A model generated the notes under the pieces. The model searched no databases. It had not been told where the DNA came from and worked only from the letters and a program-made list of their open reading frames with translations. Shown one piece after another: positions 1 to 64,000 of a stretch of DNA of 64,000 bases. This stretch comes from Amycolatopsis viridis. Its GTDB lineage: Bacteria; Actinomycetota; Actinomycetes; Mycobacteriales; Pseudonocardiaceae. The position numbers and the translations under genes are program-made. Numbering within the stretch: position 1 is the stretch's first letter; each line of letters opens with the position of its first letter. Where the stretch lies: the NCBI RefSeq assembly GCF_011758765.1, contig NZ_JAANOU010000001.1, forward strand, positions 2,666,001 to 2,730,000. The letters are read 5' to 3'.

Positions 1-126
1 TCTGTGGACGTGGCCCGGTCCGCGCGCCGGGCATCCCCCGTTCTTGGGATTTCGCCTGGCGGCTGCGGGTGGACGCGTGCTAATTTCCGACCTCGCGTGG
101 GCGTACACGACGCTGGAGGGGAACGT

Positions 127-162
127 ATGTGTGCCGAGCCGGACCCGCGGGGCGCCCGATGA
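127..162 (+). CDS. 11-residue upstream ORF (possible leader peptide)
   Basis: This ORF encodes MCAEPDPRGAR. A clear ribosome binding site (GGAGGGG, 114-120) sits six bases before its ATG. Its TGA overlaps the ATG of the next small ORF as ATGA, an arrangement typical of translational coupling. It is too short to assign a domain. It could be a leader peptide that couples translation to the next ORF, or a chance ORF. The second-position Cys recalls short actinobacterial leader peptides, but one Cys codon is weak support. Confidence 0.35.
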   Translation: MCAEPDPRGAR

Positions 163-284
163 GCGACCGCACCCCCATCTTCGACGACGTCGTCGCCGCG
201 ATCGGGCTGGACTGGGCCGACGTGCAGGGTGGTGACGAGGCCCGGGCGGCCGCTGAGGACGCCGCGGAGGAGGTCGTCTCGTGA
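159..284 (+). CDS. 41-residue acidic small protein, unknown
   Basis: The ORF starts MSDRTPIFDD and ends in a run of Ala, Glu and Val, and is strongly acidic. Its ATG overlaps the stop of the preceding 11-codon ORF. Its own TGA overlaps a GTG start of the following ORF (GTGA at 281-284), so the three reading frames form a chain of coupled short ORFs. No membrane segment, cysteine pair or known motif is visible, and I do not recognise the family. The precise overlaps and good Shine-Dalgarno signals argue that it is translated. Confidence 0.45.
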   Translation: MSDRTPIFDDVVAAIGLDWADVQGGDEARAAAEDAAEEVVS

Positions 285-568
285 CCCGGCAGGGGTCCGA
301 TCGCGTGGAATCGGCCGTTGCGGTGGCGCCCTGCGGCGCGAGCGGTCATCCTGCGAGCATGGCTGACGGGACCGAAGCCGGGCCGGACGAGCTCTTCTGG
401 CAAATCGTCGAGGTGCTCCACGTACCGCGTTCGCTCGCCGAGCAGGAGCTCGCCCGCTCCCGCTCCGACGTCGCGAACGGCGCGGTGCGGCCGGGTGACC
501 CGGCCGAACCCTACGCGCTGGCCTGGCGGCGCATCCGCACCCGGTGGGCGGGCCGCGAACTGGCCTGA
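281..568 (+). CDS. Small protein of unknown function
   Basis: The ORF encodes 95 residues from the GTG at 281, which has a strong GGAGGAGG signal at 265-272 and overlaps the previous stop. A later in-frame ATG at 359 would give 69 residues and may be the true start, because the first 26 residues are poor in recognisable structure. The C-terminal half has the look of a compact helical protein (WQIVEVLHV, LARSRSDV, AWRRIRTRW) ending in basic and aromatic residues. I do not recognise the family. The gene closes the small-ORF chain before a long non-coding gap. Confidence 0.5.
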   Translation: MTRQGSDRVESAVAVAPCGASGHPASMADGTEAGPDELFWQIVEVLHVPRSLAEQELARSRSDVANGAVRPGDPAEPYALAWRRIRTRWAGRELA

Positions 569-1096
569 GCCGGCCTCCCGGCGGCACGGCCGATCGTGCC
601 CGCCGCTGCCCGCGGCGCGGGACGGCCGGGGGCACACCCGTCCGCCCCGGCGGTCCGGGTTCCGCACGCGCCCTCCCGCACCGTCACCCCGGCCGGGGAC
701 CCGCCGCCGCGGCCGGCGTGACCGGCCCCACACCCACGGCGACGGGCGAACCCGGACCGGCCGCTCCGGCGGCGTACTGCTCGGTCGTCCCCGCGGCCGG
801 GCGCGGGGAGCCGGACGGCGTCGACCGCGGTGACGCCCCTCAGCCGGCTGCTGCGTGCCCGGCAGGCTCACCCGGCCGGACATTCCGGGGAAGCGTGCCG
901 GCCGCCGGGCCGCACCGTGGCCACCCCGCCGGGATCCCGGTCCCCGTCCGGATGCTGCCGTCCGGGCCCGCGGCCGAGCCCCGTCGGTGACCCGGCGGCC
1001 GGCGCGGCCGGGTCCGCCCCGCATCGGCGCGGCCCGGCGAGAAAGATCCACTGTGGACGGCAATGGCACAAAGTCCTCATTTTGGGGACTTCGGCC

Positions 1097-1127
1097 TTGC
1101 CCGACCGGCCCCGTCCAGGCGCATACT
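1097..1127 (+). promoter_or_regulatory. Possible metH promoter
   Basis: TTGCCC (1097-1102) and CATACT (1122-1127) resemble -35 and -10 boxes, with a 19-bp spacer. Transcription from here would give a leader of about 300 nucleotides that begins almost at once with the hairpin at 1138-1161. The match is only moderate. Confidence 0.3.
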
Positions 1128-1250
1128 GGTGAGGCACGTGCGGGTGCTCGGGGCACCGCACGGGCGGGGAAAGCGGGTTCCGTCGGGGGATGGTGCCCGC
1201 AGGAGGTCGATGCCCGGCCGGTCGGGGCCGTGAAGGGCAGGCGGTCTCCG

Positions 1251-1284
1251 ACGGCGGGCCGGCTTGGGGAAGCCGGCCCGCCGT
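1251..1284 (+). terminator. Strong hairpin, terminator or attenuator ahead of metH
   Basis: This is a perfect 15-bp stem, ACGGCGGGCCGGCTT paired with its complement around a GGGG loop. No T-run follows, which is common for actinobacterial terminators. It lies 147 bp before the metH start, so it either ends an upstream transcript or acts as an attenuator inside the metH leader. Confidence 0.5.
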
Positions 1285-1430
1285 GCTGTGTGCGGGGGTG
1301 ACCACATCGCGGAACGGCCTTGGTGCCGTCGGCGGGCGTCTAGTACCGTGGCCGCAGGCCGAGAGGCGCTGCAACGGACCCGTGGTCCGCCACGCTCGGC
1401 CCCTTCCGTTCGCACCAAGGGCGCCTCCCG

Positions 1431-5057
<3,627 letters not shown>

Positions 5058-5161
5058 CCCGGTCCTCATCGGGACGAAGCGTGTCCAGCTGAAATGGTTT
5101 GCTCACCCGGTCAGGTGGTAGTCCGCCCGGACGGCAGACTACTCACTCAACGGGGTGTGAG

Positions 5162-5629
5162 ATGCACCTGGAATACGAGCACGCGGCGGCCTCCGGGCTC
5201 CGCCGTTACGTCAACACGGTCGCCCAGGAGCTGGGTTGCAGCGGCGAGGCCTATTACGCGCACGTGGACCCGGCACCGGCCTACGCCTACATCGCGCTGG
5301 ACGACCGGCTGTCCGACCATCCCGGCGAGGACACGGCGCTGGTGTGGAACGAGAACGACGGCTGGGCGGTCGCGATCGAGGTGACCGCGGGACACGAGCT
5401 GACCGTGGTGCGCTACTTCGGGCGTGAGCTGCTGCCCCCGCCGCCCGACGTGGCCCGGTTCGTGGAGGACGTGTTCGCGGGCCGTGCCCCGGAGGCGGGG
5501 CCGGCGGGCACGACCGACGCTGCCGCCGTGCGTCAGCACCTGGCCACCTACGCGATCCCGTACCAGGAACGGGTGACCGCCCGTCCGGGTCGGCCGGCCG
5601 AACAGGCCCGCCGGCGCCCGACGAGCTGA
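5162..5629 (+). CDS. DUF6292-like protein
   Basis: The protein has 155 residues starting MHLEYEHAAASGLRRYV. The N-terminal 100 residues follow the pattern I associate with DUF6292, a family seen mainly in Pseudonocardiaceae: the LRRYV helix, a YAHVDPAPAYAYIALD strand region, LVWNENDGWAVAIE, and a PPPPDVARFV motif. The function of that family is unknown. The Arg/Pro-rich C-terminal tail looks disordered. The ATG at 5162 is preferred over an upstream ATG at 5099 because residues before it look non-coding. There are no membrane segments. The family assignment is from memory of the pattern and is moderate. Confidence 0.65.
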   Translation: MHLEYEHAAASGLRRYVNTVAQELGCSGEAYYAHVDPAPAYAYIALDDRLSDHPGEDTALVWNENDGWAVAIEVTAGHELTVVRYFGRELLPPPPDVARFVEDVFAGRAPEAGPAGTTDAAAVRQHLATYAIPYQERVTARPGRPAEQARRRPTS

Positions 5630-5816
5630 TTCCCCGGGCGCTGCGCCGTTGGCGGGCTGGGCTGCCCGCGGCGCCCGGCGTGGTGCCCAGGAGCCGGTGG
5701 TCTGCCGGGTTTCGCTGATCGCTTTCGCCGGTTGCTTCCGCGTGGGAGGCTGTCCGGTAACGAAACGCGGGACTGCGGAGTCTCCTCGGGTGAGGGCCCG
5801 GGGGACGAGGAGGACC

Positions 5817-7415
5817 ATGGCGGGGGACACGGACGCCGATGCCGAGCTGATCGGGGCGGTCCGCGGCGGCGATCTGGCTGCGTACGACACGCTCTTCCGG
5901 CGGCACCTGCCGGCCGCGCGCCGGGTGGCGGCGATGCTGTGGCGGGACCGGGCCGAGGTCGACGACCTGGTGGCTGAATCGTTCCTGCGGGTGTTCGCGG
6001 CGATCCGGGACGGGGCCGGCCCGGCCGACCGGTTCCGCCCGTACCTGCTGGTGACGTTGCGGAACCTGGCGATGGACTGGGGGCGCCGCCGCGAGCGGTG
6101 CGACCCGTGGGCCGCGACCGGCGACGACGGCGCGCCCGGGGTCGAGGAGATCGTTATCGACCGGCTGACCGGCGAGGTCGCGCGGTCGGCGTTCGAGACG
6201 CTGCCCGCGCGCTGGCGGTACGTGTTGTGGCACACCGAGATGCTCGGCACCGGGCCGGGGAAGCTCGCCGGCGAGCTCGGGATGACGGCCAACGGGGTCG
6301 CCGCGCTCGCGGTACGGGCGCGCGAGGGGTTGCGGCAGGCGTTCCTGCAGGCCCACGTGCCCGCCGCGCGCACCGAGGAGTGCCGCACCGTCCGGCGGCG
6401 GCTGGCGGCGTGGACCCGGGGCAAGGTCACCGCGCGGCAGCGGCAGGCGGTGTCGGCGCACCTCGCGCGGTGCCCGAAGTGCCAGCGGATCGCCGCCGCG
6501 CTGGAGACGGTCAACGGCGGGCTGCCGGCGCTGGTCCCGCTGCTGGGACGGTTGCTCGGCGGCGGGCCGGCCGTACCCGCCGGGGAAGCCGCCTCGGTCG
6601 CGGCCGGTGGTGGCGCTCCCGCCGCGTCCGCGGTGTGGGGCGGGGCGTCCGCGGCGCTGTCGAAGGTCGCGGCGGCGGCGACGCTCGCCGCGGTGGCGGC
6701 GGTGGCCGGGCCGGTGGTGACCGCGGAGCCGCCGCCCGGAACCGCGGCAGCAGCGCCGGTCGTGGCCAGGACGCCGGCGGTGCCCGCCGCCCCGGCTGCC
6801 CCGGCGCGGCGCGGACCCGGCGCCCAGCGGCCCACCGGAGCACAGCCGGAAACCGGCGGTATCGCGCCGGTCGAGGGCACCGCCGGACAGCGCACCACGA
6901 CCAACCCCGGCCCGGCCGCGGCCGACGGCCCGCCCGGCGGCACGGACCCCGGCGCCGGCGCGAACGGCCATCGCCGCGGGCGCGGCAACGGGGCCGGGAC
7001 GGGTGACTTCACCACCGAGGCCGATCGCGGTGACGCCGCCGATGCGCCGGGCCGGTACCACCGCCCAGCCGCGGGGACACCCCCGGACGCCAACGGCAAG
7101 GCCGGTGGCCGCGGTGCCGGAAAGCCCGTGGGTGCAGGGAAAAACGACTTCACCACCAAGGCCGATCGCGATGGCGCCGCCGATGGTCCGGGCCGGCACC
7201 ACCGCCCAGCGTCGACGACGGCCGCGGATGACTCCGGCACCGGTTCCGACGCGGCGAATGCCGGTGCAGTTGCGCACGGCAAGGGAGATGGCGCCACGAA
7301 GCCCGGCACGCTCGGGCACGGTGCGGGCCACCGCGCCGCGGACGCCCCGGCGAGGCGTAGCCCTGACCTGGGCACCGGTAGTGCCGCCGCCGGAGCGGCT
7401 GCGCCGGGGCGGTAG
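5817..7415 (+). CDS. ECF-type sigma factor fused to zinc finger, TM segment and repeat tail
   Basis: The first 165 residues look like an extracytoplasmic-function sigma factor, with a region 2 containing EVDDLVAESFLRVFAAI and a region 4 helix-turn-helix near GKLAGELGMTANGVAALAVR. Next comes a zinc-finger segment of the anti-sigma type, H215-x3-C219-x2-C222. A hydrophobic stretch at about 281-303 could span the membrane. The rest, to residue 532, is Pro/Ala/Gly/Thr-rich and holds two copies of a 47-residue repeat beginning DFTT-ADR (DNA copies at about 7005 and 7146). The ATG at 5817 has GAGGAGG just upstream. If inserted in the membrane, the tail would lie outside the cell, so sigma factor and sensor would be one chain. 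No separate anti-sigma gene follows. Confidence 0.8.
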   Translation: MAGDTDADAELIGAVRGGDLAAYDTLFRRHLPAARRVAAMLWRDRAEVDDLVAESFLRVFAAIRDGAGPADRFRPYLLVTLRNLAMDWGRRRERCDPWAATGDDGAPGVEEIVIDRLTGEVARSAFETLPARWRYVLWHTEMLGTGPGKLAGELGMTANGVAALAVRAREGLRQAFLQAHVPAARTEECRTVRRRLAAWTRGKVTARQRQAVSAHLARCPKCQRIAAALETVNGGLPALVPLLGRLLGGGPAVPAGEAASVAAGGGAPAASAVWGGASAALSKVAAAATLAAVAAVAGPVVTAEPPPGTAAAAPVVARTPAVPAAPAAPARRGPGAQRPTGAQPETGGIAPVEGTAGQRTTTNPGPAAADGPPGGTDPGAGANGHRRGRGNGAGTGDFTTEADRGDAADAPGRYHRPAAGTPPDANGKAGGRGAGKPVGAGKNDFTTKADRDGAADGPGRHHRPASTTAADDSGTGSDAANAGAVAHGKGDGATKPGTLGHGAGHRAADAPARRSPDLGTGSAAAGAAAPGR

Positions 7416-7690
7416 CGGAGTAACACACACGGCCAGGCCCGGCACCGCGCCCAGCGCGCCGGCCGCGCCACGCCGGGTCCTCGCGAAGACCCCGCGAAGA
7501 CACGGCGAAGACACGGCGAACACCGGCGGTACCACGCGCGCCAGGCCGGCCACCGGTTACCGGGAGCCGGTCACCCGCACCCACGTCCGCTCGTACCCCG
7601 GGATACGGGCGTGGAACCGCGATCGCCGGTTCCGCGTCCACCGGGCCGAGAAGGAGGTCCGGTGGGGTAGACGAGATCTACTTCGGACTC

Positions 7691-7864
7691 GTGTTGGTGC
7701 CGCAGGGGCTCTGGATACTGATCAGCCCGCGGTCCGCGCGCGAGTGGTTGCACCGGCGGGACGGCGGCGGCTTCCGCGAGTTCAGCGACCGGGAACTGCT
7801 GCTCACCCGCGCCGCGGGTGCCGCGGGCATTCTGGTGTACGTGGCCGCGGAAATCTTGTTCTGA
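7691..7864 (+). CDS. Small membrane protein, start damaged or non-standard
   Basis: The reading frame runs from at least GAC at 7670 to the TGA at 7862-7864 and encodes DEIYFGLVLVPQGLWILISP, a charged middle, and a second hydrophobic helix AAGAAGILVYVAAEILF. That is two membrane helices joined by a polar loop, recalling the DUF6199 type. An excellent AAGGAGG (7651-7657) precedes a GTG at 7662, but that GTG is one base out of frame and meets TAG at once. One extra G in the GGGG run would give a perfect start, MGVDEIYFGLV. I list the first in-frame GTG (7691), but the gene may be frameshifted at its start or contain a sequencing error. Confidence 0.45.
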   Translation: MLVPQGLWILISPRSAREWLHRRDGGGFREFSDRELLLTRAAGAAGILVYVAAEILF

Positions 7865-8435
7865 GCGCTCGCACGGAGACGGTCCGGCGGCCACAGCTCG
7901 AGCACATCCACCGACACCCGCACAGCCGGGTCGTTTCCGTGCCGAGAGGCCCCATGGCGTGGGCGTACTGGGCCCAGGTGCGCACGGGGTGGGGCACCAG
8001 ACGCTGCCCGGGTTCGCGCAGGATGACCTGCCACACCGTGGACCGCGCGAGACACCGCGGCGATGGCTGCCAGCAGCGGCCCGTCCCGGGCCTCCAACAC
8101 GGCGCGGTCGATGTCCTGGATGAACTCGTTGCCGCCCAGCTCGACGATCACCGTGCGCCCGCCGGGCAGGTAGTCGTCAGCGCGGGCACCGGTGTGGACC
8201 ATCCCGGCACTGTGGTTCCACCTGGCGCCCGCCAAGCCGGTCACCCGGGGTGGCCCAGCCGTTCGCCGTGGCCACGGCCGACGGGGTGGCGGGCGCGCCC
8301 GGCGTCAAGGGTGAACAGCGGTGTCAGCACGGCGCCCGCGAACACGGCGGCGAATGCGGTGCCGCTGATGCCTTTGGTGCGCGGATTCTGCACCGCCCCG
8401 CGGTGCTCGGCATGCCCAGCTTCGGGGCCCACCGG
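7865..8435 (-). pseudogene. Degenerate SGNH/GDSL-type esterase
   Basis: Fragments of one protein appear in different minus-strand frames. The first is a signal-peptide-like piece (TAFAAVFAGAVLTPLF, about 8360-8310). Next, in another frame, comes LAGARWNHSAGMVHTGARAD, then DDYLPGG and VIVELGGNEFIQDID (8244 to about 8050), which match the middle of SGNH hydrolases. The sequence then shifts to VWQVILREPGQRLVPH and TWAQYAHAM (about 8040-7960), and shifts again to a piece ending LELWPPDRL. The GDS nucleophile block is missing. At least two or three frame changes show that the gene is dead. The C-terminal end abuts the small membrane gene on the other strand. Confidence 0.5.
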
Positions 8436-8570
8436 GACACGCGCGCCGGCACCGGCGAACCGGGGTGCGGCATGATCGCCACGCCTGCCTGCGTGCGTCT
8501 TGTTCCGCCGTGTGCCGCGTGGCGGCCGCGCAGCCCGTCCCGCCGGGCCGGACGGCCTGCCCCGGCGCGC

Positions 8571-9770
8571 TCAGCCGAGCCAGCGGACCGGGTCGGCCAG
8601 GACCGCCGCCAGTTCGTGGTAGGCGGCGCCGGTCGCGCCCGGAGCGGAGTTGTCCGGCGCCGCGTGGATCGCCGGCGCGGTCCACCTGGCGGACAGCACC
8701 CGCGCGCGCAGCCGGGCCGCCAGTTCCGGTCGCAACAGGTCGGCGACCTGTGCGAGGTGCCCGCCGAGCACCACCGTCGGGATGTCCAGCACGTTGATCA
8801 CCCCGGCCAGCGCCACTCCCAGCGCATGGGCCGCCGCCGTCACCGCCGCGCGTGCCCGGGCGTCGCCCGCCGCGGCCAGCTCCGCGAGGTGCGCCGGGGT
8901 GGAGGCGGGCGGCAAACCGGCGGCGGCGAGCAGCGCGTCCCGGCCCGCGTAGGTTTCCAGGCAGCCGGTCGACCCGCACCGGCACGCCGGGCCCGCCGGG
9001 TCGACGCACACGTGCCCGATCTCGCCGGCCCACCCGTGCTGCCCCGCCATCACCGCACCACCCACCACCGCCGCGCCGCCGATGCCGATCTCACCGGAGA
9101 GGTACACGAAGTCGGCGAACGGCCCGGGGCGCCCGGGGGCGACCTCGGCGACCGTGCGGGCGGCGAGGTTCGCCTCGTTGCCCGCACGCAACGGCAGTCC
9201 CGCCACCGCGGCCGGGGCCAGCAGATCCGCCGGGCGCACGCCGGACCACCCGAGGTTCGGGGCGCGCAGCAGGGCGCCGTCCGCCGCGGCGACGATTCCG
9301 GGCAGGGCGAGGCCCGCGCCGACCAGCCGCAGCTCGCCGGGCAGCCCGCCGAGGACCCGCGCCGCCAGCGTGCCCAGCCGGGCCAGTGCGCGCGCCGGGT
9401 CGCTTCCCACCAGGTCGGCGTACTCCAGCGACTCGGCGACCACCCGGCCCCGCAGGTCGATCACCCGCACCGCGAGGAACCCGGCGTTGACCTGCAATCC
9501 CAGCGCGGCGAGCCGGGACCCGGGCACCAGGGGAGTGGCCGGACGGCCGCGCCGGCCGCCGCCGTCCGGTTCGATCTCGGCGAGCACCCCCGCCGCCACC
9601 AGTTCGTCGGCCAGCCGCGTCGCCGTGGTGCGGGTCATCGAGGTCGCCGCCGCCACGTCCGCGCGCGACAGCGGCCGGGCCGACGCGCACACGGTGCGCG
9701 CCACCAGTGCCAGGTTTCTCGCCCGCAGGCTCGACTGACGTGCGCTGGTCTGCGGGCCGGGGACGGTCAC
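8571..9770 (-). CDS. ROK family transcriptional regulator
   Basis: The 399-residue protein has an N-terminal winged helix-turn-helix (LSRADVAAATSMTRTTATRLADELV) and a C-terminal ROK sugar-kinase-like fold. The ROK zinc motif is intact, C263-x-C-G-x-x-G-C270 followed by LETYAG, with the upstream His in GEIGHVCVD. The segment GLQVNAGF stands where sugar kinases carry a phosphate-binding DxGxT motif, so this is probably a sugar-sensing repressor without kinase activity. It lies 49 bp downstream of xylA on the same strand, and a XylR-like role is a reasonable inference. Confidence 0.9.
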   Translation of the reverse strand: MTVPGPQTSARQSSLRARNLALVARTVCASARPLSRADVAAATSMTRTTATRLADELVAAGVLAEIEPDGGGRRGRPATPLVPGSRLAALGLQVNAGFLAVRVIDLRGRVVAESLEYADLVGSDPARALARLGTLAARVLGGLPGELRLVGAGLALPGIVAAADGALLRAPNLGWSGVRPADLLAPAAVAGLPLRAGNEANLAARTVAEVAPGRPGPFADFVYLSGEIGIGGAAVVGGAVMAGQHGWAGEIGHVCVDPAGPACRCGSTGCLETYAGRDALLAAAGLPPASTPAHLAELAAAGDARARAAVTAAAHALGVALAGVINVLDIPTVVLGGHLAQVADLLRPELAARLRARVLSARWTAPAIHAAPDNSAPGATGAAYHELAAVLADPVRWLG

Positions 9771-9819
9771 GGCCCCGATCCTAACCGGACGATCGATTTC
9801 GTTCAGCGGGTGGACGAAA

Positions 9820-10998
9820 TCATCCGATCAGATGCTCGAGCGCGAGCTGCTGCAACTGCACGAACCCGAAGTCGCGCTGCGCGGCCTCCCCGGGATCGAA
9901 GCCGTCGTCGGCGGCCAGGAAGTCCGCGACCGACTCGCCCGCGGCGAGTGTCGGCTCGGCCAGCTCGAGCACGCCGGCCCGCTCCCACGCCTGCCGCACC
10001 CGCGGGTCGGCGCGGAACGCCTTCGACTTCTCCGCCAGCAGCAGGTACGTCGCCATGCACGCCCGCGCCGAGTCCCAGATCCCGTCGAGGTACTCGGTGC
10101 GGGACGGCTTGTAGTCGAAGTGCCGCGGCCCGGTGTAGCGGGGCGCGTCCGGGTAGCCCGGGAAACCGTTCTCCAGCAGGTCGACGGTGAAGAACGCGGA
10201 GATCAGGTCGCCGTGGCCGAACACCAGGTCCTGGTCGTACTTGAGTCCGCGCTGCCCGTTCAGGTCGAGGTGGAACAGCTTCCCGCTCCACAGCGCCTGT
10301 CCCAGGGCGTGGGTGTAGTTGAGGCCGGCCATCTGCTCGTGCCCGGTTTCCGGGTTGAGGCCCACGATGTCGCCGTGCTCCAGCTGCGCGATGAGCGCCA
10401 GGGCGTGGCCGACGGTGGGCAGGAAGATGTCGCCGCGCGGCTCGTTCGGCTTCGGCTCCAGGCCGATGCGCAGGTCGTAGCCCTGCGACTTGATGTAGCC
10501 GGCGACGGTGTCCAGGCCCTCCTTGTAGCGCTCGAAGACGGCGTGCAGGTCCTTGGCGCCGTCGTATTCGGCACCCTCGCGCCCGCCCCACATCACGAAT
10601 GTGGTCGCGCCCATCTCCGCGGCCAGGTCGCATGCCTGCAGCACCTTGCGCAGCCCGAAGCGGCGCACGCCCCGGTCGTTGGAGGTCAGGCCGCCGTCCT
10701 TGAACACCGGGTGGCTGAAGGTGTTGGTGGTGACCATCTCGATGACGAGGCCGGCCTTGTCCGCCGCGTCCTTGAGCCGTCCGGTGAGCTTGCGCCTGGT
10801 CGCCGGGTCGGCGTCGAAGGGGAAGACGTCGTTGTCGTGGAAGGTGATGCCCCACGCGCCCAGTTCGGCGAGCTTGTCGGCGTACTCCCACGGATCCAGC
10901 GCCGGGCGGCTCGGGCCGCCGAAGGGGTCGGTGCCGGTCCAGCCCACGGTCCACAGGCCGAACGAGAACTTGTCCTCGGGGGTGGGTTGGCGCACCAT
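9820..10998 (-). CDS. xylA: Xylose isomerase
   Basis: XylA converts D-xylose to D-xylulose, and glucose to fructose, in the cytoplasm. The 392-residue length and the opening ([16 protein letters not shown]) fit the class I actinobacterial enzymes. Active-site and metal-site segments are present: [42 protein letters not shown] and [18 protein letters not shown] ribosome binding site precedes the ATG. No xylB is adjacent. Instead a ROK regulator lies downstream and an MsiK-type ATPase gene upstream, both on the same strand. The promoter region has an inverted repeat that may bind a ROK protein. Confidence 0.97.
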
Positions 10999-11006
10999 CG
11001 CAGCTC

Positions 11007-11027
11007 CTCCAAATTTGTTTTCTGGAG
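11007..11027 (-). promoter_or_regulatory. Inverted repeat in the xylA promoter
   Basis: CTCCA and TGGAG form an inverted repeat around an AT-rich centre immediately upstream of xylA and overlapping its ribosome binding site. AGTAACTT lies next to it (11026-11033) and resembles AGTAAACT in the operator-like site of the second ROK gene. A sugar-responsive ROK operator is a reasonable guess. Confidence 0.35.
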
Positions 11028-11103
11028 TAACTTATTCGCGCGGTGTCGGCACGGTCAAGGGGCCGGGCGGTGTTCGCCACCCGGCCCCTTGACGTGTTCG
11101 TGC

Positions 11104-12210
11104 TCAGCCGGCGGTCGGCAGCCGCTCGCCCGTCTCCGGGTGGAAGGCGTGCACCTCGTCCGGGTCACCGACCGCGATCTGGACGGTCTCACCCAGTTGC
11201 GGCGGACGCCGTCCGTCGGCGCGGACCACGAACCGCTCGACGCGGTCGCCGATCTTCACCCCGCCGTGGATGTAGGCGTCGGCGCCCAGCTCCTCGACCA
11301 GCTCGACGACGAGCTTCGCCGCCGGCTCACCGGCACCGGCCAGGCGCAGCGACTCCGGCCGCAGGCCGAGCGTCACCGACTCCACCCCGGCGGAGCGGGC
11401 GGCGGCCATCGTCGCGCGGGGGAGCGGCACGGTCAGCCCGTCGAGCTGCGCACCCTCGGGACTGAGGGTGACGGTCTTCAGGTTCATCGCCGGCGAGCCG
11501 ATGAAACCGGCCACGAACGCGTTCCGCGGCCGTTCGTAGAGGTTGCGCGGGGTGTCGCACTGCTGGAGCTTGCCGTCCTTGAGCACCGCGACCCGGTGGC
11601 CCATCGTCATGGCCTCGACCTGGTCGTGCGTGACGTAGATGGTGGTGGTGCCCAGGCGCTTCTGCAACGCCGCGATGTTGGCACGGGTCTCCACCCGCAG
11701 TTTGGCGTCCAAGTTGGACAGTGGCTCGTCCATCAGGAACACGGCCGGCTCGCGCACGATGGCGCGGCCCATCGCGACCCGCTGCCGCTGCCCGCCGGAC
11801 AGCGCTTTCGGCTTGCGATCCAGGTACGGGGTGAGGTCGAGGAGGGCCGCCGCCTCGCGCACCCGCTCAGCGATCTTGGCCTTGGACACGCGCTTGAGCT
11901 TGAGCGCGAAGCCCATGTTCTCGGCGACGGTCATGTGCGGGTAGAGCGCGTAGGACTGGAACACCATCGCGATGTCGCGGTCCTTCGGCGGGATCGCGGT
12001 GACGTCCTTGCCGTCGATGAGGATCGCGCCCTCGTCGACGTCCTCCAGTCCGGCGAGCATCCGCAGCGCCGTCGACTTGCCCGACCCCGAGGGGCCGACC
12101 AGGACCAGGAACTCGCCGTCGGCGATGTCGAGATCGAGGCTGTCCACGGCCCGGACCGGCGGCGAGCCGGGGTAGAGCCGCGACGCCTGCCGGTAGCTGA
12201 CCTCAGCCAT
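11104..12210 (-). CDS. msiK: MsiK/UgpC-type ABC transporter ATP-binding protein
   Basis: This ATPase of 368 residues closely follows the streptomycete MsiK pattern, in which one ATPase energises several sugar importers. The nucleotide-binding domain shows Walker A (GPSGSGKST, residues 39-47), a Q-loop (MVFQSYALYPHMTV), the signature LSGGQRQRVAMGRAI, Walker B with DEPLSNLDAK, and the switch THDQVEAM. The C-terminal 120 residues form the regulatory TOBE/MOP domain (GLRPESLRL). No permease or binding-protein gene is adjacent, as expected for a shared ATPase. It is divergent from a ROK regulator. The start at 12210 gives MAEVSYRQASRLYPG. Confidence 0.9.
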   Translation of the reverse strand: MAEVSYRQASRLYPGSPPVRAVDSLDLDIADGEFLVLVGPSGSGKSTALRMLAGLEDVDEGAILIDGKDVTAIPPKDRDIAMVFQSYALYPHMTVAENMGFALKLKRVSKAKIAERVREAAALLDLTPYLDRKPKALSGGQRQRVAMGRAIVREPAVFLMDEPLSNLDAKLRVETRANIAALQKRLGTTTIYVTHDQVEAMTMGHRVAVLKDGKLQQCDTPRNLYERPRNAFVAGFIGSPAMNLKTVTLSPEGAQLDGLTVPLPRATMAAARSAGVESVTLGLRPESLRLAGAGEPAAKLVVELVEELGADAYIHGGVKIGDRVERFVVRADGRRPPQLGETVQIAVGDPDEVHAFHPETGERLPTAG

Positions 12211-12280
12211 GTGGGGACCGCCCTTCGCGCCACGTCGTCGTTCCGCCCTGTCTATCCGGTCCCTGCACCGGCCGCCAGGA

Positions 12281-12305
12281 TTCGTCAATTCAGTAAACTG
12301 ACGAA
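12281..12305 (+). promoter_or_regulatory. Operator-like palindrome over the ROK start
   Basis: TTCGTCA and TGACGAA are perfect 7-bp arms, and TCAGT-AA-ACTGA forms a second palindrome nested between them. TAAACT (12294-12299) reads as a -10 box whose transcript would begin at the GTG at 12307, giving a leaderless mRNA. A protein bound here would block transcription, which fits autorepression by the ROK protein and possibly control of msiK on the other side. Confidence 0.5.
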
Positions 12306-12306
12306 T

Positions 12307-13458
12307 GTGGAGGCCATGGACGCGCAGGCCATGCGGCGGCACAACGTCGCCCTGGTGATGGAACTGATCGCCCGCGACGCCCCGGTGTCGCGGGTCGAGC
12401 TCGCGCGGCGAACCGGGCTGACGAAGGCGACCGTGTCGAGCCTGGTCGCCGAGTTGACCGGGGCGGAGCTGGTGCGCGACCTCGGGCCGGAGCCGGGGCG
12501 CGCACCGGGCCGGCCGGCCGGGCGTCTCGTGCTCGACCCGTACGGGCCGGTCGCGCTCGGCCTGCAGTTCGGCTCCGGGCACATCGCGGGCGTGATCCTG
12601 GACCTGTCCGGGCGCCCGCTCGCCCGGCGGCTGCGGCGGTTCGACGTGGCCGCCGGGGGCGCGCCGGACGGGGTGCGCGCGGCCCGGCCGGTGCTGCGGC
12701 AGCTGTTCGACGAGGCCACCACCGCCGGGCGGCTGGTCGCGGGCGTCGGGGTCGCGGTCGGCGGCACGGTGTCGCATGGCCTGGTCTCGGCGTTGCCGCT
12801 GGGCTGGCACGGGGTGGACCTGCGGGGGCTGGTCGCGGCCGAGTTGCGGGCGCTGGACCTGCACGGGCTGGACGTCCTGGTGGCCGGGGAGGTGGCGTGC
12901 GCGGCGCTGGCGGAGTACCAGGCCGGGGCGGCACGGGACTGGCTGTACCTGGGTGGGGAGGAGGTGATCGGGCTCGCGCCGCTCAACCCGGCCGCGAGCC
13001 TCGCGGGCGATCTCGGGCACGTGCCGGTGCGCCGTCGCGGCGAGCCGTGCCCGTGCGGCGGGCGCGGGTGCCTGGACCGCTACGCGGGCCGCCCGGCGAT
13101 GGCGGCGGCCGCCGGGCTGGCGGACGCCGGGGTCACGCGGCTGCTGGCCGGCGAGGAACCGTTGGCCGTCCGGGTGCGGGAGCAGGACCCGGGGGCGCTG
13201 CGGGCGCTGCACCGCGCGAGTGAGGCCCTGGCCGACGCCCTGATCGGGGTGCGTGCCCTGCTCGCGCCGGAGACGATCGTGCTCGGCGGCCGTCTCGCTG
13301 GCCTGGGCGAGGCGTTCCGGCACGCGGTGGTGGGCCGGCTCGGATCCGGGCTGACGGTGCGGTTGTCGAGGCTGGGCCCGGATGCCGCGGTGCGCGGCGC
13401 GGCGGGACGGGTGATCGCGCGGGTCGTCGCGGACCCGCTTGCCTGGATCGAGGGCTGA
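12307..13458 (+). CDS. ROK family transcriptional regulator
   Basis: The 383-residue protein has an N-terminal helix-turn-helix (SRVELARRTGLTKATVSSLV) followed by a ROK domain. The zinc motif C248-P-C-G-G-R-G-C255 is present, followed by LDRYAG. The alternative ATG at 12316 has no usable ribosome binding site, whereas the GTG at 12307 lies at the expected transcript start of a TAAACT -10 box, so a leaderless start is favoured. It is divergent from the MsiK-type gene, separated by 96 bp with a strong palindrome. It likely senses a sugar or sugar phosphate. Confidence 0.88.
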   Translation: MEAMDAQAMRRHNVALVMELIARDAPVSRVELARRTGLTKATVSSLVAELTGAELVRDLGPEPGRAPGRPAGRLVLDPYGPVALGLQFGSGHIAGVILDLSGRPLARRLRRFDVAAGGAPDGVRAARPVLRQLFDEATTAGRLVAGVGVAVGGTVSHGLVSALPLGWHGVDLRGLVAAELRALDLHGLDVLVAGEVACAALAEYQAGAARDWLYLGGEEVIGLAPLNPAASLAGDLGHVPVRRRGEPCPCGGRGCLDRYAGRPAMAAAAGLADAGVTRLLAGEEPLAVRVREQDPGALRALHRASEALADALIGVRALLAPETIVLGGRLAGLGEAFRHAVVGRLGSGLTVRLSRLGPDAAVRGAAGRVIARVVADPLAWIEG

Positions 13459-13534
13459 TCGGGCGGACCGTCGCCGCACGCCCGTGAGCGGCGGTCCGGC
13501 GGGACCCCGCGCCGCGCACCGGACACGGCGGAAC

Positions 13535-13996
13535 CTAGGCGATCTTGGTCTCCGGGACGTGCCGGACCGGGAACGACACCGAGTTCGCGATGAAGCACAG
13601 CTCGTGTGCGCGGTGGTGGAGTTCGGCGGCCCGGTCGGCGTCCTCCGCCGTCGCCACGGTGACGACCGGGTTCAGGGTCACCTCGGTGAAGTGCCCGCCG
13701 CCGTCCGGCGTTTCGGCCATCCGGCCGGTCGCGGTGTCGCGGTAGCCGGTGACGGTGATGCGGTGCCGCGCGCACAAAGCCAGGTAGGTCAGCATGTGGC
13801 ACTGCGACAGCGACGCCACCAGCAGCTCCTCCGGGTTCCAGCGGGAGGGGTCGCCGAGGAAGGCGGGGTCGGCGGTCGCGGCGATCACGGGTTTGCCCTC
13901 GGCGGTGATGTCGTGACCGCGGTCGTAGGCCCGGTAGCCCTCGCCGGTGGTGCCGCTCCAGGTGACGGTGACCTGGTAGCCGTGTTCTTTGCTCAT
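13535..13996 (-). CDS. OsmC family peroxidase
   Basis: OsmC/Ohr proteins reduce organic hydroperoxides using two cysteines. This 153-residue protein has the paired cysteines in their usual settings, C66 (SLSQCHMLTY) and C134 (HELCFIAN), plus the RWNPEELL motif just before the first. The ATG at 13996 (MSKEHGYQV) has GAAGGAG upstream. Longer frames upstream of it have shadow-like composition. It ends close to the end of the ROK gene, facing it. It is probably cytoplasmic and protective. Confidence 0.92.
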   Translation of the reverse strand: MSKEHGYQVTVTWSGTTGEGYRAYDRGHDITAEGKPVIAATADPAFLGDPSRWNPEELLVASLSQCHMLTYLALCARHRITVTGYRDTATGRMAETPDGGGHFTEVTLNPVVTVATAEDADRAAELHHRAHELCFIANSVSFPVRHVPETKIA

Positions 13997-14226
13997 CGTG
14001 GTGCTCCTTCGGGCGCAGCGGTCACCGGAATCTACAAAGGCGCAGGCCGCACCGTCCACCGAGATCGGCTGCCGGGCCCGCGGACGGACCATGACCCTCG
14101 CCACCTCCCGCCGCCGGCGAACCCGGGCCCGCCCGTCGCCGGACCCGGTGACAGGGCCGTCCGGCTCTACCACCCGGCCGCCGGTGGCGGCAGCATCGCC
14201 GGTGACCGGAACGCAGGGAGGCCGAC

Positions 14227-14844
14227 ATGGGCGTTTACCACGAGCAGGTTCTGCCGCGGCTCGTCAACGTGCTGGGCGGGATGCAGGCGGTGGCACCGCA
14301 CCGTGCCCGGGCCTGCGCGGGGCTGCACGGCCGGGTGCTGGAGATCGGGTTCGGCTCGGGACTCAACATCCCGTTCTACCCGCCCGCGGTGACCGCCGTG
14401 TGCGCCGTTGAGCCGTCCGACGTCGCGTGGAAGCTGGCCCAGGATCGGGTCGCCGGGGCCCAGGTGCCGATCGAGCGGGTGGGCCTGGACGGCCAGTCGG
14501 TGCCGTTGCCGGACGACAGCTGCGACACCGCGCTGTCCACGTTCACGCTGTGCACGATCCCGGACGTCCGTGCGGCGCTTGGGGAGCTGCGGCGCGTGCT
14601 CAAACCGGGTGGCACGCTGCACTTCTTCGACCACGGGCTCGCGCCCGACGAGGAGGTGCAGCGCTGGCAGCACCGCCTGGACCCGCTGCAGACCCGGCTC
14701 TTCGGCGGCTGCCACCTGACGCGCCCGATCACCGGACTGCTCCGTGAAGCGGGCTTCGAACTGCACGAGGTCGAGCAGTTCTACGAAAAGGGCTCACCGA
14801 AGGTGATGGGAGCCGACTCGCTCGGTGTCGCGGTGTCCCCTTAG
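14227..14844 (+). CDS. Class I SAM-dependent methyltransferase
   Basis: The 205-residue protein has motif I as VLEIGFGSGLNIP (residues 37-49), an acidic motif II end (VEPSD), and the post-motif LKPGGTLHFFDHG typical of the UbiE/Methyltransf_11 group. The substrate cannot be read from the sequence. A GGGAGG-type ribosome binding site precedes the ATG. It converges on the P450 gene, and the two stop regions overlap by four bases, so they are not in one operon. Confidence 0.88.
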   Translation: MGVYHEQVLPRLVNVLGGMQAVAPHRARACAGLHGRVLEIGFGSGLNIPFYPPAVTAVCAVEPSDVAWKLAQDRVAGAQVPIERVGLDGQSVPLPDDSCDTALSTFTLCTIPDVRAALGELRRVLKPGGTLHFFDHGLAPDEEVQRWQHRLDPLQTRLFGGCHLTRPITGLLREAGFELHEVEQFYEKGSPKVMGADSLGVAVSP

Positions 14845-16163
14845 GACCGTCCATTGAGGCGGGCAGGCAGGCGCTCGAACCCGCGCAGGATGCGGGTTTT
14901 CCGGCGCCGCGCGCCCGGCGTCAGCCGAAGCTGCGGGTAGCGGTCGAACAGCGCGCGCAACCCGACCTCGCCCTCCATGCGGGCCAGCGCGGCGCCGAGG
15001 CAGTAGTGGCGGCCGGCCGAGAACGAGATGTGCTCGCGCGCGTTCTCCCGCCGCACGTCGAACCGGCCGGGCTCGGCGAAGACCGCCGGATCGCGGTTAG
15101 CGCCGGCGAGGATCGTCGCCACCACCGAGCCCGCGCGCACCGGGACCCCGCAGATCTCCGTGTCGCGCAGGCAGGTCCGGCCGGTGAGCAGCACGGGCGG
15201 GTCGACGCGGAGGATCTCCTCGACCGCGTTCGCCCACCGCGACGGTTCTGCCCGCAGCGCCGCGAGCTGCCCGGGATGGTCGTGCAGCAGGGCGATCCCG
15301 TTGCCGAGCAGGTTGACAGTCGTCTCGAACCCGGCCGCGAGCACCAGCCCGGCCGTCGAGCGCAACTCCAGATCGGTCAGCCCGACACCGTCCTCGCGCG
15401 CGGCCACCAGCTGGCTGAGCAGGTTGTCGCCCGGACGCGCGCGCAGGCGGTCCAGGTGGTCGCCGAGCCACGCGTCGAACTCGGCCAGTGCCGACTCCAC
15501 CGCCCGGAACTCCCGCCACGACAGGCCCATGTCGAGGCTCGGCGCGGCGGCCGTGCCCAGTTCGAGCACCCGCCGCCGGTCCTCCTCCGGCACGCCGAGG
15601 ATCTCGGCGATCACGGTCACCGGCAGCAGCGCGCAGTAGGACTCGATCAGGTCGACCGGCCCGTCCGGATCCAGCGCGTCGAGCAGGTCGCGGGCGATCT
15701 CCTCGGTGCGCACCCGCAGCTTCTCCACGGCGCGGACGGTGAAGACCCGGGTCACCAGCTTGCGGTAGCGCGTGTGCTCCGGCGGCTCGGTCGCCAGCAG
15801 CGACGGCGGCGTGATCGGGTTCATGGCCTCGCTCGCCGACCACTCGCCCAGCCGCGCCAGCACCCCGTCGGTGGCCACGCCGACCCCGGTGCGGAAGTCG
15901 TTGCTGGTCAGCACTTCCCGGACCGCGGCGTGGCTGGTCGTGACGCAGGCGAACGACCCCTTGTACAGCGGGCCGTGCGCGCGGATCTCGTCGAACAGCC
16001 CGGTGAGCGCGGCGGTGGGCGACACGGCGGCCTCGGCGACCAGCCGGGCCTGCAGGTCCCCGCGCCGGGCAGCGGCGCGCAGCATGGTGCGGGGGAGTGC
16101 GTGGGCGACGCCCCAGCGCACCGCCGGTTTCGCGCCGTCCCGCAGACGCGCCACCCTCGTCAC
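14841..16163 (-). CDS. Cytochrome P450
   Basis: This is a soluble class I bacterial P450 of 440 residues. The haem-binding motif FSAGRHYCLGAALARMEG places the thiolate ligand at C388. The I-helix has LAAGFETTVN for oxygen activation, and the K-helix ExxR is seen in EEILR. No ferredoxin or reductase gene is adjacent. The GTG at 16163 (VTRVARLRDG) was chosen because GGAGG lies eight bases upstream; longer frames extend into the TetR promoter. It is divergent from a TetR regulator, which probably controls it. The substrate is unknown. Confidence 0.92.
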   Translation of the reverse strand: MTRVARLRDGAKPAVRWGVAHALPRTMLRAAARRGDLQARLVAEAAVSPTAALTGLFDEIRAHGPLYKGSFACVTTSHAAVREVLTSNDFRTGVGVATDGVLARLGEWSASEAMNPITPPSLLATEPPEHTRYRKLVTRVFTVRAVEKLRVRTEEIARDLLDALDPDGPVDLIESYCALLPVTVIAEILGVPEEDRRRVLELGTAAAPSLDMGLSWREFRAVESALAEFDAWLGDHLDRLRARPGDNLLSQLVAAREDGVGLTDLELRSTAGLVLAAGFETTVNLLGNGIALLHDHPGQLAALRAEPSRWANAVEEILRVDPPVLLTGRTCLRDTEICGVPVRAGSVVATILAGANRDPAVFAEPGRFDVRRENAREHISFSAGRHYCLGAALARMEGEVGLRALFDRYPQLRLTPGARRRKTRILRGFERLPARLNGRS

Positions 16164-16180
16164 GACCGCCACCTCCACCG

Positions 16181-16198
16181 TGGTACTGCCGGGTACCA
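16181..16198 (+). promoter_or_regulatory. TetR-type operator candidate between P450 and tetR
   Basis: TGGTAC and GTACCA are perfect 6-bp arms separated by TGCCGG. The site lies 17 bp upstream of the P450 start and about 55 bp upstream of the TetR start, where a divergently acting repressor would bind. Confidence 0.5.
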
Positions 16199-16253
16199 GG
16201 AACCGTAGAGGCGGACGAGTGCCCCGGTCAAGCAGCTGGGTTAGGTTGACGGC

Positions 16254-16847
16254 GTGACCGACGCCGACGTGGCAGCCACCGGGTTCCGCGACCGGCTCCT
16301 GCGGGGCATGGCGGCCGCTCTGCGGGAGCGGGACTACCACGAGCTCACCATCGCCGACGTCGTCAACCACGCCCGCACCTCGAAGCGCACGTTCTACGAG
16401 CAGTTCGGGAGCAAACAGGAGTGCTTCGTCGAGCTGCTCCGGGAGACGAACGCCCGGATGGTGCGCGACATCGCGGCCGCGGTCCAGCGGGACGCCCCCT
16501 GGCAGACGCAGGCGCGGCAGGCGGTGGAGGCGCTGATCGGCTCGATGGAGCGCGACCCGGAGCTGTGCCTGACCTGGATGCGGGCCGCACCGTCCCTCGG
16601 CGAGGCGGGGCGTGCGCTGTCCCGGGAGAGCATGGACTCGTTCGTGGCGCTGATGCGGACGCTGGCCGACACGCCGGAACTCCGCGCGGCGGGCGTGGTC
16701 CCGCCGTCCCGCCAGCTGGGGATCACGTTGTTCGGCGGATTGCGCGAGCTCATCGCGACCACCCTGGAGGAGGGTGGCGACCTGGCCGGCACGGTGGAGG
16801 TCGCGACCGAGGTCGTCACGCTGATCATGGGACCCCGGTCGCGCTGA
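16254..16847 (+). CDS. TetR family transcriptional regulator
   Basis: The 197-residue protein has the usual N-terminal TetR DNA-binding domain (ELTIADVVNHARTSKRTFYEQFGSK, shown here in part) and a helical C-terminal ligand domain. The GTG start has no ribosome binding site but lies six bases after TAGGTT (16242-16247), a fair -10 box, so the mRNA may be leaderless. The gene is divergent from the P450 gene across a 90-bp gap with an 18-bp palindrome. It is likely a local repressor that releases the P450 promoter when it binds a small molecule. Confidence 0.9.
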   Translation: MTDADVAATGFRDRLLRGMAAALRERDYHELTIADVVNHARTSKRTFYEQFGSKQECFVELLRETNARMVRDIAAAVQRDAPWQTQARQAVEALIGSMERDPELCLTWMRAAPSLGEAGRALSRESMDSFVALMRTLADTPELRAAGVVPPSRQLGITLFGGLRELIATTLEEGGDLAGTVEVATEVVTLIMGPRSR

Positions 16848-16901
16848 GCCCGGCCGGCGCAGCCGACCGGGCGGGGTCCGGCGCGGGCGAGGGCGTGCTG
16901 G

Positions 16902-18230
16902 CTAGCTCGCGAACGTCTCCCCGAGCACGTCCATCGCGTCGTGCAGGAGGTCGTCGCCGATCGTCAGCGGGGGCAGGAAACGCAGGACGTTGCCGTGGGT
17001 CCCGCAGGTCAGCACGATCACGCCGCGCTCGTGGGCGGTCGTCGCGACCGCCTTCGCCAGTGCCGGGTCCGGTTCCCCGGTGCCCGGGTGCACCAGCTCG
17101 GCCGCGATCATCGCCCCCCGGCCGCGCACGTCGCCGATCCGCGGATCGCCCAGCCCGCGCAGCCGCGTGGTCAGCAGCTCCCCGATCTCCCGGGCCCGCG
17201 TCACGAGCCCGTCGGTCTCGATGGTCTCGATCGCGGCCAGCGCGGCGGCGCAGGCCAGCGGGTTTCCGCCGTAGGTGCCGCCCAGCCCGCCGGCGTGCAC
17301 GGCGTCCATGATCTCCGCGCGGCCGGTCACCGCCGACAGCGGCAGGCCACCCGCGATGCCCTTGGCGGTCACGATCAGATCGGGGACCACCGCCTCGTGC
17401 TCGCAGGCGAACCAGTCACCGGTGCGGGCGAAGCCCGTCTGCACCTCGTCGGCGACGAACACGACGCCGTTCGCGCGGCACCACTCGGCCAGCGCGGGCA
17501 GGAACCCGGGCGCGGGCTCGATGAACCCGCCCTCGCCCTGGATCGGCTCGATCACCAGCGCCGCCAGGTTCGCCGCCCCGACCTGCTTCTCGACCACGTC
17601 CAGCGCCCGGCTTGCCGCGGTCGCGCCGTCCAGGCCCCCGTCGCGCAGCGGGTAGGACAGCGGCGCCCGGTAGACCTCCGGCGCGAACGGCCCGAACCCG
17701 TGCTTGTAGGGCATGTTCTTGGCGGTCATCGCCATCGTCAGGTTGGTCCGGCCGTGGTAGGCGTGGTCGAACACCACCACGGCGTTGCGGCCGGTGTGCG
17801 CGCGGGCGATCTTCACGGCGTTTTCCACCGCCTCGGCGCCGGAGTTGAACAACGCGGTGCGCTTGGCGTGCCCGCCCGGGGTGAGCCGGGCCAGCGCCTC
17901 GGCGACGGCGACGTAGCCCTCGTACGGGGTGACCATGAAGCAGGTGTGCGTGAACGCCCCGGCCTGGGCGCGCACCGCGTCGACGACCCGCGGCGCGCTG
18001 GCGCCCACGGTGGTGACCGCGATGCCCGAGCCGAGGTCGATGAGGTGGTTGCCGTCGACGTCGACCACGATGCCGCCGCCCGCCGCAGTCGCGAAGACCG
18101 GCATCGTCGTGCCGACCCCGGCGGCGACCGCCGCGGTCTTGCGCGCCATCAGTTCCCGGGACTTCGGTCCCGGGATCGCCGTCTCCAGCCGCCGCTGCTG
18201 CCGGATACCTGTCTGGGTGCTCGTGGTCAT
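16902..18230 (-). CDS. gabT: 4-aminobutyrate aminotransferase
   Basis: This is a class III PLP-dependent aminotransferase of 442 residues. It transfers the amino group of GABA to 2-oxoglutarate, giving succinate semialdehyde. The PLP-binding features are present: NSGAEAVENAVKIAR, the YHGRTN loop, ADEVQTGFARTG with the cofactor Asp, and the Schiff-base lysine in VTAKGIAGGLP. The start at 18230 gives MTTSTQTGIRQQRRLETAIP, typical of actinobacterial GabT. No succinate-semialdehyde dehydrogenase gene is adjacent. The gene is divergent from a LysR regulator that probably activates it. Confidence 0.92.
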   Translation of the reverse strand: MTTSTQTGIRQQRRLETAIPGPKSRELMARKTAAVAAGVGTTMPVFATAAGGGIVVDVDGNHLIDLGSGIAVTTVGASAPRVVDAVRAQAGAFTHTCFMVTPYEGYVAVAEALARLTPGGHAKRTALFNSGAEAVENAVKIARAHTGRNAVVVFDHAYHGRTNLTMAMTAKNMPYKHGFGPFAPEVYRAPLSYPLRDGGLDGATAASRALDVVEKQVGAANLAALVIEPIQGEGGFIEPAPGFLPALAEWCRANGVVFVADEVQTGFARTGDWFACEHEAVVPDLIVTAKGIAGGLPLSAVTGRAEIMDAVHAGGLGGTYGGNPLACAAALAAIETIETDGLVTRAREIGELLTTRLRGLGDPRIGDVRGRGAMIAAELVHPGTGEPDPALAKAVATTAHERGVIVLTCGTHGNVLRFLPPLTIGDDLLHDAMDVLGETFAS

Positions 18231-18262
18231 GCCCCAGTTTCGGGACGGCCCGGTCATGCTGT

Positions 18263-18302
18263 CCAATACTTGGTTGGCAGGATTTCCATGCCTGGGAGGC
18301 AT
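18263..18302 (+). promoter_or_regulatory. Palindromes between gabT and lysR
   Basis: CCAA-TAC-TTGG (18263-18273) and ATGCCT-GGG-AGGCAT (18288-18302) are perfect palindromes in a 77-bp divergent gap. The second overlaps the lysR ribosome binding site. They are candidate LysR sites for activation of gabT and autorepression. Confidence 0.4.
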
Positions 18303-18307
18303 CAGAG

Positions 18308-19180
18308 ATGGAGTTGCGTCACCTGCGGTACTTCGTGGTGACCTGTGAGGCCGGCACGGTGAGCCGCGCGGCGGAGCTGCTGCACATCACGCAGCCGAGC
18401 CTGTCCCGGCAGCTGCGGCAGCTGGAGGACGAGCTGGGCGCCGGGCTGTTCGACCGGGCCGGGCGGCGGATGACGCCGTCGCGGGTCGGCCGTGCGCTCC
18501 TCGGCAGCGCACGCGACGTGCTGGCGCGCGCGGACGCGCTGAAGACGGCGGCGACGTTCCACGCGCACGGCCGCATCGACCGCCTCACCGTCGGCGCGCC
18601 GACGGTGACGCTCACCGACGTGGTGGCCCCGTTCATCGCGACGCTGGCCCCCGAGGACCCGACCATCGACGTGCTGGGCGCGGACGGTCTGTCCGCAGTG
18701 GACACGCTGGCGCGCGGGGCCGACCTCGCGATCGCCACCGCCGCACCGCGCGCGCCGTACCGGTCGCGGCGGCTGGCCGTGCTGCCGGTGTGGGCGTACG
18801 TGCCGGCGCGGCACCCGTGGTGCGACCGGGAGGCGGTGGCACTGGAGGAGGTGCTGGCGGAGACGGTGATCATCCTGCCGCCGGCGTTCACCGCACGGCA
18901 GGCCCTGGACGCGGCGCTGCTCGCGGCGGGCACGACCTACGCGCGGGTGATCGAGGCCGCGAACGGCACGGTGGCGCAGGCGCATGCGGCCGCGGGGCGG
19001 GGAGTGGCGCTGGTGTCGGACGATCCGCGGTTCGGACTGGTGCCGCTGCGGGTCCACGCCGGGCAGCGGCAGCTGGAGATCACCCTGTTCGCGGCGTGGG
19101 ATTCGCGGCACGAGGCGGCCACCACGCTGGAGGCGTTCGCACGACGCCTGGGCGGGTTCGTCGCCGCCCGGTACGGATGA
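18308..19180 (+). CDS. LysR family transcriptional regulator
   Basis: The 290-residue protein has the standard LysR helix-turn-helix (GTVSRAAELLHITQPSLSRQ, residues 16-35) and a two-lobed substrate-binding domain. A GGGAGG ribosome binding site precedes the ATG. Its divergent position next to gabT suggests control of GABA use. The inducer is not known. Confidence 0.92.
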   Translation: MELRHLRYFVVTCEAGTVSRAAELLHITQPSLSRQLRQLEDELGAGLFDRAGRRMTPSRVGRALLGSARDVLARADALKTAATFHAHGRIDRLTVGAPTVTLTDVVAPFIATLAPEDPTIDVLGADGLSAVDTLARGADLAIATAAPRAPYRSRRLAVLPVWAYVPARHPWCDREAVALEEVLAETVIILPPAFTARQALDAALLAAGTTYARVIEAANGTVAQAHAAAGRGVALVSDDPRFGLVPLRVHAGQRQLEITLFAAWDSRHEAATTLEAFARRLGGFVAARYG

Positions 19181-19224
19181 ACCGCGCGAACATCCACAAT
19201 AGACGGATGGCCGGTGCGGGCGGG

Positions 19225-19743
19225 TCAGGCTGCCTGCGCGGTCCCGCCGCCCAGCCGGGCCAGCAGATCCGCCCGGTGCAGATCCGCCACGGGGGAGAGC
19301 AGGTCCGGGTGCCGCAGCAGCACCGCCGCCTGCCGGTCGCGCCGGTCGGGGTCGGCGAGGCGGCGGAAGTCCGGCGCGAGACCGGCGGCGTGCACCGAAC
19401 CGGTGACCGTCGCGATCGCCGCCACCGCGAGGCCGCGGTCGGCGAGCAGGCACGCCGCCCAGCTGGCCACCACCTCGTCCACCCAGGTCCGCCACCCGGC
19501 GTCCTCGCCCGGTACGGCGTCCACGCCGGTGACCCAGTCCAGCCGGCCGGACCCGCCGGGGCCGACGACGTCCAGCAGCCCCGCGTCGAGCGCTGTCGGG
19601 TACCGCAGCCACGCGGCGACCGTCGCGGCCTGGCGGCACTGCGCCTCGGCGAGGGCGCCGCTGAGGGCACCGCGCTCCGGCGGGTACGCGCGCAGCAGCC
19701 ACTGCGCGGTGGCCGCGATGACGGACGACAGGTCGGCGGGCAC
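19225..19743 (-). CDS. Conserved-looking protein of unknown function
   Basis: The protein has 172 residues from the GTG at 19743, chosen because GGAAGG lies seven bases upstream. It is Ala/Leu/Asp-rich and apparently all-helical, with repeated RHPDLL and LADPDRRDRQ-type segments, and has no signal peptide or membrane helix. I do not recognise the family. It lies downstream of the tRNA cluster on the same strand but is separated from it by a strong terminator, so it is transcribed on its own. Confidence 0.6.
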   Translation of the reverse strand: MPADLSSVIAATAQWLLRAYPPERGALSGALAEAQCRQAATVAAWLRYPTALDAGLLDVVGPGGSGRLDWVTGVDAVPGEDAGWRTWVDEVVASWAACLLADRGLAVAAIATVTGSVHAAGLAPDFRRLADPDRRDRQAAVLLRHPDLLSPVADLHRADLLARLGGGTAQAA

Positions 19744-19862
19744 GGGAACACCTTCCGGGACAACACCAGCGATCCGGGGCACGCTAACAGCCGGCCGCGG
19801 CCGTTCCGAGGCGCTTTTGCCCCACGTCACAGCCACTATGAGGGGTGTCACGCCGAAACGAC

Positions 19863-19898
19863 AGTGCCCCGCCGGTGACGGATCACCGGCGGGGCACT
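19863..19898 (-). terminator. Terminator after the tRNA cluster
   Basis: A perfect 16-bp stem (AGTGCCCCGCCGGTGA and its complement) with a 4-base CGGA loop lies 10 bp past the 3' end of tRNA-Val. On the minus strand GTCGTTTC follows. Confidence 0.85.
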
Positions 19899-19908
19899 GG
19901 TCGGAGAG

Positions 19909-19980
19909 TGCGCGATACTGGGATTGAACCAGTGACCTCTACCGTGTCAAGGTAGCGCTCTCCCGCTGAGCTAATCGCGC
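19909..19980 (-). tRNA. tRNA-Val (anticodon GAC)
   Basis: The 72-nt gene folds as a cloverleaf. The acceptor stem is GCGCGAT/ATCGCGC, the anticodon stem CTACC/GGTAG flanks the loop TTGACAC, and the T-arm reads CTGGTTCAATCCCAG. It is the last of three tRNAs on this strand. Confidence 0.95.
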
Positions 19981-19981
19981 G

Positions 19982-20052
19982 AGGTGGAGACGGGATTCGA
20001 ACCCGTGTACACGGCTTTGCAGGCCGTTGCCTCGCCTCTCGGCCACTCCACC
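19982..20052 (-). tRNA. tRNA-Cys (anticodon GCA)
   Basis: The 71-nt gene has acceptor stem GGTGGAG/CTCCACC, and anticodon stem ACGGC/GCCGT around the loop CTGCAAA. The T-loop is GGTTCGAATCC. It lies between tRNA-Gly and tRNA-Val, the usual actinobacterial order. Confidence 0.95.
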
Positions 20053-20077
20053 GTGCGGGCCCGAGTGGGCACCTCCG

Positions 20078-20150
20078 AGCGGACGACGGGATTCGAACCC
20101 GCGACCCTCACCTTGGCAAGGTGATGCGCTACCAGCTGCGCTACGTCCGC
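20078..20150 (-). tRNA. tRNA-Gly (anticodon GCC)
   Basis: The 73-nt gene has acceptor stem GCGGACG/CGTCCGC, and anticodon stem TCACC/GGTGA around the loop TTGCCAA. It is the first gene of the Gly-Cys-Val cluster. Confidence 0.95.
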
Positions 20151-20266
20151 CTACCGTGACTCCGGGAACCGGTGTGGTCCCCGTCGCCGTGGTGTGAGAG
20201 AACAATATCCGACCCCGGAACCCGCGAAAACAGGGGGGTGGGTGTTCCCGCCCGCCCGCGCGGGTG

Positions 20267-20692
20267 CTATCCAAGATCGTTGGGGATCAGGTGGGTGAGG
20301 GCCTCGTCCATGTCGACCCACAGGTGCTCGTTGCCGGGGAGCACCACGTCATAGGTGCGATCCAGGAAGTCGGCGAGCTCCTGGGCGGAGGCCTCGAACA
20401 CCGCGTGCCCCGACGGGGAGTTCAGTTCGATCATCACCGACTCGGGGTCCTCGACCGACGGGCGGATCCGGACGTCGCCGTCGCCCGCCTCGGCCAGCAG
20501 GCCGTCGGCCAGCAGGTCCCGGGCGTACACCCATTCCACCCAGCCGGCGCGGCCGGTGCGGAACGCCGCCACGACCGCGTACGGGTCGCGGGTGTCGTAC
20601 CGCAGCTCCACCTTCACCGGCACGGCCGGAGCGCGCGGGGCCAGGAGGTCGAACACCGCCGTGGAGCGGAGCGTCACGTGGTCGTTGCGCAT
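20267..20692 (-). CDS. SsgA family sporulation/cell-division regulator
   Basis: SsgA-like proteins help place the division and sporulation machinery in actinomycetes. This 141-residue protein matches the family in length and pattern: VELRYDTRDPYAVVAAFRTG, WVEWVYARDLLADGLLA, GDVRIRPS, and IELNSPSGHAVFEA followed by LADFLDRTY. It is nearest in feel to SsgB, but subgroup assignment needs a tree. The ATG (MRNDHVTLRS) is preceded by a weak GAAAGG. It lies upstream of the tRNA cluster on the same strand, with 116 bp between. Confidence 0.88.
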   Translation of the reverse strand: MRNDHVTLRSTAVFDLLAPRAPAVPVKVELRYDTRDPYAVVAAFRTGRAGWVEWVYARDLLADGLLAEAGDGDVRIRPSVEDPESVMIELNSPSGHAVFEASAQELADFLDRTYDVVLPGNEHLWVDMDEALTHLIPNDLG

Positions 20693-21076
20693 CGTCTTAC
20701 CTTTCGTCTCCCTTCACGGCCCACTCGGCCGAGCTTCGAGTGTGAGACGCACGAACCCACCGCCTCGAATCGCGATTCGCCCGTGCTTCACCCGGACGGG
20801 TCCGCGGCACCTCTTTCCCACTCGCGCTCGCGCGATACCAGCCCGGGGGACGGTACCGCTGATCGTCTACCCACACATACTGCTCGGTTCAACGCGTGCT
20901 GGACAGCGTCGCATTGCAGCCTGACACGTGACCTGGCTCGCCCCTGCGGTGGGGGCACCCACGGTCACCTCGGATTTCTCCGGTGCGTATCCAGTCCTAT
21001 CCGCAGCGTGCAGCGCAAAGACCACCCGTTTGCGGTGTCCCGGTCGCGATCCGCTAGAGTCCTTCGCAACGAACAG
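20693..21076 (+). other. 384-bp intergenic region between ssgA-like gene and tRNA-Val
   Basis: This gap lies between two divergent genes and should carry both promoters. I see no convincing ORF. The only clear signal is the tRNA promoter at 21030-21060. Confidence 0.5.
21030..21060 (+). promoter_or_regulatory. Promoter of tRNA-Val(CAC)
   Basis: TTGCGG (21030-21035) and TAGAGT (21055-21060) are spaced by 19 bp, and the mature tRNA starts 17 bp after the -10 box. Confidence 0.5.
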
Positions 21077-21148
21077 GGGCGATTAGCTCAGCGGGAGAGC
21101 GCTTCGTTCACACCGAAGAGGTCACTGGTTCGATCCCAGTATCGCCCA
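21077..21148 (+). tRNA. tRNA-Val (anticodon CAC)
   Basis: The 72-nt gene has acceptor stem GGGCGAT/ATCGCCC, and anticodon stem CTTCG/CGAAG around the loop TTCACAC. Its D-arm and T-arm are nearly the same as those of the minus-strand tRNA-Val(GAC), so the two isoacceptors probably share a recent origin. Confidence 0.95.
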
Positions 21149-21168
21149 CCGCATGTTTTCCCTGTTCA

Positions 21169-21203
21169 GACGGCTCGTCGGCGTTCATCGCCGACGGGCC
21201 GTC
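21169..21203 (+). terminator. Terminator of tRNA-Val(CAC)
   Basis: GACGGCTCGTCGGCG pairs with CGCCGACGGGCCGTC around TTCAT, a 15-bp stem with one G-T wobble. It starts 21 bp after the tRNA. Confidence 0.8.
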
Positions 21204-22280
21204 GGCATGTGCGGGGAGCGGATGGGGAGCACGGCGTCCTGACCTTCTTCGCGAATCCTCCGACTAGGTCACGCCGGATCCTCTTCCTGACCTGGGGTTT
21301 CGTCCCAGCGCCACCCGCCGTCCTGCTCCCAGTGTCGCTGCAGAGTGGCCAGCCTCGACTCTCACGTGATGTCCGTCACGTGAGAGTCGATGTCATCGGG
21401 GTCTTTACGCTTGTGTCCCAGGCGTAACAGCCGGAGGGTGTGCGGGCCGCCGTCTTCGAACAGCGATGTCTAGTGGGTGTGACGTAAGCCATGAAGAAAC
21501 CCCCCTGGGTGAGTGGTGCGCGGCCGCGGCTCGGGTCGCGAAGTTCCCCGGCGAGTGGTCATGCCGCCCGGCCCCTGGTGCAGAGGTGGCCGGCGGGGCG
21601 GACGAAGGCTGGTGACCTGCCACGTCAGCTTCCAGCCGTGGGAGACCAAGGTTGACGCCCGTTCCAGCAGGCTGTCGTAATACTGGAGTCCGAGGACCAT
21701 CGGATCAGGTTGACCGTCTAGAGCACCCCATCGCGCCGCGTTGGCCTGACCAGAACTCTCGGGCAGGCCGGAGCTCGACAGGAGTAGTGGACGCAGGCCT
21801 AGGTGCGACGGGCTGTTTGCGGTCTGGTCAAGTGGCGACGGCAATGAGCGCTTCGAGCGTATCCGGCCGCTTCGGCCCGCCTCGCCCCATCGAATACGGC
21901 TGGTTCAGGAGGCGGCGCCCACCCGTCCCATATCCCGGGAGTAGCACCCCGCACCCCGGAGAGGCCAAGGTGTCCCCGGGCCCAGCGGCTCATCAGACCT
22001 GTCCCGCCCTGGACCCTGCCAGCGCGCGAGCACGGGAGTGCTGCGAGGGAGCCCCGTGGCGAACAGGAGACATTGGTGGGCGCTCAGCCGGATCCGGGAT
22101 TCGGGATGCAATACGGAGCGGGCCAACAGTGATATAGATTTTCGGGTTTTTTGCCGTCTTTTCACTCGGATGGGTTCTTGTGGTGATCTAGTCACTGGTT
22201 GTTCACTTTCTCGTGAGGGGCTCGGTTCGACATTGCAGGACTACCGGGCGTCGCTCAACTTCGCACGATAGGGGGAGATC
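21204..22280 (+). other. 1.1-kb gene-poor stretch, possible remnant island
   Basis: I find no supportable gene. Short frames on both strands lack ribosome binding sites and differ in composition from their neighbours. The stretch holds a perfect 15-bp hairpin (21355-21390), TTACGC-N11-GCGTAA (21405-21427), and GTGATCTAGTCAC (22183-22195). Base composition becomes richer in A and T after about 22100. The sequence GTCACTGGTT of the tRNA-Val T-arm recurs at 22191-22200. Confidence 0.4.
21355..21390 (+). repeat. Perfect 15-bp inverted repeat
   Basis: TCGACTCTCACGTGA is followed by TGTCCG and then its exact complement. It lies in gene-free sequence 150 bp after the tRNA terminator, so it is not obviously a terminator of any gene. 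It may be a protein-binding site, a recombination site, or a terminator for an unseen transcript. Confidence 0.7.
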
Positions 22281-22691
22281 GTGAAATATCTTGTCCTTCG
22301 CATGAGAGGCATTGCTCTGTTGTGGGTGATGGCGTTGTTTGCCGGCATGCCGGTGGCGCACGCAATGGAGTACCGGCCCGCGGCTTTCGAAACGTTCGCA
22401 GGTATTTCTTGCCTGTCTGGGGCTTACCCTCACATCTCTTACAAAGGATGGGGCGTAGACTACGCCAAGAACACCAAGATCGATATCTATCTGGATGTTA
22501 CAGGGCCGTCTACCGCGTCGGTGAAGCCTCTAGTGATGACCAGCCTCTATACGGATGGCAACGGCGCCTGGTCGTCGCCCACATACTCTGACCTCTCGTC
22601 CGGGGTGGGCACGTATCACCTGCACGTACGCGCGTACTCGACGAGCAGCGGCGCCTTGCTCAATGAGGCTTTCGGTGCTTGCACCTACTAG
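22281..22691 (+). CDS. Small secreted protein of unknown function
   Basis: The 136-residue precursor has a classic signal peptide: basic start MKYLVLRMRG, hydrophobic core IALLWVMALFAG, and an AHA cleavage site near residue 28. The mature part is rich in Tyr, Ser, Thr and Gly with alternating strand-like segments, and has only two cysteines, C44 and C134, which could close a beta-sandwich with a disulfide. The GTG start has GGGGGAG seven bases upstream. Codon use is clearly richer in A and T than in the genes on either side, suggesting recent transfer. I do not recognise the family. Confidence 0.75.
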   Translation: MKYLVLRMRGIALLWVMALFAGMPVAHAMEYRPAAFETFAGISCLSGAYPHISYKGWGVDYAKNTKIDIYLDVTGPSTASVKPLVMTSLYTDGNGAWSSPTYSDLSSGVGTYHLHVRAYSTSSGALLNEAFGACTY

Positions 22692-22777
22692 CCTTGGTTG
22701 GGTGTCCGGTTGCCGCGCCGGTGCAACTGCCATATCGTGCAGCAGAGGATCGCGTGCCCGGGGGAAGGTGCTCATCA

Positions 22778-23104
22778 ATGTCCGAGGAAGTTTTCGAGAA
22801 TCCGGCGTTGAACCCCACTAGAAGGTGGGAAGACTCCGTCGACGTTCGCAATGAGCTGTCGTTTATCGTGCATGGGAGCACGCCAGTCGATCGCATCGAT
22901 TTTCTTCGAGAGTTGGTGGAGGTTGGCGAGATGCAGTTGAGTGATTCGCGCTCCCGTGATCTGGCGAAATTCTTCAATAAGGTTGCCACGGCGTTCGGAT
23001 TTGTTCCGATGATTGAGTTCAGCGGAGAGTCCTGTTGGTTGACTCCGGAGGTGGTTGCTCCATTGCGTACTGTTTTGTCGCCGGCCTACCGTCCTGGAGA
23101 GTGA
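22778..23104 (+). CDS. Orphan protein of 108 residues, unknown
   Basis: From the ATG at 22778 (MSEEVFENPALNPTRRWED) the protein has mixed charged and hydrophobic segments (VDRIDFLRELVEV, LAKFFNKVATAFGFVPMIEF) and one Cys. It has no signal peptide or membrane helix. GGGGGAAGG lies about ten bases before the start. A longer frame from 22679 overlaps the previous gene and is less likely. Like the secreted protein before it, this gene is AT-richer than the surroundings and has no recognisable relatives. The two may form a transferred pair. Confidence 0.55.
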   Translation: MSEEVFENPALNPTRRWEDSVDVRNELSFIVHGSTPVDRIDFLRELVEVGEMQLSDSRSRDLAKFFNKVATAFGFVPMIEFSGESCWLTPEVVAPLRTVLSPAYRPGE

Positions 23105-23471
23105 TGAATTATTCTCCACGATCCAGCGATCTCTGTTGCTGATACCGTTACTCGCGGATCGGCTGCAGTGTCGCTGTGAGGCTAGTTCCGGCTCGGCCAG
23201 CTCCTTTTGTCAGACCGGCAACTGACTGAGCTCGGTCTTCGGGCATTGATGACGCGCCAGGTGAGCTACCGGACCTGGCGCGAGTCGCGCACGCGACGCT
23301 GGCGGCCCTCAGCTGCCCCCCGCTGGCTACTGGCGACCCGGCGTTCCAGCTACCGGTCGACCGGGGGCTTCACGCGCTGCACGGCCGGCGTTGGGGCGAG
23401 CCCGACAGGTCATGCGGACGCCGGCCCAGCACAATGAGACCAGCGCCGCGCGGCGGACTACCGTCTCTGCG
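23105..23471 (+). other. 367-bp gap with a hairpin
   Basis: No supportable gene is seen. CGCGCCAGGT (23253-23262) pairs perfectly with ACCTGGCGCG (23273-23282), a 10-bp stem with a 10-base loop, and may end transcription from the orphan genes. Normal high GC returns by about 23270. Confidence 0.45.
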
Positions 23472-24119
23472 GTGATCGACCCCGCCGTCCTGCACGACAC
23501 CCGCGCCGCCTACGACGCCGTGGCGCCCACCTACGCCGAGCTCTTCAGCAACGTGCTCGAGACCCGGCCGATGGAACGTGCGCTGCTCGCGGCGTTCGCC
23601 GAACTCGTCCGGGTCCACGGCGCCGGACCGGTCGCGGACCTCGGATGCGGCCCCGGCCACGTGACCGCGCACCTCAACGCGCTCGGGCTGGACACCTTCG
23701 GCGTCGACCTGTCCGCCGAGATGGTCGCGCTGGCCCGCCGGGCGCACCCGCACCTGCAGTTCGACGAGGGGTCGATGGCCGCGCTGGACCTCCCCGGCGG
23801 AGCTCTCGGCGGCATCCTCGCGTTCTACTCGATCATCCACACGCCCCCGGTGCAGCTGCCCGCCGTGTTCACCGAGTTCGAGCGCGTGCTGGCGCCGGGC
23901 GGCCACCTGCTGCTCGGCTTCTTCGCCGGCGACGACCCCCGACCGCAGGAATTCGACCACAAGGTGACGCTCGCCTATCGATGGTCGCCGGACAGCCTCC
24001 TGGACCTGGTGCGGCAGGCCGGTTTCACCGAAGTGGGCCGGATGCTGCGCGAGCCGTACGAGCACGAGCGGCAGTTCCGGCACTGCCAGCTGCTGGTCCG
24101 CAAGCCCGGCAACCCCTGA
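23472..24119 (+). CDS. Class I SAM-dependent methyltransferase
   Basis: The protein has 215 residues from the GTG at 23472. Motif I is VADLGCGPGHVTAHL, motif II ends FGVDLSAEMV, and LAPGGHLLLGFF forms the later core strand. This is the Methyltransf_11/25 type, acting on an unknown small molecule. The start is uncertain: no ribosome binding site precedes any candidate, and an in-frame ATG at 23412 would add 20 residues. The gene faces the LysR gene tail to tail. Confidence 0.87.
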   Translation: MIDPAVLHDTRAAYDAVAPTYAELFSNVLETRPMERALLAAFAELVRVHGAGPVADLGCGPGHVTAHLNALGLDTFGVDLSAEMVALARRAHPHLQFDEGSMAALDLPGGALGGILAFYSIIHTPPVQLPAVFTEFERVLAPGGHLLLGFFAGDDPRPQEFDHKVTLAYRWSPDSLLDLVRQAGFTEVGRMLREPYEHERQFRHCQLLVRKPGNP

Positions 24120-24196
24120 CCGCCGGCGCGCCGAACCGGCCACAGTGGACCCTGGTTCGTTGTTCAGCGGCTTGCGCCGGCGCGGTTCGCGGGGAC

Positions 24197-25105
24197 TCAG
24201 ACGGTGAGCAGCGCCGGGGCCAAGCCCGCCAGTTCGTCCAGCACGGCGGCGATCGCGGGGTTCACGTGACCGCCGCGCCGGGTGACGGTGAGGATCTTGC
24301 GCCGCGGCTCGTCCACGCAGGGGATCCGGACCACGGCGTGGTTCGCCGGCACCCGGGCCAGCCGCGGCACCAGCGCCACGCCGAGCCCGTGCGCGACCAG
24401 CGCGGTGGTGGCGTCCCAGTTCAGCGCATCGTGTGCGGCGTCCGGGGTGAAGCCGGCCGCGCCGCACGCGGCCAGGACGTGCGTGCGGCAGGTGCAGGGC
24501 GTGCTGGGCACGATCCACGGCTCGTCGGCGGCCTCGGCGAGGTCCACGCGCTCCCGGCCGGCGAGCCGGTGGCCGGGAGCGACCACCAGGTCGAACGGGT
24601 CGTCCACGAGCGGCCGCTGGTCGAACCGGGCGCGGTCGCGCGGCGGTTCGTCCGGGGTGGCCTCCACCACGGCCAGGTCGACCTCCCCGTCGAACAGCAG
24701 GTCGAAGCTGTGCGCGGCCTCGGCCTCCCGGAGTCGTGGGACGAGGCGGGGGTAGCGGCTGGTGAGCGCCGCCGCGGCCGGGGCGAGCAGCGCGCTCAGC
24801 GCGCCCGGGAATCCGGCCATCCGCACGAGCCCGGCGGGCTGGTCACCGTCGGCCCGCAGGTCCTGTTCGGCCAGTTCCCAGCGGGCCTGGATGTCGTCGG
24901 CATGGGCCAGGAGCCGTTGTGCCGCGGAGGTCAGCCGGACCCGGCGGCCCTGCGGCTCGAGCAGCGCCACGCCCAGCTCGCGGCTGAGCTGGCGGATTTG
25001 CTGGGATGCTGCCGACGGGGTGAAGTGCAGCGCCTGCGCCGCCGCGGTCACCGTGCCGTAGTGGTCCACGGCGCGCAGTACGTGGAGGCGGCGCAGGTCA
25101 ATCAT
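24197..25105 (-). CDS. LysR family transcriptional regulator
   Basis: The 302-residue protein has an N-terminal helix-turn-helix (GTVTAAAQALHFTPSAASQQ) and a LysR effector domain with a Cys-containing segment (PSTPCTCRTH). It starts 118 bp from a small ORF that leads into a transporter gene on the opposite strand. It probably regulates that transporter. Confidence 0.92.
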   Translation of the reverse strand: MIDLRRLHVLRAVDHYGTVTAAAQALHFTPSAASQQIRQLSRELGVALLEPQGRRVRLTSAAQRLLAHADDIQARWELAEQDLRADGDQPAGLVRMAGFPGALSALLAPAAAALTSRYPRLVPRLREAEAAHSFDLLFDGEVDLAVVEATPDEPPRDRARFDQRPLVDDPFDLVVAPGHRLAGRERVDLAEAADEPWIVPSTPCTCRTHVLAACGAAGFTPDAAHDALNWDATTALVAHGLGVALVPRLARVPANHAVVRIPCVDEPRRKILTVTRRGGHVNPAIAAVLDELAGLAPALLTV

Positions 25106-25223
25106 GTAGGCGATTCTTCACGGTCATGGGCCAAAACGCAACCTGGACCTGTCTGGATCATCGCGCAACCCTGGAGTTGAGGCCGTCCGCGGGGCGGCGA
25201 CGACAACCCCGGGAGGTGTCCCG

Positions 25224-25349
25224 ATGAGCACGGTGTGGATGTCCCTGTTCGCCGAAGCCGTGGTGGCGACGGGCGTCGCCGCCGCGCTGACCCGCTGGTC
25301 GGCCCGCCGGCGCCGCCCGAGCGCGAACTCCCGCCCGACGTGCCGGTAG
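25224..25349 (+). CDS. 41-residue small protein ahead of MFS gene
   Basis: The ORF begins MSTVWMSLFAEAVVATGVAAAL and continues into an Arg-rich tail (TRWSARRRRPS). It could be one membrane helix with a positive cytoplasmic end. GGGAGG lies seven bases before the ATG. The stop is 18 bp before the transporter start, so the two would be co-transcribed. It may be a small membrane partner or a leader for the transporter. No family is recognised. Confidence 0.5.
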   Translation: MSTVWMSLFAEAVVATGVAAALTRWSARRRRPSANSRPTCR

Positions 25350-25367
25350 CCGCAGGACGAAGGTGAC

Positions 25368-26600
25368 ATGACTTCCGCTTCCCGTACCCGAAGGTCCACG
25401 CTGATCTGGACCCTGCTCGCCCTGGTGCTGCTGTCGCTCAACCTGCGGGCGGCCATCACCGGGGTGCCCCCGGTGCTGAGCCGGCTCCAGGAGGGTTTCG
25501 GCCTCAGCGGTGTCGGGGCCAGCGTCCTCACCACCCTGCCGGAGCTGTGCGTGGGCATCTTCTCCGCGCTCGCCCCGGTGCTCGCCCGCCGGATCGGCAC
25601 CGAGACGGCGATCGCCGCGGCACTCCTGGTGATCACCGCCGGGCTGCTGCTGCGCGTGGTGTCCGCCCAGATGGCCCTGTTCGCCGGGACCGTGCTCGCC
25701 GGAGCCGGGATGGCAACCGGCAACGTGCTGATTCCCGCGGTCATCAAACGGGTGTTCCCCAACCGGGTGGGATCACTCACCGGCTTGGCGATGATGCTGC
25801 TGTCGGTCGGCGGCGCGGCCGGTGCGGGGCTGGCCGTCCCGCTGGAACACGTCGGCGGCTGGCGGCTGGCCCTGGCCGCCTGGGCGGTCCCGGCGCTGGT
25901 CGCGGCCCTGGTCTGGGGCCCGCTCGCGCTCCGCGGGCGCAGGGAACTGCCGGACCGCGCGCCCGAGCCGGCCGCGGCGGGCACGCTCCTGCGGTCACCG
26001 CTGGCCTGGTGCGTGATGATCTTCATGGGCATGACGTCGCTGATGTTCTACACGCTGACGTCCTGGCTACCGGAGATCATGCAGGGGCAGGGGTTCACGC
26101 CCGCCACCGCCGGGATGATGAACTCGGTCATCATCATCATCGGCATCCCGCTCGGCTTCGTGGTCCCGGTGCTCGCCGCACGGCTGCGCGACCAGCGGCC
26201 GCTCGTGCTCGCGGTGGTCGTGCTGATGGGGACCGGGCTGGCCGGCCTGCTCCTGGCGCCGCGCGCGGGATGGGTCTGGGTCACCGTTTTCGGGGTCGCC
26301 ACGGGCTCCGCGTTCCCGATCGCGCTCACGCTCCTCAACCTGCGGTCGGACACGCACGCGGTCACGGCACGGCTGTCGGGCATGGCCCAGTCCGGCGGGT
26401 ATCTCCTCGCCGCGTGCGGGCCGGTGACCTTCGGGGTGCTGCACACCCTCAGCGGTGGCTGGAAGATGTCGATCTGGCTGCTGGTCCTGCTGCTGATACC
26501 CGAGCTCGGGTGCGGCCTGGTGGCGGCGCGGCCCGGCTTCGTGCGGCTGCGTACCCGGCGGCCCGCCGGTCGCCCCGGAGTCGGTGCGGGTGTGGGATGA
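25368..26600 (+). CDS. MFS transporter, CynX/NimT type
   Basis: The 410-residue protein has about twelve membrane helices. The first helix contains LLSLNLRAAITGVPPVL, a hallmark of the CynX/NimT group, which includes the E. coli cyanate transporter CynX and nitroimidazole transporter NimT. No cyanase or carbonic anhydrase gene is nearby, so the substrate cannot be inferred. It follows a 41-codon small ORF and lies opposite a LysR gene that likely controls it. Confidence 0.88.
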   Translation: MTSASRTRRSTLIWTLLALVLLSLNLRAAITGVPPVLSRLQEGFGLSGVGASVLTTLPELCVGIFSALAPVLARRIGTETAIAAALLVITAGLLLRVVSAQMALFAGTVLAGAGMATGNVLIPAVIKRVFPNRVGSLTGLAMMLLSVGGAAGAGLAVPLEHVGGWRLALAAWAVPALVAALVWGPLALRGRRELPDRAPEPAAAGTLLRSPLAWCVMIFMGMTSLMFYTLTSWLPEIMQGQGFTPATAGMMNSVIIIIGIPLGFVVPVLAARLRDQRPLVLAVVVLMGTGLAGLLLAPRAGWVWVTVFGVATGSAFPIALTLLNLRSDTHAVTARLSGMAQSGGYLLAACGPVTFGVLHTLSGGWKMSIWLLVLLLIPELGCGLVAARPGFVRLRTRRPAGRPGVGAGVG

Positions 26601-26627
26601 GCTCCCCTCGCCCTGCTCTGCTCCGGT

Positions 26628-27158
26628 TCAGGGGTGCGTCTTCTCCGTGGCCGGTTTCGACCGGCGCGGCCGCTCGACCTCGTCGGGGAACACCCACTTC
26701 TTGAGCGCCCACCACCGGAAGACCATGGCCAGCAGGGTGCCCAGGATGATGCTGCTGACGAAGTCGGCCACCTCCTGCGTCAGCACGCTGACGGCGGGCG
26801 CCTGCAGGCCGAGCAGGTAGCGGGACACGTAGAGGGGCAGCGCGTTCACCCCGGCCGCCACCCCGCTGACCGCGAAGAACAACGCGGCCTCGTGACGGCG
26901 TTCCCGGCCGCCCCGGGACCGGAACGACCACTCGCGGTTCAGGACGTAGGAGAGGATGGTCGCGACCAAGGTGGCGATGATCAGCGCGGTCAGCGGCTTC
27001 GTGTGCAGGATGGTCAGCTTGAGGCTGTAGTTGACCACCACGGTGGCGACGAAGCAGACACCGCCGACCATCAAGAACTTCAACAAGGCGCGGTGCCGGA
27101 TCAGCACGCTGCGGATCGGTCCCGGAAGGATTTTGAGCAGCTTCCCCACCAGCGCCAT
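26628..27158 (-). CDS. GtrA family membrane protein
   Basis: GtrA-like proteins have four helices and help flip or modify polyprenyl-linked sugars. This 176-residue protein has four hydrophobic segments (about 28-48, 58-76, 91-113 and 122-150) and the typical FLMVGGVCFVATVVVNYSL and LSYVLNREWSF motifs, ending WALKKWVFPDE. It faces the transporter gene and is not in an operon with visible glycosyltransferases. A role in cell-wall glycan or glycolipid decoration is likely by family only. Confidence 0.9.
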   Translation of the reverse strand: MALVGKLLKILPGPIRSVLIRHRALLKFLMVGGVCFVATVVVNYSLKLTILHTKPLTALIIATLVATILSYVLNREWSFRSRGGRERRHEAALFFAVSGVAAGVNALPLYVSRYLLGLQAPAVSVLTQEVADFVSSIILGTLLAMVFRWWALKKWVFPDEVERPRRSKPATEKTHP

Positions 27159-27224
27159 CGGGGTAGTCTAGACCACCTGGCCACCGCTGACGTGCCGGGT
27201 CGCACGGGCTCCCGGGGTGCGAAT

Positions 27225-27779
27225 TCAGCGGTGCACTTTGGACCGCAGACCGTCGAGCAGCAGGCCGATGCCCGCCTCGAAGTCGCCGGATCCGCCGGGC
27301 TCCCAGTCGATTGCGCCCGCGCTGGCGGCCTGGAGCGCCGCCTGCTCCTCCGCCGTGTGGCCGAAGACGAGGTGCAGCAGGGCGCGGGTGCCGACCTCGA
27401 CGAGGTCGCCGGGCAGGCCGGCGTCCCGCAGGGCGGCGCGCAGCTCGGTGGCCGGTGCGCTGGCGCCGAGGCCGAAGGTGTGGGCGGTGGCGACGACGTC
27501 CGCGCCGTCGCGGTAGGCCAGCATCGCGTCCCGCAGTTCGCCGCAGATCTCGGCCACCCGCCGGTCCCACGCCACGGCCCGGCGCTCGCGCTTGCCCCGG
27601 GCCAGGATCTCGTCGGCGAGCGCGGCCAGCAGGGTCTGCTTGTTGGGCACGTGGTGGTAGAGGGCGCTGGGCTGCAGACCGAGTTCGGCGGCCAGGCGGC
27701 GCATGGTGAGCGATTCCAGCCCGTACTCGTCGAGGACCGCGAGGGCGCGCTCCACGACATCGCGCCGGTGGTAGCGCAC
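27225..27779 (-). CDS. bioQ: TetR family regulator, probable BioQ biotin repressor
   Basis: The 184-residue TetR protein has the helix-turn-helix segment TMRRLAAELGLQPSALYHHV and a C-terminal domain of the tetracycline-repressor type. The GTG at 27779 (VRYHRRDVVERAL) has GGGAGGAG six bases upstream. It is divergent from bioB, and the gap holds CGAAC-ACC-GTTCA, close to the BioQ site TGAAC-N3-GTTCA as I recall it from Mycobacterium and Corynebacterium. Repression of bioBAF is therefore a well-supported inference, though the name rests on context. Confidence 0.75.
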   Translation of the reverse strand: MRYHRRDVVERALAVLDEYGLESLTMRRLAAELGLQPSALYHHVPNKQTLLAALADEILARGKRERRAVAWDRRVAEICGELRDAMLAYRDGADVVATAHTFGLGASAPATELRAALRDAGLPGDLVEVGTRALLHLVFGHTAEEQAALQAASAGAIDWEPGGSGDFEAGIGLLLDGLRSKVHR

Positions 27780-27836
27780 GCCGACTCCTCCCGTTGACCC
27801 GCCGAACGGGCTCAGTGTAGCGTCGGCGCCGCCAAC

Positions 27837-27849
27837 CGAACACCGTTCA
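27837..27849 (+). promoter_or_regulatory. BioQ-like operator
   Basis: CGAACACCGTTCA has inverted arms GAAC/GTTC around ACC, and AACC/GGTT extend the symmetry on both sides. It sits 39 bp before the bioB start and 58 bp before the TetR start, positioned to control both. Confidence 0.55.
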
Positions 27850-27887
27850 GGTTGTAGTCGAATCATCACACTGGGTCAGGAGTAGGA

Positions 27888-28949
27888 ATGAGCTCCAGGT
27901 TCGAGCAGCTCGCCGACGCGGTCCTCGCCGGGACCGCCGCCACGCCCGGGGACGCCCTCGCCGTGCTGCGGGCGCCGGACACCGACGTGCTGGCCGTCGT
28001 CGCCGCGGCGGGCAGGCTGCGCCGTGCGTACTTCGGGAACACGGTGAAGGTGAACTACCTGGTGAACCTGAAATCCGGGCTGTGCCCGGAGAACTGCACC
28101 TACTGCTCGCAGGCGCTGGGCTCCGCGGCGCCCATCCTCAAGTACTCCTGGCTGTCCACGGAGGAGGCGGTGAAGCAGGCCGGCGCCGGCATCAGCGGCG
28201 GCGCCGCCCGGGTGTGCCTGGTCGCCTCGGGGCGCGGACCGTCCGATCGCGACATCGACCGGGTCGCCTCGATGGTCGGCGCGCTCAAGGAGGAGCACCC
28301 CGGCGTGGAGGTGTGCGCCTGCCTCGGCCTGCTCGCCGACGGGCAGGCCGAGCGGCTGAGGACCGCCGGGGTGGACGCCTACAACCACAACATCAACACC
28401 GCCGAGAGCAACCACCACACCATCGTCCAGACCCACACCTACGCCGACCGGGTGGACACCGTCGAGAAGGCGAAACACGGCGGGCTCTCCCCGTGCTCGG
28501 GTCTCATCGCCGGTCTCGGCGAAACCGACGAGCAGCTCGTCGAGGGGTTGTTCGCGCTGAAGGACCTGGACGCGGACTCGATCCCGGTGAACTTCCTGAT
28601 GCCCTTCGACGGCACCCCGCTCGAGCACACCTGGGAGCTCACTCCGCTGCGCTGCCTGAAGATCCTCGCGATGGCGCGGTTCGTGTGCCCGGACAAGGAG
28701 ATCCGGATGGCCGGCGGCCGCGAGATGCACCTGCGGTCGCTGCAGCCGATGGCGCTGCACGTGGCCAATTCGCTCTTCCTCGGCGACTACCTCACCTCCG
28801 AGGGCCAGGCCGCCGAGGCCGACCTGGAGATGATCCGCGACAACGGTTTCGTCGTGCTGGGCTCGGACGCGGACCGGGCGCGCACCGAGCCCGCCGATCC
28901 GCGGATCCGGCGCCGCGGAGCCGGCACCGGTCTGGTCCCCAATGCCTGA
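27888..28949 (+). CDS. bioB: Biotin synthase
   Basis: BioB is a radical-SAM enzyme that inserts sulfur into dethiobiotin to make biotin. The 353-residue protein has the radical-SAM cluster motif C66-x3-C70-x2-C73 ([10 protein letters not shown]), and other conserved pieces such as [10 protein letters not shown] and the [13 protein letters not shown] region. An AGGAGTAGG signal precedes the ATG. It is first in a bioB-bioA-bioF operon and overlaps bioA by eight bases. Confidence 0.97.
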
Positions 28950-30213
28950 GCCGAGGTCGCCCGAGCAGCTCCTCGCCTTCGATCGCGCGCACCTGTGGCA
29001 CCCGTACACGTCGATGACCGATCCGGCGCCGGCCCGGCTGGTGACCGGCGCCGCCGGGAGCCGGATCACCCTCGACGGCGTCGGCGACGTGGTCGACGGG
29101 ATGGCGTCGTGGTGGTCGGCCATCCACGGCTACCGGCACCCGGCGCTCGACGACGCGGTGCGCCGCCAGCTCGGGCAGATGGCGCACGTGATGTTCGGCG
29201 GCCTCACCCACGAGCCCGCCGTCGAGCTGGCGTCCCGGCTGGTCGGCCTGATGCCCGCCGGGCTGGAGCACGTGTTCCTCGCCGACTCCGGATCGGTCGG
29301 CGTCGAGGTGGCGATGAAGATGGCGCTGCAATACCAGCGCGGCACCGGCCACCCGGAACGGACCCGCTTCCTCACCGTCCGCGGCGGTTACCACGGCGAC
29401 ACCTTCGACTGCATGAGCGTGTGCGACCCCCACGGCGGGATGCACACGATGTGGTCGGAAATCCTGCCGCAGCAGGTGTTCGGGGAGCGCCCGCCCCGGC
29501 ACGACGAGGACGTCGACGCGTGGGCCGCGGGTTTCCGCGCGCTCGCGGCGCAGCACGCCACCGGTCTCGCCGGGCTCATCGTGGAACCCCTGCTGCAGGG
29601 CGCCGGCGGCATGCACCCGTACCCCGCGCGGTGCCTGCCGGTGTTCCGCGAGGTCGCCGACGAGCACGGCCTGGTGCTGATCTTCGACGAGATCGCCACC
29701 GGTTTCGGCCGCACCGGCACCTTGTTCGCCGCCGAGGCCGGGAACGTCGTGCCGGACGTGCTGTGCGTCGGCAAGGCCCTCACCGGCGGCTACCTGTCGC
29801 TGGCCGCGACGGTGTGCACCCGCGAGGTCGCTCGTGGACTGTCCGCGAGCGACTCCGGCGTCCTCATGCACGGCCCGACGTTCATGGGCAACCCGCTGGC
29901 CTGCGCGGTCGCCTCGGCCAGTCTGGACCTGCTGTCCACAGGGGACTGGGCGGGCGATGTGCGCCGGATCAACGCGGGTTTGCAGGCGCTGTCCGCGATC
30001 GACGCCGCCGACGTGCGCGTCCTCGGCGCGGTCGGGGTGGTCCAGCTCGACCACCAGGTCGACGTCGTGAAGGCGACCGAGGCGGCGCTGGCCGAAGGCG
30101 TCTGGATCCGGCCGTTCCGCGACCTGATCTACACCATGCCGCCCTACGTGTGCACCGACGACGACATCGCCCGGATCTGCGCCGGGATCGCGGCCGCGGC
30201 GGCGGTCGCATGA
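28942..30213 (+). CDS. bioA: Adenosylmethionine-8-amino-7-oxononanoate aminotransferase
   Basis: BioA is a PLP enzyme that converts 7-keto-8-aminopelargonate to 7,8-diaminopelargonate with SAM as amino donor. The 423-residue protein begins with the typical HLWHPYTSM motif and has [22 protein letters not shown], and [13 protein letters not shown]. The PLP lysine is in [12 protein letters not shown]. It overlaps bioB upstream, and its stop overlaps the bioF start (ATGA). Confidence 0.97.
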
Positions 30214-31391
30214 GCACCTGGGCGGACTGGCTCGCCGCGCAGCGCACGGCGCGGGAGGCCGCCGGCCTGCAGCGCGTGCTCCGGCCGCGGGCAGCCGACG
30301 ACGACCTCATCGACCTGGCGAACAACGACTACCTGGGGTTGGGCGGCCATCCCGCCGTCCGCCGGTCGGCGGCCGATGCCGCACTCCGGTGGGGTGCCGG
30401 TGCGGGTGCCTCCCGTCTGGTGACCGGCACGACCACGCTGCACGCCGAGCTGGAGCGCGAACTGGCGGGGTTCACCGGCCGCGAGGCGGCGCTGGTGTTC
30501 TCGACCGGCTACCACGCCAACCTCTCCGCGGTGACCGCGCTCGCCGACCGGGACACCCTGATCGTCTCGGACGCCCACGTCCACGCGTCCCTGATCGACG
30601 CCGCCCGGCTGTCCCGCGCGGCGATCCGCGTGGTGGCCCACAACGACGTCGCCGCGGTCCGGGCGGAACTCGCCGCGGCCGGCGGCCGGCGGGCGCTCGT
30701 GCTGACCGAGTCGGTCTTCTCGGTTCTCGGCGACACCGCGCCGCTGGTGGAGCTCACCGAGGTGTGCGCCGCCCGCGACGCCCTCCTCGTCGTCGACGAG
30801 GCGCACGGGCTCGGCGTGCTCGGCGACGGCGGCCGGGGCGTGCTGCACCGCCTGGGCCTCCACGACCATCCGCACGTGGTCATGACCGCCACACTGTCCA
30901 AATCGCTCGGTGCCATGGGCGGCGCGGTCCTCGGTTCCGCCGCGCTGGTCGACCACCTCGTCAACCGGGCACGCCCGTTCATCTTCGACACCGCACTGGC
31001 GCCGGCCGCCGCGGCGGGAGCGCTGGCGGCGCTGCGCGTCCTGCGCGGCGCGCCCGACCTGCCGGCCCGCATCCACGAGCGTGGTGCCGAGCTGGCCGGC
31101 CGTCTCGGGGTGCCCCGCTCGGCGGGCGCGGTGCTGTCGGTGCCGATGCCGTCGCCGCGGCGGGCGGTCGCCGCCCAGGCGGAGGCTCTTGCGGCGGGCG
31201 TGCGGGTCGGTTGTTTCCGGCCGCCGTCGGTACCCGACGGCATCTCCCGGCTGCGGATCACCACCCACGTCGGACTCGACGAGGCGCGCTGGGCGCGCGC
31301 CATCGAGGTCCTGGCCCGGGTGATCGCGGATCGCGCGGAACCGGCGCCGTGGGGCGCACGGGGTGGCCAAATAACCGGCTACCAACAGTAG
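30210..31391 (+). CDS. bioF: 8-amino-7-oxononanoate synthase
   Basis: BioF condenses pimeloyl-thioester with alanine to make 7-keto-8-aminopelargonate, the first step of biotin ring assembly. The 393-residue protein shows [13 protein letters not shown], the [10 protein letters not shown] region, [17 protein letters not shown], and the PLP lysine in [13 protein letters not shown]. The ATG overlaps the bioA stop by four bases. It ends the visible biotin operon. A bioD gene (dethiobiotin synthase) is not adjacent. Confidence 0.96.
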
Positions 31392-31619
31392 TTGTGTGCG
31401 CCTGAGCAACGGGAGCCGTCCGGCACCTCGACAGCCCCGAACGGGGGGCCGGGAACGCCGGGAATGCCGTGGAGTGGCGTGTAACGCCGCTCCGAATACC
31501 ACCGACTCCAGGGCAGACGTAGCCCCAGACGGGGTGCGCCGAGCAAGAGGCACGGTTACTGACCGTAATCGTCGGCGTGGTCGGGGCGCCGGCACCAGCC
31601 GGACGTCGCGGGAGGTCGG
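31392..31619 (+). promoter_or_regulatory. Promoter region of the polysaccharide locus
   Basis: The 228-bp gap contains ACGGT-TACTG-ACCGT (31552-31566). The stretch CGGTTACT-GAC-CGTAA (31553-31568) reappears in a shorter form upstream of the gene at 35101. No ORF is supported. Confidence 0.4.
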
Positions 31620-33134
31620 ATGGAAGAGCCGGTGCGGAAGCCCACGCCGCTGGGGGAAGCGCTCGTGGGCTCCGAGACGCCAGCGCCCGCCCGGCTGCAC
31701 GCTGTCGGCCCCGCGGACAAGGCCACCCCGCGCGCCGCGGCCCAGCCCTGGGAGATCCGGTACCGCGCCGCCGTCATCGCCGGTGACGTGGTCGTCACCC
31801 TGGTGGTCGTCGTCGCCGGTGCCCTGCTCATCCTGGACCTCACCGGGCGCCCCTACTTCCTGCACGCCACCGGCACCGCCGGCGCGATCCTGTGCGCGCT
31901 GCCGCTCAACCGCGCGTGGAGTCAGCACGTGCTCGGCGAGGGCACCGAGGAGTTCCGCCGCCTGGGCCGCAGCCTGCTGGTCGCCGGGGTGGTCGTCGCG
32001 CTGGCCGGTCTGCTGTTCGGCGCCCTGGACGTGCAGCCGTGGGTCTTCTACGCGGTGCCGGCCGTCGCCGTGCTCGCGTTCCCGCTGCGGTACGGGCTGC
32101 GGCAGGTGCTGCACCGCGCCCGCCGCGCGGGGGAGTGCATGCACCCGGTGGTGGCGGCCGGTTCCCCGGAGACGCTGCGGGACCTCATCGACCGGACCCG
32201 CAGCGAGACCCACGTCGGCTGGCAGGTGTCGGCGGTGTGCACCGCGACCGGGCAGGGCGAGCACGGCACCGGGGAGATCGGCGGCATCGCCGTGGCGGGC
32301 CGGCTCGACGACCTCGCCGACCAGGTACGCCGCGGCGGGTACCGCGTCGTGGCGGTCACCTCCGATCCGCAGTGGACACCGCAGCGCCTCCAGCAACTGG
32401 CCTGGGACCTCGAGGGCACCGGCGCGGAGCTGGTCGTGGCGCCGGTGCTGATGGAGATCGCCGGCCCGCGGCTCAACGTCTCGGGTGTGCTGGGCATGCC
32501 GCTGCTGCGGGTGTCCGCGCCGACGTTCACCGGCGGGCGGCGCGTGGTGAAGGACGTGGCCGACCGGCTGGGCGCCGCGGCGCTGATCCTCCTCACCGGG
32601 CCGCTGCTGCTCGGCATCGCGGCGCTGATCAAGCTCAACGACCGCGGACCGGTGTTCTACCGGCAGCTGCGCGTGGGCCGCGACGGCCGCACCTTCACGA
32701 TGATCAAGTTCCGCACCATGGTCCTGGACGCCGACCGGCTGCGCAGCGGGCTGCTGGCCGACAACGAGGGTTCCGGACCGCTGTTCAAGCTGCGCCGCGA
32801 CCCGCGGGTCACCCGGGTCGGTGCGGTGCTGCGCCGGTACTCGCTCGACGAGCTGCCGCAGCTGTTCAACGTCCTGGGCGGCACCATGTCGCTCGTCGGG
32901 CCGCGCCCGCCGCTGCCGGCCGAGACCGCGAACTACGAGCGCGCCGCGCGCCGCAAACTGCTCGTCAAACCCGGCATGACGGGCCTGTGGCAGGTCAGCG
33001 GCCGCAGCGACCTGTCGTGGGAGGAAAGTGTCCGGCTCGACCTGCGGTACGTGGAGGACTGGTCGCTGGCCCTGGACTTGGCGATCCTGTGGAAGACCCT
33101 GCGAGCCGTCGCCGGAGGCCGCGGCGCCTACTGA
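31620..33134 (+). CDS. Polyprenyl-phosphate sugar-1-phosphate transferase (WbaP/WcaJ-like)
   Basis: Enzymes of this family start polysaccharide synthesis by moving a sugar-1-phosphate from its nucleotide to undecaprenyl phosphate at the membrane. The 504-residue protein has a short cytoplasmic N-terminus, four or five membrane helices up to about residue 165, a central CoA-binding-like domain, another hydrophobic segment near 318-345, and the catalytic domain with GPVFYRQLRVGRDG, FTMIKFRTM, DELPQLFNVLGGTMSLVGPRP and KPGMTGLWQVSGRS. GGGAGGTCGG precedes the ATG. It is the first gene of the polysaccharide locus and likely sets the first sugar. Confidence 0.93.
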   Translation: MEEPVRKPTPLGEALVGSETPAPARLHAVGPADKATPRAAAQPWEIRYRAAVIAGDVVVTLVVVVAGALLILDLTGRPYFLHATGTAGAILCALPLNRAWSQHVLGEGTEEFRRLGRSLLVAGVVVALAGLLFGALDVQPWVFYAVPAVAVLAFPLRYGLRQVLHRARRAGECMHPVVAAGSPETLRDLIDRTRSETHVGWQVSAVCTATGQGEHGTGEIGGIAVAGRLDDLADQVRRGGYRVVAVTSDPQWTPQRLQQLAWDLEGTGAELVVAPVLMEIAGPRLNVSGVLGMPLLRVSAPTFTGGRRVVKDVADRLGAAALILLTGPLLLGIAALIKLNDRGPVFYRQLRVGRDGRTFTMIKFRTMVLDADRLRSGLLADNEGSGPLFKLRRDPRVTRVGAVLRRYSLDELPQLFNVLGGTMSLVGPRPPLPAETANYERAARRKLLVKPGMTGLWQVSGRSDLSWEESVRLDLRYVEDWSLALDLAILWKTLRAVAGGRGAY

Positions 33135-33159
33135 CCGCGGTTCTGGCACGCTTCGGGAG

Positions 33160-33816
33160 GTGCAGGCAGTTTCCTTCCCCGATCTCCGTTCGGTCGCGCT
33201 GCTCGGCGCCCACTGCGACGATGTCGCCATCGGCGCCGGCGGCTCCTTGCTCACCCTGTGCGCGCACCGCCCCGGCCTCGAGGTGCACGCCCTGGTCCTG
33301 TCCGGCGGCGGCACCGCCCGCGCCGCCGAGGAACACGCGGCGCTGACCGAGTTCTGCGCCCCGGCCCGCGTCACGCTGACCGTCCTGGACCTGCCGGACG
33401 GCCGGATGCCCGCGCACTGGGACGCGGTCAAGGACGCGGTCACCGCGCTGCGCGGCCGCGTCACGCCGGACCTGGTGTTCGCGCCGCAGCCCGGCGACCG
33501 GCACCAGGACCACCGGCTGCTCGCCGAGATCGTGCCCACCGTGTTCCGCGACCAGCCGGTGCTCGGCTACGAGATCCTCAAGTGGGACGGCGACCTCGGC
33601 CGGCCGTCGGTGTACCAGCCGCTGACCGACGAGGTCGCCGAGGCGAAGGCCGACCTGCTGGCCAAGCACTACCCGTCGCAGCACGGCCGGGACTGGTACA
33701 CCCGCGACGCGTTCCTCGGCCTGGCCCGGCTGCGCGGGGTGCAGCAGCACACCCGCTACGCGGAGGCGTTCTACGTGGACAAACTGGCGCTGGCGCTGGG
33801 GACGGGGGAGCGGTGA
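33160..33816 (+). CDS. PIG-L/LmbE family deacetylase
   Basis: PIG-L proteins are zinc enzymes that remove N-acetyl groups from sugars. This 218-residue protein has the first zinc motif as GAHCDDVAIGAGG (H18, D20/D21; Cys replaces the usual Pro) and the second as H115-Q-D-H118. No other start is available between the preceding stop and the GTG at 33160. GGGAG lies directly against that GTG, unusually close. Its stop overlaps the GTG of the next gene. It probably deacetylates an amino sugar or sugar precursor for the polysaccharide. Confidence 0.87.
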   Translation: MQAVSFPDLRSVALLGAHCDDVAIGAGGSLLTLCAHRPGLEVHALVLSGGGTARAAEEHAALTEFCAPARVTLTVLDLPDGRMPAHWDAVKDAVTALRGRVTPDLVFAPQPGDRHQDHRLLAEIVPTVFRDQPVLGYEILKWDGDLGRPSVYQPLTDEVAEAKADLLAKHYPSQHGRDWYTRDAFLGLARLRGVQQHTRYAEAFYVDKLALALGTGER

Positions 33817-34886
33817 CGACCTGCCGTGCATGCGGTGCGACCGACGGGGAGATCGTGCTCGACCTGGGCGAGCAGCCCCCGTGCGACCTGTTCCCGCCGG
33901 CCGCCGACCCGGGTCCGGACCCGGTGTGGCCGCTGCGGATGTGGATGTGCGCGCGGTGTGCGCTGGCCCAGCTCGTGGAGGATCCCGGTACCGCGGAGGA
34001 GCCGGCCGGTGTGGAACCGAAAGCGCTGACCGACCAGGCCGCCGACGCGGTCGGACGGCTGGTGCGCGCCGGGATCGCGCGTCCCGGGGCGACCGTCGCC
34101 GAGTTCGGCAGCCCGCACGGCGGCTCGTGGCTGCCGTTGCTGCGGGATGCCGGGATGCGCGAGACGGCCGGGGACGAGCCCGCGGACGTCGTGGTGGACT
34201 CCTTCGGGCTGATGCACGAACCGGACCAGCGGGCGGCGATGGCGCGCCGCGCGGCCCGGCTCGCGCCCGGCGGCGCCCTGCTGATGCAGTTCCACTCGCT
34301 GGCCGCGATCGTGGCGGGGGGACAGTGGAACGCCTTGCGGCACGGGCACTTCGCCTACTACTCGGCACCCGCGGCGATCACGCTCGCCGCCTCGGCCGGA
34401 CTGCACCCCGGCCGGAGCTGGGCCTTCGACCTCTACGGCGGCACGGTCCTGCTGGAACTGCGCCGCGACGCGGAGCCGGACGAGACGACCACCGCACTGG
34501 TCGCGGCCGAGCGGGCTGCGGGGGTCACGCAGATCCCGGTCGTCGCCGGGCTGGGCCGGGCGGTGGACGCGGGCTGCGACCGGGTGGTGACGCGGCTGCG
34601 GGAGCTCGCGGGGCGCCGGGTCGTCGGTTACGGTGCCGCGTCCCGCGCGGTGGTACTGCTGCGGCGTGCCCGGATCGATGTCGATCTGCTGCCGGAGATC
34701 GCGGACGTGTCCCCGGCGAAGCAGGGCCGGCGAATGCCCGGCACCCGGATTCCGGTGGTCTCGACCGACGCCCTCACCCACCCGATCCCGCAGGCCGTCC
34801 TGCTGTTCGTCCCTGATCTCGAGCCCGAGGTGCGCGCGGCCTTCCCGCAGCTCGACGGGGACCACTGCGAGTGGATTCCCGGCTGA
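33813..34886 (+). CDS. C-methyltransferase-like protein, SAM site altered
   Basis: The 357-residue protein has the layout of deoxysugar C-methyltransferases (TylC3/NovU type): an N-terminal zinc domain with C4, C7, C46 and C49, a central Rossmann domain, and a C-terminal domain with VVGYGAASRAVVLL. Compared with the homologue at 35101, the SAM motif is weak (VAEFGSPHGGSW instead of E-x-A-S-N-D-G), the acidic loop is short, and the catalytic segment reads RHGHFAYYS rather than YHEHFQYYT. It may have lost methyl transfer or bind a different cofactor state. GTGA overlap with the deacetylase suggests tight coupling. Confidence 0.8.
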   Translation: MTTCRACGATDGEIVLDLGEQPPCDLFPPAADPGPDPVWPLRMWMCARCALAQLVEDPGTAEEPAGVEPKALTDQAADAVGRLVRAGIARPGATVAEFGSPHGGSWLPLLRDAGMRETAGDEPADVVVDSFGLMHEPDQRAAMARRAARLAPGGALLMQFHSLAAIVAGGQWNALRHGHFAYYSAPAAITLAASAGLHPGRSWAFDLYGGTVLLELRRDAEPDETTTALVAAERAAGVTQIPVVAGLGRAVDAGCDRVVTRLRELAGRRVVGYGAASRAVVLLRRARIDVDLLPEIADVSPAKQGRRMPGTRIPVVSTDALTHPIPQAVLLFVPDLEPEVRAAFPQLDGDHCEWIPG

Positions 34887-35100
34887 GCCGCGCGGGGGTG
34901 AAATGATCGAATAGAGCAATTCATCTGATGTTGGTTAATCACTGTCCGGCGGGGAATTACAGAGAGTGTGCTGATTCACTCGATCGGCGGCAACCGACCA
35001 CCCGGTTACTCGTAACGCCTCCCCCCGTGATCCCTATAGTCACGTTGGTGAAGCCCCGCTCCAGGACGGGGTGACGTGACCACACGGGAGTAGCCGACAC
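34887..35100 (+). promoter_or_regulatory. Internal promoter region of the polysaccharide locus
   Basis: This AT-richer 214-bp gap holds CTATAGT (-10-like TATAGT, 35035-35040) and the palindrome GTTAC-TC-GTAAC (35005-35016). The stretch CGGTTACT-CGTAACG (35003-35017) resembles the element before the first gene of the locus. A second transcription unit likely starts here. Confidence 0.5.
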
Positions 35101-36375
35101 ATGCCAGCCGAGCCGCTGTCCTGCCGCCTGTGCGGTGCGCCTGGCCTGTGCAGTGTTGTCGATCTCGGCGCGAGCCCGCCGTGCGAGTCGTTCCTCGCCC
35201 CCCAGGATCTCGACGCGCCCGAACCGGCCTATCCGCTGCACCTGCGGATTTGCCCGGCGTGCCTGCTGGTCCAGCTGCCGCCCCTGATCGATCCCGTGGA
35301 AACGTTTACCGAATACGCCTATTTTTCGTCCTTTTCCCACTCCTGGCTGGCGCACGCGGCCGAATTCGTCGGCACTGCCGCCGCCCGGCTCGGTCTGGGC
35401 CCGGACTCGTTCGTCGTCGAGGTCGCCAGCAACGACGGCTACCTGCTGCGCAACGTCGTCGCCCGCGGCGTGCGCTGCCTGGGGATCGAACCGTCGGTGA
35501 ACGTGGGTGAGGCGGCGCGCGCGGCCGGGGTGCCGACGCTGACCGCCTTCCTGTCCGCGGAGACCGGCGCTGCGGTCCGTGCCGAGCACGGGCCCGCGGA
35601 CCTGGTGGTGGCGAACAACGTCTACGCGCACATCCCGGACATCCTCGGGTTCACCCAGGGGCTGCGCGCCCTGGTGGCCGACGACGGCTGGGTCTCCATC
35701 GAGGTGCAGCACCTGCTCCGCCTCGTCGAGCTGACGCAGTACGACACGATCTACCACGAGCACTTCCAGTACTACACGCTCGCCACGGCGCAACGGGCCC
35801 TGGCGACGGCCGGGCTGGCCGTGACCGATGTCGAGCTGCTGGACACCCACGGCGGTTCGCTGCGCGTGTGGGCCCGCCCGGCGGAGGCCGCCGGCGAACC
35901 GGGTCCGCGGGTGGCCGAGGTGCTGGCCCGGGAGCGCGCCGCCGGGCTGCACGACCTGTCCGGTTACCACGGTTTCGCGCACCGCGTCGGCGAGATCCGC
36001 CTGGCCCTGCTGGAGTTCCTGATCGGCGCGAAGCGCCGCGGCGAACGGGTGGTCGGCTACGGTGCGCCCGGCAAGGGCAACACCCTGCTCAACCACTGCG
36101 GGATACGGCCGGACCTGCTCGAGTACACGGTGGACCGCAACCCGTACAAGCATGGCCGGTTCACCCCGGGCACCCGCATCCCCATCCTGGAGCCGGAGCG
36201 GATCGCCGCCGATCGCCCGGACTACGTGCTCGTGCTGCCCTGGAACCTGCGGGCCGAGCTGACCGAGCAGCTGCGGTACGTGGCCGAGTGGGGCGGCCGC
36301 CTCGTCTTCGCGATCCCCGAGCTGGAGATCGTCTCCCTGGAACTCCCCGTGCCGCTGGCTGTCGAGGTGAACTGA
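35101..36375 (+). CDS. Sugar C-methyltransferase, class I SAM
   Basis: This enzyme resembles TylC3 and TcaB9, which add a branch methyl to a dTDP-keto sugar. The 424-residue protein has zinc cysteines C8, C11, C51 and C54 (LCGAP and CPACLLVQLP), the SAM motif VVEVASNDGYLLRN, the catalytic segment TIYHEHFQYYT at about 216-226, and a C-terminal domain with GYGAPGKGNTLLNHCG. All expected motifs are intact, unlike the shorter homologue at 33813. GGGAGTAG lies before the ATG, and the stop is immediately followed by the nucleotidyltransferase start. Together with the next two genes it suggests a methyl-branched nucleotide sugar. Confidence 0.9.
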   Translation: MPAEPLSCRLCGAPGLCSVVDLGASPPCESFLAPQDLDAPEPAYPLHLRICPACLLVQLPPLIDPVETFTEYAYFSSFSHSWLAHAAEFVGTAAARLGLGPDSFVVEVASNDGYLLRNVVARGVRCLGIEPSVNVGEAARAAGVPTLTAFLSAETGAAVRAEHGPADLVVANNVYAHIPDILGFTQGLRALVADDGWVSIEVQHLLRLVELTQYDTIYHEHFQYYTLATAQRALATAGLAVTDVELLDTHGGSLRVWARPAEAAGEPGPRVAEVLARERAAGLHDLSGYHGFAHRVGEIRLALLEFLIGAKRRGERVVGYGAPGKGNTLLNHCGIRPDLLEYTVDRNPYKHGRFTPGTRIPILEPERIAADRPDYVLVLPWNLRAELTEQLRYVAEWGGRLVFAIPELEIVSLELPVPLAVEVN

Positions 36376-37179
36376 ATGAAGGTGGTGCTGTTCTGCGGTG
36401 GCTACGGCATGCGCATGCGCAACGGGCCCGCGGACGACGTCCCGAAGCCGATGCAGCTGGTCGGCCCGCGGCCGCTGCTGTGGCACGTGATGCGCTACTA
36501 CGCGCACTTCGGGCACACCGAGTTCATCCTGTGCCTGGGCTACGGCGCCCGGCACATCAAGGACTTCTTCCTCACCTACACCGAGACCGCGTCCAACGAC
36601 TTCGTGCTGCGCGACGGGCGGGTGGAGCTGCTGTCCACCGACATCAGCGACTGGTCGATCACCTTCGTGCACACCGGCATCGAGTCGCCGATCGGTGAGC
36701 GGCTGCGCCGGGTCCGGGAGCACGTCGCGGGCGAGGAGATGTTCCTCGCGAACTACGCCGACGTGCTCACCGACGCCCCGCTCGACGTGATGGTCGCCAA
36801 CCTGGCGGAGTCCGATGCGGGCGCGTCGATGATGGTGGTGCCGCCGCAGTCGTCGTTCCACTGCGTGGAGTTCCGCGACGGCTCCAACCGGGTCGCCGGG
36901 ATCAGCTCGGCGAGCCGGCTGCCGCTGTGGGAGAACGCCGGCTACTTCGTGCTGCGGCAGGAGATCTTCGACCACATCCCGGAAAACGGCGACCTGGTCG
37001 AGGACGGCTGCGCGGCACTGGCCGAAAAGGACCGGCTCATCGCCTACCCCTACCGCGGGTTCTGGCAGCCGGCCGACACGTTCAAGGAACGGGCCGCGCT
37101 CGACGCGGCCTACGAAAGCGGCGCGCGGCCCTGGATGCTGTGGGAGCAGCCGTCCGCGATCCCGGCGGGGGTGCGGTGA
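36376..37179 (+). CDS. Sugar-1-phosphate nucleotidyltransferase, RfbF-like
   Basis: The 267-residue protein resembles glucose-1-phosphate cytidylyltransferase (RfbF): [12 protein letters not shown] carries the nucleotide-binding signature, followed by [22 protein letters not shown], the NDFVLRDG segment and [11 protein letters not shown] with the metal-binding Asp. It would activate a hexose-1-phosphate with CTP or another NTP in the cytoplasm. Its stop overlaps the next ATG by one base, so nucleotidyltransferase and epimerase are coupled. The exact sugar and nucleotide are not determined. Confidence 0.88.
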
Positions 37180-38204
37180 TGCGCGTCCTGCTGACCGGGC
37201 ACCAGGGATACCTGGGATCGGTGATGGCGCCGGTCCTGCGCGCGGCCGGCCACGAGGTGCTCGGCCTCGACTCCGGCCTGTTCGCCGCGTGCGTGCTCGG
37301 TCCGCCGCCCGACGACCCGCCGGGCGAGCCGGTCGACCTGCGGGACGTCCCCGCCGCCCGGCTGTCCGGGGTGGACGCGGTGATCCACCTGGCGGCGCTG
37401 TCCAACGACCCGCTCGGCGCGCTAGCGCCGGAACTGACCTACGAGATCAACCACACGGCGTCGGTGCAGCTGGCGAAACTCGCCAAGGACGCCGGTGTGC
37501 GCCGGTTCCTCTACGCCTCGACCTGCTCGGTCTACGGCGCGGCGGGGGACGACCTGGTGACCGAGGACGCGCCGCTGCGCCCGGTCACCCCGTACGCGGA
37601 GTCGAAGGTGCGGGTCGAGGACGACCTGCACGACCTGGCCGACTCCGGGTTCAGCCCGGTGTACCTGCGCAACGCGACGGCCTTCGGGTTCTCGCCGCGG
37701 CTGCGCGCCGACATCGTGCTGAACAACCTGGTGGGCCACGCCGTGCTCACCGGGCAGGTGCGGGTGCTCTCCGACGGCACGCCCTGGCGGCCGCTGGTGC
37801 ACGCGCACGACATCGCCACCGCCTTCGCGGCGGCGCTCACCGCCCCCACCGAGGCGGTGCACGACCGGGCGTTCAACGTGGGCACCGAGGTCAACAACCT
37901 GACGGTGCGCCAGATCGCCGAGTCCGTGGTCAGCGCGGTGCCGGGCTCGCAGCTGCTGATCACCGGCGAGGCCGGTCCCGACCCGCGCTCCTACCGGGTG
38001 GACTTCTCCCGGATCCGGCAGGCGCTCCCCGGATACCGGGCGGAGTGGACGGTGGACGCCGGCGCGCGTGAACTGGCCGGGCACTACACCCGCCACGGCC
38101 TCACCCGGGACGCCTTCGCGCAGCGCTACACCCGGCTGGCGTGGCTGAAGGCCGAACAGGCCCGCGGCGCACTGGCCGCCGACCTGCGAAGACAACCGAC
38201 CTGA
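37179..38204 (+). CDS. NAD-dependent epimerase/dehydratase
   Basis: This is an extended short-chain dehydrogenase of 341 residues. The NAD-binding motif is TGHQGYLG (residues 6-13), and the active-site pair is Y139-x3-K143 (YAESK) with the upstream Ser/Thr in YASTCSVYG. The C-terminal half ([28 protein letters not shown]) is typical of nucleotide-sugar epimerases and dehydratases. It probably reshapes the nucleotide sugar made by the preceding enzyme and methylated by the C-methyltransferase. Confidence 0.9.
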
Positions 38205-38312
38205 CCGCAGGGCCCCGCACGGCACCCGTTTCGAGCAAGCCCCGCCCTCCCCGACCCGCACACCCCCGCAACCGGTGTGCCCGCCAGCAAGGACAGCACG
38301 GCGTTGACGATC

Positions 38313-39203
38313 ATGGATTCGCACAGTCCCGTCGCCGATTACGAGAACCTCGGCGACGCGTTCGCCTTCGCCGCCGCGCGCCCGCCCCGCCGCGGTCCCG
38401 ACCCGCGTGTCACGATCGTGGTGCCGGCGAAGAACGAGGCGGCGAACCTGCGCGAGGTCCTGCCCGAGCTGCCGCCCGTGCACGAGGTGCTGGTCGTCGA
38501 CGCCGACACCGGGGACGGCACCCCGCAGGTGGCGCGGGAGGTACGCCCGGGCGTCCGGGTGATCAAGCAGACCCGCCGCGGCAAGGGCAATGCGCTGGCC
38601 TGTGGTTTTCTCGCCGCGTCCGGCGACGTGATCGTGATGTTCGACGCCGACGGCTCGGCCGACCCGGCGGAGATCCCGCGGTTCGTGGAGGCGCTCACCG
38701 GCGGTGCCGACTTCGCCAAGGGCACCCGCTTCGCCCCAGGTGGCGGCAGCCACGACATCACCCACCTCCGTGCCGCGGGGAACGCCGGGCTCAACCGCCT
38801 GTCCAACACGCTGTTCAGCGCCGGGTTCACCGATCTCTGTTACGGCTACAACGCGTTCTGGCGCGATCTGGTTGCCTCGCTGAACCTGCCGCCGGTGTTC
38901 GCGCCTGCCGGTGAGGAGATGCTGTGGGGGGACGGCTTCGAGATCGAGACCGTCATCAACTGCCGGATGGCCGCGCTGGGCCTGTGGATCACCGAGGTGC
39001 CCAGCGTCGAGCGGCGCCGCCTGCACGGCGAGACCAACCTGCGTACCTTCGCCGACGGCGGCCGGGTGCTGCGCACCCTGATGGCCGAGTGGCAGCGGGT
39101 CGGCCGGCAGCGCCGCCGCCGCCGGTTCGGCCTGTTCAGCCCCGAGCCGGTCGCGGGCATCGCGGCCCCGCTCGCGCTGGAAACGGGGGCGCCGGAAGCA
39201 TGA
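38313..39203 (+). CDS. GT2 family glycosyltransferase
   Basis: The 296-residue cytoplasmic protein has a GT-A fold: VTIVVPAKNEAANL, VLVVDADTGDGT, RRGKGNALACGFLAASGD, and the metal site VIVMFDADGSADP. This is like dolichol-phosphate mannose synthase and similar enzymes. Two starts are possible: the ATG at 38313, chosen because AAGGA lies upstream, or a GTG at 38277. Its stop overlaps the start of the next gene. It may load a sugar onto polyprenyl phosphate or extend the repeat unit. Confidence 0.9.
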   Translation: MDSHSPVADYENLGDAFAFAAARPPRRGPDPRVTIVVPAKNEAANLREVLPELPPVHEVLVVDADTGDGTPQVAREVRPGVRVIKQTRRGKGNALACGFLAASGDVIVMFDADGSADPAEIPRFVEALTGGADFAKGTRFAPGGGSHDITHLRAAGNAGLNRLSNTLFSAGFTDLCYGYNAFWRDLVASLNLPPVFAPAGEEMLWGDGFEIETVINCRMAALGLWITEVPSVERRRLHGETNLRTFADGGRVLRTLMAEWQRVGRQRRRRRFGLFSPEPVAGIAAPLALETGAPEA

Positions 39204-41356
39204 CCTCGTTCGACACCAGCGTGGTGATCTGCGCCTACACCGAGGGCCGCTGGGCGGATCTGGCGGCGGCGGTCGCCTCGGCCCGCGACCAGTCGGTGCC
39301 GCCCCGCGAGATCATCGTGGTCATCGATCACAACCCGGAACTGGAGCGGCGGGCCGCCGCCGAGTTCGTCGGGGTCACGGTGGTGCCCAGCACCGGACGG
39401 CGGGGCCTGTCCGGCGCCCGCAACACCGCCGTGGCGCTCGCCAAGGGCGAGATCATCGCGTTCCTCGACGACGACGCCGAGGCCGCACCGGACTGGCTGG
39501 AACAGCTGCTGGCCGGCTACCGCGACCGGGACGTACTGGCCGTCGGCGGGGCGGCCCGGCCACGCTGGCCCGGTGGGCGGCGGCCGGCGAAACTGCCCGC
39601 CGGGCGCGGGTCGGTCACCGGTGAGCTGGACTGGGTGGTCGGCTGCACCTACACCGGTCAGCCCACCGCGGAGGAACCGGTGCGGAACCTGATGGGCTGC
39701 AACATGTCCTTCCGCCGCGAGGCGTTCACGCTCGCCGGCCCGTTCGCCGAGGACCTGGGCCGCATCGGGCGCACCCCGCTGGGCTGCGAGGAGACCGAGC
39801 TGTGCATCCGGCTGCGCCAGGCGCATCCCGGCGCGCGGATCGTGTTCCGGCCGCAGGCCGTGGTGCGCCACCGCGTCACCCCGGACCGCACCACCTGGGC
39901 CTACCTGCGCCACCGGGGCTGGGGCGAGGGACTGTCCAAGGCGTACGTCTCGCGGCTGGTCGGCAGCGAGGCCGCGCTGGCCACCGAGCGGGACTACCTG
40001 AGCCGGATCATTCCCGCGGCCGTGGTCCGCGAGCTCGGTTGGCTCGCCCTCGGCCGGACGGCCGGCGCCTCCGGCGTGCTCGGGCTGGTGACCGTGGTGT
40101 CCGCGACCGCGGCCGGCTACCTGCGTGGCAAGGTCCAGGTCCGCCCGCCCCGGCCGCGCCCCGTGCCGTCGCTGGTGCACGGCCCGATCCACATCGCCAC
40201 GGTCGACGCGCGCACCGCACCCGAGGAACTGCCCGTGCCGGAGCGGCCGGTGGGCCGGTACCGGGCCGCGCAGGTGCTCGTCCGCGACGGCGACCGCACC
40301 GTGGACGTGCTGCTGCTGCCGGTCGAGCGGGGCGTCGTTCGGCTGCCGAAACCGGCCACCGCGCCCGCCCCGCGGCGGCGCCCGGAGGTCACCCGGCCGC
40401 CGGTCAGCGTGGTCATCCCGACGGCCTACCGCAAGCGGCAGGCCGTCGTCAGCGCCCGGGCGGCGCTCCAGGCCGGCTATCCGGACCTCGAGGTGATCGT
40501 CGTGGACAACCTGCCGCGGCTGCCCGGTGGCGACGACGGGCTGCGTGGCGAGGTGGAGGCGCTGGGCGCCCGCTACGTGGTCGAGCCGCGCCAGGGCGTC
40601 AGCGTCGCGCGCAACACCGGCGCCCGCCTCGCCCGCCACGACCTGATCGCGTTCGTCGACGAGAACATCACCGTGGAGCCCGGCTGGTTCGACGCGGTCA
40701 CCGAGGAGTTCGCCGCCGACCCGTCGGTGGGCTGCGTGACCTCGCTGGTGCTGCCGGCCAGCCTGGAGACCGACGCGGAGGTCCTGTTCGAACGGCTCAA
40801 GGGCTACAGCAACGCGGTGCGGTGGCAGCGCATCGACCGTGACACCGCCCGCGAGGACCCGCTCTACCCGCTGTCCATGGCGCGTTACGGCCCGGGCAGC
40901 TGCGCGACCTGGCGGCGCGAGGTGTTCGAGGAGCTCGGCGGGTTCGACCCGCTGCTCGGCGCGGGCACGCCGACGATGGCGGGGGAGGACCTGGACCTGT
41001 TCGTGCGGCTGGCCCAGGCCGGCGGTGCGGTGGTGCACACCCCGCACGCCGTGGCCCGGCACATCCACCGCGCGGACTGGCTGGAGCTGCGCGAGCGGAT
41101 GCGCGGCTACGGCGTCGGCCTGGCCGCGATGCTGATGCTGTCCGTGCGGCGCCGCCCGGTCACCGCGTTCTCGATCCTGCGCCGGGTACCGCGCGGCGTG
41201 GCGCGGCTCGCGGCCCGCACCCCCGAACTCCCGCTGTCCGACCGGGCCGCCCGGTCCCGGTTGCGCCAGCTGCGCCGCGACGAACGCCTCGGTCTGCTCG
41301 GCGGTGCCGGTGCGCTGGTGCGGGCCCGGCGCGTGGGCGGAACCGGCCGCCCCTGA
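39200..41356 (+). CDS. Two-domain GT2 glycosyltransferase fusion
   Basis: The 718-residue protein contains two GT-A glycosyltransferase domains. The first (about 1-250) has VVICAYTEGRWADL, the metal site FLDDDAEAAPDW, and the acceptor motif GCEETELCIRL. A helical linker with a weak hydrophobic stretch follows. The second (about 400-640) has VSVVIPTAYRKRQ, IAFVDENITVEPGWF, where DEN replaces the DxD, and GEDLDLFVRL. Such a fusion could add two sugars in sequence. The second metal site is unusual, so that domain may have altered activity. ATGA overlap with the preceding GT2 gene shows coupling. Confidence 0.9.
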   Translation: MTSFDTSVVICAYTEGRWADLAAAVASARDQSVPPREIIVVIDHNPELERRAAAEFVGVTVVPSTGRRGLSGARNTAVALAKGEIIAFLDDDAEAAPDWLEQLLAGYRDRDVLAVGGAARPRWPGGRRPAKLPAGRGSVTGELDWVVGCTYTGQPTAEEPVRNLMGCNMSFRREAFTLAGPFAEDLGRIGRTPLGCEETELCIRLRQAHPGARIVFRPQAVVRHRVTPDRTTWAYLRHRGWGEGLSKAYVSRLVGSEAALATERDYLSRIIPAAVVRELGWLALGRTAGASGVLGLVTVVSATAAGYLRGKVQVRPPRPRPVPSLVHGPIHIATVDARTAPEELPVPERPVGRYRAAQVLVRDGDRTVDVLLLPVERGVVRLPKPATAPAPRRRPEVTRPPVSVVIPTAYRKRQAVVSARAALQAGYPDLEVIVVDNLPRLPGGDDGLRGEVEALGARYVVEPRQGVSVARNTGARLARHDLIAFVDENITVEPGWFDAVTEEFAADPSVGCVTSLVLPASLETDAEVLFERLKGYSNAVRWQRIDRDTAREDPLYPLSMARYGPGSCATWRREVFEELGGFDPLLGAGTPTMAGEDLDLFVRLAQAGGAVVHTPHAVARHIHRADWLELRERMRGYGVGLAAMLMLSVRRRPVTAFSILRRVPRGVARLAARTPELPLSDRAARSRLRQLRRDERLGLLGGAGALVRARRVGGTGRP

Positions 41357-41387
41357 TGATGGCGGGCGACGGGCAGGAAGGGCACGT

Positions 41388-41747
41388 GTGGTCGAGCAGC
41401 AGCTGAGGATCCGGCGGTACACCGCCTACGGGCTGCTTGCCGTCTGCCTCGTCACGATCGTCCTGGTCTGGTCCGGTTCCGGTGTTGTGCTGCGGCCACC
41501 GGCGGTCCTGTTGTTCGTCCTCACCGCGCCCGGCTGGGCGCTGATTTCCTACGTCAACGTGCGGCACCTGTCGGTCACCTGGATCAGCGCGGTCGGCATC
41601 TCGCTGGCGATCGCGCTGATCGTGGCGCAGGTCCTGGTGCTCACGCACACCTGGCACCCGGAGGCGGCGGTGGTGGTGCTCGCGGCCATCACGACGATCC
41701 CGCTGGTGCACCACGTCCTGCGCAGCCGCCCGGGCGGGGCCCGATGA
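41388..41747 (+). CDS. Small three-helix membrane protein
   Basis: The 119-residue protein has three hydrophobic segments (about 14-32, 36-55 and 66-100) and a short basic tail. The GTG at 41388 has AGGAAGGG upstream. Its last codons overlap the start of the flippase gene. No family is recognised. Its place between glycosyltransferase and flippase suggests an accessory role in export or assembly of the polysaccharide. Confidence 0.7.
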   Translation: MVEQQLRIRRYTAYGLLAVCLVTIVLVWSGSGVVLRPPAVLLFVLTAPGWALISYVNVRHLSVTWISAVGISLAIALIVAQVLVLTHTWHPEAAVVVLAAITTIPLVHHVLRSRPGGAR

Positions 41748-42985
41748 CGGTCGGCAGGGAGACGGCCCCGGGGAAGGGCATGGTGGCCGACGGCCTGGCG
41801 CTGTCGGCCTCGGCCGCGATCACCGCCCTCGCCGGGATGATCGGCTGGGTGCTGGCCGCGCGGCTGCTGCCCGCCGCGGAGGTGGGCGACACCTCGGCGT
41901 TCGTGTCCGGGTTCCTGCTGGTGGCCGGCATCGCCGAACTCGGACTCGGCCCGGCGATCCTGCGCTGGCTGCCGCGCGCCGGGGCGCACCGGCCGCGGCT
42001 GCTGTTGCGGACCTACCTGTCCGTGCTGGCCGGTGGCGTGGTGGGTTCGCTCGTGTTCGTCCTCGTGCCGGCCGGGGCGGAGGTCGTGGACCGGGTCCCC
42101 GCCGGCGCCGCCTGGTTCCTGGTTGCCGGGATCGGCTGGACCCTGTTCCAGTTCCAGGACGCGGTGCTCACCGCGCTCGGCCTGGCCCGCTGGGTCCCGG
42201 TGGAGAACAGCGCGTTCAGCGTGGCGCGGCTGGGCCTGCTGGCCGGGCTGGGCGCGGTCGCCGGCGCGCTCGGGCTGGTGTTGTCGTGGGCCGTGCCGAC
42301 GCTGATCGGCGTCGTGGTCGTGACGGTTCTCGTCGCCCGGTCGGTGCGCCGCACCTCCCCGGGCCTCGCGCCGGGCGTGCTGCCGGACCGGCGCGAGGTG
42401 CTGCGGCTGCTCGCGCCGTCCTACCCGGCCATGGTGTGCGTGGTCGTGCTCTACAACCTGGTGCCGCTGATCGTGCTGCACCGCTTCGGCGCCGAGGCCA
42501 ACGCCGTCTTCTTCGTGGTCTGGACCGCGATCAACGCGCTCGACGTGGCGGCGACCGCGTTCGTCAACCCGCTCGTGGTGCGGCTGTCCGCCGAACCCGG
42601 GCACGCCCGCTCGCTGGTCACCGGCGCGGGCAAGCGCCTCGCGCTCGTCTTCGTGCCCCTGCTCGCCGTCGGTGCGCTGCTGGCGTGGGTGATGCTCGCG
42701 ATCTTCGGCCCGGAGTACACCGCCGGCGCCGGCCTGCTGCGCGTGCTGCTCGCGGCCCAGGTGCCGCGCCTGGTCGTGGTGCTGGGGGTGGCGGTGCACC
42801 TGGCCGCCGGCCGCGGCGCGGGGGTGGCGCTGCTGCAGGCCGTCACCGCCGCTTCCGCCGTGCTGCTCGCGCTGCTGGTGCCGGCCGAATCCGGGTTCGG
42901 CGTCGGCATGCTCGTCGTCCAGGCGGTGATCGCCGCGGCGGTGCTGGTGGACCTGCGGCGCCGGCTGTCCGGGGTGCGCCCGTGA
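41744..42985 (+). CDS. Oligosaccharide flippase (Wzx/MVF-like)
   Basis: The 413-residue protein has about twelve hydrophobic segments, fitting the polysaccharide-export (MATE/MVF) superfamily that flips lipid-linked oligosaccharides. The N-terminal pattern, IGWVLAARLLPAAEVGDTSA with LGLGPAILRWLP, is typical. It overlaps the genes on both sides by four bases. Its presence with a WbaP-like enzyme suggests a Wzx/Wzy-type pathway. An obvious Wzy polymerase is not named here, but the next membrane protein could serve. Confidence 0.85.
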   Translation: MTVGRETAPGKGMVADGLALSASAAITALAGMIGWVLAARLLPAAEVGDTSAFVSGFLLVAGIAELGLGPAILRWLPRAGAHRPRLLLRTYLSVLAGGVVGSLVFVLVPAGAEVVDRVPAGAAWFLVAGIGWTLFQFQDAVLTALGLARWVPVENSAFSVARLGLLAGLGAVAGALGLVLSWAVPTLIGVVVVTVLVARSVRRTSPGLAPGVLPDRREVLRLLAPSYPAMVCVVVLYNLVPLIVLHRFGAEANAVFFVVWTAINALDVAATAFVNPLVVRLSAEPGHARSLVTGAGKRLALVFVPLLAVGALLAWVMLAIFGPEYTAGAGLLRVLLAAQVPRLVVVLGVAVHLAAGRGAGVALLQAVTAASAVLLALLVPAESGFGVGMLVVQAVIAAAVLVDLRRRLSGVRP

Positions 42986-45006
42986 CCGAACCGCCCACCC
43001 GGTCCCTGCGCCCGGACCGGCCGCTGCGCCCGTCGCCCTGGCCGCGTGAACCGCTGCGCTTCCCGCAGCCGCCGCCGGGCACCCCGACCCGCTACATCCC
43101 CGCCTCCGGCCGCCTCGCGCCGGCGAAACCGCCGGAGTCCCCGGAGTCGCGGGAGTCACCGGAGTCACCGTCCCGCGCGGGCGGCTCGCGTCCCCGGCGG
43201 GGTGCCGGGGCGGGGCGGCCCGGGTTCCTCGCCGACCCGTTCTTCGGCCCCGGCCTCGCCGCGGTCGCGGTGGTGCTGTGGATCGTCGGGCTGCACCCGG
43301 TCCCGCCCGAGGCGATCGGCGGGCTCGGGCTCGTCGCCGAGCTGTCGGTGCCGACGTTGCTGTCCTATCCGCTGCTGGTCGCGGCGGTGGTGCTGGAACT
43401 GCTGCGCTACCGGCCGCGCACCTGGCTGCTCTCGCTCTACACGCTCGTGGGCGTGCTCGGCGTCTACGGGCTGCAACCCGCGGTCGAGGAGGTCGCGCGG
43501 CTGCCGGTGGCGTGGCTGCACGCCGGGTTCGCCGATTACATCGCCACCCACGGCGACATCCTGCACGACTACGACGCCCGGTTCTCGTGGGCCGGGTTCT
43601 TCTCCCTGGTCGCGATGATCACGCGCGCGGCCGGGATGCCGGACGCGGTCCCGTTCCTGAACTGGGCCCCGGTCGTGCTGTCCGGCCTGGCGGTGCTCGG
43701 GGTGCGCGCGCTGGCCGTGTCCGCGCTGGGCAACCGGCGCGCGGCGTGGCTCGCGCCGTGGCTCTACCTGGTCGCGAACTGGACCGAACAGGACTACTTC
43801 TCCCCGCAGGGCACCGCGATGGTGCTGCTGCTCGCCGCGCTGGCGCTGACCTTCCGGCACCTGGTGCGGCCGCGGCTGACCGAACCGGTCAAGGCACGCC
43901 TGCGCGCCCGGCTCGCGCCGCGCTCGAGCCCGAAGGCGCGGCTGGTCGCGCAGGGCGCGGTGGTCCTGATCGGGCTGGCGCTGGCCCCCACGCACCAGCT
44001 CACGCCGTTCGTGCTCGGCGTGCTGCTGCTGCTCCTGCTGGTGTTCGGGCGGCTGTGGCCGGCGTGGGTGCCGTTCGTCATCCTCGGCGGCGCGGTGGTG
44101 TGGTTCTCGCTGGGCGCCTCGGAGTTCTGGAGCGGGCAGCTGGTCCAGATGATCCTCAGCCCGCTCGGCGACGTCGGGTCCTCGGTGGACCAGGGGATCG
44201 TGGCCCGGTTCGCCGGCAGCCCGGGGCGGCTCGTGGTGCTGACGGTGCGCATCGGCATCACCCTGTGCGTCGCCGGGCTGTCCGCCTACGGGATCTGGCT
44301 CATGCGCCGCGACAACCTCAAGTCCTGGCTGCTGCCGGCGCTGAGCATCGCGCCGTTCGGGCTCGCCGTCGCCCAGCCCTACGGCGGCGAGGTCTTCATG
44401 CGCTGCTTCCTGTTCTCGCTGCCGGTCATGGCGCTGCCCGCCTCGCTCGCGCTGGAGAAGGCCGTCACCGCGGCGCGGCGGCTGCGCTGGCGCAACCGGC
44501 CCGCCCGCACCGTGCTGACCGCGGCGGTGCCGTGGGTCGTGCTCACCGGGCTGCTCGCCGCGACCGTCACCGCCCGCGGGGGCAACGACGCCTACGTCAG
44601 TTTCCACGACAGCGACATCGCCGCGGCGAGCTGGGCGGTGCAGCAGGCGCAGCCCGGGCAGCGGGTCGATTCGCTGGTCAACTCGGTGCCGTTGCAGTTC
44701 GCCCGGGTGGGCGAGGTGTCGCAGTACGAGGTCGACGGCTACTGCGAGGGTGCGATGGCCGACGTACCCGCACTGGTCGCGTGCCTGCGCGGCAAGGGCC
44801 CGGACTATCTTGTCCTCACCGAGCCGCAGTGGGCCTACCTGAAGATCTTCGACCAGGTCCCCGACACCTTCGGCGCCGACCTCGTCCGCGAGCTCGAGGC
44901 GACCGGGGTGTACCACCTGGTGTTCGACGATCGCGGGTCGCTGGTGCTCGGCCGGACGACGCCCGCCGACAGGTTCGTGCAGGGCAGTGGCGGAGGGAAC
45001 ACGTGA
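42982..45006 (+). CDS. Large polytopic membrane protein, possible polymerase or GT-C
   Basis: The 674-residue protein has a Pro-rich cytoplasmic N-terminus (about 85 residues, with repeated PES units), then roughly ten to twelve membrane helices, and a C-terminal soluble region of about 140 residues (from GGNDAYVSFHDSDIAAASWA onward). This layout is typical of actinobacterial GT-C glycosyltransferases or O-antigen polymerases. An acidic loop motif is visible early (DILHDYDARFSW). The GTG overlaps the flippase stop. It likely polymerises or glycosylates the flipped repeat unit outside the membrane. Confidence 0.75.
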   Translation: MTEPPTRSLRPDRPLRPSPWPREPLRFPQPPPGTPTRYIPASGRLAPAKPPESPESRESPESPSRAGGSRPRRGAGAGRPGFLADPFFGPGLAAVAVVLWIVGLHPVPPEAIGGLGLVAELSVPTLLSYPLLVAAVVLELLRYRPRTWLLSLYTLVGVLGVYGLQPAVEEVARLPVAWLHAGFADYIATHGDILHDYDARFSWAGFFSLVAMITRAAGMPDAVPFLNWAPVVLSGLAVLGVRALAVSALGNRRAAWLAPWLYLVANWTEQDYFSPQGTAMVLLLAALALTFRHLVRPRLTEPVKARLRARLAPRSSPKARLVAQGAVVLIGLALAPTHQLTPFVLGVLLLLLLVFGRLWPAWVPFVILGGAVVWFSLGASEFWSGQLVQMILSPLGDVGSSVDQGIVARFAGSPGRLVVLTVRIGITLCVAGLSAYGIWLMRRDNLKSWLLPALSIAPFGLAVAQPYGGEVFMRCFLFSLPVMALPASLALEKAVTAARRLRWRNRPARTVLTAAVPWVVLTGLLAATVTARGGNDAYVSFHDSDIAAASWAVQQAQPGQRVDSLVNSVPLQFARVGEVSQYEVDGYCEGAMADVPALVACLRGKGPDYLVLTEPQWAYLKIFDQVPDTFGADLVRELEATGVYHLVFDDRGSLVLGRTTPADRFVQGSGGGNT

Positions 45007-45566
45007 GCGAGACCCGGACCCTGGGACGCCGGCTGCGCGATCAGGTCCACATCGAGCTGTGGGCGACGACGGTCGGCGCGTTCGTCAACGGGGTGCTCGG
45101 CAGCGCGCTGATGCCGCGACCGCTGCGGCTGCTCGGCTATCGCGCGCTCGGCGCCCGCGTGCGCTCCGGCAACATCTTCCCCGGGCTGCGCATCTACGGC
45201 GCGCTGCGCAACGTCGAGATCGGCCGCCGCACGTTCCTCAACGCCGAGTGCTACCTGGAGGCCCTCGGCCCGATCACCATCGGCGAGGCGTGCCAGTTCG
45301 GCCCGCAGGTCATGATCGTCACCTCGCACCACCGGACCCTGCCCGACGGCCGCGTGTCCCGCGTCGCGGAGGCCAGGCCGGTGGTGATCGGCGACCGGGT
45401 GTGGGTCGGCGCGCGTGCCCAGATCCTGCCCGGGGTGCGCATCGCCGACGACTCGGTGATCGCCGCCGGTGCGGTCGTGGCCCGCGACTGCCCGGTGCCC
45501 GGGGTCTACGCCGGGGTGCCGGCCCGCCTGGTCCGCGAGACGGCCGTCGTCACGGAGCCCGCGTGA
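45003..45566 (+). CDS. Left-handed beta-helix acyltransferase, WcaF-like
   Basis: The 187-residue protein has hexapeptide repeats (VEIGRRTFLNAECYLE, ITIGEACQFGPQVMI), the HHRTLPDG segment, and VVIGDRVWVGARAQILPGVR. It matches colanic acid O-acetyltransferases such as WcaF. It probably acetylates a sugar of the repeat unit using acetyl-CoA. The GTG start overlaps the previous stop, and its own stop overlaps the next GTG. Confidence 0.9.
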   Translation: MSETRTLGRRLRDQVHIELWATTVGAFVNGVLGSALMPRPLRLLGYRALGARVRSGNIFPGLRIYGALRNVEIGRRTFLNAECYLEALGPITIGEACQFGPQVMIVTSHHRTLPDGRVSRVAEARPVVIGDRVWVGARAQILPGVRIADDSVIAAGAVVARDCPVPGVYAGVPARLVRETAVVTEPA

Positions 45567-45793
45567 GCCCGGCCGACTGGCTCACCCTGTGCACCGCGGT
45601 CGCCGGGGTGGCCCTGCTGGTGGTGCTCGTGGTGCGGACCGTGCTCAAGGAGATCGCGGTCGGGCGCCGCTCGACGGATTCGGCGTCCGCGCGGGACCGC
45701 CGGATCCGCACGCTCGACCTGGTCGCGGTGGCGCTGACGGTGCTGACCGCGGCCGGCGCGGTGTGGCGGATCGTGGTGGGTCTCGCGGTGTGA
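45563..45793 (+). CDS. Small two-helix membrane protein
   Basis: The 76-residue protein has two hydrophobic helices (LTLCTAVAGVALLVVLVVRT and LVAVALTVLTAAGAVWRIVV) joined by a basic loop. The GTG overlaps the acyltransferase stop, so it is co-translated. It ends the plus-strand polysaccharide operon, five bases before the stop of the convergent hydrolase gene. No family is recognised. It could be a small partner in the export or polymerase complex. Confidence 0.65.
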   Translation: MSPADWLTLCTAVAGVALLVVLVVRTVLKEIAVGRRSTDSASARDRRIRTLDLVAVALTVLTAAGAVWRIVVGLAV

Positions 45794-45798
45794 TCCGG

Positions 45799-47190
45799 TC
45801 AGTGCGGCAGCAGGATCGCCAGCGGTGGCAGTCGCAGGCTGACCCCGCCGGTCCGCAGGAGCTGGGGCGTGCTCCGCGGATTGACCGTGACCTGCCCGCG
45901 CGGCGTGCTGAACTGCACCGCGTGCGCCGGCCGGGCCACGTCGACCAGCCCGGCCCGCAGCCGCGGCGCGAGCCAGGTCCAGGCCGCGGTCAGGCTCATC
46001 GGCCGCAACCGGTCCACGCCCGGCCGCGCCTCCGACCACAACGCGGCGTAGGGCAGGTCGTCGCTGGCCTCCGGCTGCCACAACAGCATCGCGGCGGCAC
46101 CGGCCTCCTCGGCCCAGGCCACCGCGTCCAAAGTGGCCACCGCGCGCGCCTGGTCCACCGGTGGCGCGGCCTGCGCGGTGCCGGCGCTGCGGGTGAGGGC
46201 GGTGCCGGCCGGGAGCGTGGTGTCCGGGGCCTTGCCGTCCGGGGGTTTGGGGTCCGGCGGTTTGCTGTCCGGGTAGAACTCCGACCACCACACCGGCAGC
46301 CCGGTGACCCCGCGGGCCCAGCGGGTCGCGTCGGCGTAGATCTGGGACGCCTTGTCCGGCGTGGTGATCAGGCCCTTGTCGCGGGTGCCGGTGGAGGCGT
46401 CCAGCGCGACGAAATCGCCGCCGTGCTTGTGCTCGTTCCAGTACGACACGACGTCCAGCGACCGCTGGTCGACCACGCCGTACGGGCCGCGCAACTGCGA
46501 CGGGTGATCGGTTGCCGCCGGCGCGGACCAGCTGGTCAGCACCACGTACGGGCCGCCGATGCGGGCGTCCGGCCGCACCCGTTTCACCGCGTCGTAGACC
46601 TGGTTGTACAGGTCGGTGTAGGCCGCCACGTCCCAGTTGTCGCGGGCGGCGTTCCAGAAGCCCTTGAGCTCGTTCCACACCTGGAAGTACTGGACCTGGG
46701 GATAGCGCTGGGCGACCTGCGCGGACAGGCGGGCGAAGTCGGCGAAGTGCGCCCGCAGCGGCGCCGCGGCCAGATTGTCCCAGTTGGTCGTGCCGATCGC
46801 ACCGCCCTTCATCCAATCCGGAGCGCAGCACAAGGTGATCACCGGTGTGCCGCCGGTTCGCTCGATCAGGTCCATTCGTTCGTCCAATCGGGACCAGTCG
46901 TAGCGGCCGGGTGCGGGCTCGGGATTGCCCACGCCGAAGCCCATGATGTGCTGGTTCTGCAGCATCGGTGTGGCGCCCAGGATCTGCTCGCCGCTCTGCC
47001 GCTGTCCGGGTGTGAGCCACGAGTCCAAGCTGTACTGTGCGTGCGTCACCCCGAGGACCAGACCACCCTCGCCGGGATGCAGCACCACGGGCGGTGGCTC
47101 CGGGGTTCGGTCGGACTTCCCCGGAGGCCAGCTGAACAGCCCCGCCACCAGCAGGGCGACCATCGCTACGATCCCCACGCGAGCCAGCAT
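45799..47190 (-). CDS. Secreted or anchored clan GH-A glycoside hydrolase
   Basis: The 463-residue protein has an N-terminal signal anchor (VGIVAMVALLVAGLF) and a (beta/alpha)8 fold similar to GH39-type enzymes. The acid/base Glu is E174 in FQVWNELKGFW, and the likely nucleophile is E304 in VWWSEFYPD. A Pro/Lys/Asp-rich insertion (PPDPKPPDGK) follows the nucleophile strand. It is on the opposite strand inside the polysaccharide locus, so it may trim or release the polymer. It has no clear ribosome binding site, and a leaderless start is possible. Confidence 0.8.
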   Translation of the reverse strand: MLARVGIVAMVALLVAGLFSWPPGKSDRTPEPPPVVLHPGEGGLVLGVTHAQYSLDSWLTPGQRQSGEQILGATPMLQNQHIMGFGVGNPEPAPGRYDWSRLDERMDLIERTGGTPVITLCCAPDWMKGGAIGTTNWDNLAAAPLRAHFADFARLSAQVAQRYPQVQYFQVWNELKGFWNAARDNWDVAAYTDLYNQVYDAVKRVRPDARIGGPYVVLTSWSAPAATDHPSQLRGPYGVVDQRSLDVVSYWNEHKHGGDFVALDASTGTRDKGLITTPDKASQIYADATRWARGVTGLPVWWSEFYPDSKPPDPKPPDGKAPDTTLPAGTALTRSAGTAQAAPPVDQARAVATLDAVAWAEEAGAAAMLLWQPEASDDLPYAALWSEARPGVDRLRPMSLTAAWTWLAPRLRAGLVDVARPAHAVQFSTPRGQVTVNPRSTPQLLRTGGVSLRLPPLAILLPH

Positions 47191-47241
47191 GCGTGACCGA
47201 CCACTGTCTTGCCTGTTCAGAGCTACACCCGGAAGGGGGAA

Positions 47242-48084
47242 ATGCCCGTGAGCGCGGCCTCGGTTTCCGTGTGCATCCCGGCATACCAGGCCGGGCGATA
47301 CGTCGCCGGCACCGTCCGCAGCGTCCTGTCGCAGACCTTCGAGGACTTCGAAGTCGTCGTGCTGGACAACGCCTCGAGCGACGCGACCCCGGAGATCGTG
47401 CGGGGTTTCGCGGACCCCCGGGTGCGTGTGCTCCGCAACGACCGGGTGCTGCCGCTGGCCGAGAACTGGAACCGCGCCGTCGCCGAGTCCAGGGGGCGCT
47501 ACGTGAAGCTGCTGTGCGCCGACGACCTGCTGCACCCGGACTGCCTGCGCCGCCAGTACGAGGTGCTCGCCACCGATCCGGGGATCGCGCTGGTCTGCGC
47601 GCGCCGCGACATGATCGACGAAACCGGCGCGGTGCTCGCCGCGAACAGGGGGTTGCGCGGGCTGGTGGGCCGGCACGAACCGGACGCGGTGATCCGCAAG
47701 GTCGTGCGGCACGGCGGCAACCCGCTGGGCGAACCGGGGGGCGCGCTGTTCCGCCGCGAGCAGTTCGACGCCGTCGGCGGCTGGGACCCGGGCTGGAAGT
47801 TCCCGATGGACCTCGCGCTGTGGATCCGCCTGCTGGGTCACGGGGCCTTCTACGGCCAGCCGGAGTCCCTGGCCGCGTTCCGCATCGCGCCGGGCACGTT
47901 GTCGGCGCAGGCGGGGCGGGCCGAGTACGCCGAGCAGCGGGCGCTGTCCGAGGACCTGGCGAGCGACCCGGTGTGGGGGGTGCGGCCGGTGGACCGGCTG
48001 GTCGGTTCGGCGATGGCGCCGTGGGCGCGGTTGCGGCGGGTGGCCCTGTTCCTGATGGCCCGCAGCCAGGGGGCGCGTAACTAG
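47242..48084 (+). CDS. GT2 family glycosyltransferase
   Basis: The 280-residue protein has the GT2 start VSVCIPAYQAGRYV, the nucleotide-binding VVVLDNASSDATP, and LLCADDLLHPDC in place of a DxD. The ATG at 47242 has GGAAGGGGG just upstream. It is divergent from the glycoside hydrolase across a 51-bp gap. It probably adds a sugar to the repeat unit. Confidence 0.9.
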   Translation: MPVSAASVSVCIPAYQAGRYVAGTVRSVLSQTFEDFEVVVLDNASSDATPEIVRGFADPRVRVLRNDRVLPLAENWNRAVAESRGRYVKLLCADDLLHPDCLRRQYEVLATDPGIALVCARRDMIDETGAVLAANRGLRGLVGRHEPDAVIRKVVRHGGNPLGEPGGALFRREQFDAVGGWDPGWKFPMDLALWIRLLGHGAFYGQPESLAAFRIAPGTLSAQAGRAEYAEQRALSEDLASDPVWGVRPVDRLVGSAMAPWARLRRVALFLMARSQGARN

Positions 48085-48107
48085 TCCCTCGATGGGGGGA
48101 AGGTAGT

Positions 48108-48917
48108 TTGACGCGCGTGGCGCGTCGCGTAGTCATCCTGGTCGCCTGCGTAATCCTGGTGGGTGTGGCCGTCCTCGCCGTCCGGGTGACCTCGGGCCGC
48201 TTCAGCGGCGGCGACTGGCCGACGGTGCGCACCCAGGCGCCGAGCACGGCGCTGGTCACCCCGGACCGCTCAGGCGAGGCCGCCGCCGACTACGGCTGGC
48301 GGCTCGTCGCGCAGGACGACTTCGACGGCCGCCGGGTGAACACCGCCGACTGGGAGGTCTACGCCGGGCGGAACCCGGTGTCCGGGGAGACGCTGAGCGC
48401 GGACCAGTGCGTGGTCCGCGACGGCATCCTCACCCTGGTCGGCAACGGTGACGACACCGCCGCGACCTGCGGTATCGCCTGGCGCGCCGACCGCACCTAC
48501 GGCCGGTGGGAGGTCCGTGCGCGCTTCCCGGCTCCGGCGGACCCCGACTTCAACCCGGTTCTGCTGCTGTGGCCGGAGAGCGACACCAACACCGACGGCG
48601 AGATCGACTTCGCCGAGATCTACGATCCGGCGCGGCAGTACGTGGAGAGCTTCCTGCACGGCCCGGGCAACACCGCCGCCGGGCAGACCAGGAAGTCCCC
48701 CTTCGACATAACCGGGTGGCACAACTACGCCCTCGAATGGCAGCCCGACCACGTCACCTGCTACATCGACGGCGTGGCCTGGGCGACCTACGGCAGGCCC
48801 GGGACCATCCCGGACCAGCCGATGCACCTGGTCATCCAGCAGAACCACAACCGGCACAAGGCCGCGGCCCCGATCCGCAGCACCGCGGAGATCGACTGGG
48901 TGCGTCTCTACGAGTGA
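48108..48917 (+). CDS. Secreted GH16 family glycoside hydrolase
   Basis: The 269-residue protein has an N-terminal hydrophobic anchor (VVILVACVILVGVAVLAV) and a beta-jelly-roll GH16 domain. The catalytic motif E165-I-D167-F-A-E170 is intact, and flanking pieces (YGRWEVRARFP, WHNYALEWQPDHVTCYIDG) are typical. GH16 enzymes cut or transfer beta-1,3/1,4-linked glucans and galactans. The start appears to be TTG with GGGGGAAGG four bases upstream; a GTG three codons later is an alternative. It could process the polymer made by this locus. Confidence 0.88.
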   Translation: MTRVARRVVILVACVILVGVAVLAVRVTSGRFSGGDWPTVRTQAPSTALVTPDRSGEAAADYGWRLVAQDDFDGRRVNTADWEVYAGRNPVSGETLSADQCVVRDGILTLVGNGDDTAATCGIAWRADRTYGRWEVRARFPAPADPDFNPVLLLWPESDTNTDGEIDFAEIYDPARQYVESFLHGPGNTAAGQTRKSPFDITGWHNYALEWQPDHVTCYIDGVAWATYGRPGTIPDQPMHLVIQQNHNRHKAAAPIRSTAEIDWVRLYE

Positions 48918-48938
48918 CGACCCGCACACGCGAAATAG

Positions 48939-48967
48939 TCAAGCACTCAACTATGTTGGCCGTTGAG
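48939..48967 (+). promoter_or_regulatory. MarR-type operator candidate in nitroreductase promoter
   Basis: TCAAGCACTCAACTA (48939-48953) shares GC-R-CTCAACTA with the perfect palindrome in the marR promoter. CTCAAC and GTTGAG (48946-48951, 48962-48967) form an inverted repeat 31 bp before the nitroreductase start. Confidence 0.4.
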
Positions 48968-48997
48968 CAGGCCCACAAATCGTCCAGGGGAGTACCC

Positions 48998-49615
48998 ATG
49001 ACCTCGACCGCCAGCCTCGCCGACCTCCTGCACCTGCCGCCGGACGTGCAGAACCTGTTGTTCCGCGAGGCTCGCACCGCGAACTCGTTCGCCGACGAGC
49101 CCGTCGGTGAGGAGCAGATCCAGGCGATCTACGACCTGGTGAAGTGGGCGCCGACGTCGATGAACACCCAGCCGCTGCGTGCGCTGGTCGTCCGCACCGA
49201 GGAGGGCAAGCAACGGCTGCTGCCGCACATGTCCGAGGGCAACCGCGCCAAGACTGCGAGCGCCCCGGTGACCGTGGTGCTGGCCGCCGACACCGACTTC
49301 CACGAGAAGCTGCCCCGCACGTTCCCGCACAAGCCGGGCGCGAAGGACCTCTTTTCCGGGGACGAGAGCGCCCGTGAGCGCGTGGCGCGGCTCAACGCGC
49401 TGCTGCAGGTCGGCTACTTCATCGTCGGCGTCCGCGCCGCCGGGCTGGCGGCCGGTCCGATGACCGGCTTCGACGCCGCCGGGATCGACCGCGAGTTCTT
49501 CGCCGACCGCACCTGGAAGTCCCTGGTCGTGGTCAACATCGGCAAGCCGGGCGAGAACCCGTGGTTCGACCGGCTGCCCCGGCTGGACTACGACGAGGTG
49601 ACCGACACCGTCTGA
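48998..49615 (+). CDS. Nitroreductase family protein, malonic semialdehyde reductase-like
   Basis: The 205-residue protein has the small nitroreductase fold with FMN-binding segments ([30 protein letters not shown]) and the GGRAA-like C-terminal part typical of the RutE/HadB group, which reduces malonic semialdehyde or similar compounds. AGGGGAG precedes the ATG. A MarR-type operator candidate in its promoter suggests redox or aromatic-compound control together with the YceI/MarR pair 4 kb away. Confidence 0.88.
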
Positions 49616-49649
49616 AGTCCCTCGCGCGAAGCGGCAGGCGGGCGGCGGA

Positions 49650-49655
49650 TAGCAT
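49650..49655 (+). promoter_or_regulatory. Probable -10 box of thrS
   Basis: TAGCAT lies 35 bp before the GTG start of thrS. A -35 box is not clear. No T-box leader is seen in the 74-bp gap. Confidence 0.35.
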
Positions 49656-49689
49656 CGGTGGGACATCACTTCGTTCGAAGGAGCCCATC

Positions 49690-51726
49690 GTGAACCAGCC
49701 GTCGTCCGCCGCAGCCGCACCCGCCGTCAGCGTGGTGGTGCCGGCCGGGACCACGGCCGGCGCCGCGATCCGCGAGGCGGGGCTGCCGACGAAGGGGCCG
49801 GAGGCCATCGTCGTCGTCCGCGACGCCGACGGGCGCCTGCGTGACCTGGCGTGGGCGCCGGAGTCGGACGCCACGGTCGAGCCCGTCGCGGCCGGCACCG
49901 AGGACGGCCGCAGCGTCATCCGGCACTCCGCGGCCCACGTGCTCGCCCAGGCCGTGCAGCAGCAGTTCCCGGAGGCCAAGCTCGGCATCGGCCCGCCGAT
50001 CAAGGACGGCTTCTACTACGACTTCCTGGTCGACAAGCCGTTCACCCCGGAGGACCTGCAGGCGCTGGAGAAGCGCATGAAGCAGATCATCAAGGGTGCG
50101 CAGCAGTTCTCCCGCCGCCGGTTCGACTCCGTCGAGCAGGCGCGGGAGGAACTCGCGGACGAGCCGTTCAAGCTCGAGTTGATCGACCTGAAGTCCGATC
50201 TGGACACAGTGGACACCGCCGAGGTGATGGAGGTCGGCGGCGGTGAGCTGACCATCTACGACAACCTGGACCCGCGCACCAAGGAGCGCGTGTGGAGCGA
50301 CCTGTGCCGCGGCCCGCACGTGCCCACCACCAAGTTCATCCCGGCCTTCACGCTGACCCGGGTCGCCGCCGCCTACTGGCGTGGCAACGAGAAGAACCCG
50401 CAGTTGCAGCGCATCTACGGCACCGCGTGGGAGTCGGCCGAGGCGCAGGAAGCCTACCTGGAACGGCTGGCCGAGGCGGAGCGGCGCGACCACCGCCGGA
50501 TCGGCGCGGAGCTGGACCTGTTCTCCTTCCCCGAGGAGATCGGCTCGGGCCTGCCGGTCTTCCACCCCAAGGGCGGCATCATCCGGCGCGAGCTGGAGAA
50601 CTACTCGCGCCGGCGGCACGAGGAGTCCGGCTACGAGTTCGTGAACACCCCGCACATCACCAAGAGCGGGCTGTTCTACACCTCGGGCCACCTGCCCTAC
50701 TACGCGGACACGATGTTCCCGCCGCTGCCCCTGGAGGGCGAGGAGTACTACCTCAAGGCGATGAACTGCCCGATGCACCACCTGATCTTCCGCTCGCGCG
50801 GGCGGTCCTACCGGGAGCTGCCGCTGCGGCTGTTCGAGTTCGGGACGGTGTACCGGTACGAGAAGTCCGGCGTGGTGCACGGCCTGACCCGGGTGCGCGG
50901 GCTGACCATGGACGACTCGCACATCTACTGCACGCCGGAACAGATGCCGGGCGAGCTGCGGTCGCTGCTGCGGTTCGTGCTGGACCTGCTGGCCGACTAC
51001 GGCCTGTCCGACTTCTACCTCGAGCTGTCCACCCGCGGCGACTCGGACAAGTTCATCGGCTCCGACGAGGAGTGGGAGGAGGCCACCGAGACGCTGCGGC
51101 AGGCCGCGATCGAGTCCGGGCTCGAACTGGTGCCGGACCCGGGCGGGGCGGCCTTCTACGGCCCGAAGATCTCGGTGCAGGCCAAGGACGCGATCGGCCG
51201 GTCCTGGCAGATGTCGACCATTCAGCTGGACTTCAACCACCCCAAGCGGTTCGAGCTCACCTACACGGCCGCGGACGGCAGCCGCCGGCAGCCGGTGGTC
51301 ATCCACCGCGCGTTGTTCGGGTCGATCGAGCGGTTCTTCGGCGTGCTCACCGAGCACTACGCCGGCGCGTTCCCGGCCTGGCTGGCCCCGGTGCAGGTGG
51401 TCGGCATCCCGATCGCCGACGAGCACGTGGAGCACCTGCAGGGTGTGGCGAAGGCCTTGCGCGCCAAGGGGATCCGCGTCGAGGTGGACAGCAGCGACGA
51501 CCGGATGCAGAAGAAGATCCGCACGCACACCACGCAGAAGGTGCCGTTCATGGTGCTGGCGGGCGGCAAGGACGTCGAGGCCGGTGCGGTCTCGTTCCGG
51601 TTCCGTGACGGCAGCCAGATCAACGGTGTGCCGGTGGCGGACGCGGTGGAGGCTGTCGCCGGCTGGGTCGCGCGGAGGGAGAACAGCTCGCCGACCGCGG
51701 AGGCGTTGCAGGCGGTACTGCCTTGA
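49690..51726 (+). CDS. thrS: Threonyl-tRNA synthetase
   Basis: ThrRS joins threonine to its tRNA and edits mischarged serine. The 678-residue protein has a divergent TGS-like N-terminus, the editing domain starting with [11 protein letters not shown], and the class II catalytic core with [13 protein letters not shown] (zinc Cys and His), the motif 2 region [16 protein letters not shown], and motif 3 [12 protein letters not shown]. The anticodon domain follows ([10 protein letters not shown]). GAAGGAG is six bases before the GTG. Its TGA overlaps the TTG start of the HIT gene. Confidence 0.97.
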
Positions 51727-52271
51727 CCGAGCCGGAGCTGGTGGAGCAGGACGGGGCCGGGGTCCCGGACGCGTTGCAGCGGCTGTGGACCCCGCACCGG
51801 CTGGCCTACGTGCAGGGCCAGGACAAGCCGGCGGGTGACGAGCCCGAGGGGTGCCCGTTCTGCCGCCTGCTCGGCCTGGACGACGCCGACGCGCTGATCC
51901 TGGCGCGCGGCGAGCACGTCTGGGCGGTGCTGAACCTCTACCCGTACAACCCGGGGCACCTGATGGTCCTGCCGTACCGGCACGTGGCCGACTACCCGGA
52001 CCTGACCGCGGACGAGACGCGTGAGCTGGCGGAGTTCACCCAGCACGCGATGAAGGTGGTGCGGTCGGTGTCCGGGGCGCACGGGTTCAACATCGGCATG
52101 AACCAGGGCGTCATCGCGGGTGCGGGGATCGCCGCGCACCTGCACCAGCACCTGGTCCCGCGCTGGGGTGGCGACGCGAACTTCATGCCGGTGATCGGGC
52201 AGACGAAGGTGCTGCCGCAGCTGCTCGGCGAAACCCGCGAGCTGCTGTCCGCGGCGTGGCGCCGGGTCTAG
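51723..52271 (+). CDS. HIT family hydrolase
   Basis: The 182-residue protein carries the histidine-triad motif [10 protein letters not shown] and a zinc pair CPFC near residue 45, the arrangement of actinobacterial AP4A phosphorylase/hydrolase-like HIT proteins. It likely splits dinucleoside polyphosphates or adenylated compounds. The TTG start overlaps the thrS stop, and the pair thrS-HIT-pgsA is widely conserved in actinobacteria. Here YceI and MarR genes are inserted before pgsA. Confidence 0.92.
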
Positions 52272-52280
52272 CGAAGCGGG

Positions 52281-52312
52281 ACGGGCCCGGACGCCGTGGC
52301 GTCCGGGCCCGT
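52281..52312 (+). terminator. Bidirectional terminator between HIT and YceI genes
   Basis: ACGGGCCCGGACGCC and its complement form a 15-bp stem with a 2-base gap (GT). It lies 9 bp after the HIT stop and 16 bp after the YceI stop, so it can serve both. Confidence 0.8.
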
Positions 52313-52328
52313 GTCCGGTGGGTGGTCC

Positions 52329-52877
52329 TCAGCTCTGCAGGAGGGCCTCGATGTTCAGCTCGATCCGGACCTTGTCGCTCACCACGGCGCCCGGCACGTT
52401 CGCGCCGACACCGAAGTCGGTGCGCTTGATCTCGGTGGTGGCGGAGATGCCGAACACCTTGCTGCCCTCGGCCAGGCCGTCGGCGAAGCCGCCGACCTCG
52501 GCGTTCAGCGTGACCGGCTTGGTGACCCCGTGCAGGGTCAGCTCACCGTCGATGAAGTACTCGCCGTCCTCCGCCCGGACCCCGGTGGAGACGAAGGTCA
52601 GCGTGGGGAACTGCTCGACATCGAGGAAGTCGGCGTTCTTGACGTGGGCGTCGCGGTCGGCGTTGTTGGTGTCGATGCTGGCGGCCTGGATGGTGGCGGT
52701 CACCTTCGAGTCGGTCAGGTTCGCGCCCGTCACGATCTCGCCTTCGACGGAGTCGAACCGGCCGCGGACCTTGGACACGCCCAGGTGGCGCACGACGAAG
52801 TCGACGTCGGAGTGCACCGAGTCGATGGTCCAGGTGCCCGCGATGTAGCCGGGGATCTCGGTGGTCGAAGCAGTCAT
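52329..52877 (-). CDS. YceI family protein
   Basis: YceI proteins form a lipocalin-like beta-barrel that binds isoprenoid-type lipids. The 182-residue protein has the typical TWTIDSVHSDVDFVVRHLGV opening, DFLDVEQFPTLTF and DGELTLHGVTKPV. It has no signal peptide, so it is probably cytoplasmic, as in many actinobacteria. GAGGAGAG precedes the ATG. It is divergent from a MarR gene and has two operator-like palindromes upstream. Confidence 0.93.
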   Translation of the reverse strand: MTASTTEIPGYIAGTWTIDSVHSDVDFVVRHLGVSKVRGRFDSVEGEIVTGANLTDSKVTATIQAASIDTNNADRDAHVKNADFLDVEQFPTLTFVSTGVRAEDGEYFIDGELTLHGVTKPVTLNAEVGGFADGLAEGSKVFGISATTEIKRTDFGVGANVPGAVVSDKVRIELNIEALLQS

Positions 52878-52910
52878 GGGTCGTCTCTCCTCGGGGAAGC
52901 GGGGGTCTGG

Positions 52911-52955
52911 TTGAGCCCTCAACCAGACCGTAGCGGAAAAAGATTGAGCGCTCAA
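52911..52955 (+). promoter_or_regulatory. Paired MarR operators between yceI and marR
   Basis: TTGAGCCCTCAA (52911-52922) and TTGAGCGCTCAA (52944-52955) share the form TTGAG-N2-CTCAA. Their starts are 33 bp apart, about three helical turns, so bound dimers would lie on one DNA face. Confidence 0.7.
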
Positions 52956-52975
52956 CTAGGGGTAGGATGTGTGAC

Positions 52976-53482
52976 ATGTCCGAACCGCGATGGCTCAGCG
53001 CAGAGGAGCAGCGCGTGTGGCGCGAGTTCTCGATCGCCGTCACGATGCTGCGTGGCCACGTGGAAACCCAGCTCCAGCGCGACGCCGGCATGCCGCACAC
53101 CTACTACGAGGTGCTCGTCGTGCTGTCCGAGGCGCCCGGGCGCACCCTGCGCATGAGCGAGCTCGCCGAGAAGTGCCATTCCTCACGCAGCCGCCTCTCG
53201 CACGCGGTCGCCCGGCTGGAGGCCAACGGCTGGGTGCGCCGCGACAGCTGCGGCACCGACAAGCGCGGCTCCTTCGCCCGGCTGACCGATCGCGGCTTCG
53301 CCGCGCTGCAAGCCGCGGCCCCCGGACACGTGGAGGCGGTCCGTGAGGCGTTGTTCGATGCGCTCACGTCCGACCAGGTCCGCGCGCTGGGCGAGATAGC
53401 CGAGGCGATCCAGCACAAGCTCACGCCGCGGTGCGCCGCGGCCATGGCCGCCCTGGAGGAGCCGCTGGACGAGCGGGTCTGA
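52976..53482 (+). CDS. MarR family transcriptional regulator
   Basis: The 168-residue protein has the MarR winged helix (TYYEVLVVLSEAPGRTLRMS, ELAEKCHSSRSRLSHAVARL) with the wing RRDSCGTDKRGSFARLT. A Cys in the recognition region and one in the wing could sense oxidants. The ATG at 52976 has GGTAGG nine bases upstream; an earlier in-frame ATG at 52967 sits too close to it. It likely binds the two TTGAG-N2-CTCAA sites and controls yceI, itself and perhaps the nitroreductase gene. Confidence 0.9.
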   Translation: MSEPRWLSAEEQRVWREFSIAVTMLRGHVETQLQRDAGMPHTYYEVLVVLSEAPGRTLRMSELAEKCHSSRSRLSHAVARLEANGWVRRDSCGTDKRGSFARLTDRGFAALQAAAPGHVEAVREALFDALTSDQVRALGEIAEAIQHKLTPRCAAAMAALEEPLDERV

Positions 53483-53629
53483 TCTCCCGCGGCGGCGGGT
53501 TGGGCGCGCCGCGTCACCGGATCGTCGTAGCGGGTGGATAGGCTGCGTCCAGCACACCCGACCCCGCAGCCCCAGGTGAACGCCGAGAACGATGGACATG
53601 CCCGCCGAAACCGCCATCCCGACGATCCG

Positions 53630-54238
53630 ATGCTGAACATCTTCGCGCGAGCGTCCGTCTCGCGAGCCCTGGACCCGCTCGGTCACGCGCTGGTGCGGGC
53701 CGGCCTGACCCCGAACGCGATGACCGCCATCGGCACGGCCGGGGCGATCGTGTCCGCCCTGGTGTTCTTCCCGAACGGGATGCTGCTGGCCGGCACGTTC
53801 ACCGTGTGGGGTTTCGCGATGCTCGACCTGCTCGACGGCGCGATGGCCCGCGCCCGCGGGTACGGCACCCCGTTCGGCGCAACTCTCGACGCGACCTGCG
53901 ACCGGCTCGCCGACGGCGCGTTGTTCAGCGGCATCGCCTGGTGGTGCTTCGCGGTCGAGCACAACCTGCGCGCGGCCGCTGCGTGCCTCATCTGCCTGGT
54001 GCTGGCCCAGGTCATCTCCTACATCAAGGCCCGCGCCGAGGCCGAGGGCCTCGCCGCCGACGGCGGGCTGGTCGAGCGCGCCGAGCGGCTGATCATCGCG
54101 CTCGTCGGCACCGGGCTGGAAGGGTTCGGCGTGCCGTTCGCGGTCGAGGGCACGCTGTGGCTGCTCGCGGCCGGCTCGATCGTCACCACGGTCCAGCGGA
54201 TGCTGGCCGTGGCCGCCTCCGCACGGGAGGCGGGCTGA
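53630..54238 (+). CDS. pgsA: Phosphatidylinositol phosphate synthase
   Basis: This CDP-alcohol phosphatidyltransferase makes phosphatidylinositol phosphate from CDP-diacylglycerol and inositol phosphate, the root of PIM and lipomannan lipids. The 202-residue membrane protein has the family motif, DG-x2-AR-x8-G-x3-D-x3-D, in LLDGAMARARGYGTPFGATL followed by DATCDRLAD. About six membrane helices are seen. The ATG at 53630 aligns with the mycobacterial PgsA1 start. Its stop overlaps the next ATG, starting the operon pgsA-acyltransferase-pimA. Confidence 0.93.
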   Translation: MLNIFARASVSRALDPLGHALVRAGLTPNAMTAIGTAGAIVSALVFFPNGMLLAGTFTVWGFAMLDLLDGAMARARGYGTPFGATLDATCDRLADGALFSGIAWWCFAVEHNLRAAAACLICLVLAQVISYIKARAEAEGLAADGGLVERAERLIIALVGTGLEGFGVPFAVEGTLWLLAAGSIVTTVQRMLAVAASAREAG

Positions 54239-55155
54239 TGGGCCGGTTCGGCGAGCGGATGGCGGACCTGGGGTACGCCGCGGGCTGGACCGTGGTGAGC
54301 CGGTTGCCGGTCCCGGTGGCCCGGTCCGGGTTCGCGCTGGCCGCCGATTTCGCCGCGTGGCGCAAGGGCCCCGGGGTGCGGCAGCTGCGCCGCAACCTGG
54401 CTCGCGTGGTGCCGCAGGCCGGCGAGACCGAGCTCGACGAGCTGACCCGCCAGGCCGTGCGCTCCTACGCCCGCTACTGGCACGAGGCGTTCCGGCTGCC
54501 CAGCCTGGATCCCGCGCGGATCCGGTCGCGGGTCGAGGCGACGATCAGCGGCGTGGAGAACCTCGACGCCGCGCTCGCCGAAGGCAACGGTGCGGTGGTC
54601 GCGCTGCCGCACAGCGGGAACTGGGACGTGCCGGGCATCTGGGCGGTCGGCCGGTACGGCCCGTTCACCACCGTGGTCGAGCGCCTCAAGCCGGAGTCGC
54701 TGTTCCAGCGGTTCGTGGCCTACCGCGAGTCCCTGGGCTTCGAGATCCTCTCCGCCGACGGCGGCACCGGCTCGTTCCGGTTGCTGCTGCAGCGGTTGCG
54801 GGAGAACCGGGTGGTCTGCCTGATCGCCGACCGGGACCTCTCCGGCGGCGGCGTGCCCGTGTCGTTCTTCGGCGAGAAGACGAGCATGCCGGCCGGCCCG
54901 GCGCGGCTGGCCGCGAGCACCGGCGCCGCGCTGCTGCCGGTGGGCAGCTGGTTCACCGAGGACGGCTGGGGCATCCGGATCCACCCGCGGATCCGCGTCA
55001 CGCACCGCACCGAGGTGCCCGCCGCGACCCAGGCGCTGGCCGACATCTTCGCCGGCGACATCGCGGCCCACCCCGCGGACTGGCACATGATGCAGAAGCT
55101 GTGGACCGCCGACGCCGGGGAGGACGGCGTTCCGGCGCGGGAGGAAGCGGCGTGA
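54238..55155 (+). CDS. patA: Phosphatidylinositol mannoside acyltransferase
   Basis: This LpxL/HtrB-type enzyme acylates mannose of PIM lipids at the inner face of the membrane. The 305-residue protein has the catalytic H-x4-D motif in ALPHSGNWD, and GGVPVSFFGEKTSMPAGPAR typical of the family. It lies between pgsA and pimA with one-base and four-base overlaps, the same order as in mycobacteria (pgsA, patA, pimA). Confidence 0.92.
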   Translation: MGRFGERMADLGYAAGWTVVSRLPVPVARSGFALAADFAAWRKGPGVRQLRRNLARVVPQAGETELDELTRQAVRSYARYWHEAFRLPSLDPARIRSRVEATISGVENLDAALAEGNGAVVALPHSGNWDVPGIWAVGRYGPFTTVVERLKPESLFQRFVAYRESLGFEILSADGGTGSFRLLLQRLRENRVVCLIADRDLSGGGVPVSFFGEKTSMPAGPARLAASTGAALLPVGSWFTEDGWGIRIHPRIRVTHRTEVPAATQALADIFAGDIAAHPADWHMMQKLWTADAGEDGVPAREEAA

Positions 55156-56291
55156 AGGTCGGGATCGTCTGCCCGTACTCCTTCGACGTCCCCGGCGGCG
55201 TCCAAGGGCACGTCACGGACCTGGCGCGCGCGCTGCTGGCGCGCGGGCACCAGGTGTCGGTGCTGGCACCCGCCGACGACGACGCAGACCTGCCGGACTT
55301 CGTGCAGCCCGCGGGCAAGGCGCTCGGCATCCCCTACAACGGCTCGGTGGCGCGGCTCCAGTTCGGGCCGGTCTCCTACGCCCGGGTGCGGCGCTGGCTG
55401 CGGGAGGGTGCGTTCGACGTGCTGCACCTGCACGAGCCCGCCGCGCCCAGCCTGTCGCTGCTCGCGCTGACGGTCGCCGACGGGCCGATCGTCGCCACGT
55501 TCCACACCTCCACGCCGCGCTCGCGGACGCTGTCGGCGTTCCAGCCGGTGCTGCGCCCGCTGCTGGAGAAGATCACCGCGCGGATCGCGGTGTCGGCGCT
55601 GGCGCGGCGCGTGCAGGTCGAGCACGCCGGCGGGGACGCGGTGGAGATCCCGAACGGCGTGGACGTCGAGTTCTTCTCGCGCGCGCGACCGCTGGACGGC
55701 TATCCGCGGGCCGGCGGCACGATCGGGTTCGTCGGCCGGTTCACCGAGCCGCGCAAGGGCATGGACGTCCTGCTCGACGCCGCCCGCCGCCTGCTGCCGG
55801 AGTTCGGGGACCTGCGGCTGCTCGTCGTCGGGCGCGGCGAGCCCGAGGTGCTGCACCGGATGGCCGGACCGGAACTCGCCCCGCACCTGGAGCTGCTCGG
55901 TCAGGTCGACGACGCCACCAAGGCTCGGGCGCTGCGCAGCGTGGACGTCTACTGCGCGCCGAACACCGGCGGCGAGAGCTTCGGCATGATCCTCACCGAG
56001 GCGATGGCCGCCGGCACCGCTGTCGCGGCCAGCAACCTCGACTCGTTCCGCCGGGTGCTCGACGACGGCCGGGCGGGCGCGTTGTTCCCGACCGGGGACG
56101 GCGCGGCGCTCGCCGCGTGCCTGCGCGAGCTGCTCGGCGATCCGGCGCGGCGGACGTCGCTCGCGGCGGCGGCGGGGGAGCGGGTGGCGATCTTCGACTG
56201 GCCGGTCGTGGTGACGCAGGTGCTGCGGGTGTACGAGACCGCGATCGCCGCCGATCCGCGCCGGGTCAGTGCGCGGGAGGCGCCGCTGTGA
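55152..56291 (+). CDS. pimA: Phosphatidylinositol mannosyltransferase
   Basis: PimA adds the first mannose from GDP-mannose to phosphatidylinositol. The 379-residue GT4 enzyme starts VKVGIVCPYSFDVPGGVQGH with the GGVQ loop. It has LHLHEPAAPSLS, FHTSTPRSR, IGFVGRFTEPRKGMDVLLDA, and the donor-site motif CAPNTGGESFGMILTEAMA. The GTG overlaps the patA stop. Its stop overlaps the start of the LemA-like gene. Confidence 0.94.
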   Translation: MKVGIVCPYSFDVPGGVQGHVTDLARALLARGHQVSVLAPADDDADLPDFVQPAGKALGIPYNGSVARLQFGPVSYARVRRWLREGAFDVLHLHEPAAPSLSLLALTVADGPIVATFHTSTPRSRTLSAFQPVLRPLLEKITARIAVSALARRVQVEHAGGDAVEIPNGVDVEFFSRARPLDGYPRAGGTIGFVGRFTEPRKGMDVLLDAARRLLPEFGDLRLLVVGRGEPEVLHRMAGPELAPHLELLGQVDDATKARALRSVDVYCAPNTGGESFGMILTEAMAAGTAVAASNLDSFRRVLDDGRAGALFPTGDGAALAACLRELLGDPARRTSLAAAAGERVAIFDWPVVVTQVLRVYETAIAADPRRVSAREAPL

Positions 56292-56782
56292 ACGTCTTCG
56301 TGCTGGTCGTCACGATCGTCGCGGCGGTGGTCGTGCTCGGCGGCCTGTTCCTCGTCGCCACCGCGAACCGGCTGGACCGCCTGCACGTCCGGCTCGATGC
56401 GGGGTGGGCGGCGCTGGACGCGGCGCTCGCCCGGCGGGCGGTGGTGGCGCGGGCGGTGGCCGCGGTCGACGGGGCCGCACCGGGCCTGCGGGAGGCGGCC
56501 GACCTCGCGGAGAAGGCCCCCCGCGCGGAACGGGAGGTTGCGGAGAACGAGCTCACGCGCCTGCTCGCGACGATCGACCGCACGCGGCTGCCCGCCCAGC
56601 TGGCCGGGGAACTCACCGACGCCGAGCACCGCGTGGTCATCGCGCGCCGCGTGCACAACGACGCGGTGCGGGACACGCTGGCGCTGCGCCGGCGGCGGAA
56701 GGTGCGGTACTTCAAGCTCGCCGGCACCGCGCCGCGGCCGGAGTACTTCGAGATCGCCGAACCGCCGCTGCCCGGCGCCTAG
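56288..56782 (+). CDS. LemA-like membrane protein
   Basis: The 164-residue protein has one N-terminal membrane helix (VFVLVVTIVAAVVVLGGLFLV) followed by a helical region (NRLDRLHVRLDAGWAALDAALARR is its start, in part) and an NDAVRDTL segment, as in LemA-type proteins. The function is unknown in the family. It is the fourth gene of the inositol-lipid operon and overlaps pimA. Confidence 0.72.
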   Translation: MNVFVLVVTIVAAVVVLGGLFLVATANRLDRLHVRLDAGWAALDAALARRAVVARAVAAVDGAAPGLREAADLAEKAPRAEREVAENELTRLLATIDRTRLPAQLAGELTDAEHRVVIARRVHNDAVRDTLALRRRRKVRYFKLAGTAPRPEYFEIAEPPLPGA

Positions 56783-56791
56783 GATCGGGGC

Positions 56792-57307
56792 ATGGCTTCC
56801 GAAACCGACCCGGCGTGCGCGGTGGCGCACGGCGCCGGCGGCCCGGTGACGGAGACCCGCACGCTGGTGGCGGTGTTCTCCTCGCCGGTCGCGGAGTTCC
56901 TGCTGCGCTACGGCCAGGACCTCGGCTACCGCGCGGTGCTGTTCGATCCGGACGAGACCCGGACCGCCGGGGTCCCGGGTGCGGAGGCGACGGCCGTGCT
57001 GCCGGACCTGGACGCGGACACGGACGTCGTGGTGACCGACCACCACCGGGCCGAGCTCGGCCCGGTGCTGCGCGACGTCCTCGCGCAGCCGGTGCGATGG
57101 GCCGGCGTGATGGGGAATCCGCGGCACGAGGGCCCGCACGTCGCGGCGCTGCGCGCGCTGGGCGTGGCCGAGGCGGACATCGCGCGGGTGCACCGGCCGA
57201 TCGGCCTCGACATCGGCTCCCGCCGCCCGGCCGAGATCGCGATCGCCGCGCTGGCCGGGCTGATCGCCGACCGCAACGGCCGCCCCGGGGGCTTCTTCCC
57301 CCGCTGA
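56792..57307 (+). CDS. XdhC-like Rossmann protein
   Basis: The 171-residue protein matches the C-terminal Rossmann domain of XdhC/CoxI molybdoenzyme maturation factors: AVLFDPDE, VVVTDHHRAE, WAGVMGNPRHEGPH, and IGLDIGSRRPAEIAIAALAG. The N-terminal Cys-containing XdhC domain is missing, although a Cys occurs near residue 9. No molybdoenzyme genes are adjacent, so its partner is unknown. It starts nine bases after the LemA-like stop. Confidence 0.85.
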   Translation: MASETDPACAVAHGAGGPVTETRTLVAVFSSPVAEFLLRYGQDLGYRAVLFDPDETRTAGVPGAEATAVLPDLDADTDVVVTDHHRAELGPVLRDVLAQPVRWAGVMGNPRHEGPHVAALRALGVAEADIARVHRPIGLDIGSRRPAEIAIAALAGLIADRNGRPGGFFPR

Positions 57308-57344
57308 GCGCGGGCCGGGGCGCGTGGGTGCACCCGGCGTCCCG

Positions 57345-57689
57345 CTAGCCGCGCGCGGCACGCACCGCGGCGCCGGCTGCGTCCAGATCCAGGTCGACGG
57401 TCACGACCGAACCGTCACCGTCGGTGCGCCCGCGTTCGTCGATCGCGAGGCCGATCAGGGCGAGGTCAGCGGCACGATCGCGCAGCATCCACTGCTGCGG
57501 GGTTTCCGCACCCGCCTCCGCACCCGCCGGTTCCGTCTCGTCCCGGCGCCACGCGGCCACCGCTGCCGCCGCGAGCTCCCGCGGCAGCCGCACGGTGATG
57601 CGCTGCTCCCCGATCGCCGTGCTGATCGCCGCGCCGATGGCGGCGAGCACCTCGGCGTCCTGCCCGTAGCGCGCGTACTCGCTGGTCAT
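57345..57689 (-). CDS. Protein of unknown function, 114 residues
   Basis: The protein starts MTSEYARYGQDAEVLAAIGA and is acidic and helical, with ITVRLPRELAAAAVAAWRRD in the middle and a strand-like end (SVVTVDLDLDAAG). A GTG two codons upstream is an alternative start. It has no signal peptide or known motif. It ends facing the XdhC-like gene and lies 3' of the EF-G-like gene on the opposite side of a short gap. Confidence 0.6.
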   Translation of the reverse strand: MTSEYARYGQDAEVLAAIGAAISTAIGEQRITVRLPRELAAAAVAAWRRDETEPAGAEAGAETPQQWMLRDRAADLALIGLAIDERGRTDGDGSVVTVDLDLDAAGAAVRAARG

Positions 57690-57722
57690 GATCACGAGCT
57701 TACGTGCGGCACCCGCGTCCGG

Positions 57723-59846
57723 TCAGGCGTGCGCCGCGGCCAGGTTCTCCGGCAGCGGGTCGTATCGCGCGTGCCGGCGGGTGAACAGCGCCGTGCCGGA
57801 GCTCAGCGAGCGCAGCTCCGTGGCGTACCGCAACAGCTCGGTCGCGGGCACCTCGGCCCGGATCACGCTGCGGCCCTGGCCCACCGACTCGGTGCCGAGC
57901 ACCCGTCCGCGCCGCGACGACAGGTCGCCCAGCACCGCGCCCAGGTACTCGTCGGGCACGCGGACGTCCACCTCGTCGAGCGGTTCGAGCAGCACCACCC
58001 GCCCGTTCGCGGCCGCGTCCTTGAGCGCCAGCGCCCCGGCGGTCTGGAACGCCGCGTCCGAGGAGTCCACGCTGTGCGCCTTGCCGTCGACCAGCGTGAC
58101 GCGCACGTCGACCACCGGGTGGCCGGTCACCAGCCCGCGGTGCAGCTGCGCCCGCACCCCCTTCTCCACACTCGGGATGAACTGGTTCGGGATGGCGCCG
58201 CCGACGATGCGGTCGACGAACTCGAACCCGGTGCCGCGCGGCAGCGGCTCGACCTCGATGTCGCACACCGCGTACTGGCCGTGCCCGCCGGACTGCTTCA
58301 CGTGCCGCCCGTGCCCCTTGGCCGGGGCGGCGAACGTCTCGCGCAGGCTGACCTTGACCGGTTCGGTGTCCACCTCGGCACCCCCGGCGCGCAGCCGCGA
58401 CAGCACCACGTCGGCGTGCGCCTCGCCCATGCACCACAGGACCAGCTGACCGGTCTCGGCGTTGCGTTCCAGCCGCAGCGTCGGGTCCCCGGCGACCAGC
58501 CGGGACAAGTTGCGCGCCAGCGCGTCCTCGTCGCTGCGGTTGCGGGCCACCACGGCGACCGGCAGCAGCGGTTCGGGCATCGGCCACGGGCGCATCAGCA
58601 GTGGGTGGTCGGGGGCCGAGACGGTGTCACCGGTCTCGGCCGAGCCGACCTTGGTCAGCGCGCACAGATCTCCGGCCACGCAGTAGGGCACCTCGCGCAG
58701 GTTCGCGCCCAGCGGGGAGTACAGGTGGGCCACCCGCTCGTCGGTGTCGTGGTCGGAGTGGCCGCGTTCGGCCATGCCGTGCCCGGACACGTGCACCGGC
58801 CGTTCCGGCCGCAGCGTCCCGGAGAACACCCGCACCAGCGACACGCGCCCGACGTAGGAGTCCACGGCGGTGCGCACCACTTCGGCGGCCAGTGGCCCGT
58901 CCGGATCGGTGCTCAGCGCCGGGTGCGGCGCGCCGTCCGGCCCGGTGACCGGCGGCAGCGTGTGCTCCAGCGGTGACGGGAACGCCCGGACGATGCCGTC
59001 GAGGACCTCGGCCAGGCCCACCCCGGTGGTGGCGCACACCGGGATGACCGGGTGGAACGAGCCGCGTGCCACCGCGGTCTCCAGGTCGGCGATCAGCGTC
59101 TCCTCGCTGATCTCCTCGCCCGCGAGGTAGCGGTCCATGAGGGTCTCGTCCTCGCTCTCGGCGATGATGCCCTCGATCAGCTCGTTGCGTGCCTCGGTCA
59201 GCCGCTCCAGGTCGGCCGGCGCGGGGTCGCCCAGCCTCGGCGGATAGCCCTGCGAGTAGTCGTAGAGGCGGCGGGTGATCAGCCCGACCAGACCCGGCTC
59301 CGGGCCGGTGGCCGGCAGGTACAGCGGCAGCACGCCCGCGCCGAACGCGTCCTGGCACGCGGCGATCTCGTCCTCGGGGTCGGCGCGGTGGTGGTCCAGC
59401 CGGGAGATCACGACCGCGCGCGGCATGCCCACCGCGGCGCACTCCTCCCAGATCGCCACCGTGGCGGGGTCGACGCCCTCGAACGCGCTGACCACGAACA
59501 GCGCGGCATCGGCGGCGCGCAACCCGGCCCGCAGCTCGCCCACGAAGTCGGCGTAACCCGGGGTGTCGATCAGGTTGATCTTGTGGTCCTGGTGCAGGAC
59601 CGGTGCGACCGACAGCCCCACCGAGCGCTGCTGGCGCACCGCCGCCGGGTCGTGGTCGCAGACGGTGGTGCCCTCCACGACGGAACCGGCCCTGGCCACG
59701 GTGCCGGACACCGCGAGCAGGGCCTCGGTGAGGGTGGTCTTGCCGGAACCCGAGGGACCCACCAGGACCACGTTGCGGACCTTGACCGGGTCGTCCACAG
59801 CGACCGCGGCTCCGGCATCGACGGTGCGGGCTTGTTTGTCGGCCAT
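57723..59846 (-). CDS. Elongation factor G-like protein (EF-G2 type)
   Basis: The 707-residue protein has all five EF-G domains but altered GTPase motifs: the P-loop is GPSGSGKTT rather than GHVDHGKTT, G3 is DTPGYADF, and G4 is SRLDH instead of NKxD. It resembles the second EF-G of mycobacteria, whose role is unclear. The start at 59846 (MADKQARTV) has GGGGAGCG upstream. It is a single gene away from the str operon that holds the main EF-G. Confidence 0.9.
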
Positions 59847-60002
59847 GGCGCGCTCCCCGGGACGACAGCAGCAGGTGTGTCCTCGATCACACACCCGGCG
59901 GGCATGGTCCGGCAACCCCGGCCGGTCAGGTTGCGCCTGCGGGGCGAAAGTGGACTGCTGGAATCGCGGCGAACTGGCCTGGGGGAGCGGTCCACCAGAA
60001 CC

Positions 60003-60008
60003 TAGACT
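60003..60008 (+). promoter_or_regulatory. Probable -10 box of pdxS
   Basis: TAGACT lies 42 bp before the chosen GTG start. No clear -35 box and no divergent pdxR regulator is present. Confidence 0.35.
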
Positions 60009-60049
60009 CGACCGTGCACCCCTTCGTGTTTCGTGAAAGGCGTCCCGTC

Positions 60050-60964
60050 GTGTCCGAAGTTGAATCCCGCAGTTCCGCCACGCCCGAGCGGGGCACCGCG
60101 CGCGTCAAGCGCGGCATGGCCGAGATGCTCAAGGGCGGCGTGATCATGGACGTCGTCACCCCCGAGCAGGCGAAGATCGCCGAGGACGCCGGTGCGGTGG
60201 CCGTGATGGCGCTGGAGCGCGTGCCCGCCGACATCCGCGCCCAGGGCGGGGTGGCGCGGATGAGCGACCCGGACCTCATCGAGGGCATCATCTCCACGGT
60301 GTCCATCCCGGTGATGGCCAAGGCCCGGATCGGGCACTTCGTCGAGGCGCAGGTACTCCAGTCGCTCGGGGTGGACTACATCGACGAGTCCGAGGTGCTC
60401 ACCCCGGCCGACTACGCCAACCACATCGACAAGTGGGCGTTCACCGTGCCGTTCGTGTGCGGGGCGACCAACCTGGGCGAGGCGCTGCGCCGCATCAACG
60501 AGGGCGCGGCGATGATCCGCTCCAAGGGTGAGGCCGGCACCGGCGACGTGTCGAACGCGACCACCCACATGCGCAAGATCCGCGCGGAGATCCGGCGGCT
60601 GACGGCGCTGCCCGAGGACGAGCTGTACGTGGCGGCCAAGGAGATGCAGGCGCCCTACGAGCTGGTGCGCGAGGTGGCCGAGCGCGGGAAGCTGCCGGTC
60701 GTGCTGTTCACCGCCGGAGGCATCGCGACCCCCGCCGACGCGGCGATGATGATGCAGCTGGGGGCCGAGGGCGTGTTCGTCGGATCCGGGATCTTCAAGT
60801 CCGGTGACCCGGCCAGGCGTGCGGAGGCCATCGTCAAGGCCACCACGTTCCACGACGACCCGGACGTCATCGCGAAGGTCTCCCGCGGCCTCGGCGAGGC
60901 CATGGTCGGCATCAACGTCGACGACGTGCCCGAGCCGCACCGCCTCGCCGAACGCGGCTGGTAG
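60050..60964 (+). CDS. pdxS: Pyridoxal 5'-phosphate synthase, synthase subunit
   Basis: PdxS makes PLP from ribose 5-phosphate, glyceraldehyde 3-phosphate and ammonia supplied by PdxT. The 304-residue protein has a (beta/alpha)8 barrel with [14 protein letters not shown] (active-site lysine), [18 protein letters not shown], and [19 protein letters not shown]. The GTG at 60050 has GAAAGG nine bases upstream; a GTG at 60014 is too close to the likely promoter. pdxT follows after 73 bp. Confidence 0.96.
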
Positions 60965-61037
60965 CTCCAGCTCGCCCGGCCCGCTCCGCCGCGCCCGGGC
61001 CGAATACCGTCAGCACGATGTGTTCCAGGAGGTCAGG

Positions 61038-61673
61038 GTGTCCGCGGTACCGGTGATCGGCGTGCTCGCGCTGCAGGGAGACGTGCGGGAGCACGCCGCC
61101 ATGGTGGCGCGCGCCGGCGGGCACGCCGTCACCGTCCGCCGGGCGTCCGAGCTGGACGCCGTCGACGGGCTCGTCCTGCCCGGCGGCGAGTCCACCACCG
61201 TGTCCCGCCTGCTCGACACCTTCGACCTGCTCGAACCGCTGCGCCGGCGGCTCGACGGCGGCATGCCGGCGTTCGGGTCGTGCGCGGGCATGATCCTCCT
61301 CGCGAAACAGGCCCTGGACGGGCGGCCGGACCAGCACCAGCTCGGCGCACTCGACGTGATCGTCCGGCGCAACGCCTTCGGCCGCCAGGTCGACTCCTTC
61401 GAGGAGGATGTGGACTTCGCCGGGGTCGCCGGCGGCCCGCTGCACGCGGTGTTCATCCGCGCCCCGTGGGTGGAAAAAGCGGGTGACGACGTCGAGGTGC
61501 TGGCCACGGTGCCCGCGACCGGGAGCACCGGCGCTAGGATCGTCGCGGTCCGGCAGGGGCCGGTGCTCGCCACGGCCTTCCACCCGGAGCTGACCGGGGA
61601 CGATCGGGTCCATCGCCTGTTCGTGGAGATGGTGCGGGACGCGGCGACGACGAGCGAGACGGAGGAGAGATGA
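61038..61673 (+). CDS. pdxT: Pyridoxal 5'-phosphate synthase, glutaminase subunit
   Basis: PdxT is a class I glutamine amidotransferase that feeds ammonia to PdxS. The 211-residue protein starts [13 protein letters not shown], has [15 protein letters not shown], the nucleophile Cys in [11 protein letters not shown], and the His-Glu pair in [15 protein letters not shown] lies just before the GTG. The stop overlaps the yebC start (ATGA). Confidence 0.95.
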
Positions 61674-62422
61674 GCGGCCACTCCAAGTGGGCCACCACGA
61701 AGCACAAGAAGGCCGCCCTCGACGCCAAGCGTGGCAAGCTGTTCGCGAGACTGATCAAGAACATCGAGGTCGCCGCGCGGACCGGCGGGGGTGATCCCGA
61801 GGGCAACCCGACCCTCTACGACGCCATCCAGAAGGCGAAGAAGAACTCGGTCCCGCAGGACAACATCGAGCGCGCCCGCAAGCGCGGCGCCGGCGAGGAG
61901 GCGGGCGGCGCGGACTGGCAGACGATCAACTACGAGGGCTACGGCCCCAACGGCGTCGCCGTGCTGATCGAATGCCTGACCGACAACCGCAACCGCGCCG
62001 CCGGCGAGGTGCGCACCGCGCTGACCCGCAACGGCGGCTCGCTCGCCGACCCGGGCTCGGTGTCGTACCTGTTCAACCGCAAGGGCGTGGTGATCATGCC
62101 CAAGAACGACCTGTCCGAGGACGACGTGCTGATGGCCGTCCTGGACGCGGGTGCGGAGGAGGTCAACGACCTCGGCGACAACTTCGAGATCGTCTCCGAG
62201 GCCACCGACCTGATCAGCGTCCGCAAGGCGCTGCAGGACGCCGGCTACGACTACGAGTCCGCCGACCCGACGTTCCTGCCGTCGGTGAGCGTCCCGCTCG
62301 ACGCCGAGGGCGCCAAGAAGGTGTTCCGGTTGATCGACGCGCTCGAGGACTGCGACGACGTGCAGAACGTCTACGCCAACTTCGATGTCTCCGACGAGGT
62401 GCTGGAAGAAGTCGGCGCGTGA
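61670..62422 (+). CDS. yebC: YebC/PmpR family transcriptional regulator
   Basis: YebC proteins are widespread and in several species help ribosomes translate polyproline-rich mRNA or act in regulation. The 250-residue protein begins [15 protein letters not shown] and contains [16 protein letters not shown]-like and [20 protein letters not shown] segments, all characteristic. It sits in the conserved order pdxS-pdxT-yebC-ruvC. The 3' end is unusual: the last 37 bases are the first copy of a 68-bp tandem repeat that continues past the stop. Confidence 0.95.
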
Positions 62423-62560
62423 CGGGAACGTCTCCGCGCTGTGTCCGATTCCGTGTCTCCGACGAGGTGCTGGAGGAAGTCGGCGCGTGACGGGAACGTC
62501 TCCGCGCTGTGTCCGATTCCGTGTCTCCGACGAGGTGCTGGAAGAAGCCGGCGCTTAACA
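62386..62560 (+). repeat. 68-bp tandem repeat of the yebC 3' end
   Basis: TGTCTCCGACGAGGTGCTGG recurs at 62386, 62454 and 62522, a period of 68 bp. Copies one and two are complete and the third stops after about 38 bp. Each copy encodes [12 protein letters not shown] followed by a stop. Because 68 is not a multiple of three, each copy is in a different frame relative to yebC. The first copy forms the true end of yebC. Confidence 0.95.
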
Positions 62561-62572
62561 CCGCGTGCTTCG

Positions 62573-62605
62573 AGGCCCTCCGGTGCACCCGCGCCGGAGG
62601 GCCTT
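62573..62605 (+). terminator. Terminator after the yebC repeat
   Basis: AGGCCCTCCGG pairs with CCGGAGGGCCT around a 10-base loop and is followed by TGTCGTG. Confidence 0.75.
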
Positions 62606-62666
62606 GTCGTGCAACGGGAACTTCCCACCGACGGGGTCTGTCCCGCGCTAGTGCGGGTACGGCAGA

Positions 62667-63185
62667 ATGCCGCCCGTGACCGAGACCCTCGCGCCCGAAG
62701 AATCCGACCTCCTCGAGTGGATCGTCAACCAGGCCGAGACCCGTGGCAACGCGGTGATCTCCGTGGCGGGGGACGAGTCCGGGCCGGGGTTCGCGTTCAC
62801 GGCGTGCGTGTGGGCGCTGCACGAGGTTCCCGAAGCGGTCGTCGTCGGGCTGCCGGAGCGGATGGCGCCGGTCCTGCTCGACGCCTACGTCGACCGCGCG
62901 GCCAACGGCGAGCAGTTCGAGCCCGGCAAGGTCTACCACGACTTCTTCGAGGGAGTCCCGGTCACCTTCGAGCGCGTCGCGAAGGGGCACTACCTCGAAT
63001 ACTTCGGCAGCGCGTTCCTCGTCTACCCGGACGGCGACTTCCCGGCGCTGCAGATCATCGTCGCCACCCCGGACGGGCACTGGCCGTGGAGCGACGAGGC
63101 GCCCGAGGGGTTCGCCGACTGGCAGCCGGTCCTCACCGAGAGCGGGCGGCCGGAGAGCTGGACCCCGGGCACCGACGGTCCATAG
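62667..63185 (+). CDS. DUF4262-type protein
   Basis: The 172-residue protein shows the pattern I associate with DUF4262: AFTACVWALHEVPEAVVVGL, LLDAYVDRAANGEQFEPGKV, and LQIIVATPDGHWPW. The function is unknown. The start may be the ATG at 62667 or the GTG at 62676 (VTETLAPEES); neither has a good ribosome binding site, suggesting a leaderless mRNA. It lies between the yebC terminator and ruvC. Confidence 0.78.
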   Translation: MPPVTETLAPEESDLLEWIVNQAETRGNAVISVAGDESGPGFAFTACVWALHEVPEAVVVGLPERMAPVLLDAYVDRAANGEQFEPGKVYHDFFEGVPVTFERVAKGHYLEYFGSAFLVYPDGDFPALQIIVATPDGHWPWSDEAPEGFADWQPVLTESGRPESWTPGTDGP

Positions 63186-63282
63186 TGGACGCTCAGTGAT
63201 CCCGGCGCGTCGTGCCGGGACCGGGCCGTCCGGCACGGTAGCCTCACCTCGAACGCGTGTTCGGCGCTAGGAGGGTGGAGCG

Positions 63283-63912
63283 GTGCGAGTGCTCGGCGTG
63301 GACCCCGGGCTGACCCGGTGCGGCCTCGGCGTGGTGGACGGGGGCACGGGCCGCACGGTCACGTGTGTCGCGGTGGACGTGGTGCGCACCCCGGTGGACG
63401 ACACGCTCGAGCGGCGGCTGCTCGCGGTCTCCGACGCGGTCGAGCAGTGGCTGGACACCTACCGGCCGGCGGCGGTCGCCGTCGAGCGCGTCTTCAGTCA
63501 GCACAACGTGCGCACCGCCATGGGCACCGCGCAGGCGGGGGGAGTGGTCGCCCTGGCCGCGGCCCGCCGCGGGCTGCCGGTCGTGTTCCACACCCCGAGC
63601 GAGGTCAAGGCCGCCGTCACCGGCAGCGGCCGCGCGGACAAGGCGCAGGTGACCGGCATGGTCACCCGGCTGCTCGGGCTCGCGCAGGCGCCCCGGCCGG
63701 CCGACGCCGCCGACGCGCTCGCGCTCGCCATCTGCCACCTGTGGCGCCAGCCGATGCGCGACCGCCTCGCCGAGGCCGAAGCCCGCGCGGCCGAACTGGC
63801 GCGCACGCACCGGGCCCGCCTGGCCGCGGCGGCGAAGTCGGCCAATACCGTATCCCGGACGGCGGTGACGCGGCTGAACACGCGGACACCGGGGAAGGGA
63901 GTGCGCGGATGA
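63283..63912 (+). CDS. ruvC: Crossover junction endodeoxyribonuclease RuvC
   Basis: RuvC cuts Holliday junctions that RuvAB has migrated. The 209-residue protein has the RNase H-like fold with catalytic acids in [19 protein letters not shown] and the C-terminal [13 protein letters not shown]. The GTG start has TAGGAGGG upstream. A basic, Ala-rich tail follows the catalytic core. Its stop overlaps the ruvA start. Confidence 0.96.
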
Positions 63913-64000
63913 TCTCCTCGGTCCGGGGCGAGGTGCTCTCGGTCGGGCTCGACCACGTGGTGGTGGAGGTCGGCGGCGTCGGCCTCGCGGTGCAGGCCAC
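63909..64000 (+). CDS. ruvA: Holliday junction branch migration protein RuvA (N-terminal part)
   Basis: The window ends 92 bases into this gene. The visible 30 residues ([20 protein letters not shown] and following) match the first OB-fold of RuvA, with GGVGLAVQ in place. The ATG overlaps the ruvC stop, the usual ruvC-ruvA-ruvB order. The rest lies outside the window. Confidence 0.95.

Follow-up and report, generated by a model that had tools for sequence, protein, structure and literature searches.

A putative membrane-tethered ECF sigma factor fused to a zinc anti-sigma domain, with a drifting tail, in Amycolatopsis viridis

The gene described here lies in a window of 64,000 nucleotides, the whole stretch of DNA analysed (G000:C1:2666001-2730000 of the 5.68-Mb genome), and encodes in a single chain an ECF sigma factor, a zinc anti-sigma (ZAS) domain, a hydrophobic helix and a low-complexity tail (Table 1). 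We think it rather likely that the product is a sigma factor and its anti-sigma factor in one, tethered to the membrane and released by cleavage. Judged by its domain order the protein is of the ECF48/52/53 kind, an architecture already known in Actinobacteria; the possible novelty is a branch in which a drifting, disordered tail replaces the outer sensor. A preliminary description of the gene had passed over both the known layout and the drift of the tail.

Table 1. Features of the fused sigma gene and its upstream region (window positions).
Feature	Position	Strand	Remarks
Conserved element GTAACG-N14-GGAGTCTC	5757..5784	+	in 6 of 9 aligned upstream regions; one base changed in L039
Fused gene: ECF sigma - ZAS - hydrophobic helix - tail	5817..7415	+	532 aa plus stop
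Sigma region 2, residues 26-94	5892..6098	+	Pfam PF04542; helices of high pLDDT
Sigma region 4, about residues 109-180	6141..6356	+	inside NCBIfam sigma70-ECF match; 3hug_A alignment
ZAS zinc finger, residues 189-223 (C189, H215, C219, C222)	6381..6485	+	PF13490
Helix after CxxC, residues 220-246	6474..6554	+	AlphaFold2; ChrR match covers profile positions 202-261
Predicted membrane helix, residues 284-302	6666..6722	+	hydropathy, shuffles, dN/dS
Low-complexity tail, residues 303-532	6723..7412	+	without Cys; dN/dS 0.45-1.0
Tail repeat, copy 1	6990..7098	+	109 nt
Tail repeat, copy 2	7131..7239	+	78% identity to copy 1

The sigma part and its zinc domain

The ATG of the reading frame is preceded by GAGGAGG, and matches to the protein within the genus share 72-96% identity with it. 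Two minus-strand reading frames that run across the gene (774 and 780 aa) were rejected as high-GC shadows, since the domains and the synonymous-site pattern both sit in the plus frame. Sigma regions 2 and 4, which the preliminary description had placed in one chain, are borne out by library matches above the respective cut-offs: Sigma70_r2 of Pfam (E 6e-10) and NCBIfam sigma70-ECF, the latter spanning residues 22-175. The Pfam model for region 4 leaves the window protein unmatched; it matches 28 of the 40 full-length proteins, window protein included, of our set A2. An AlphaFold2 model of residues 1-305, built from 68 alignment rows (mean pLDDT 78.6), shows confident helices for sigma2, sigma4 and the zinc domain, with pLDDT below 50 from residue 249 onward. 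Its top fold matches are solved sigma factors, and sigma4 of the model aligns to the solved 3hug_A over residues 104-182 (Z 9.2). The protein thus has regions 2 and 4 only, as an ECF sigma factor should, and its model aligns to both sigma2 and sigma4 of solved ECF sigma factors.

The zinc domain follows behind sigma region 4, as it does in ECF48, ECF52 and ECF53, and is recognised by zf-HC2 above the Pfam cut-off (E 3e-8), by its ligands and by its likeness to known anti-sigma factors. An H-x3-C-x2-C segment had been noted before; this gives three of the ligands correctly but leaves out the fourth, C189. The full set occurs in 111 of 114 distinct relatives, counted over extracted ORFs that were not chosen by zinc pattern. 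The three exceptions are a broken copy in G013 (CHCR), L034, in which H replaces the first C, and L050, from which the zinc domain is missing. Over the zinc domain, a family profile (A3) matches ChrR (2q1z_B, E 5.6e-5) and RslA (3hug_B, E 6e-4), each a protein distinct from its sigma factor. The profile was built from 68 of 88 references that were all picked for H-x3-C-x2-C, so that its invariant H and C columns arise partly by construction. The modelled helix after CxxC probably belongs to the anti-sigma domain. The 50 VIA rows shown in the structure search leave the zinc domain uncovered, which we do not count as absence. Because the model has a pTM of 0.47 and comes without inter-domain error, docking of the zinc domain on the sigma part is something that we infer.

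Eight zf-HC2 sites were found in the genome. Three are in sigma fusions, namely the window gene, L048 (721 aa) and L049 (484 aa), and the other five frames, read by eye, have no sigma part. The fused site is the only one of the eight in the window, and the earlier remark that no separate anti-sigma gene follows therefore holds for the zf-HC2 type, the type that the search covered.

Selection differs along the chain. In five pairs of sequences, which share members and in which the tails align poorly, dN/dS is 0.07-0.20 in all five for the sigma part (purifying selection), 0.04-0.25 in four for the zinc domain (0.77 in the closest pair, with few changes), 0.08-0.21 in four for linker plus helix (0.64 in one pair other than the closest) and 0.45-1.0 for the tail. 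The sigma part is conserved, the zinc domain and helix are mostly conserved, and the tail sequence is drifting.

Locus, clade and wider family

The window protein belongs to a clade of nine proteins in eight genomes, G003 having a second copy (L045). An open copy occurs in eight of the 19 genomes of the genus, its own genome included, where genus means the grouping of the search tool, the NCBI genus being wider. The copy in G013 is broken, with Cys changed to Arg in CxxC, and the nine other copies, the window's own included, are open frames of 379-592 aa. Eight of the nine clade proteins adjoin metH and xylA. The order metH - DUF6292 - sigma - ROK - xylA is kept in eight of nine other loci examined, among them the broken one, and the search around L045 did not find it; DUF6292 is named by a Pfam match, and metH, ROK and xylA are what we take these neighbours to be from their translations.

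Three further observations concern the same genome. Directly behind the sigma gene, an 11-bp unit (CGCGAAGACAC) is repeated in tandem about 3.5 times (window 7482-7520). Beyond it lies a hydrophobic 57-aa ORF with a GTG start (window 7691-7864, plus strand), 78% identical over 55 aa to a sequence in G001; the remaining loci searched gave no match to it at E 1e-4. At G000:C1:3508229-3508858 there is a sigma relative with in-frame TGA and TAG, perhaps a shorter sigma gene (about 200 aa) followed by a remnant; similar matches with TGA are found in G001 and G008.

The conserved element upstream of the gene is possibly an ECF-type promoter of the fused sigma gene itself. When the strict pattern GTAACG-N13-15-GGAGTCTC was searched, its sole match was the region upstream of the sigma gene, in five of six genomes (none in G001), and the control pattern gave zero matches. 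A looser pattern gave 15 matches in the six genomes against 12 for its control, and we therefore claim no regulon. A site reading GTAACC-N15-GGAGTC (L175, G000:C1:2931113-2931138) stands in five of six genomes upstream of a gene that is presumably for an M55-type D-aminopeptidase. Its GGAGTC sits inside the inverted repeat GAGTC-AAC-GACTC; the site is possibly an operator and was therefore excluded as promoter evidence.

For the wider family, the scan of genome contigs contributed the best 80 of 547 relatives. All 40 proteins of A2 match both Sigma70_r2 and zf-HC2. Their outer parts match DUF11 in three cases, DUF642 in one and CARDB in one (E up to 0.001), which leaves most outer parts unnamed by Pfam at that threshold. 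Two relatives from Actinocrispum and Actinophytocola, L061:9959-10717 and L112:9995-10744, are about 250 aa long and end right behind the zinc domain, without a membrane helix; the reading frames downstream of them are seemingly unrelated. In a first tree (48 rows; the bootstrap had not quite settled) the clade has support of 100/100, the clade with L061 and L112 has 92/90, and the group enlarged by L060, L098 and L104 has 82/98. In a second tree (43 rows, with L144) the clade has only 63/99 and the 14-row group 63/98, and given this drop we make no claim on the deep placement of the clade.

Predicted helix, tail and classification

The hydrophobic helix of the preliminary description is confirmed as a stretch at residues 284-302 with a mean Kyte-Doolittle value of 1.98; when the residues behind the zinc domain are shuffled, 6 of 5000 trials reach this peak. 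It is the one helix predicted by hydropathy, where the ECF48/52/53 kind has one or two membrane helices, and shows purifying selection in four of the five pairs. The stretch is present in all nine clade members (Kyte-Doolittle 1.65-2.12), each with a recognisable core, and in two of the nine the shuffles reach the peak often (353 and 265 of 5000). The window helix is Ala-rich and marginal, and on a per-residue insertion scale it would be less favourable than in longer relatives.

The orientation of the chain is suggested by its relatives. We compared 86 non-clade rows. Truncated ORFs and duplicates of identical sequence were left out, as were rows that lack the plain pattern or have too little sequence behind the zinc domain; L061, L112, L109, L118, L135, L137 and L144 are among the rows dropped by this rule, and near-identical rows of two collections remain in the set. 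Mean K+R falls from 1.30 ahead of the stretch to 0.21 behind it; 73 rows have more ahead, 10 have the same number on both sides and 3 have fewer. For D+E the means near the helix are 0.10 before and 1.31 after. Among those relatives with tail Cys, 67 of 76 have an even number. The charge pattern and the even numbers fit an N-inside, C-outside arrangement with paired cysteines in most of the family. The window clade on its own is K/R symmetric, with 0.78 before and 0.78 after, and has no tail Cys, so that its topology, with the tail outside the cell, is one that we infer from the wider family. The tethering suggested in the preliminary description accordingly agrees with the hydrophobic stretch and with the family pattern, but finds no echo in the charges of the clade itself.

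The tail has the 230 residues originally given for it, with 24% Ala, 20% Gly, 12% Pro and zero Cys, and no Pfam match up to E 1. To call it a repeat tail was generous: one 109-nt unit does occur twice, its 78% identical copies spaced 141 nt, but a tandem-repeat array was considered and rejected, there being no strong array in the window gene. Repeats are found in orthologues. L040 has an 18-bp unit 12.7 times, and L044 (G003, sigma gene 7850-9625, minus strand) has tandem repeats that also occur within a long insert, some 200 Gly/Ala/Ser-rich repeat residues between zinc domain and helix. Throughout the nine clade proteins the tail extends 105-230 residues behind the helix, lacks Cys and is net basic (+4 to +16). 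In most of the relatives examined the outer part is longer and usually contains cysteines, and in 62 of the 86 non-clade relatives the tail runs to at least 300 residues behind the helix. Cys-free tails also occur in 10 of the 86 rows, L145 being an eleventh, and the lack of Cys is thus by itself no proof of a missing sensor; L035 and L145 have tails that are Cys-free yet longer, and that look folded or match DUF642.

The tail probably acts by its presence, as a disordered spacer, a wall contact or protease bait, and not by its exact sequence. A more tentative reading, to which we give a fairly low probability, is that the clade is a sensor-less branch, in which a fast-drifting, Cys-free, disordered tail whose presence counts more than its sequence has replaced a folded outer sensor. 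Since some other relatives have Cys-free tails, a drifting-tail branch may be a repeated outcome and not specific to this clade.

How does the protein stand to the groups already described? In the account given in PMC8999054, ECF48, ECF52 and ECF53 of Actinobacteria are sigma factors whose chain continues into a ZAS domain with one or two membrane helices, in an extension of up to 400 residues, and are expected to be activated by proteolysis; the likeness of the window protein to ECF48 and ECF53 follows this published description of a fused zinc domain and membrane helices. ECF52, restricted to Actinobacteria, is characterised in PMC5826349 by an ECF sigma factor, a pfam13490 zinc finger, a membrane region and a long C-terminal extension, and SCO4117 of Streptomyces coelicolor is its studied example. 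The window protein has these elements in one chain, its membrane region being a predicted one. It differs in having no Pfam carbohydrate-binding domain, a C-terminal feature of ECF52. The extension of that group is proline-rich; the tail of the window protein is of low complexity, and Pro is not dominant in it. L144, from Streptomyces sp. NRRL S-337, has the same domain order with an NPCBM domain (E 1.2e-27), and its gene lies beside one for a TetR protein and one for a pyridine-nucleotide oxidoreductase. It is a candidate orthologue of SCO4117, on the grounds of the NPCBM domain and of the published atrA regulator-gene neighbourhood (PMC5826349). Core identity of the window protein is 37-39% to L144 against 46% to L048 of its own genome.

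Classification among the ECF groups, as proposed in the preliminary description, therefore leads to the ECF48/52/53 kind by domain order but, with no carbohydrate-binding domain found, not to a place in ECF52. For some ECF52 and ECF53 members the carbohydrate and glycosyl hydrolase domains are themselves predictions which, according to a 2024 review, still await experimental validation (PMC10766802). In the open-licence literature we found no paper on an Amycolatopsis ECF sigma factor with a C-terminal extension, which is weak evidence that the clade is undescribed.

Proposed mechanism and its alternatives

In the mechanism that we favour, the ZAS domain (about residues 187-246) would fold onto the sigma part and block access to RNA polymerase, and the helix at residues 284-302 would anchor the chain in the membrane, so oriented that the sigma part faces the cytoplasm and the tail the exterior. 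In response to a signal from the cell envelope, a first protease would cut outside the membrane and then a site-2 protease within it; the zinc domain would then be trimmed inside the cell, and the sigma factor so freed may activate its own promoter. The tether and proteolysis suggested in the preliminary description are plausible by analogy, matching a published proposal, and proteolytic release is also proposed for this architecture in PMC5826349. One fused sigma factor, IutY of Pseudomonas putida (ECF243), has been shown to be activated by regulated proteolysis (PMC8999054). It too joins sigma and anti-sigma in one membrane-bound chain, and we take it as a mechanistic parallel only; IutY serves iron-starvation cell-surface signalling in a Gram-negative.

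In favour of this mechanism we also count the Peptidase_M50 candidates of the genome (best E 6e-47), a family present in 14 of 14 control genomes too; a site-2 protease candidate lies at genome positions 4399433-4400509. Against the mechanism we count the marginal helix, the K/R symmetry of the clade, the two relatives without a membrane part (L061 and L112), and the pairs with high dN/dS, 0.77 for the zinc domain in the closest and 0.64 for linker plus helix in another.

The main rival to this mechanism, though in our judgement an unlikely one, has the zinc domain acting as a metal or thiol-redox switch, of a type known from separate zinc anti-sigma factors. The signal would be sensed inside the cell, the sigma factor would open through a conformational change without cleavage, and the helix would set no more than its location. 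The near-invariance of the four ligands (111 of 114 distinct ORFs) and the matches of the domain to ChrR and RslA agree with such a switch, as do L061 and L112, whose chains end just past the zinc domain and which one tree groups with the clade (92/90). A mere address tag, however, explains less well why the hydrophobic stretch is kept in nine of nine members and is under purifying selection in four of five pairs, and the published proposal for such an architecture is proteolysis (PMC8999054).

Less probable still is a cytoplasmic protein, whose hydrophobic stretch stays out of the membrane and whose tail is a disordered, mostly basic extension within the cell. The marginal, Ala-rich helix, the net basic tails of nine of nine clade members and the lack of K/R asymmetry in the clade would suit this arrangement; the N-inside, C-outside distribution of charges at the corresponding position in 73 of 86 relatives, the even Cys number in 67 of 76 relatives with tail Cys, and the helix core in nine of nine members argue against it. 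About as improbable, a decaying paralogue that has lost its outer part and whose remainder is disappearing, would account for the open copy in just eight of 19 genus genomes, the broken copy in G013 and the drifting tail, but sits badly with a sigma dN/dS of 0.07-0.20 in five of five pairs, open frames of 379-592 aa in the nine other copies, and synteny in eight of nine other loci.

Few fused sigma/anti-sigma proteins have been studied. The genome examined here holds three intact fused sigma factors with different tails and five non-fused zf-HC2 proteins, and relatives without the membrane part, with the drifting tail or with an outer domain allow the zinc domain, the tether and the outer domain to be compared as the switch. 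If the sensor-less reading is true, signalling in this clade would hinge on the protease accessibility of the tail or on its reach to the cell wall, and the sensor-less branch, the relatives that end at the zinc domain and those with outer domains would form a natural series testing each part.
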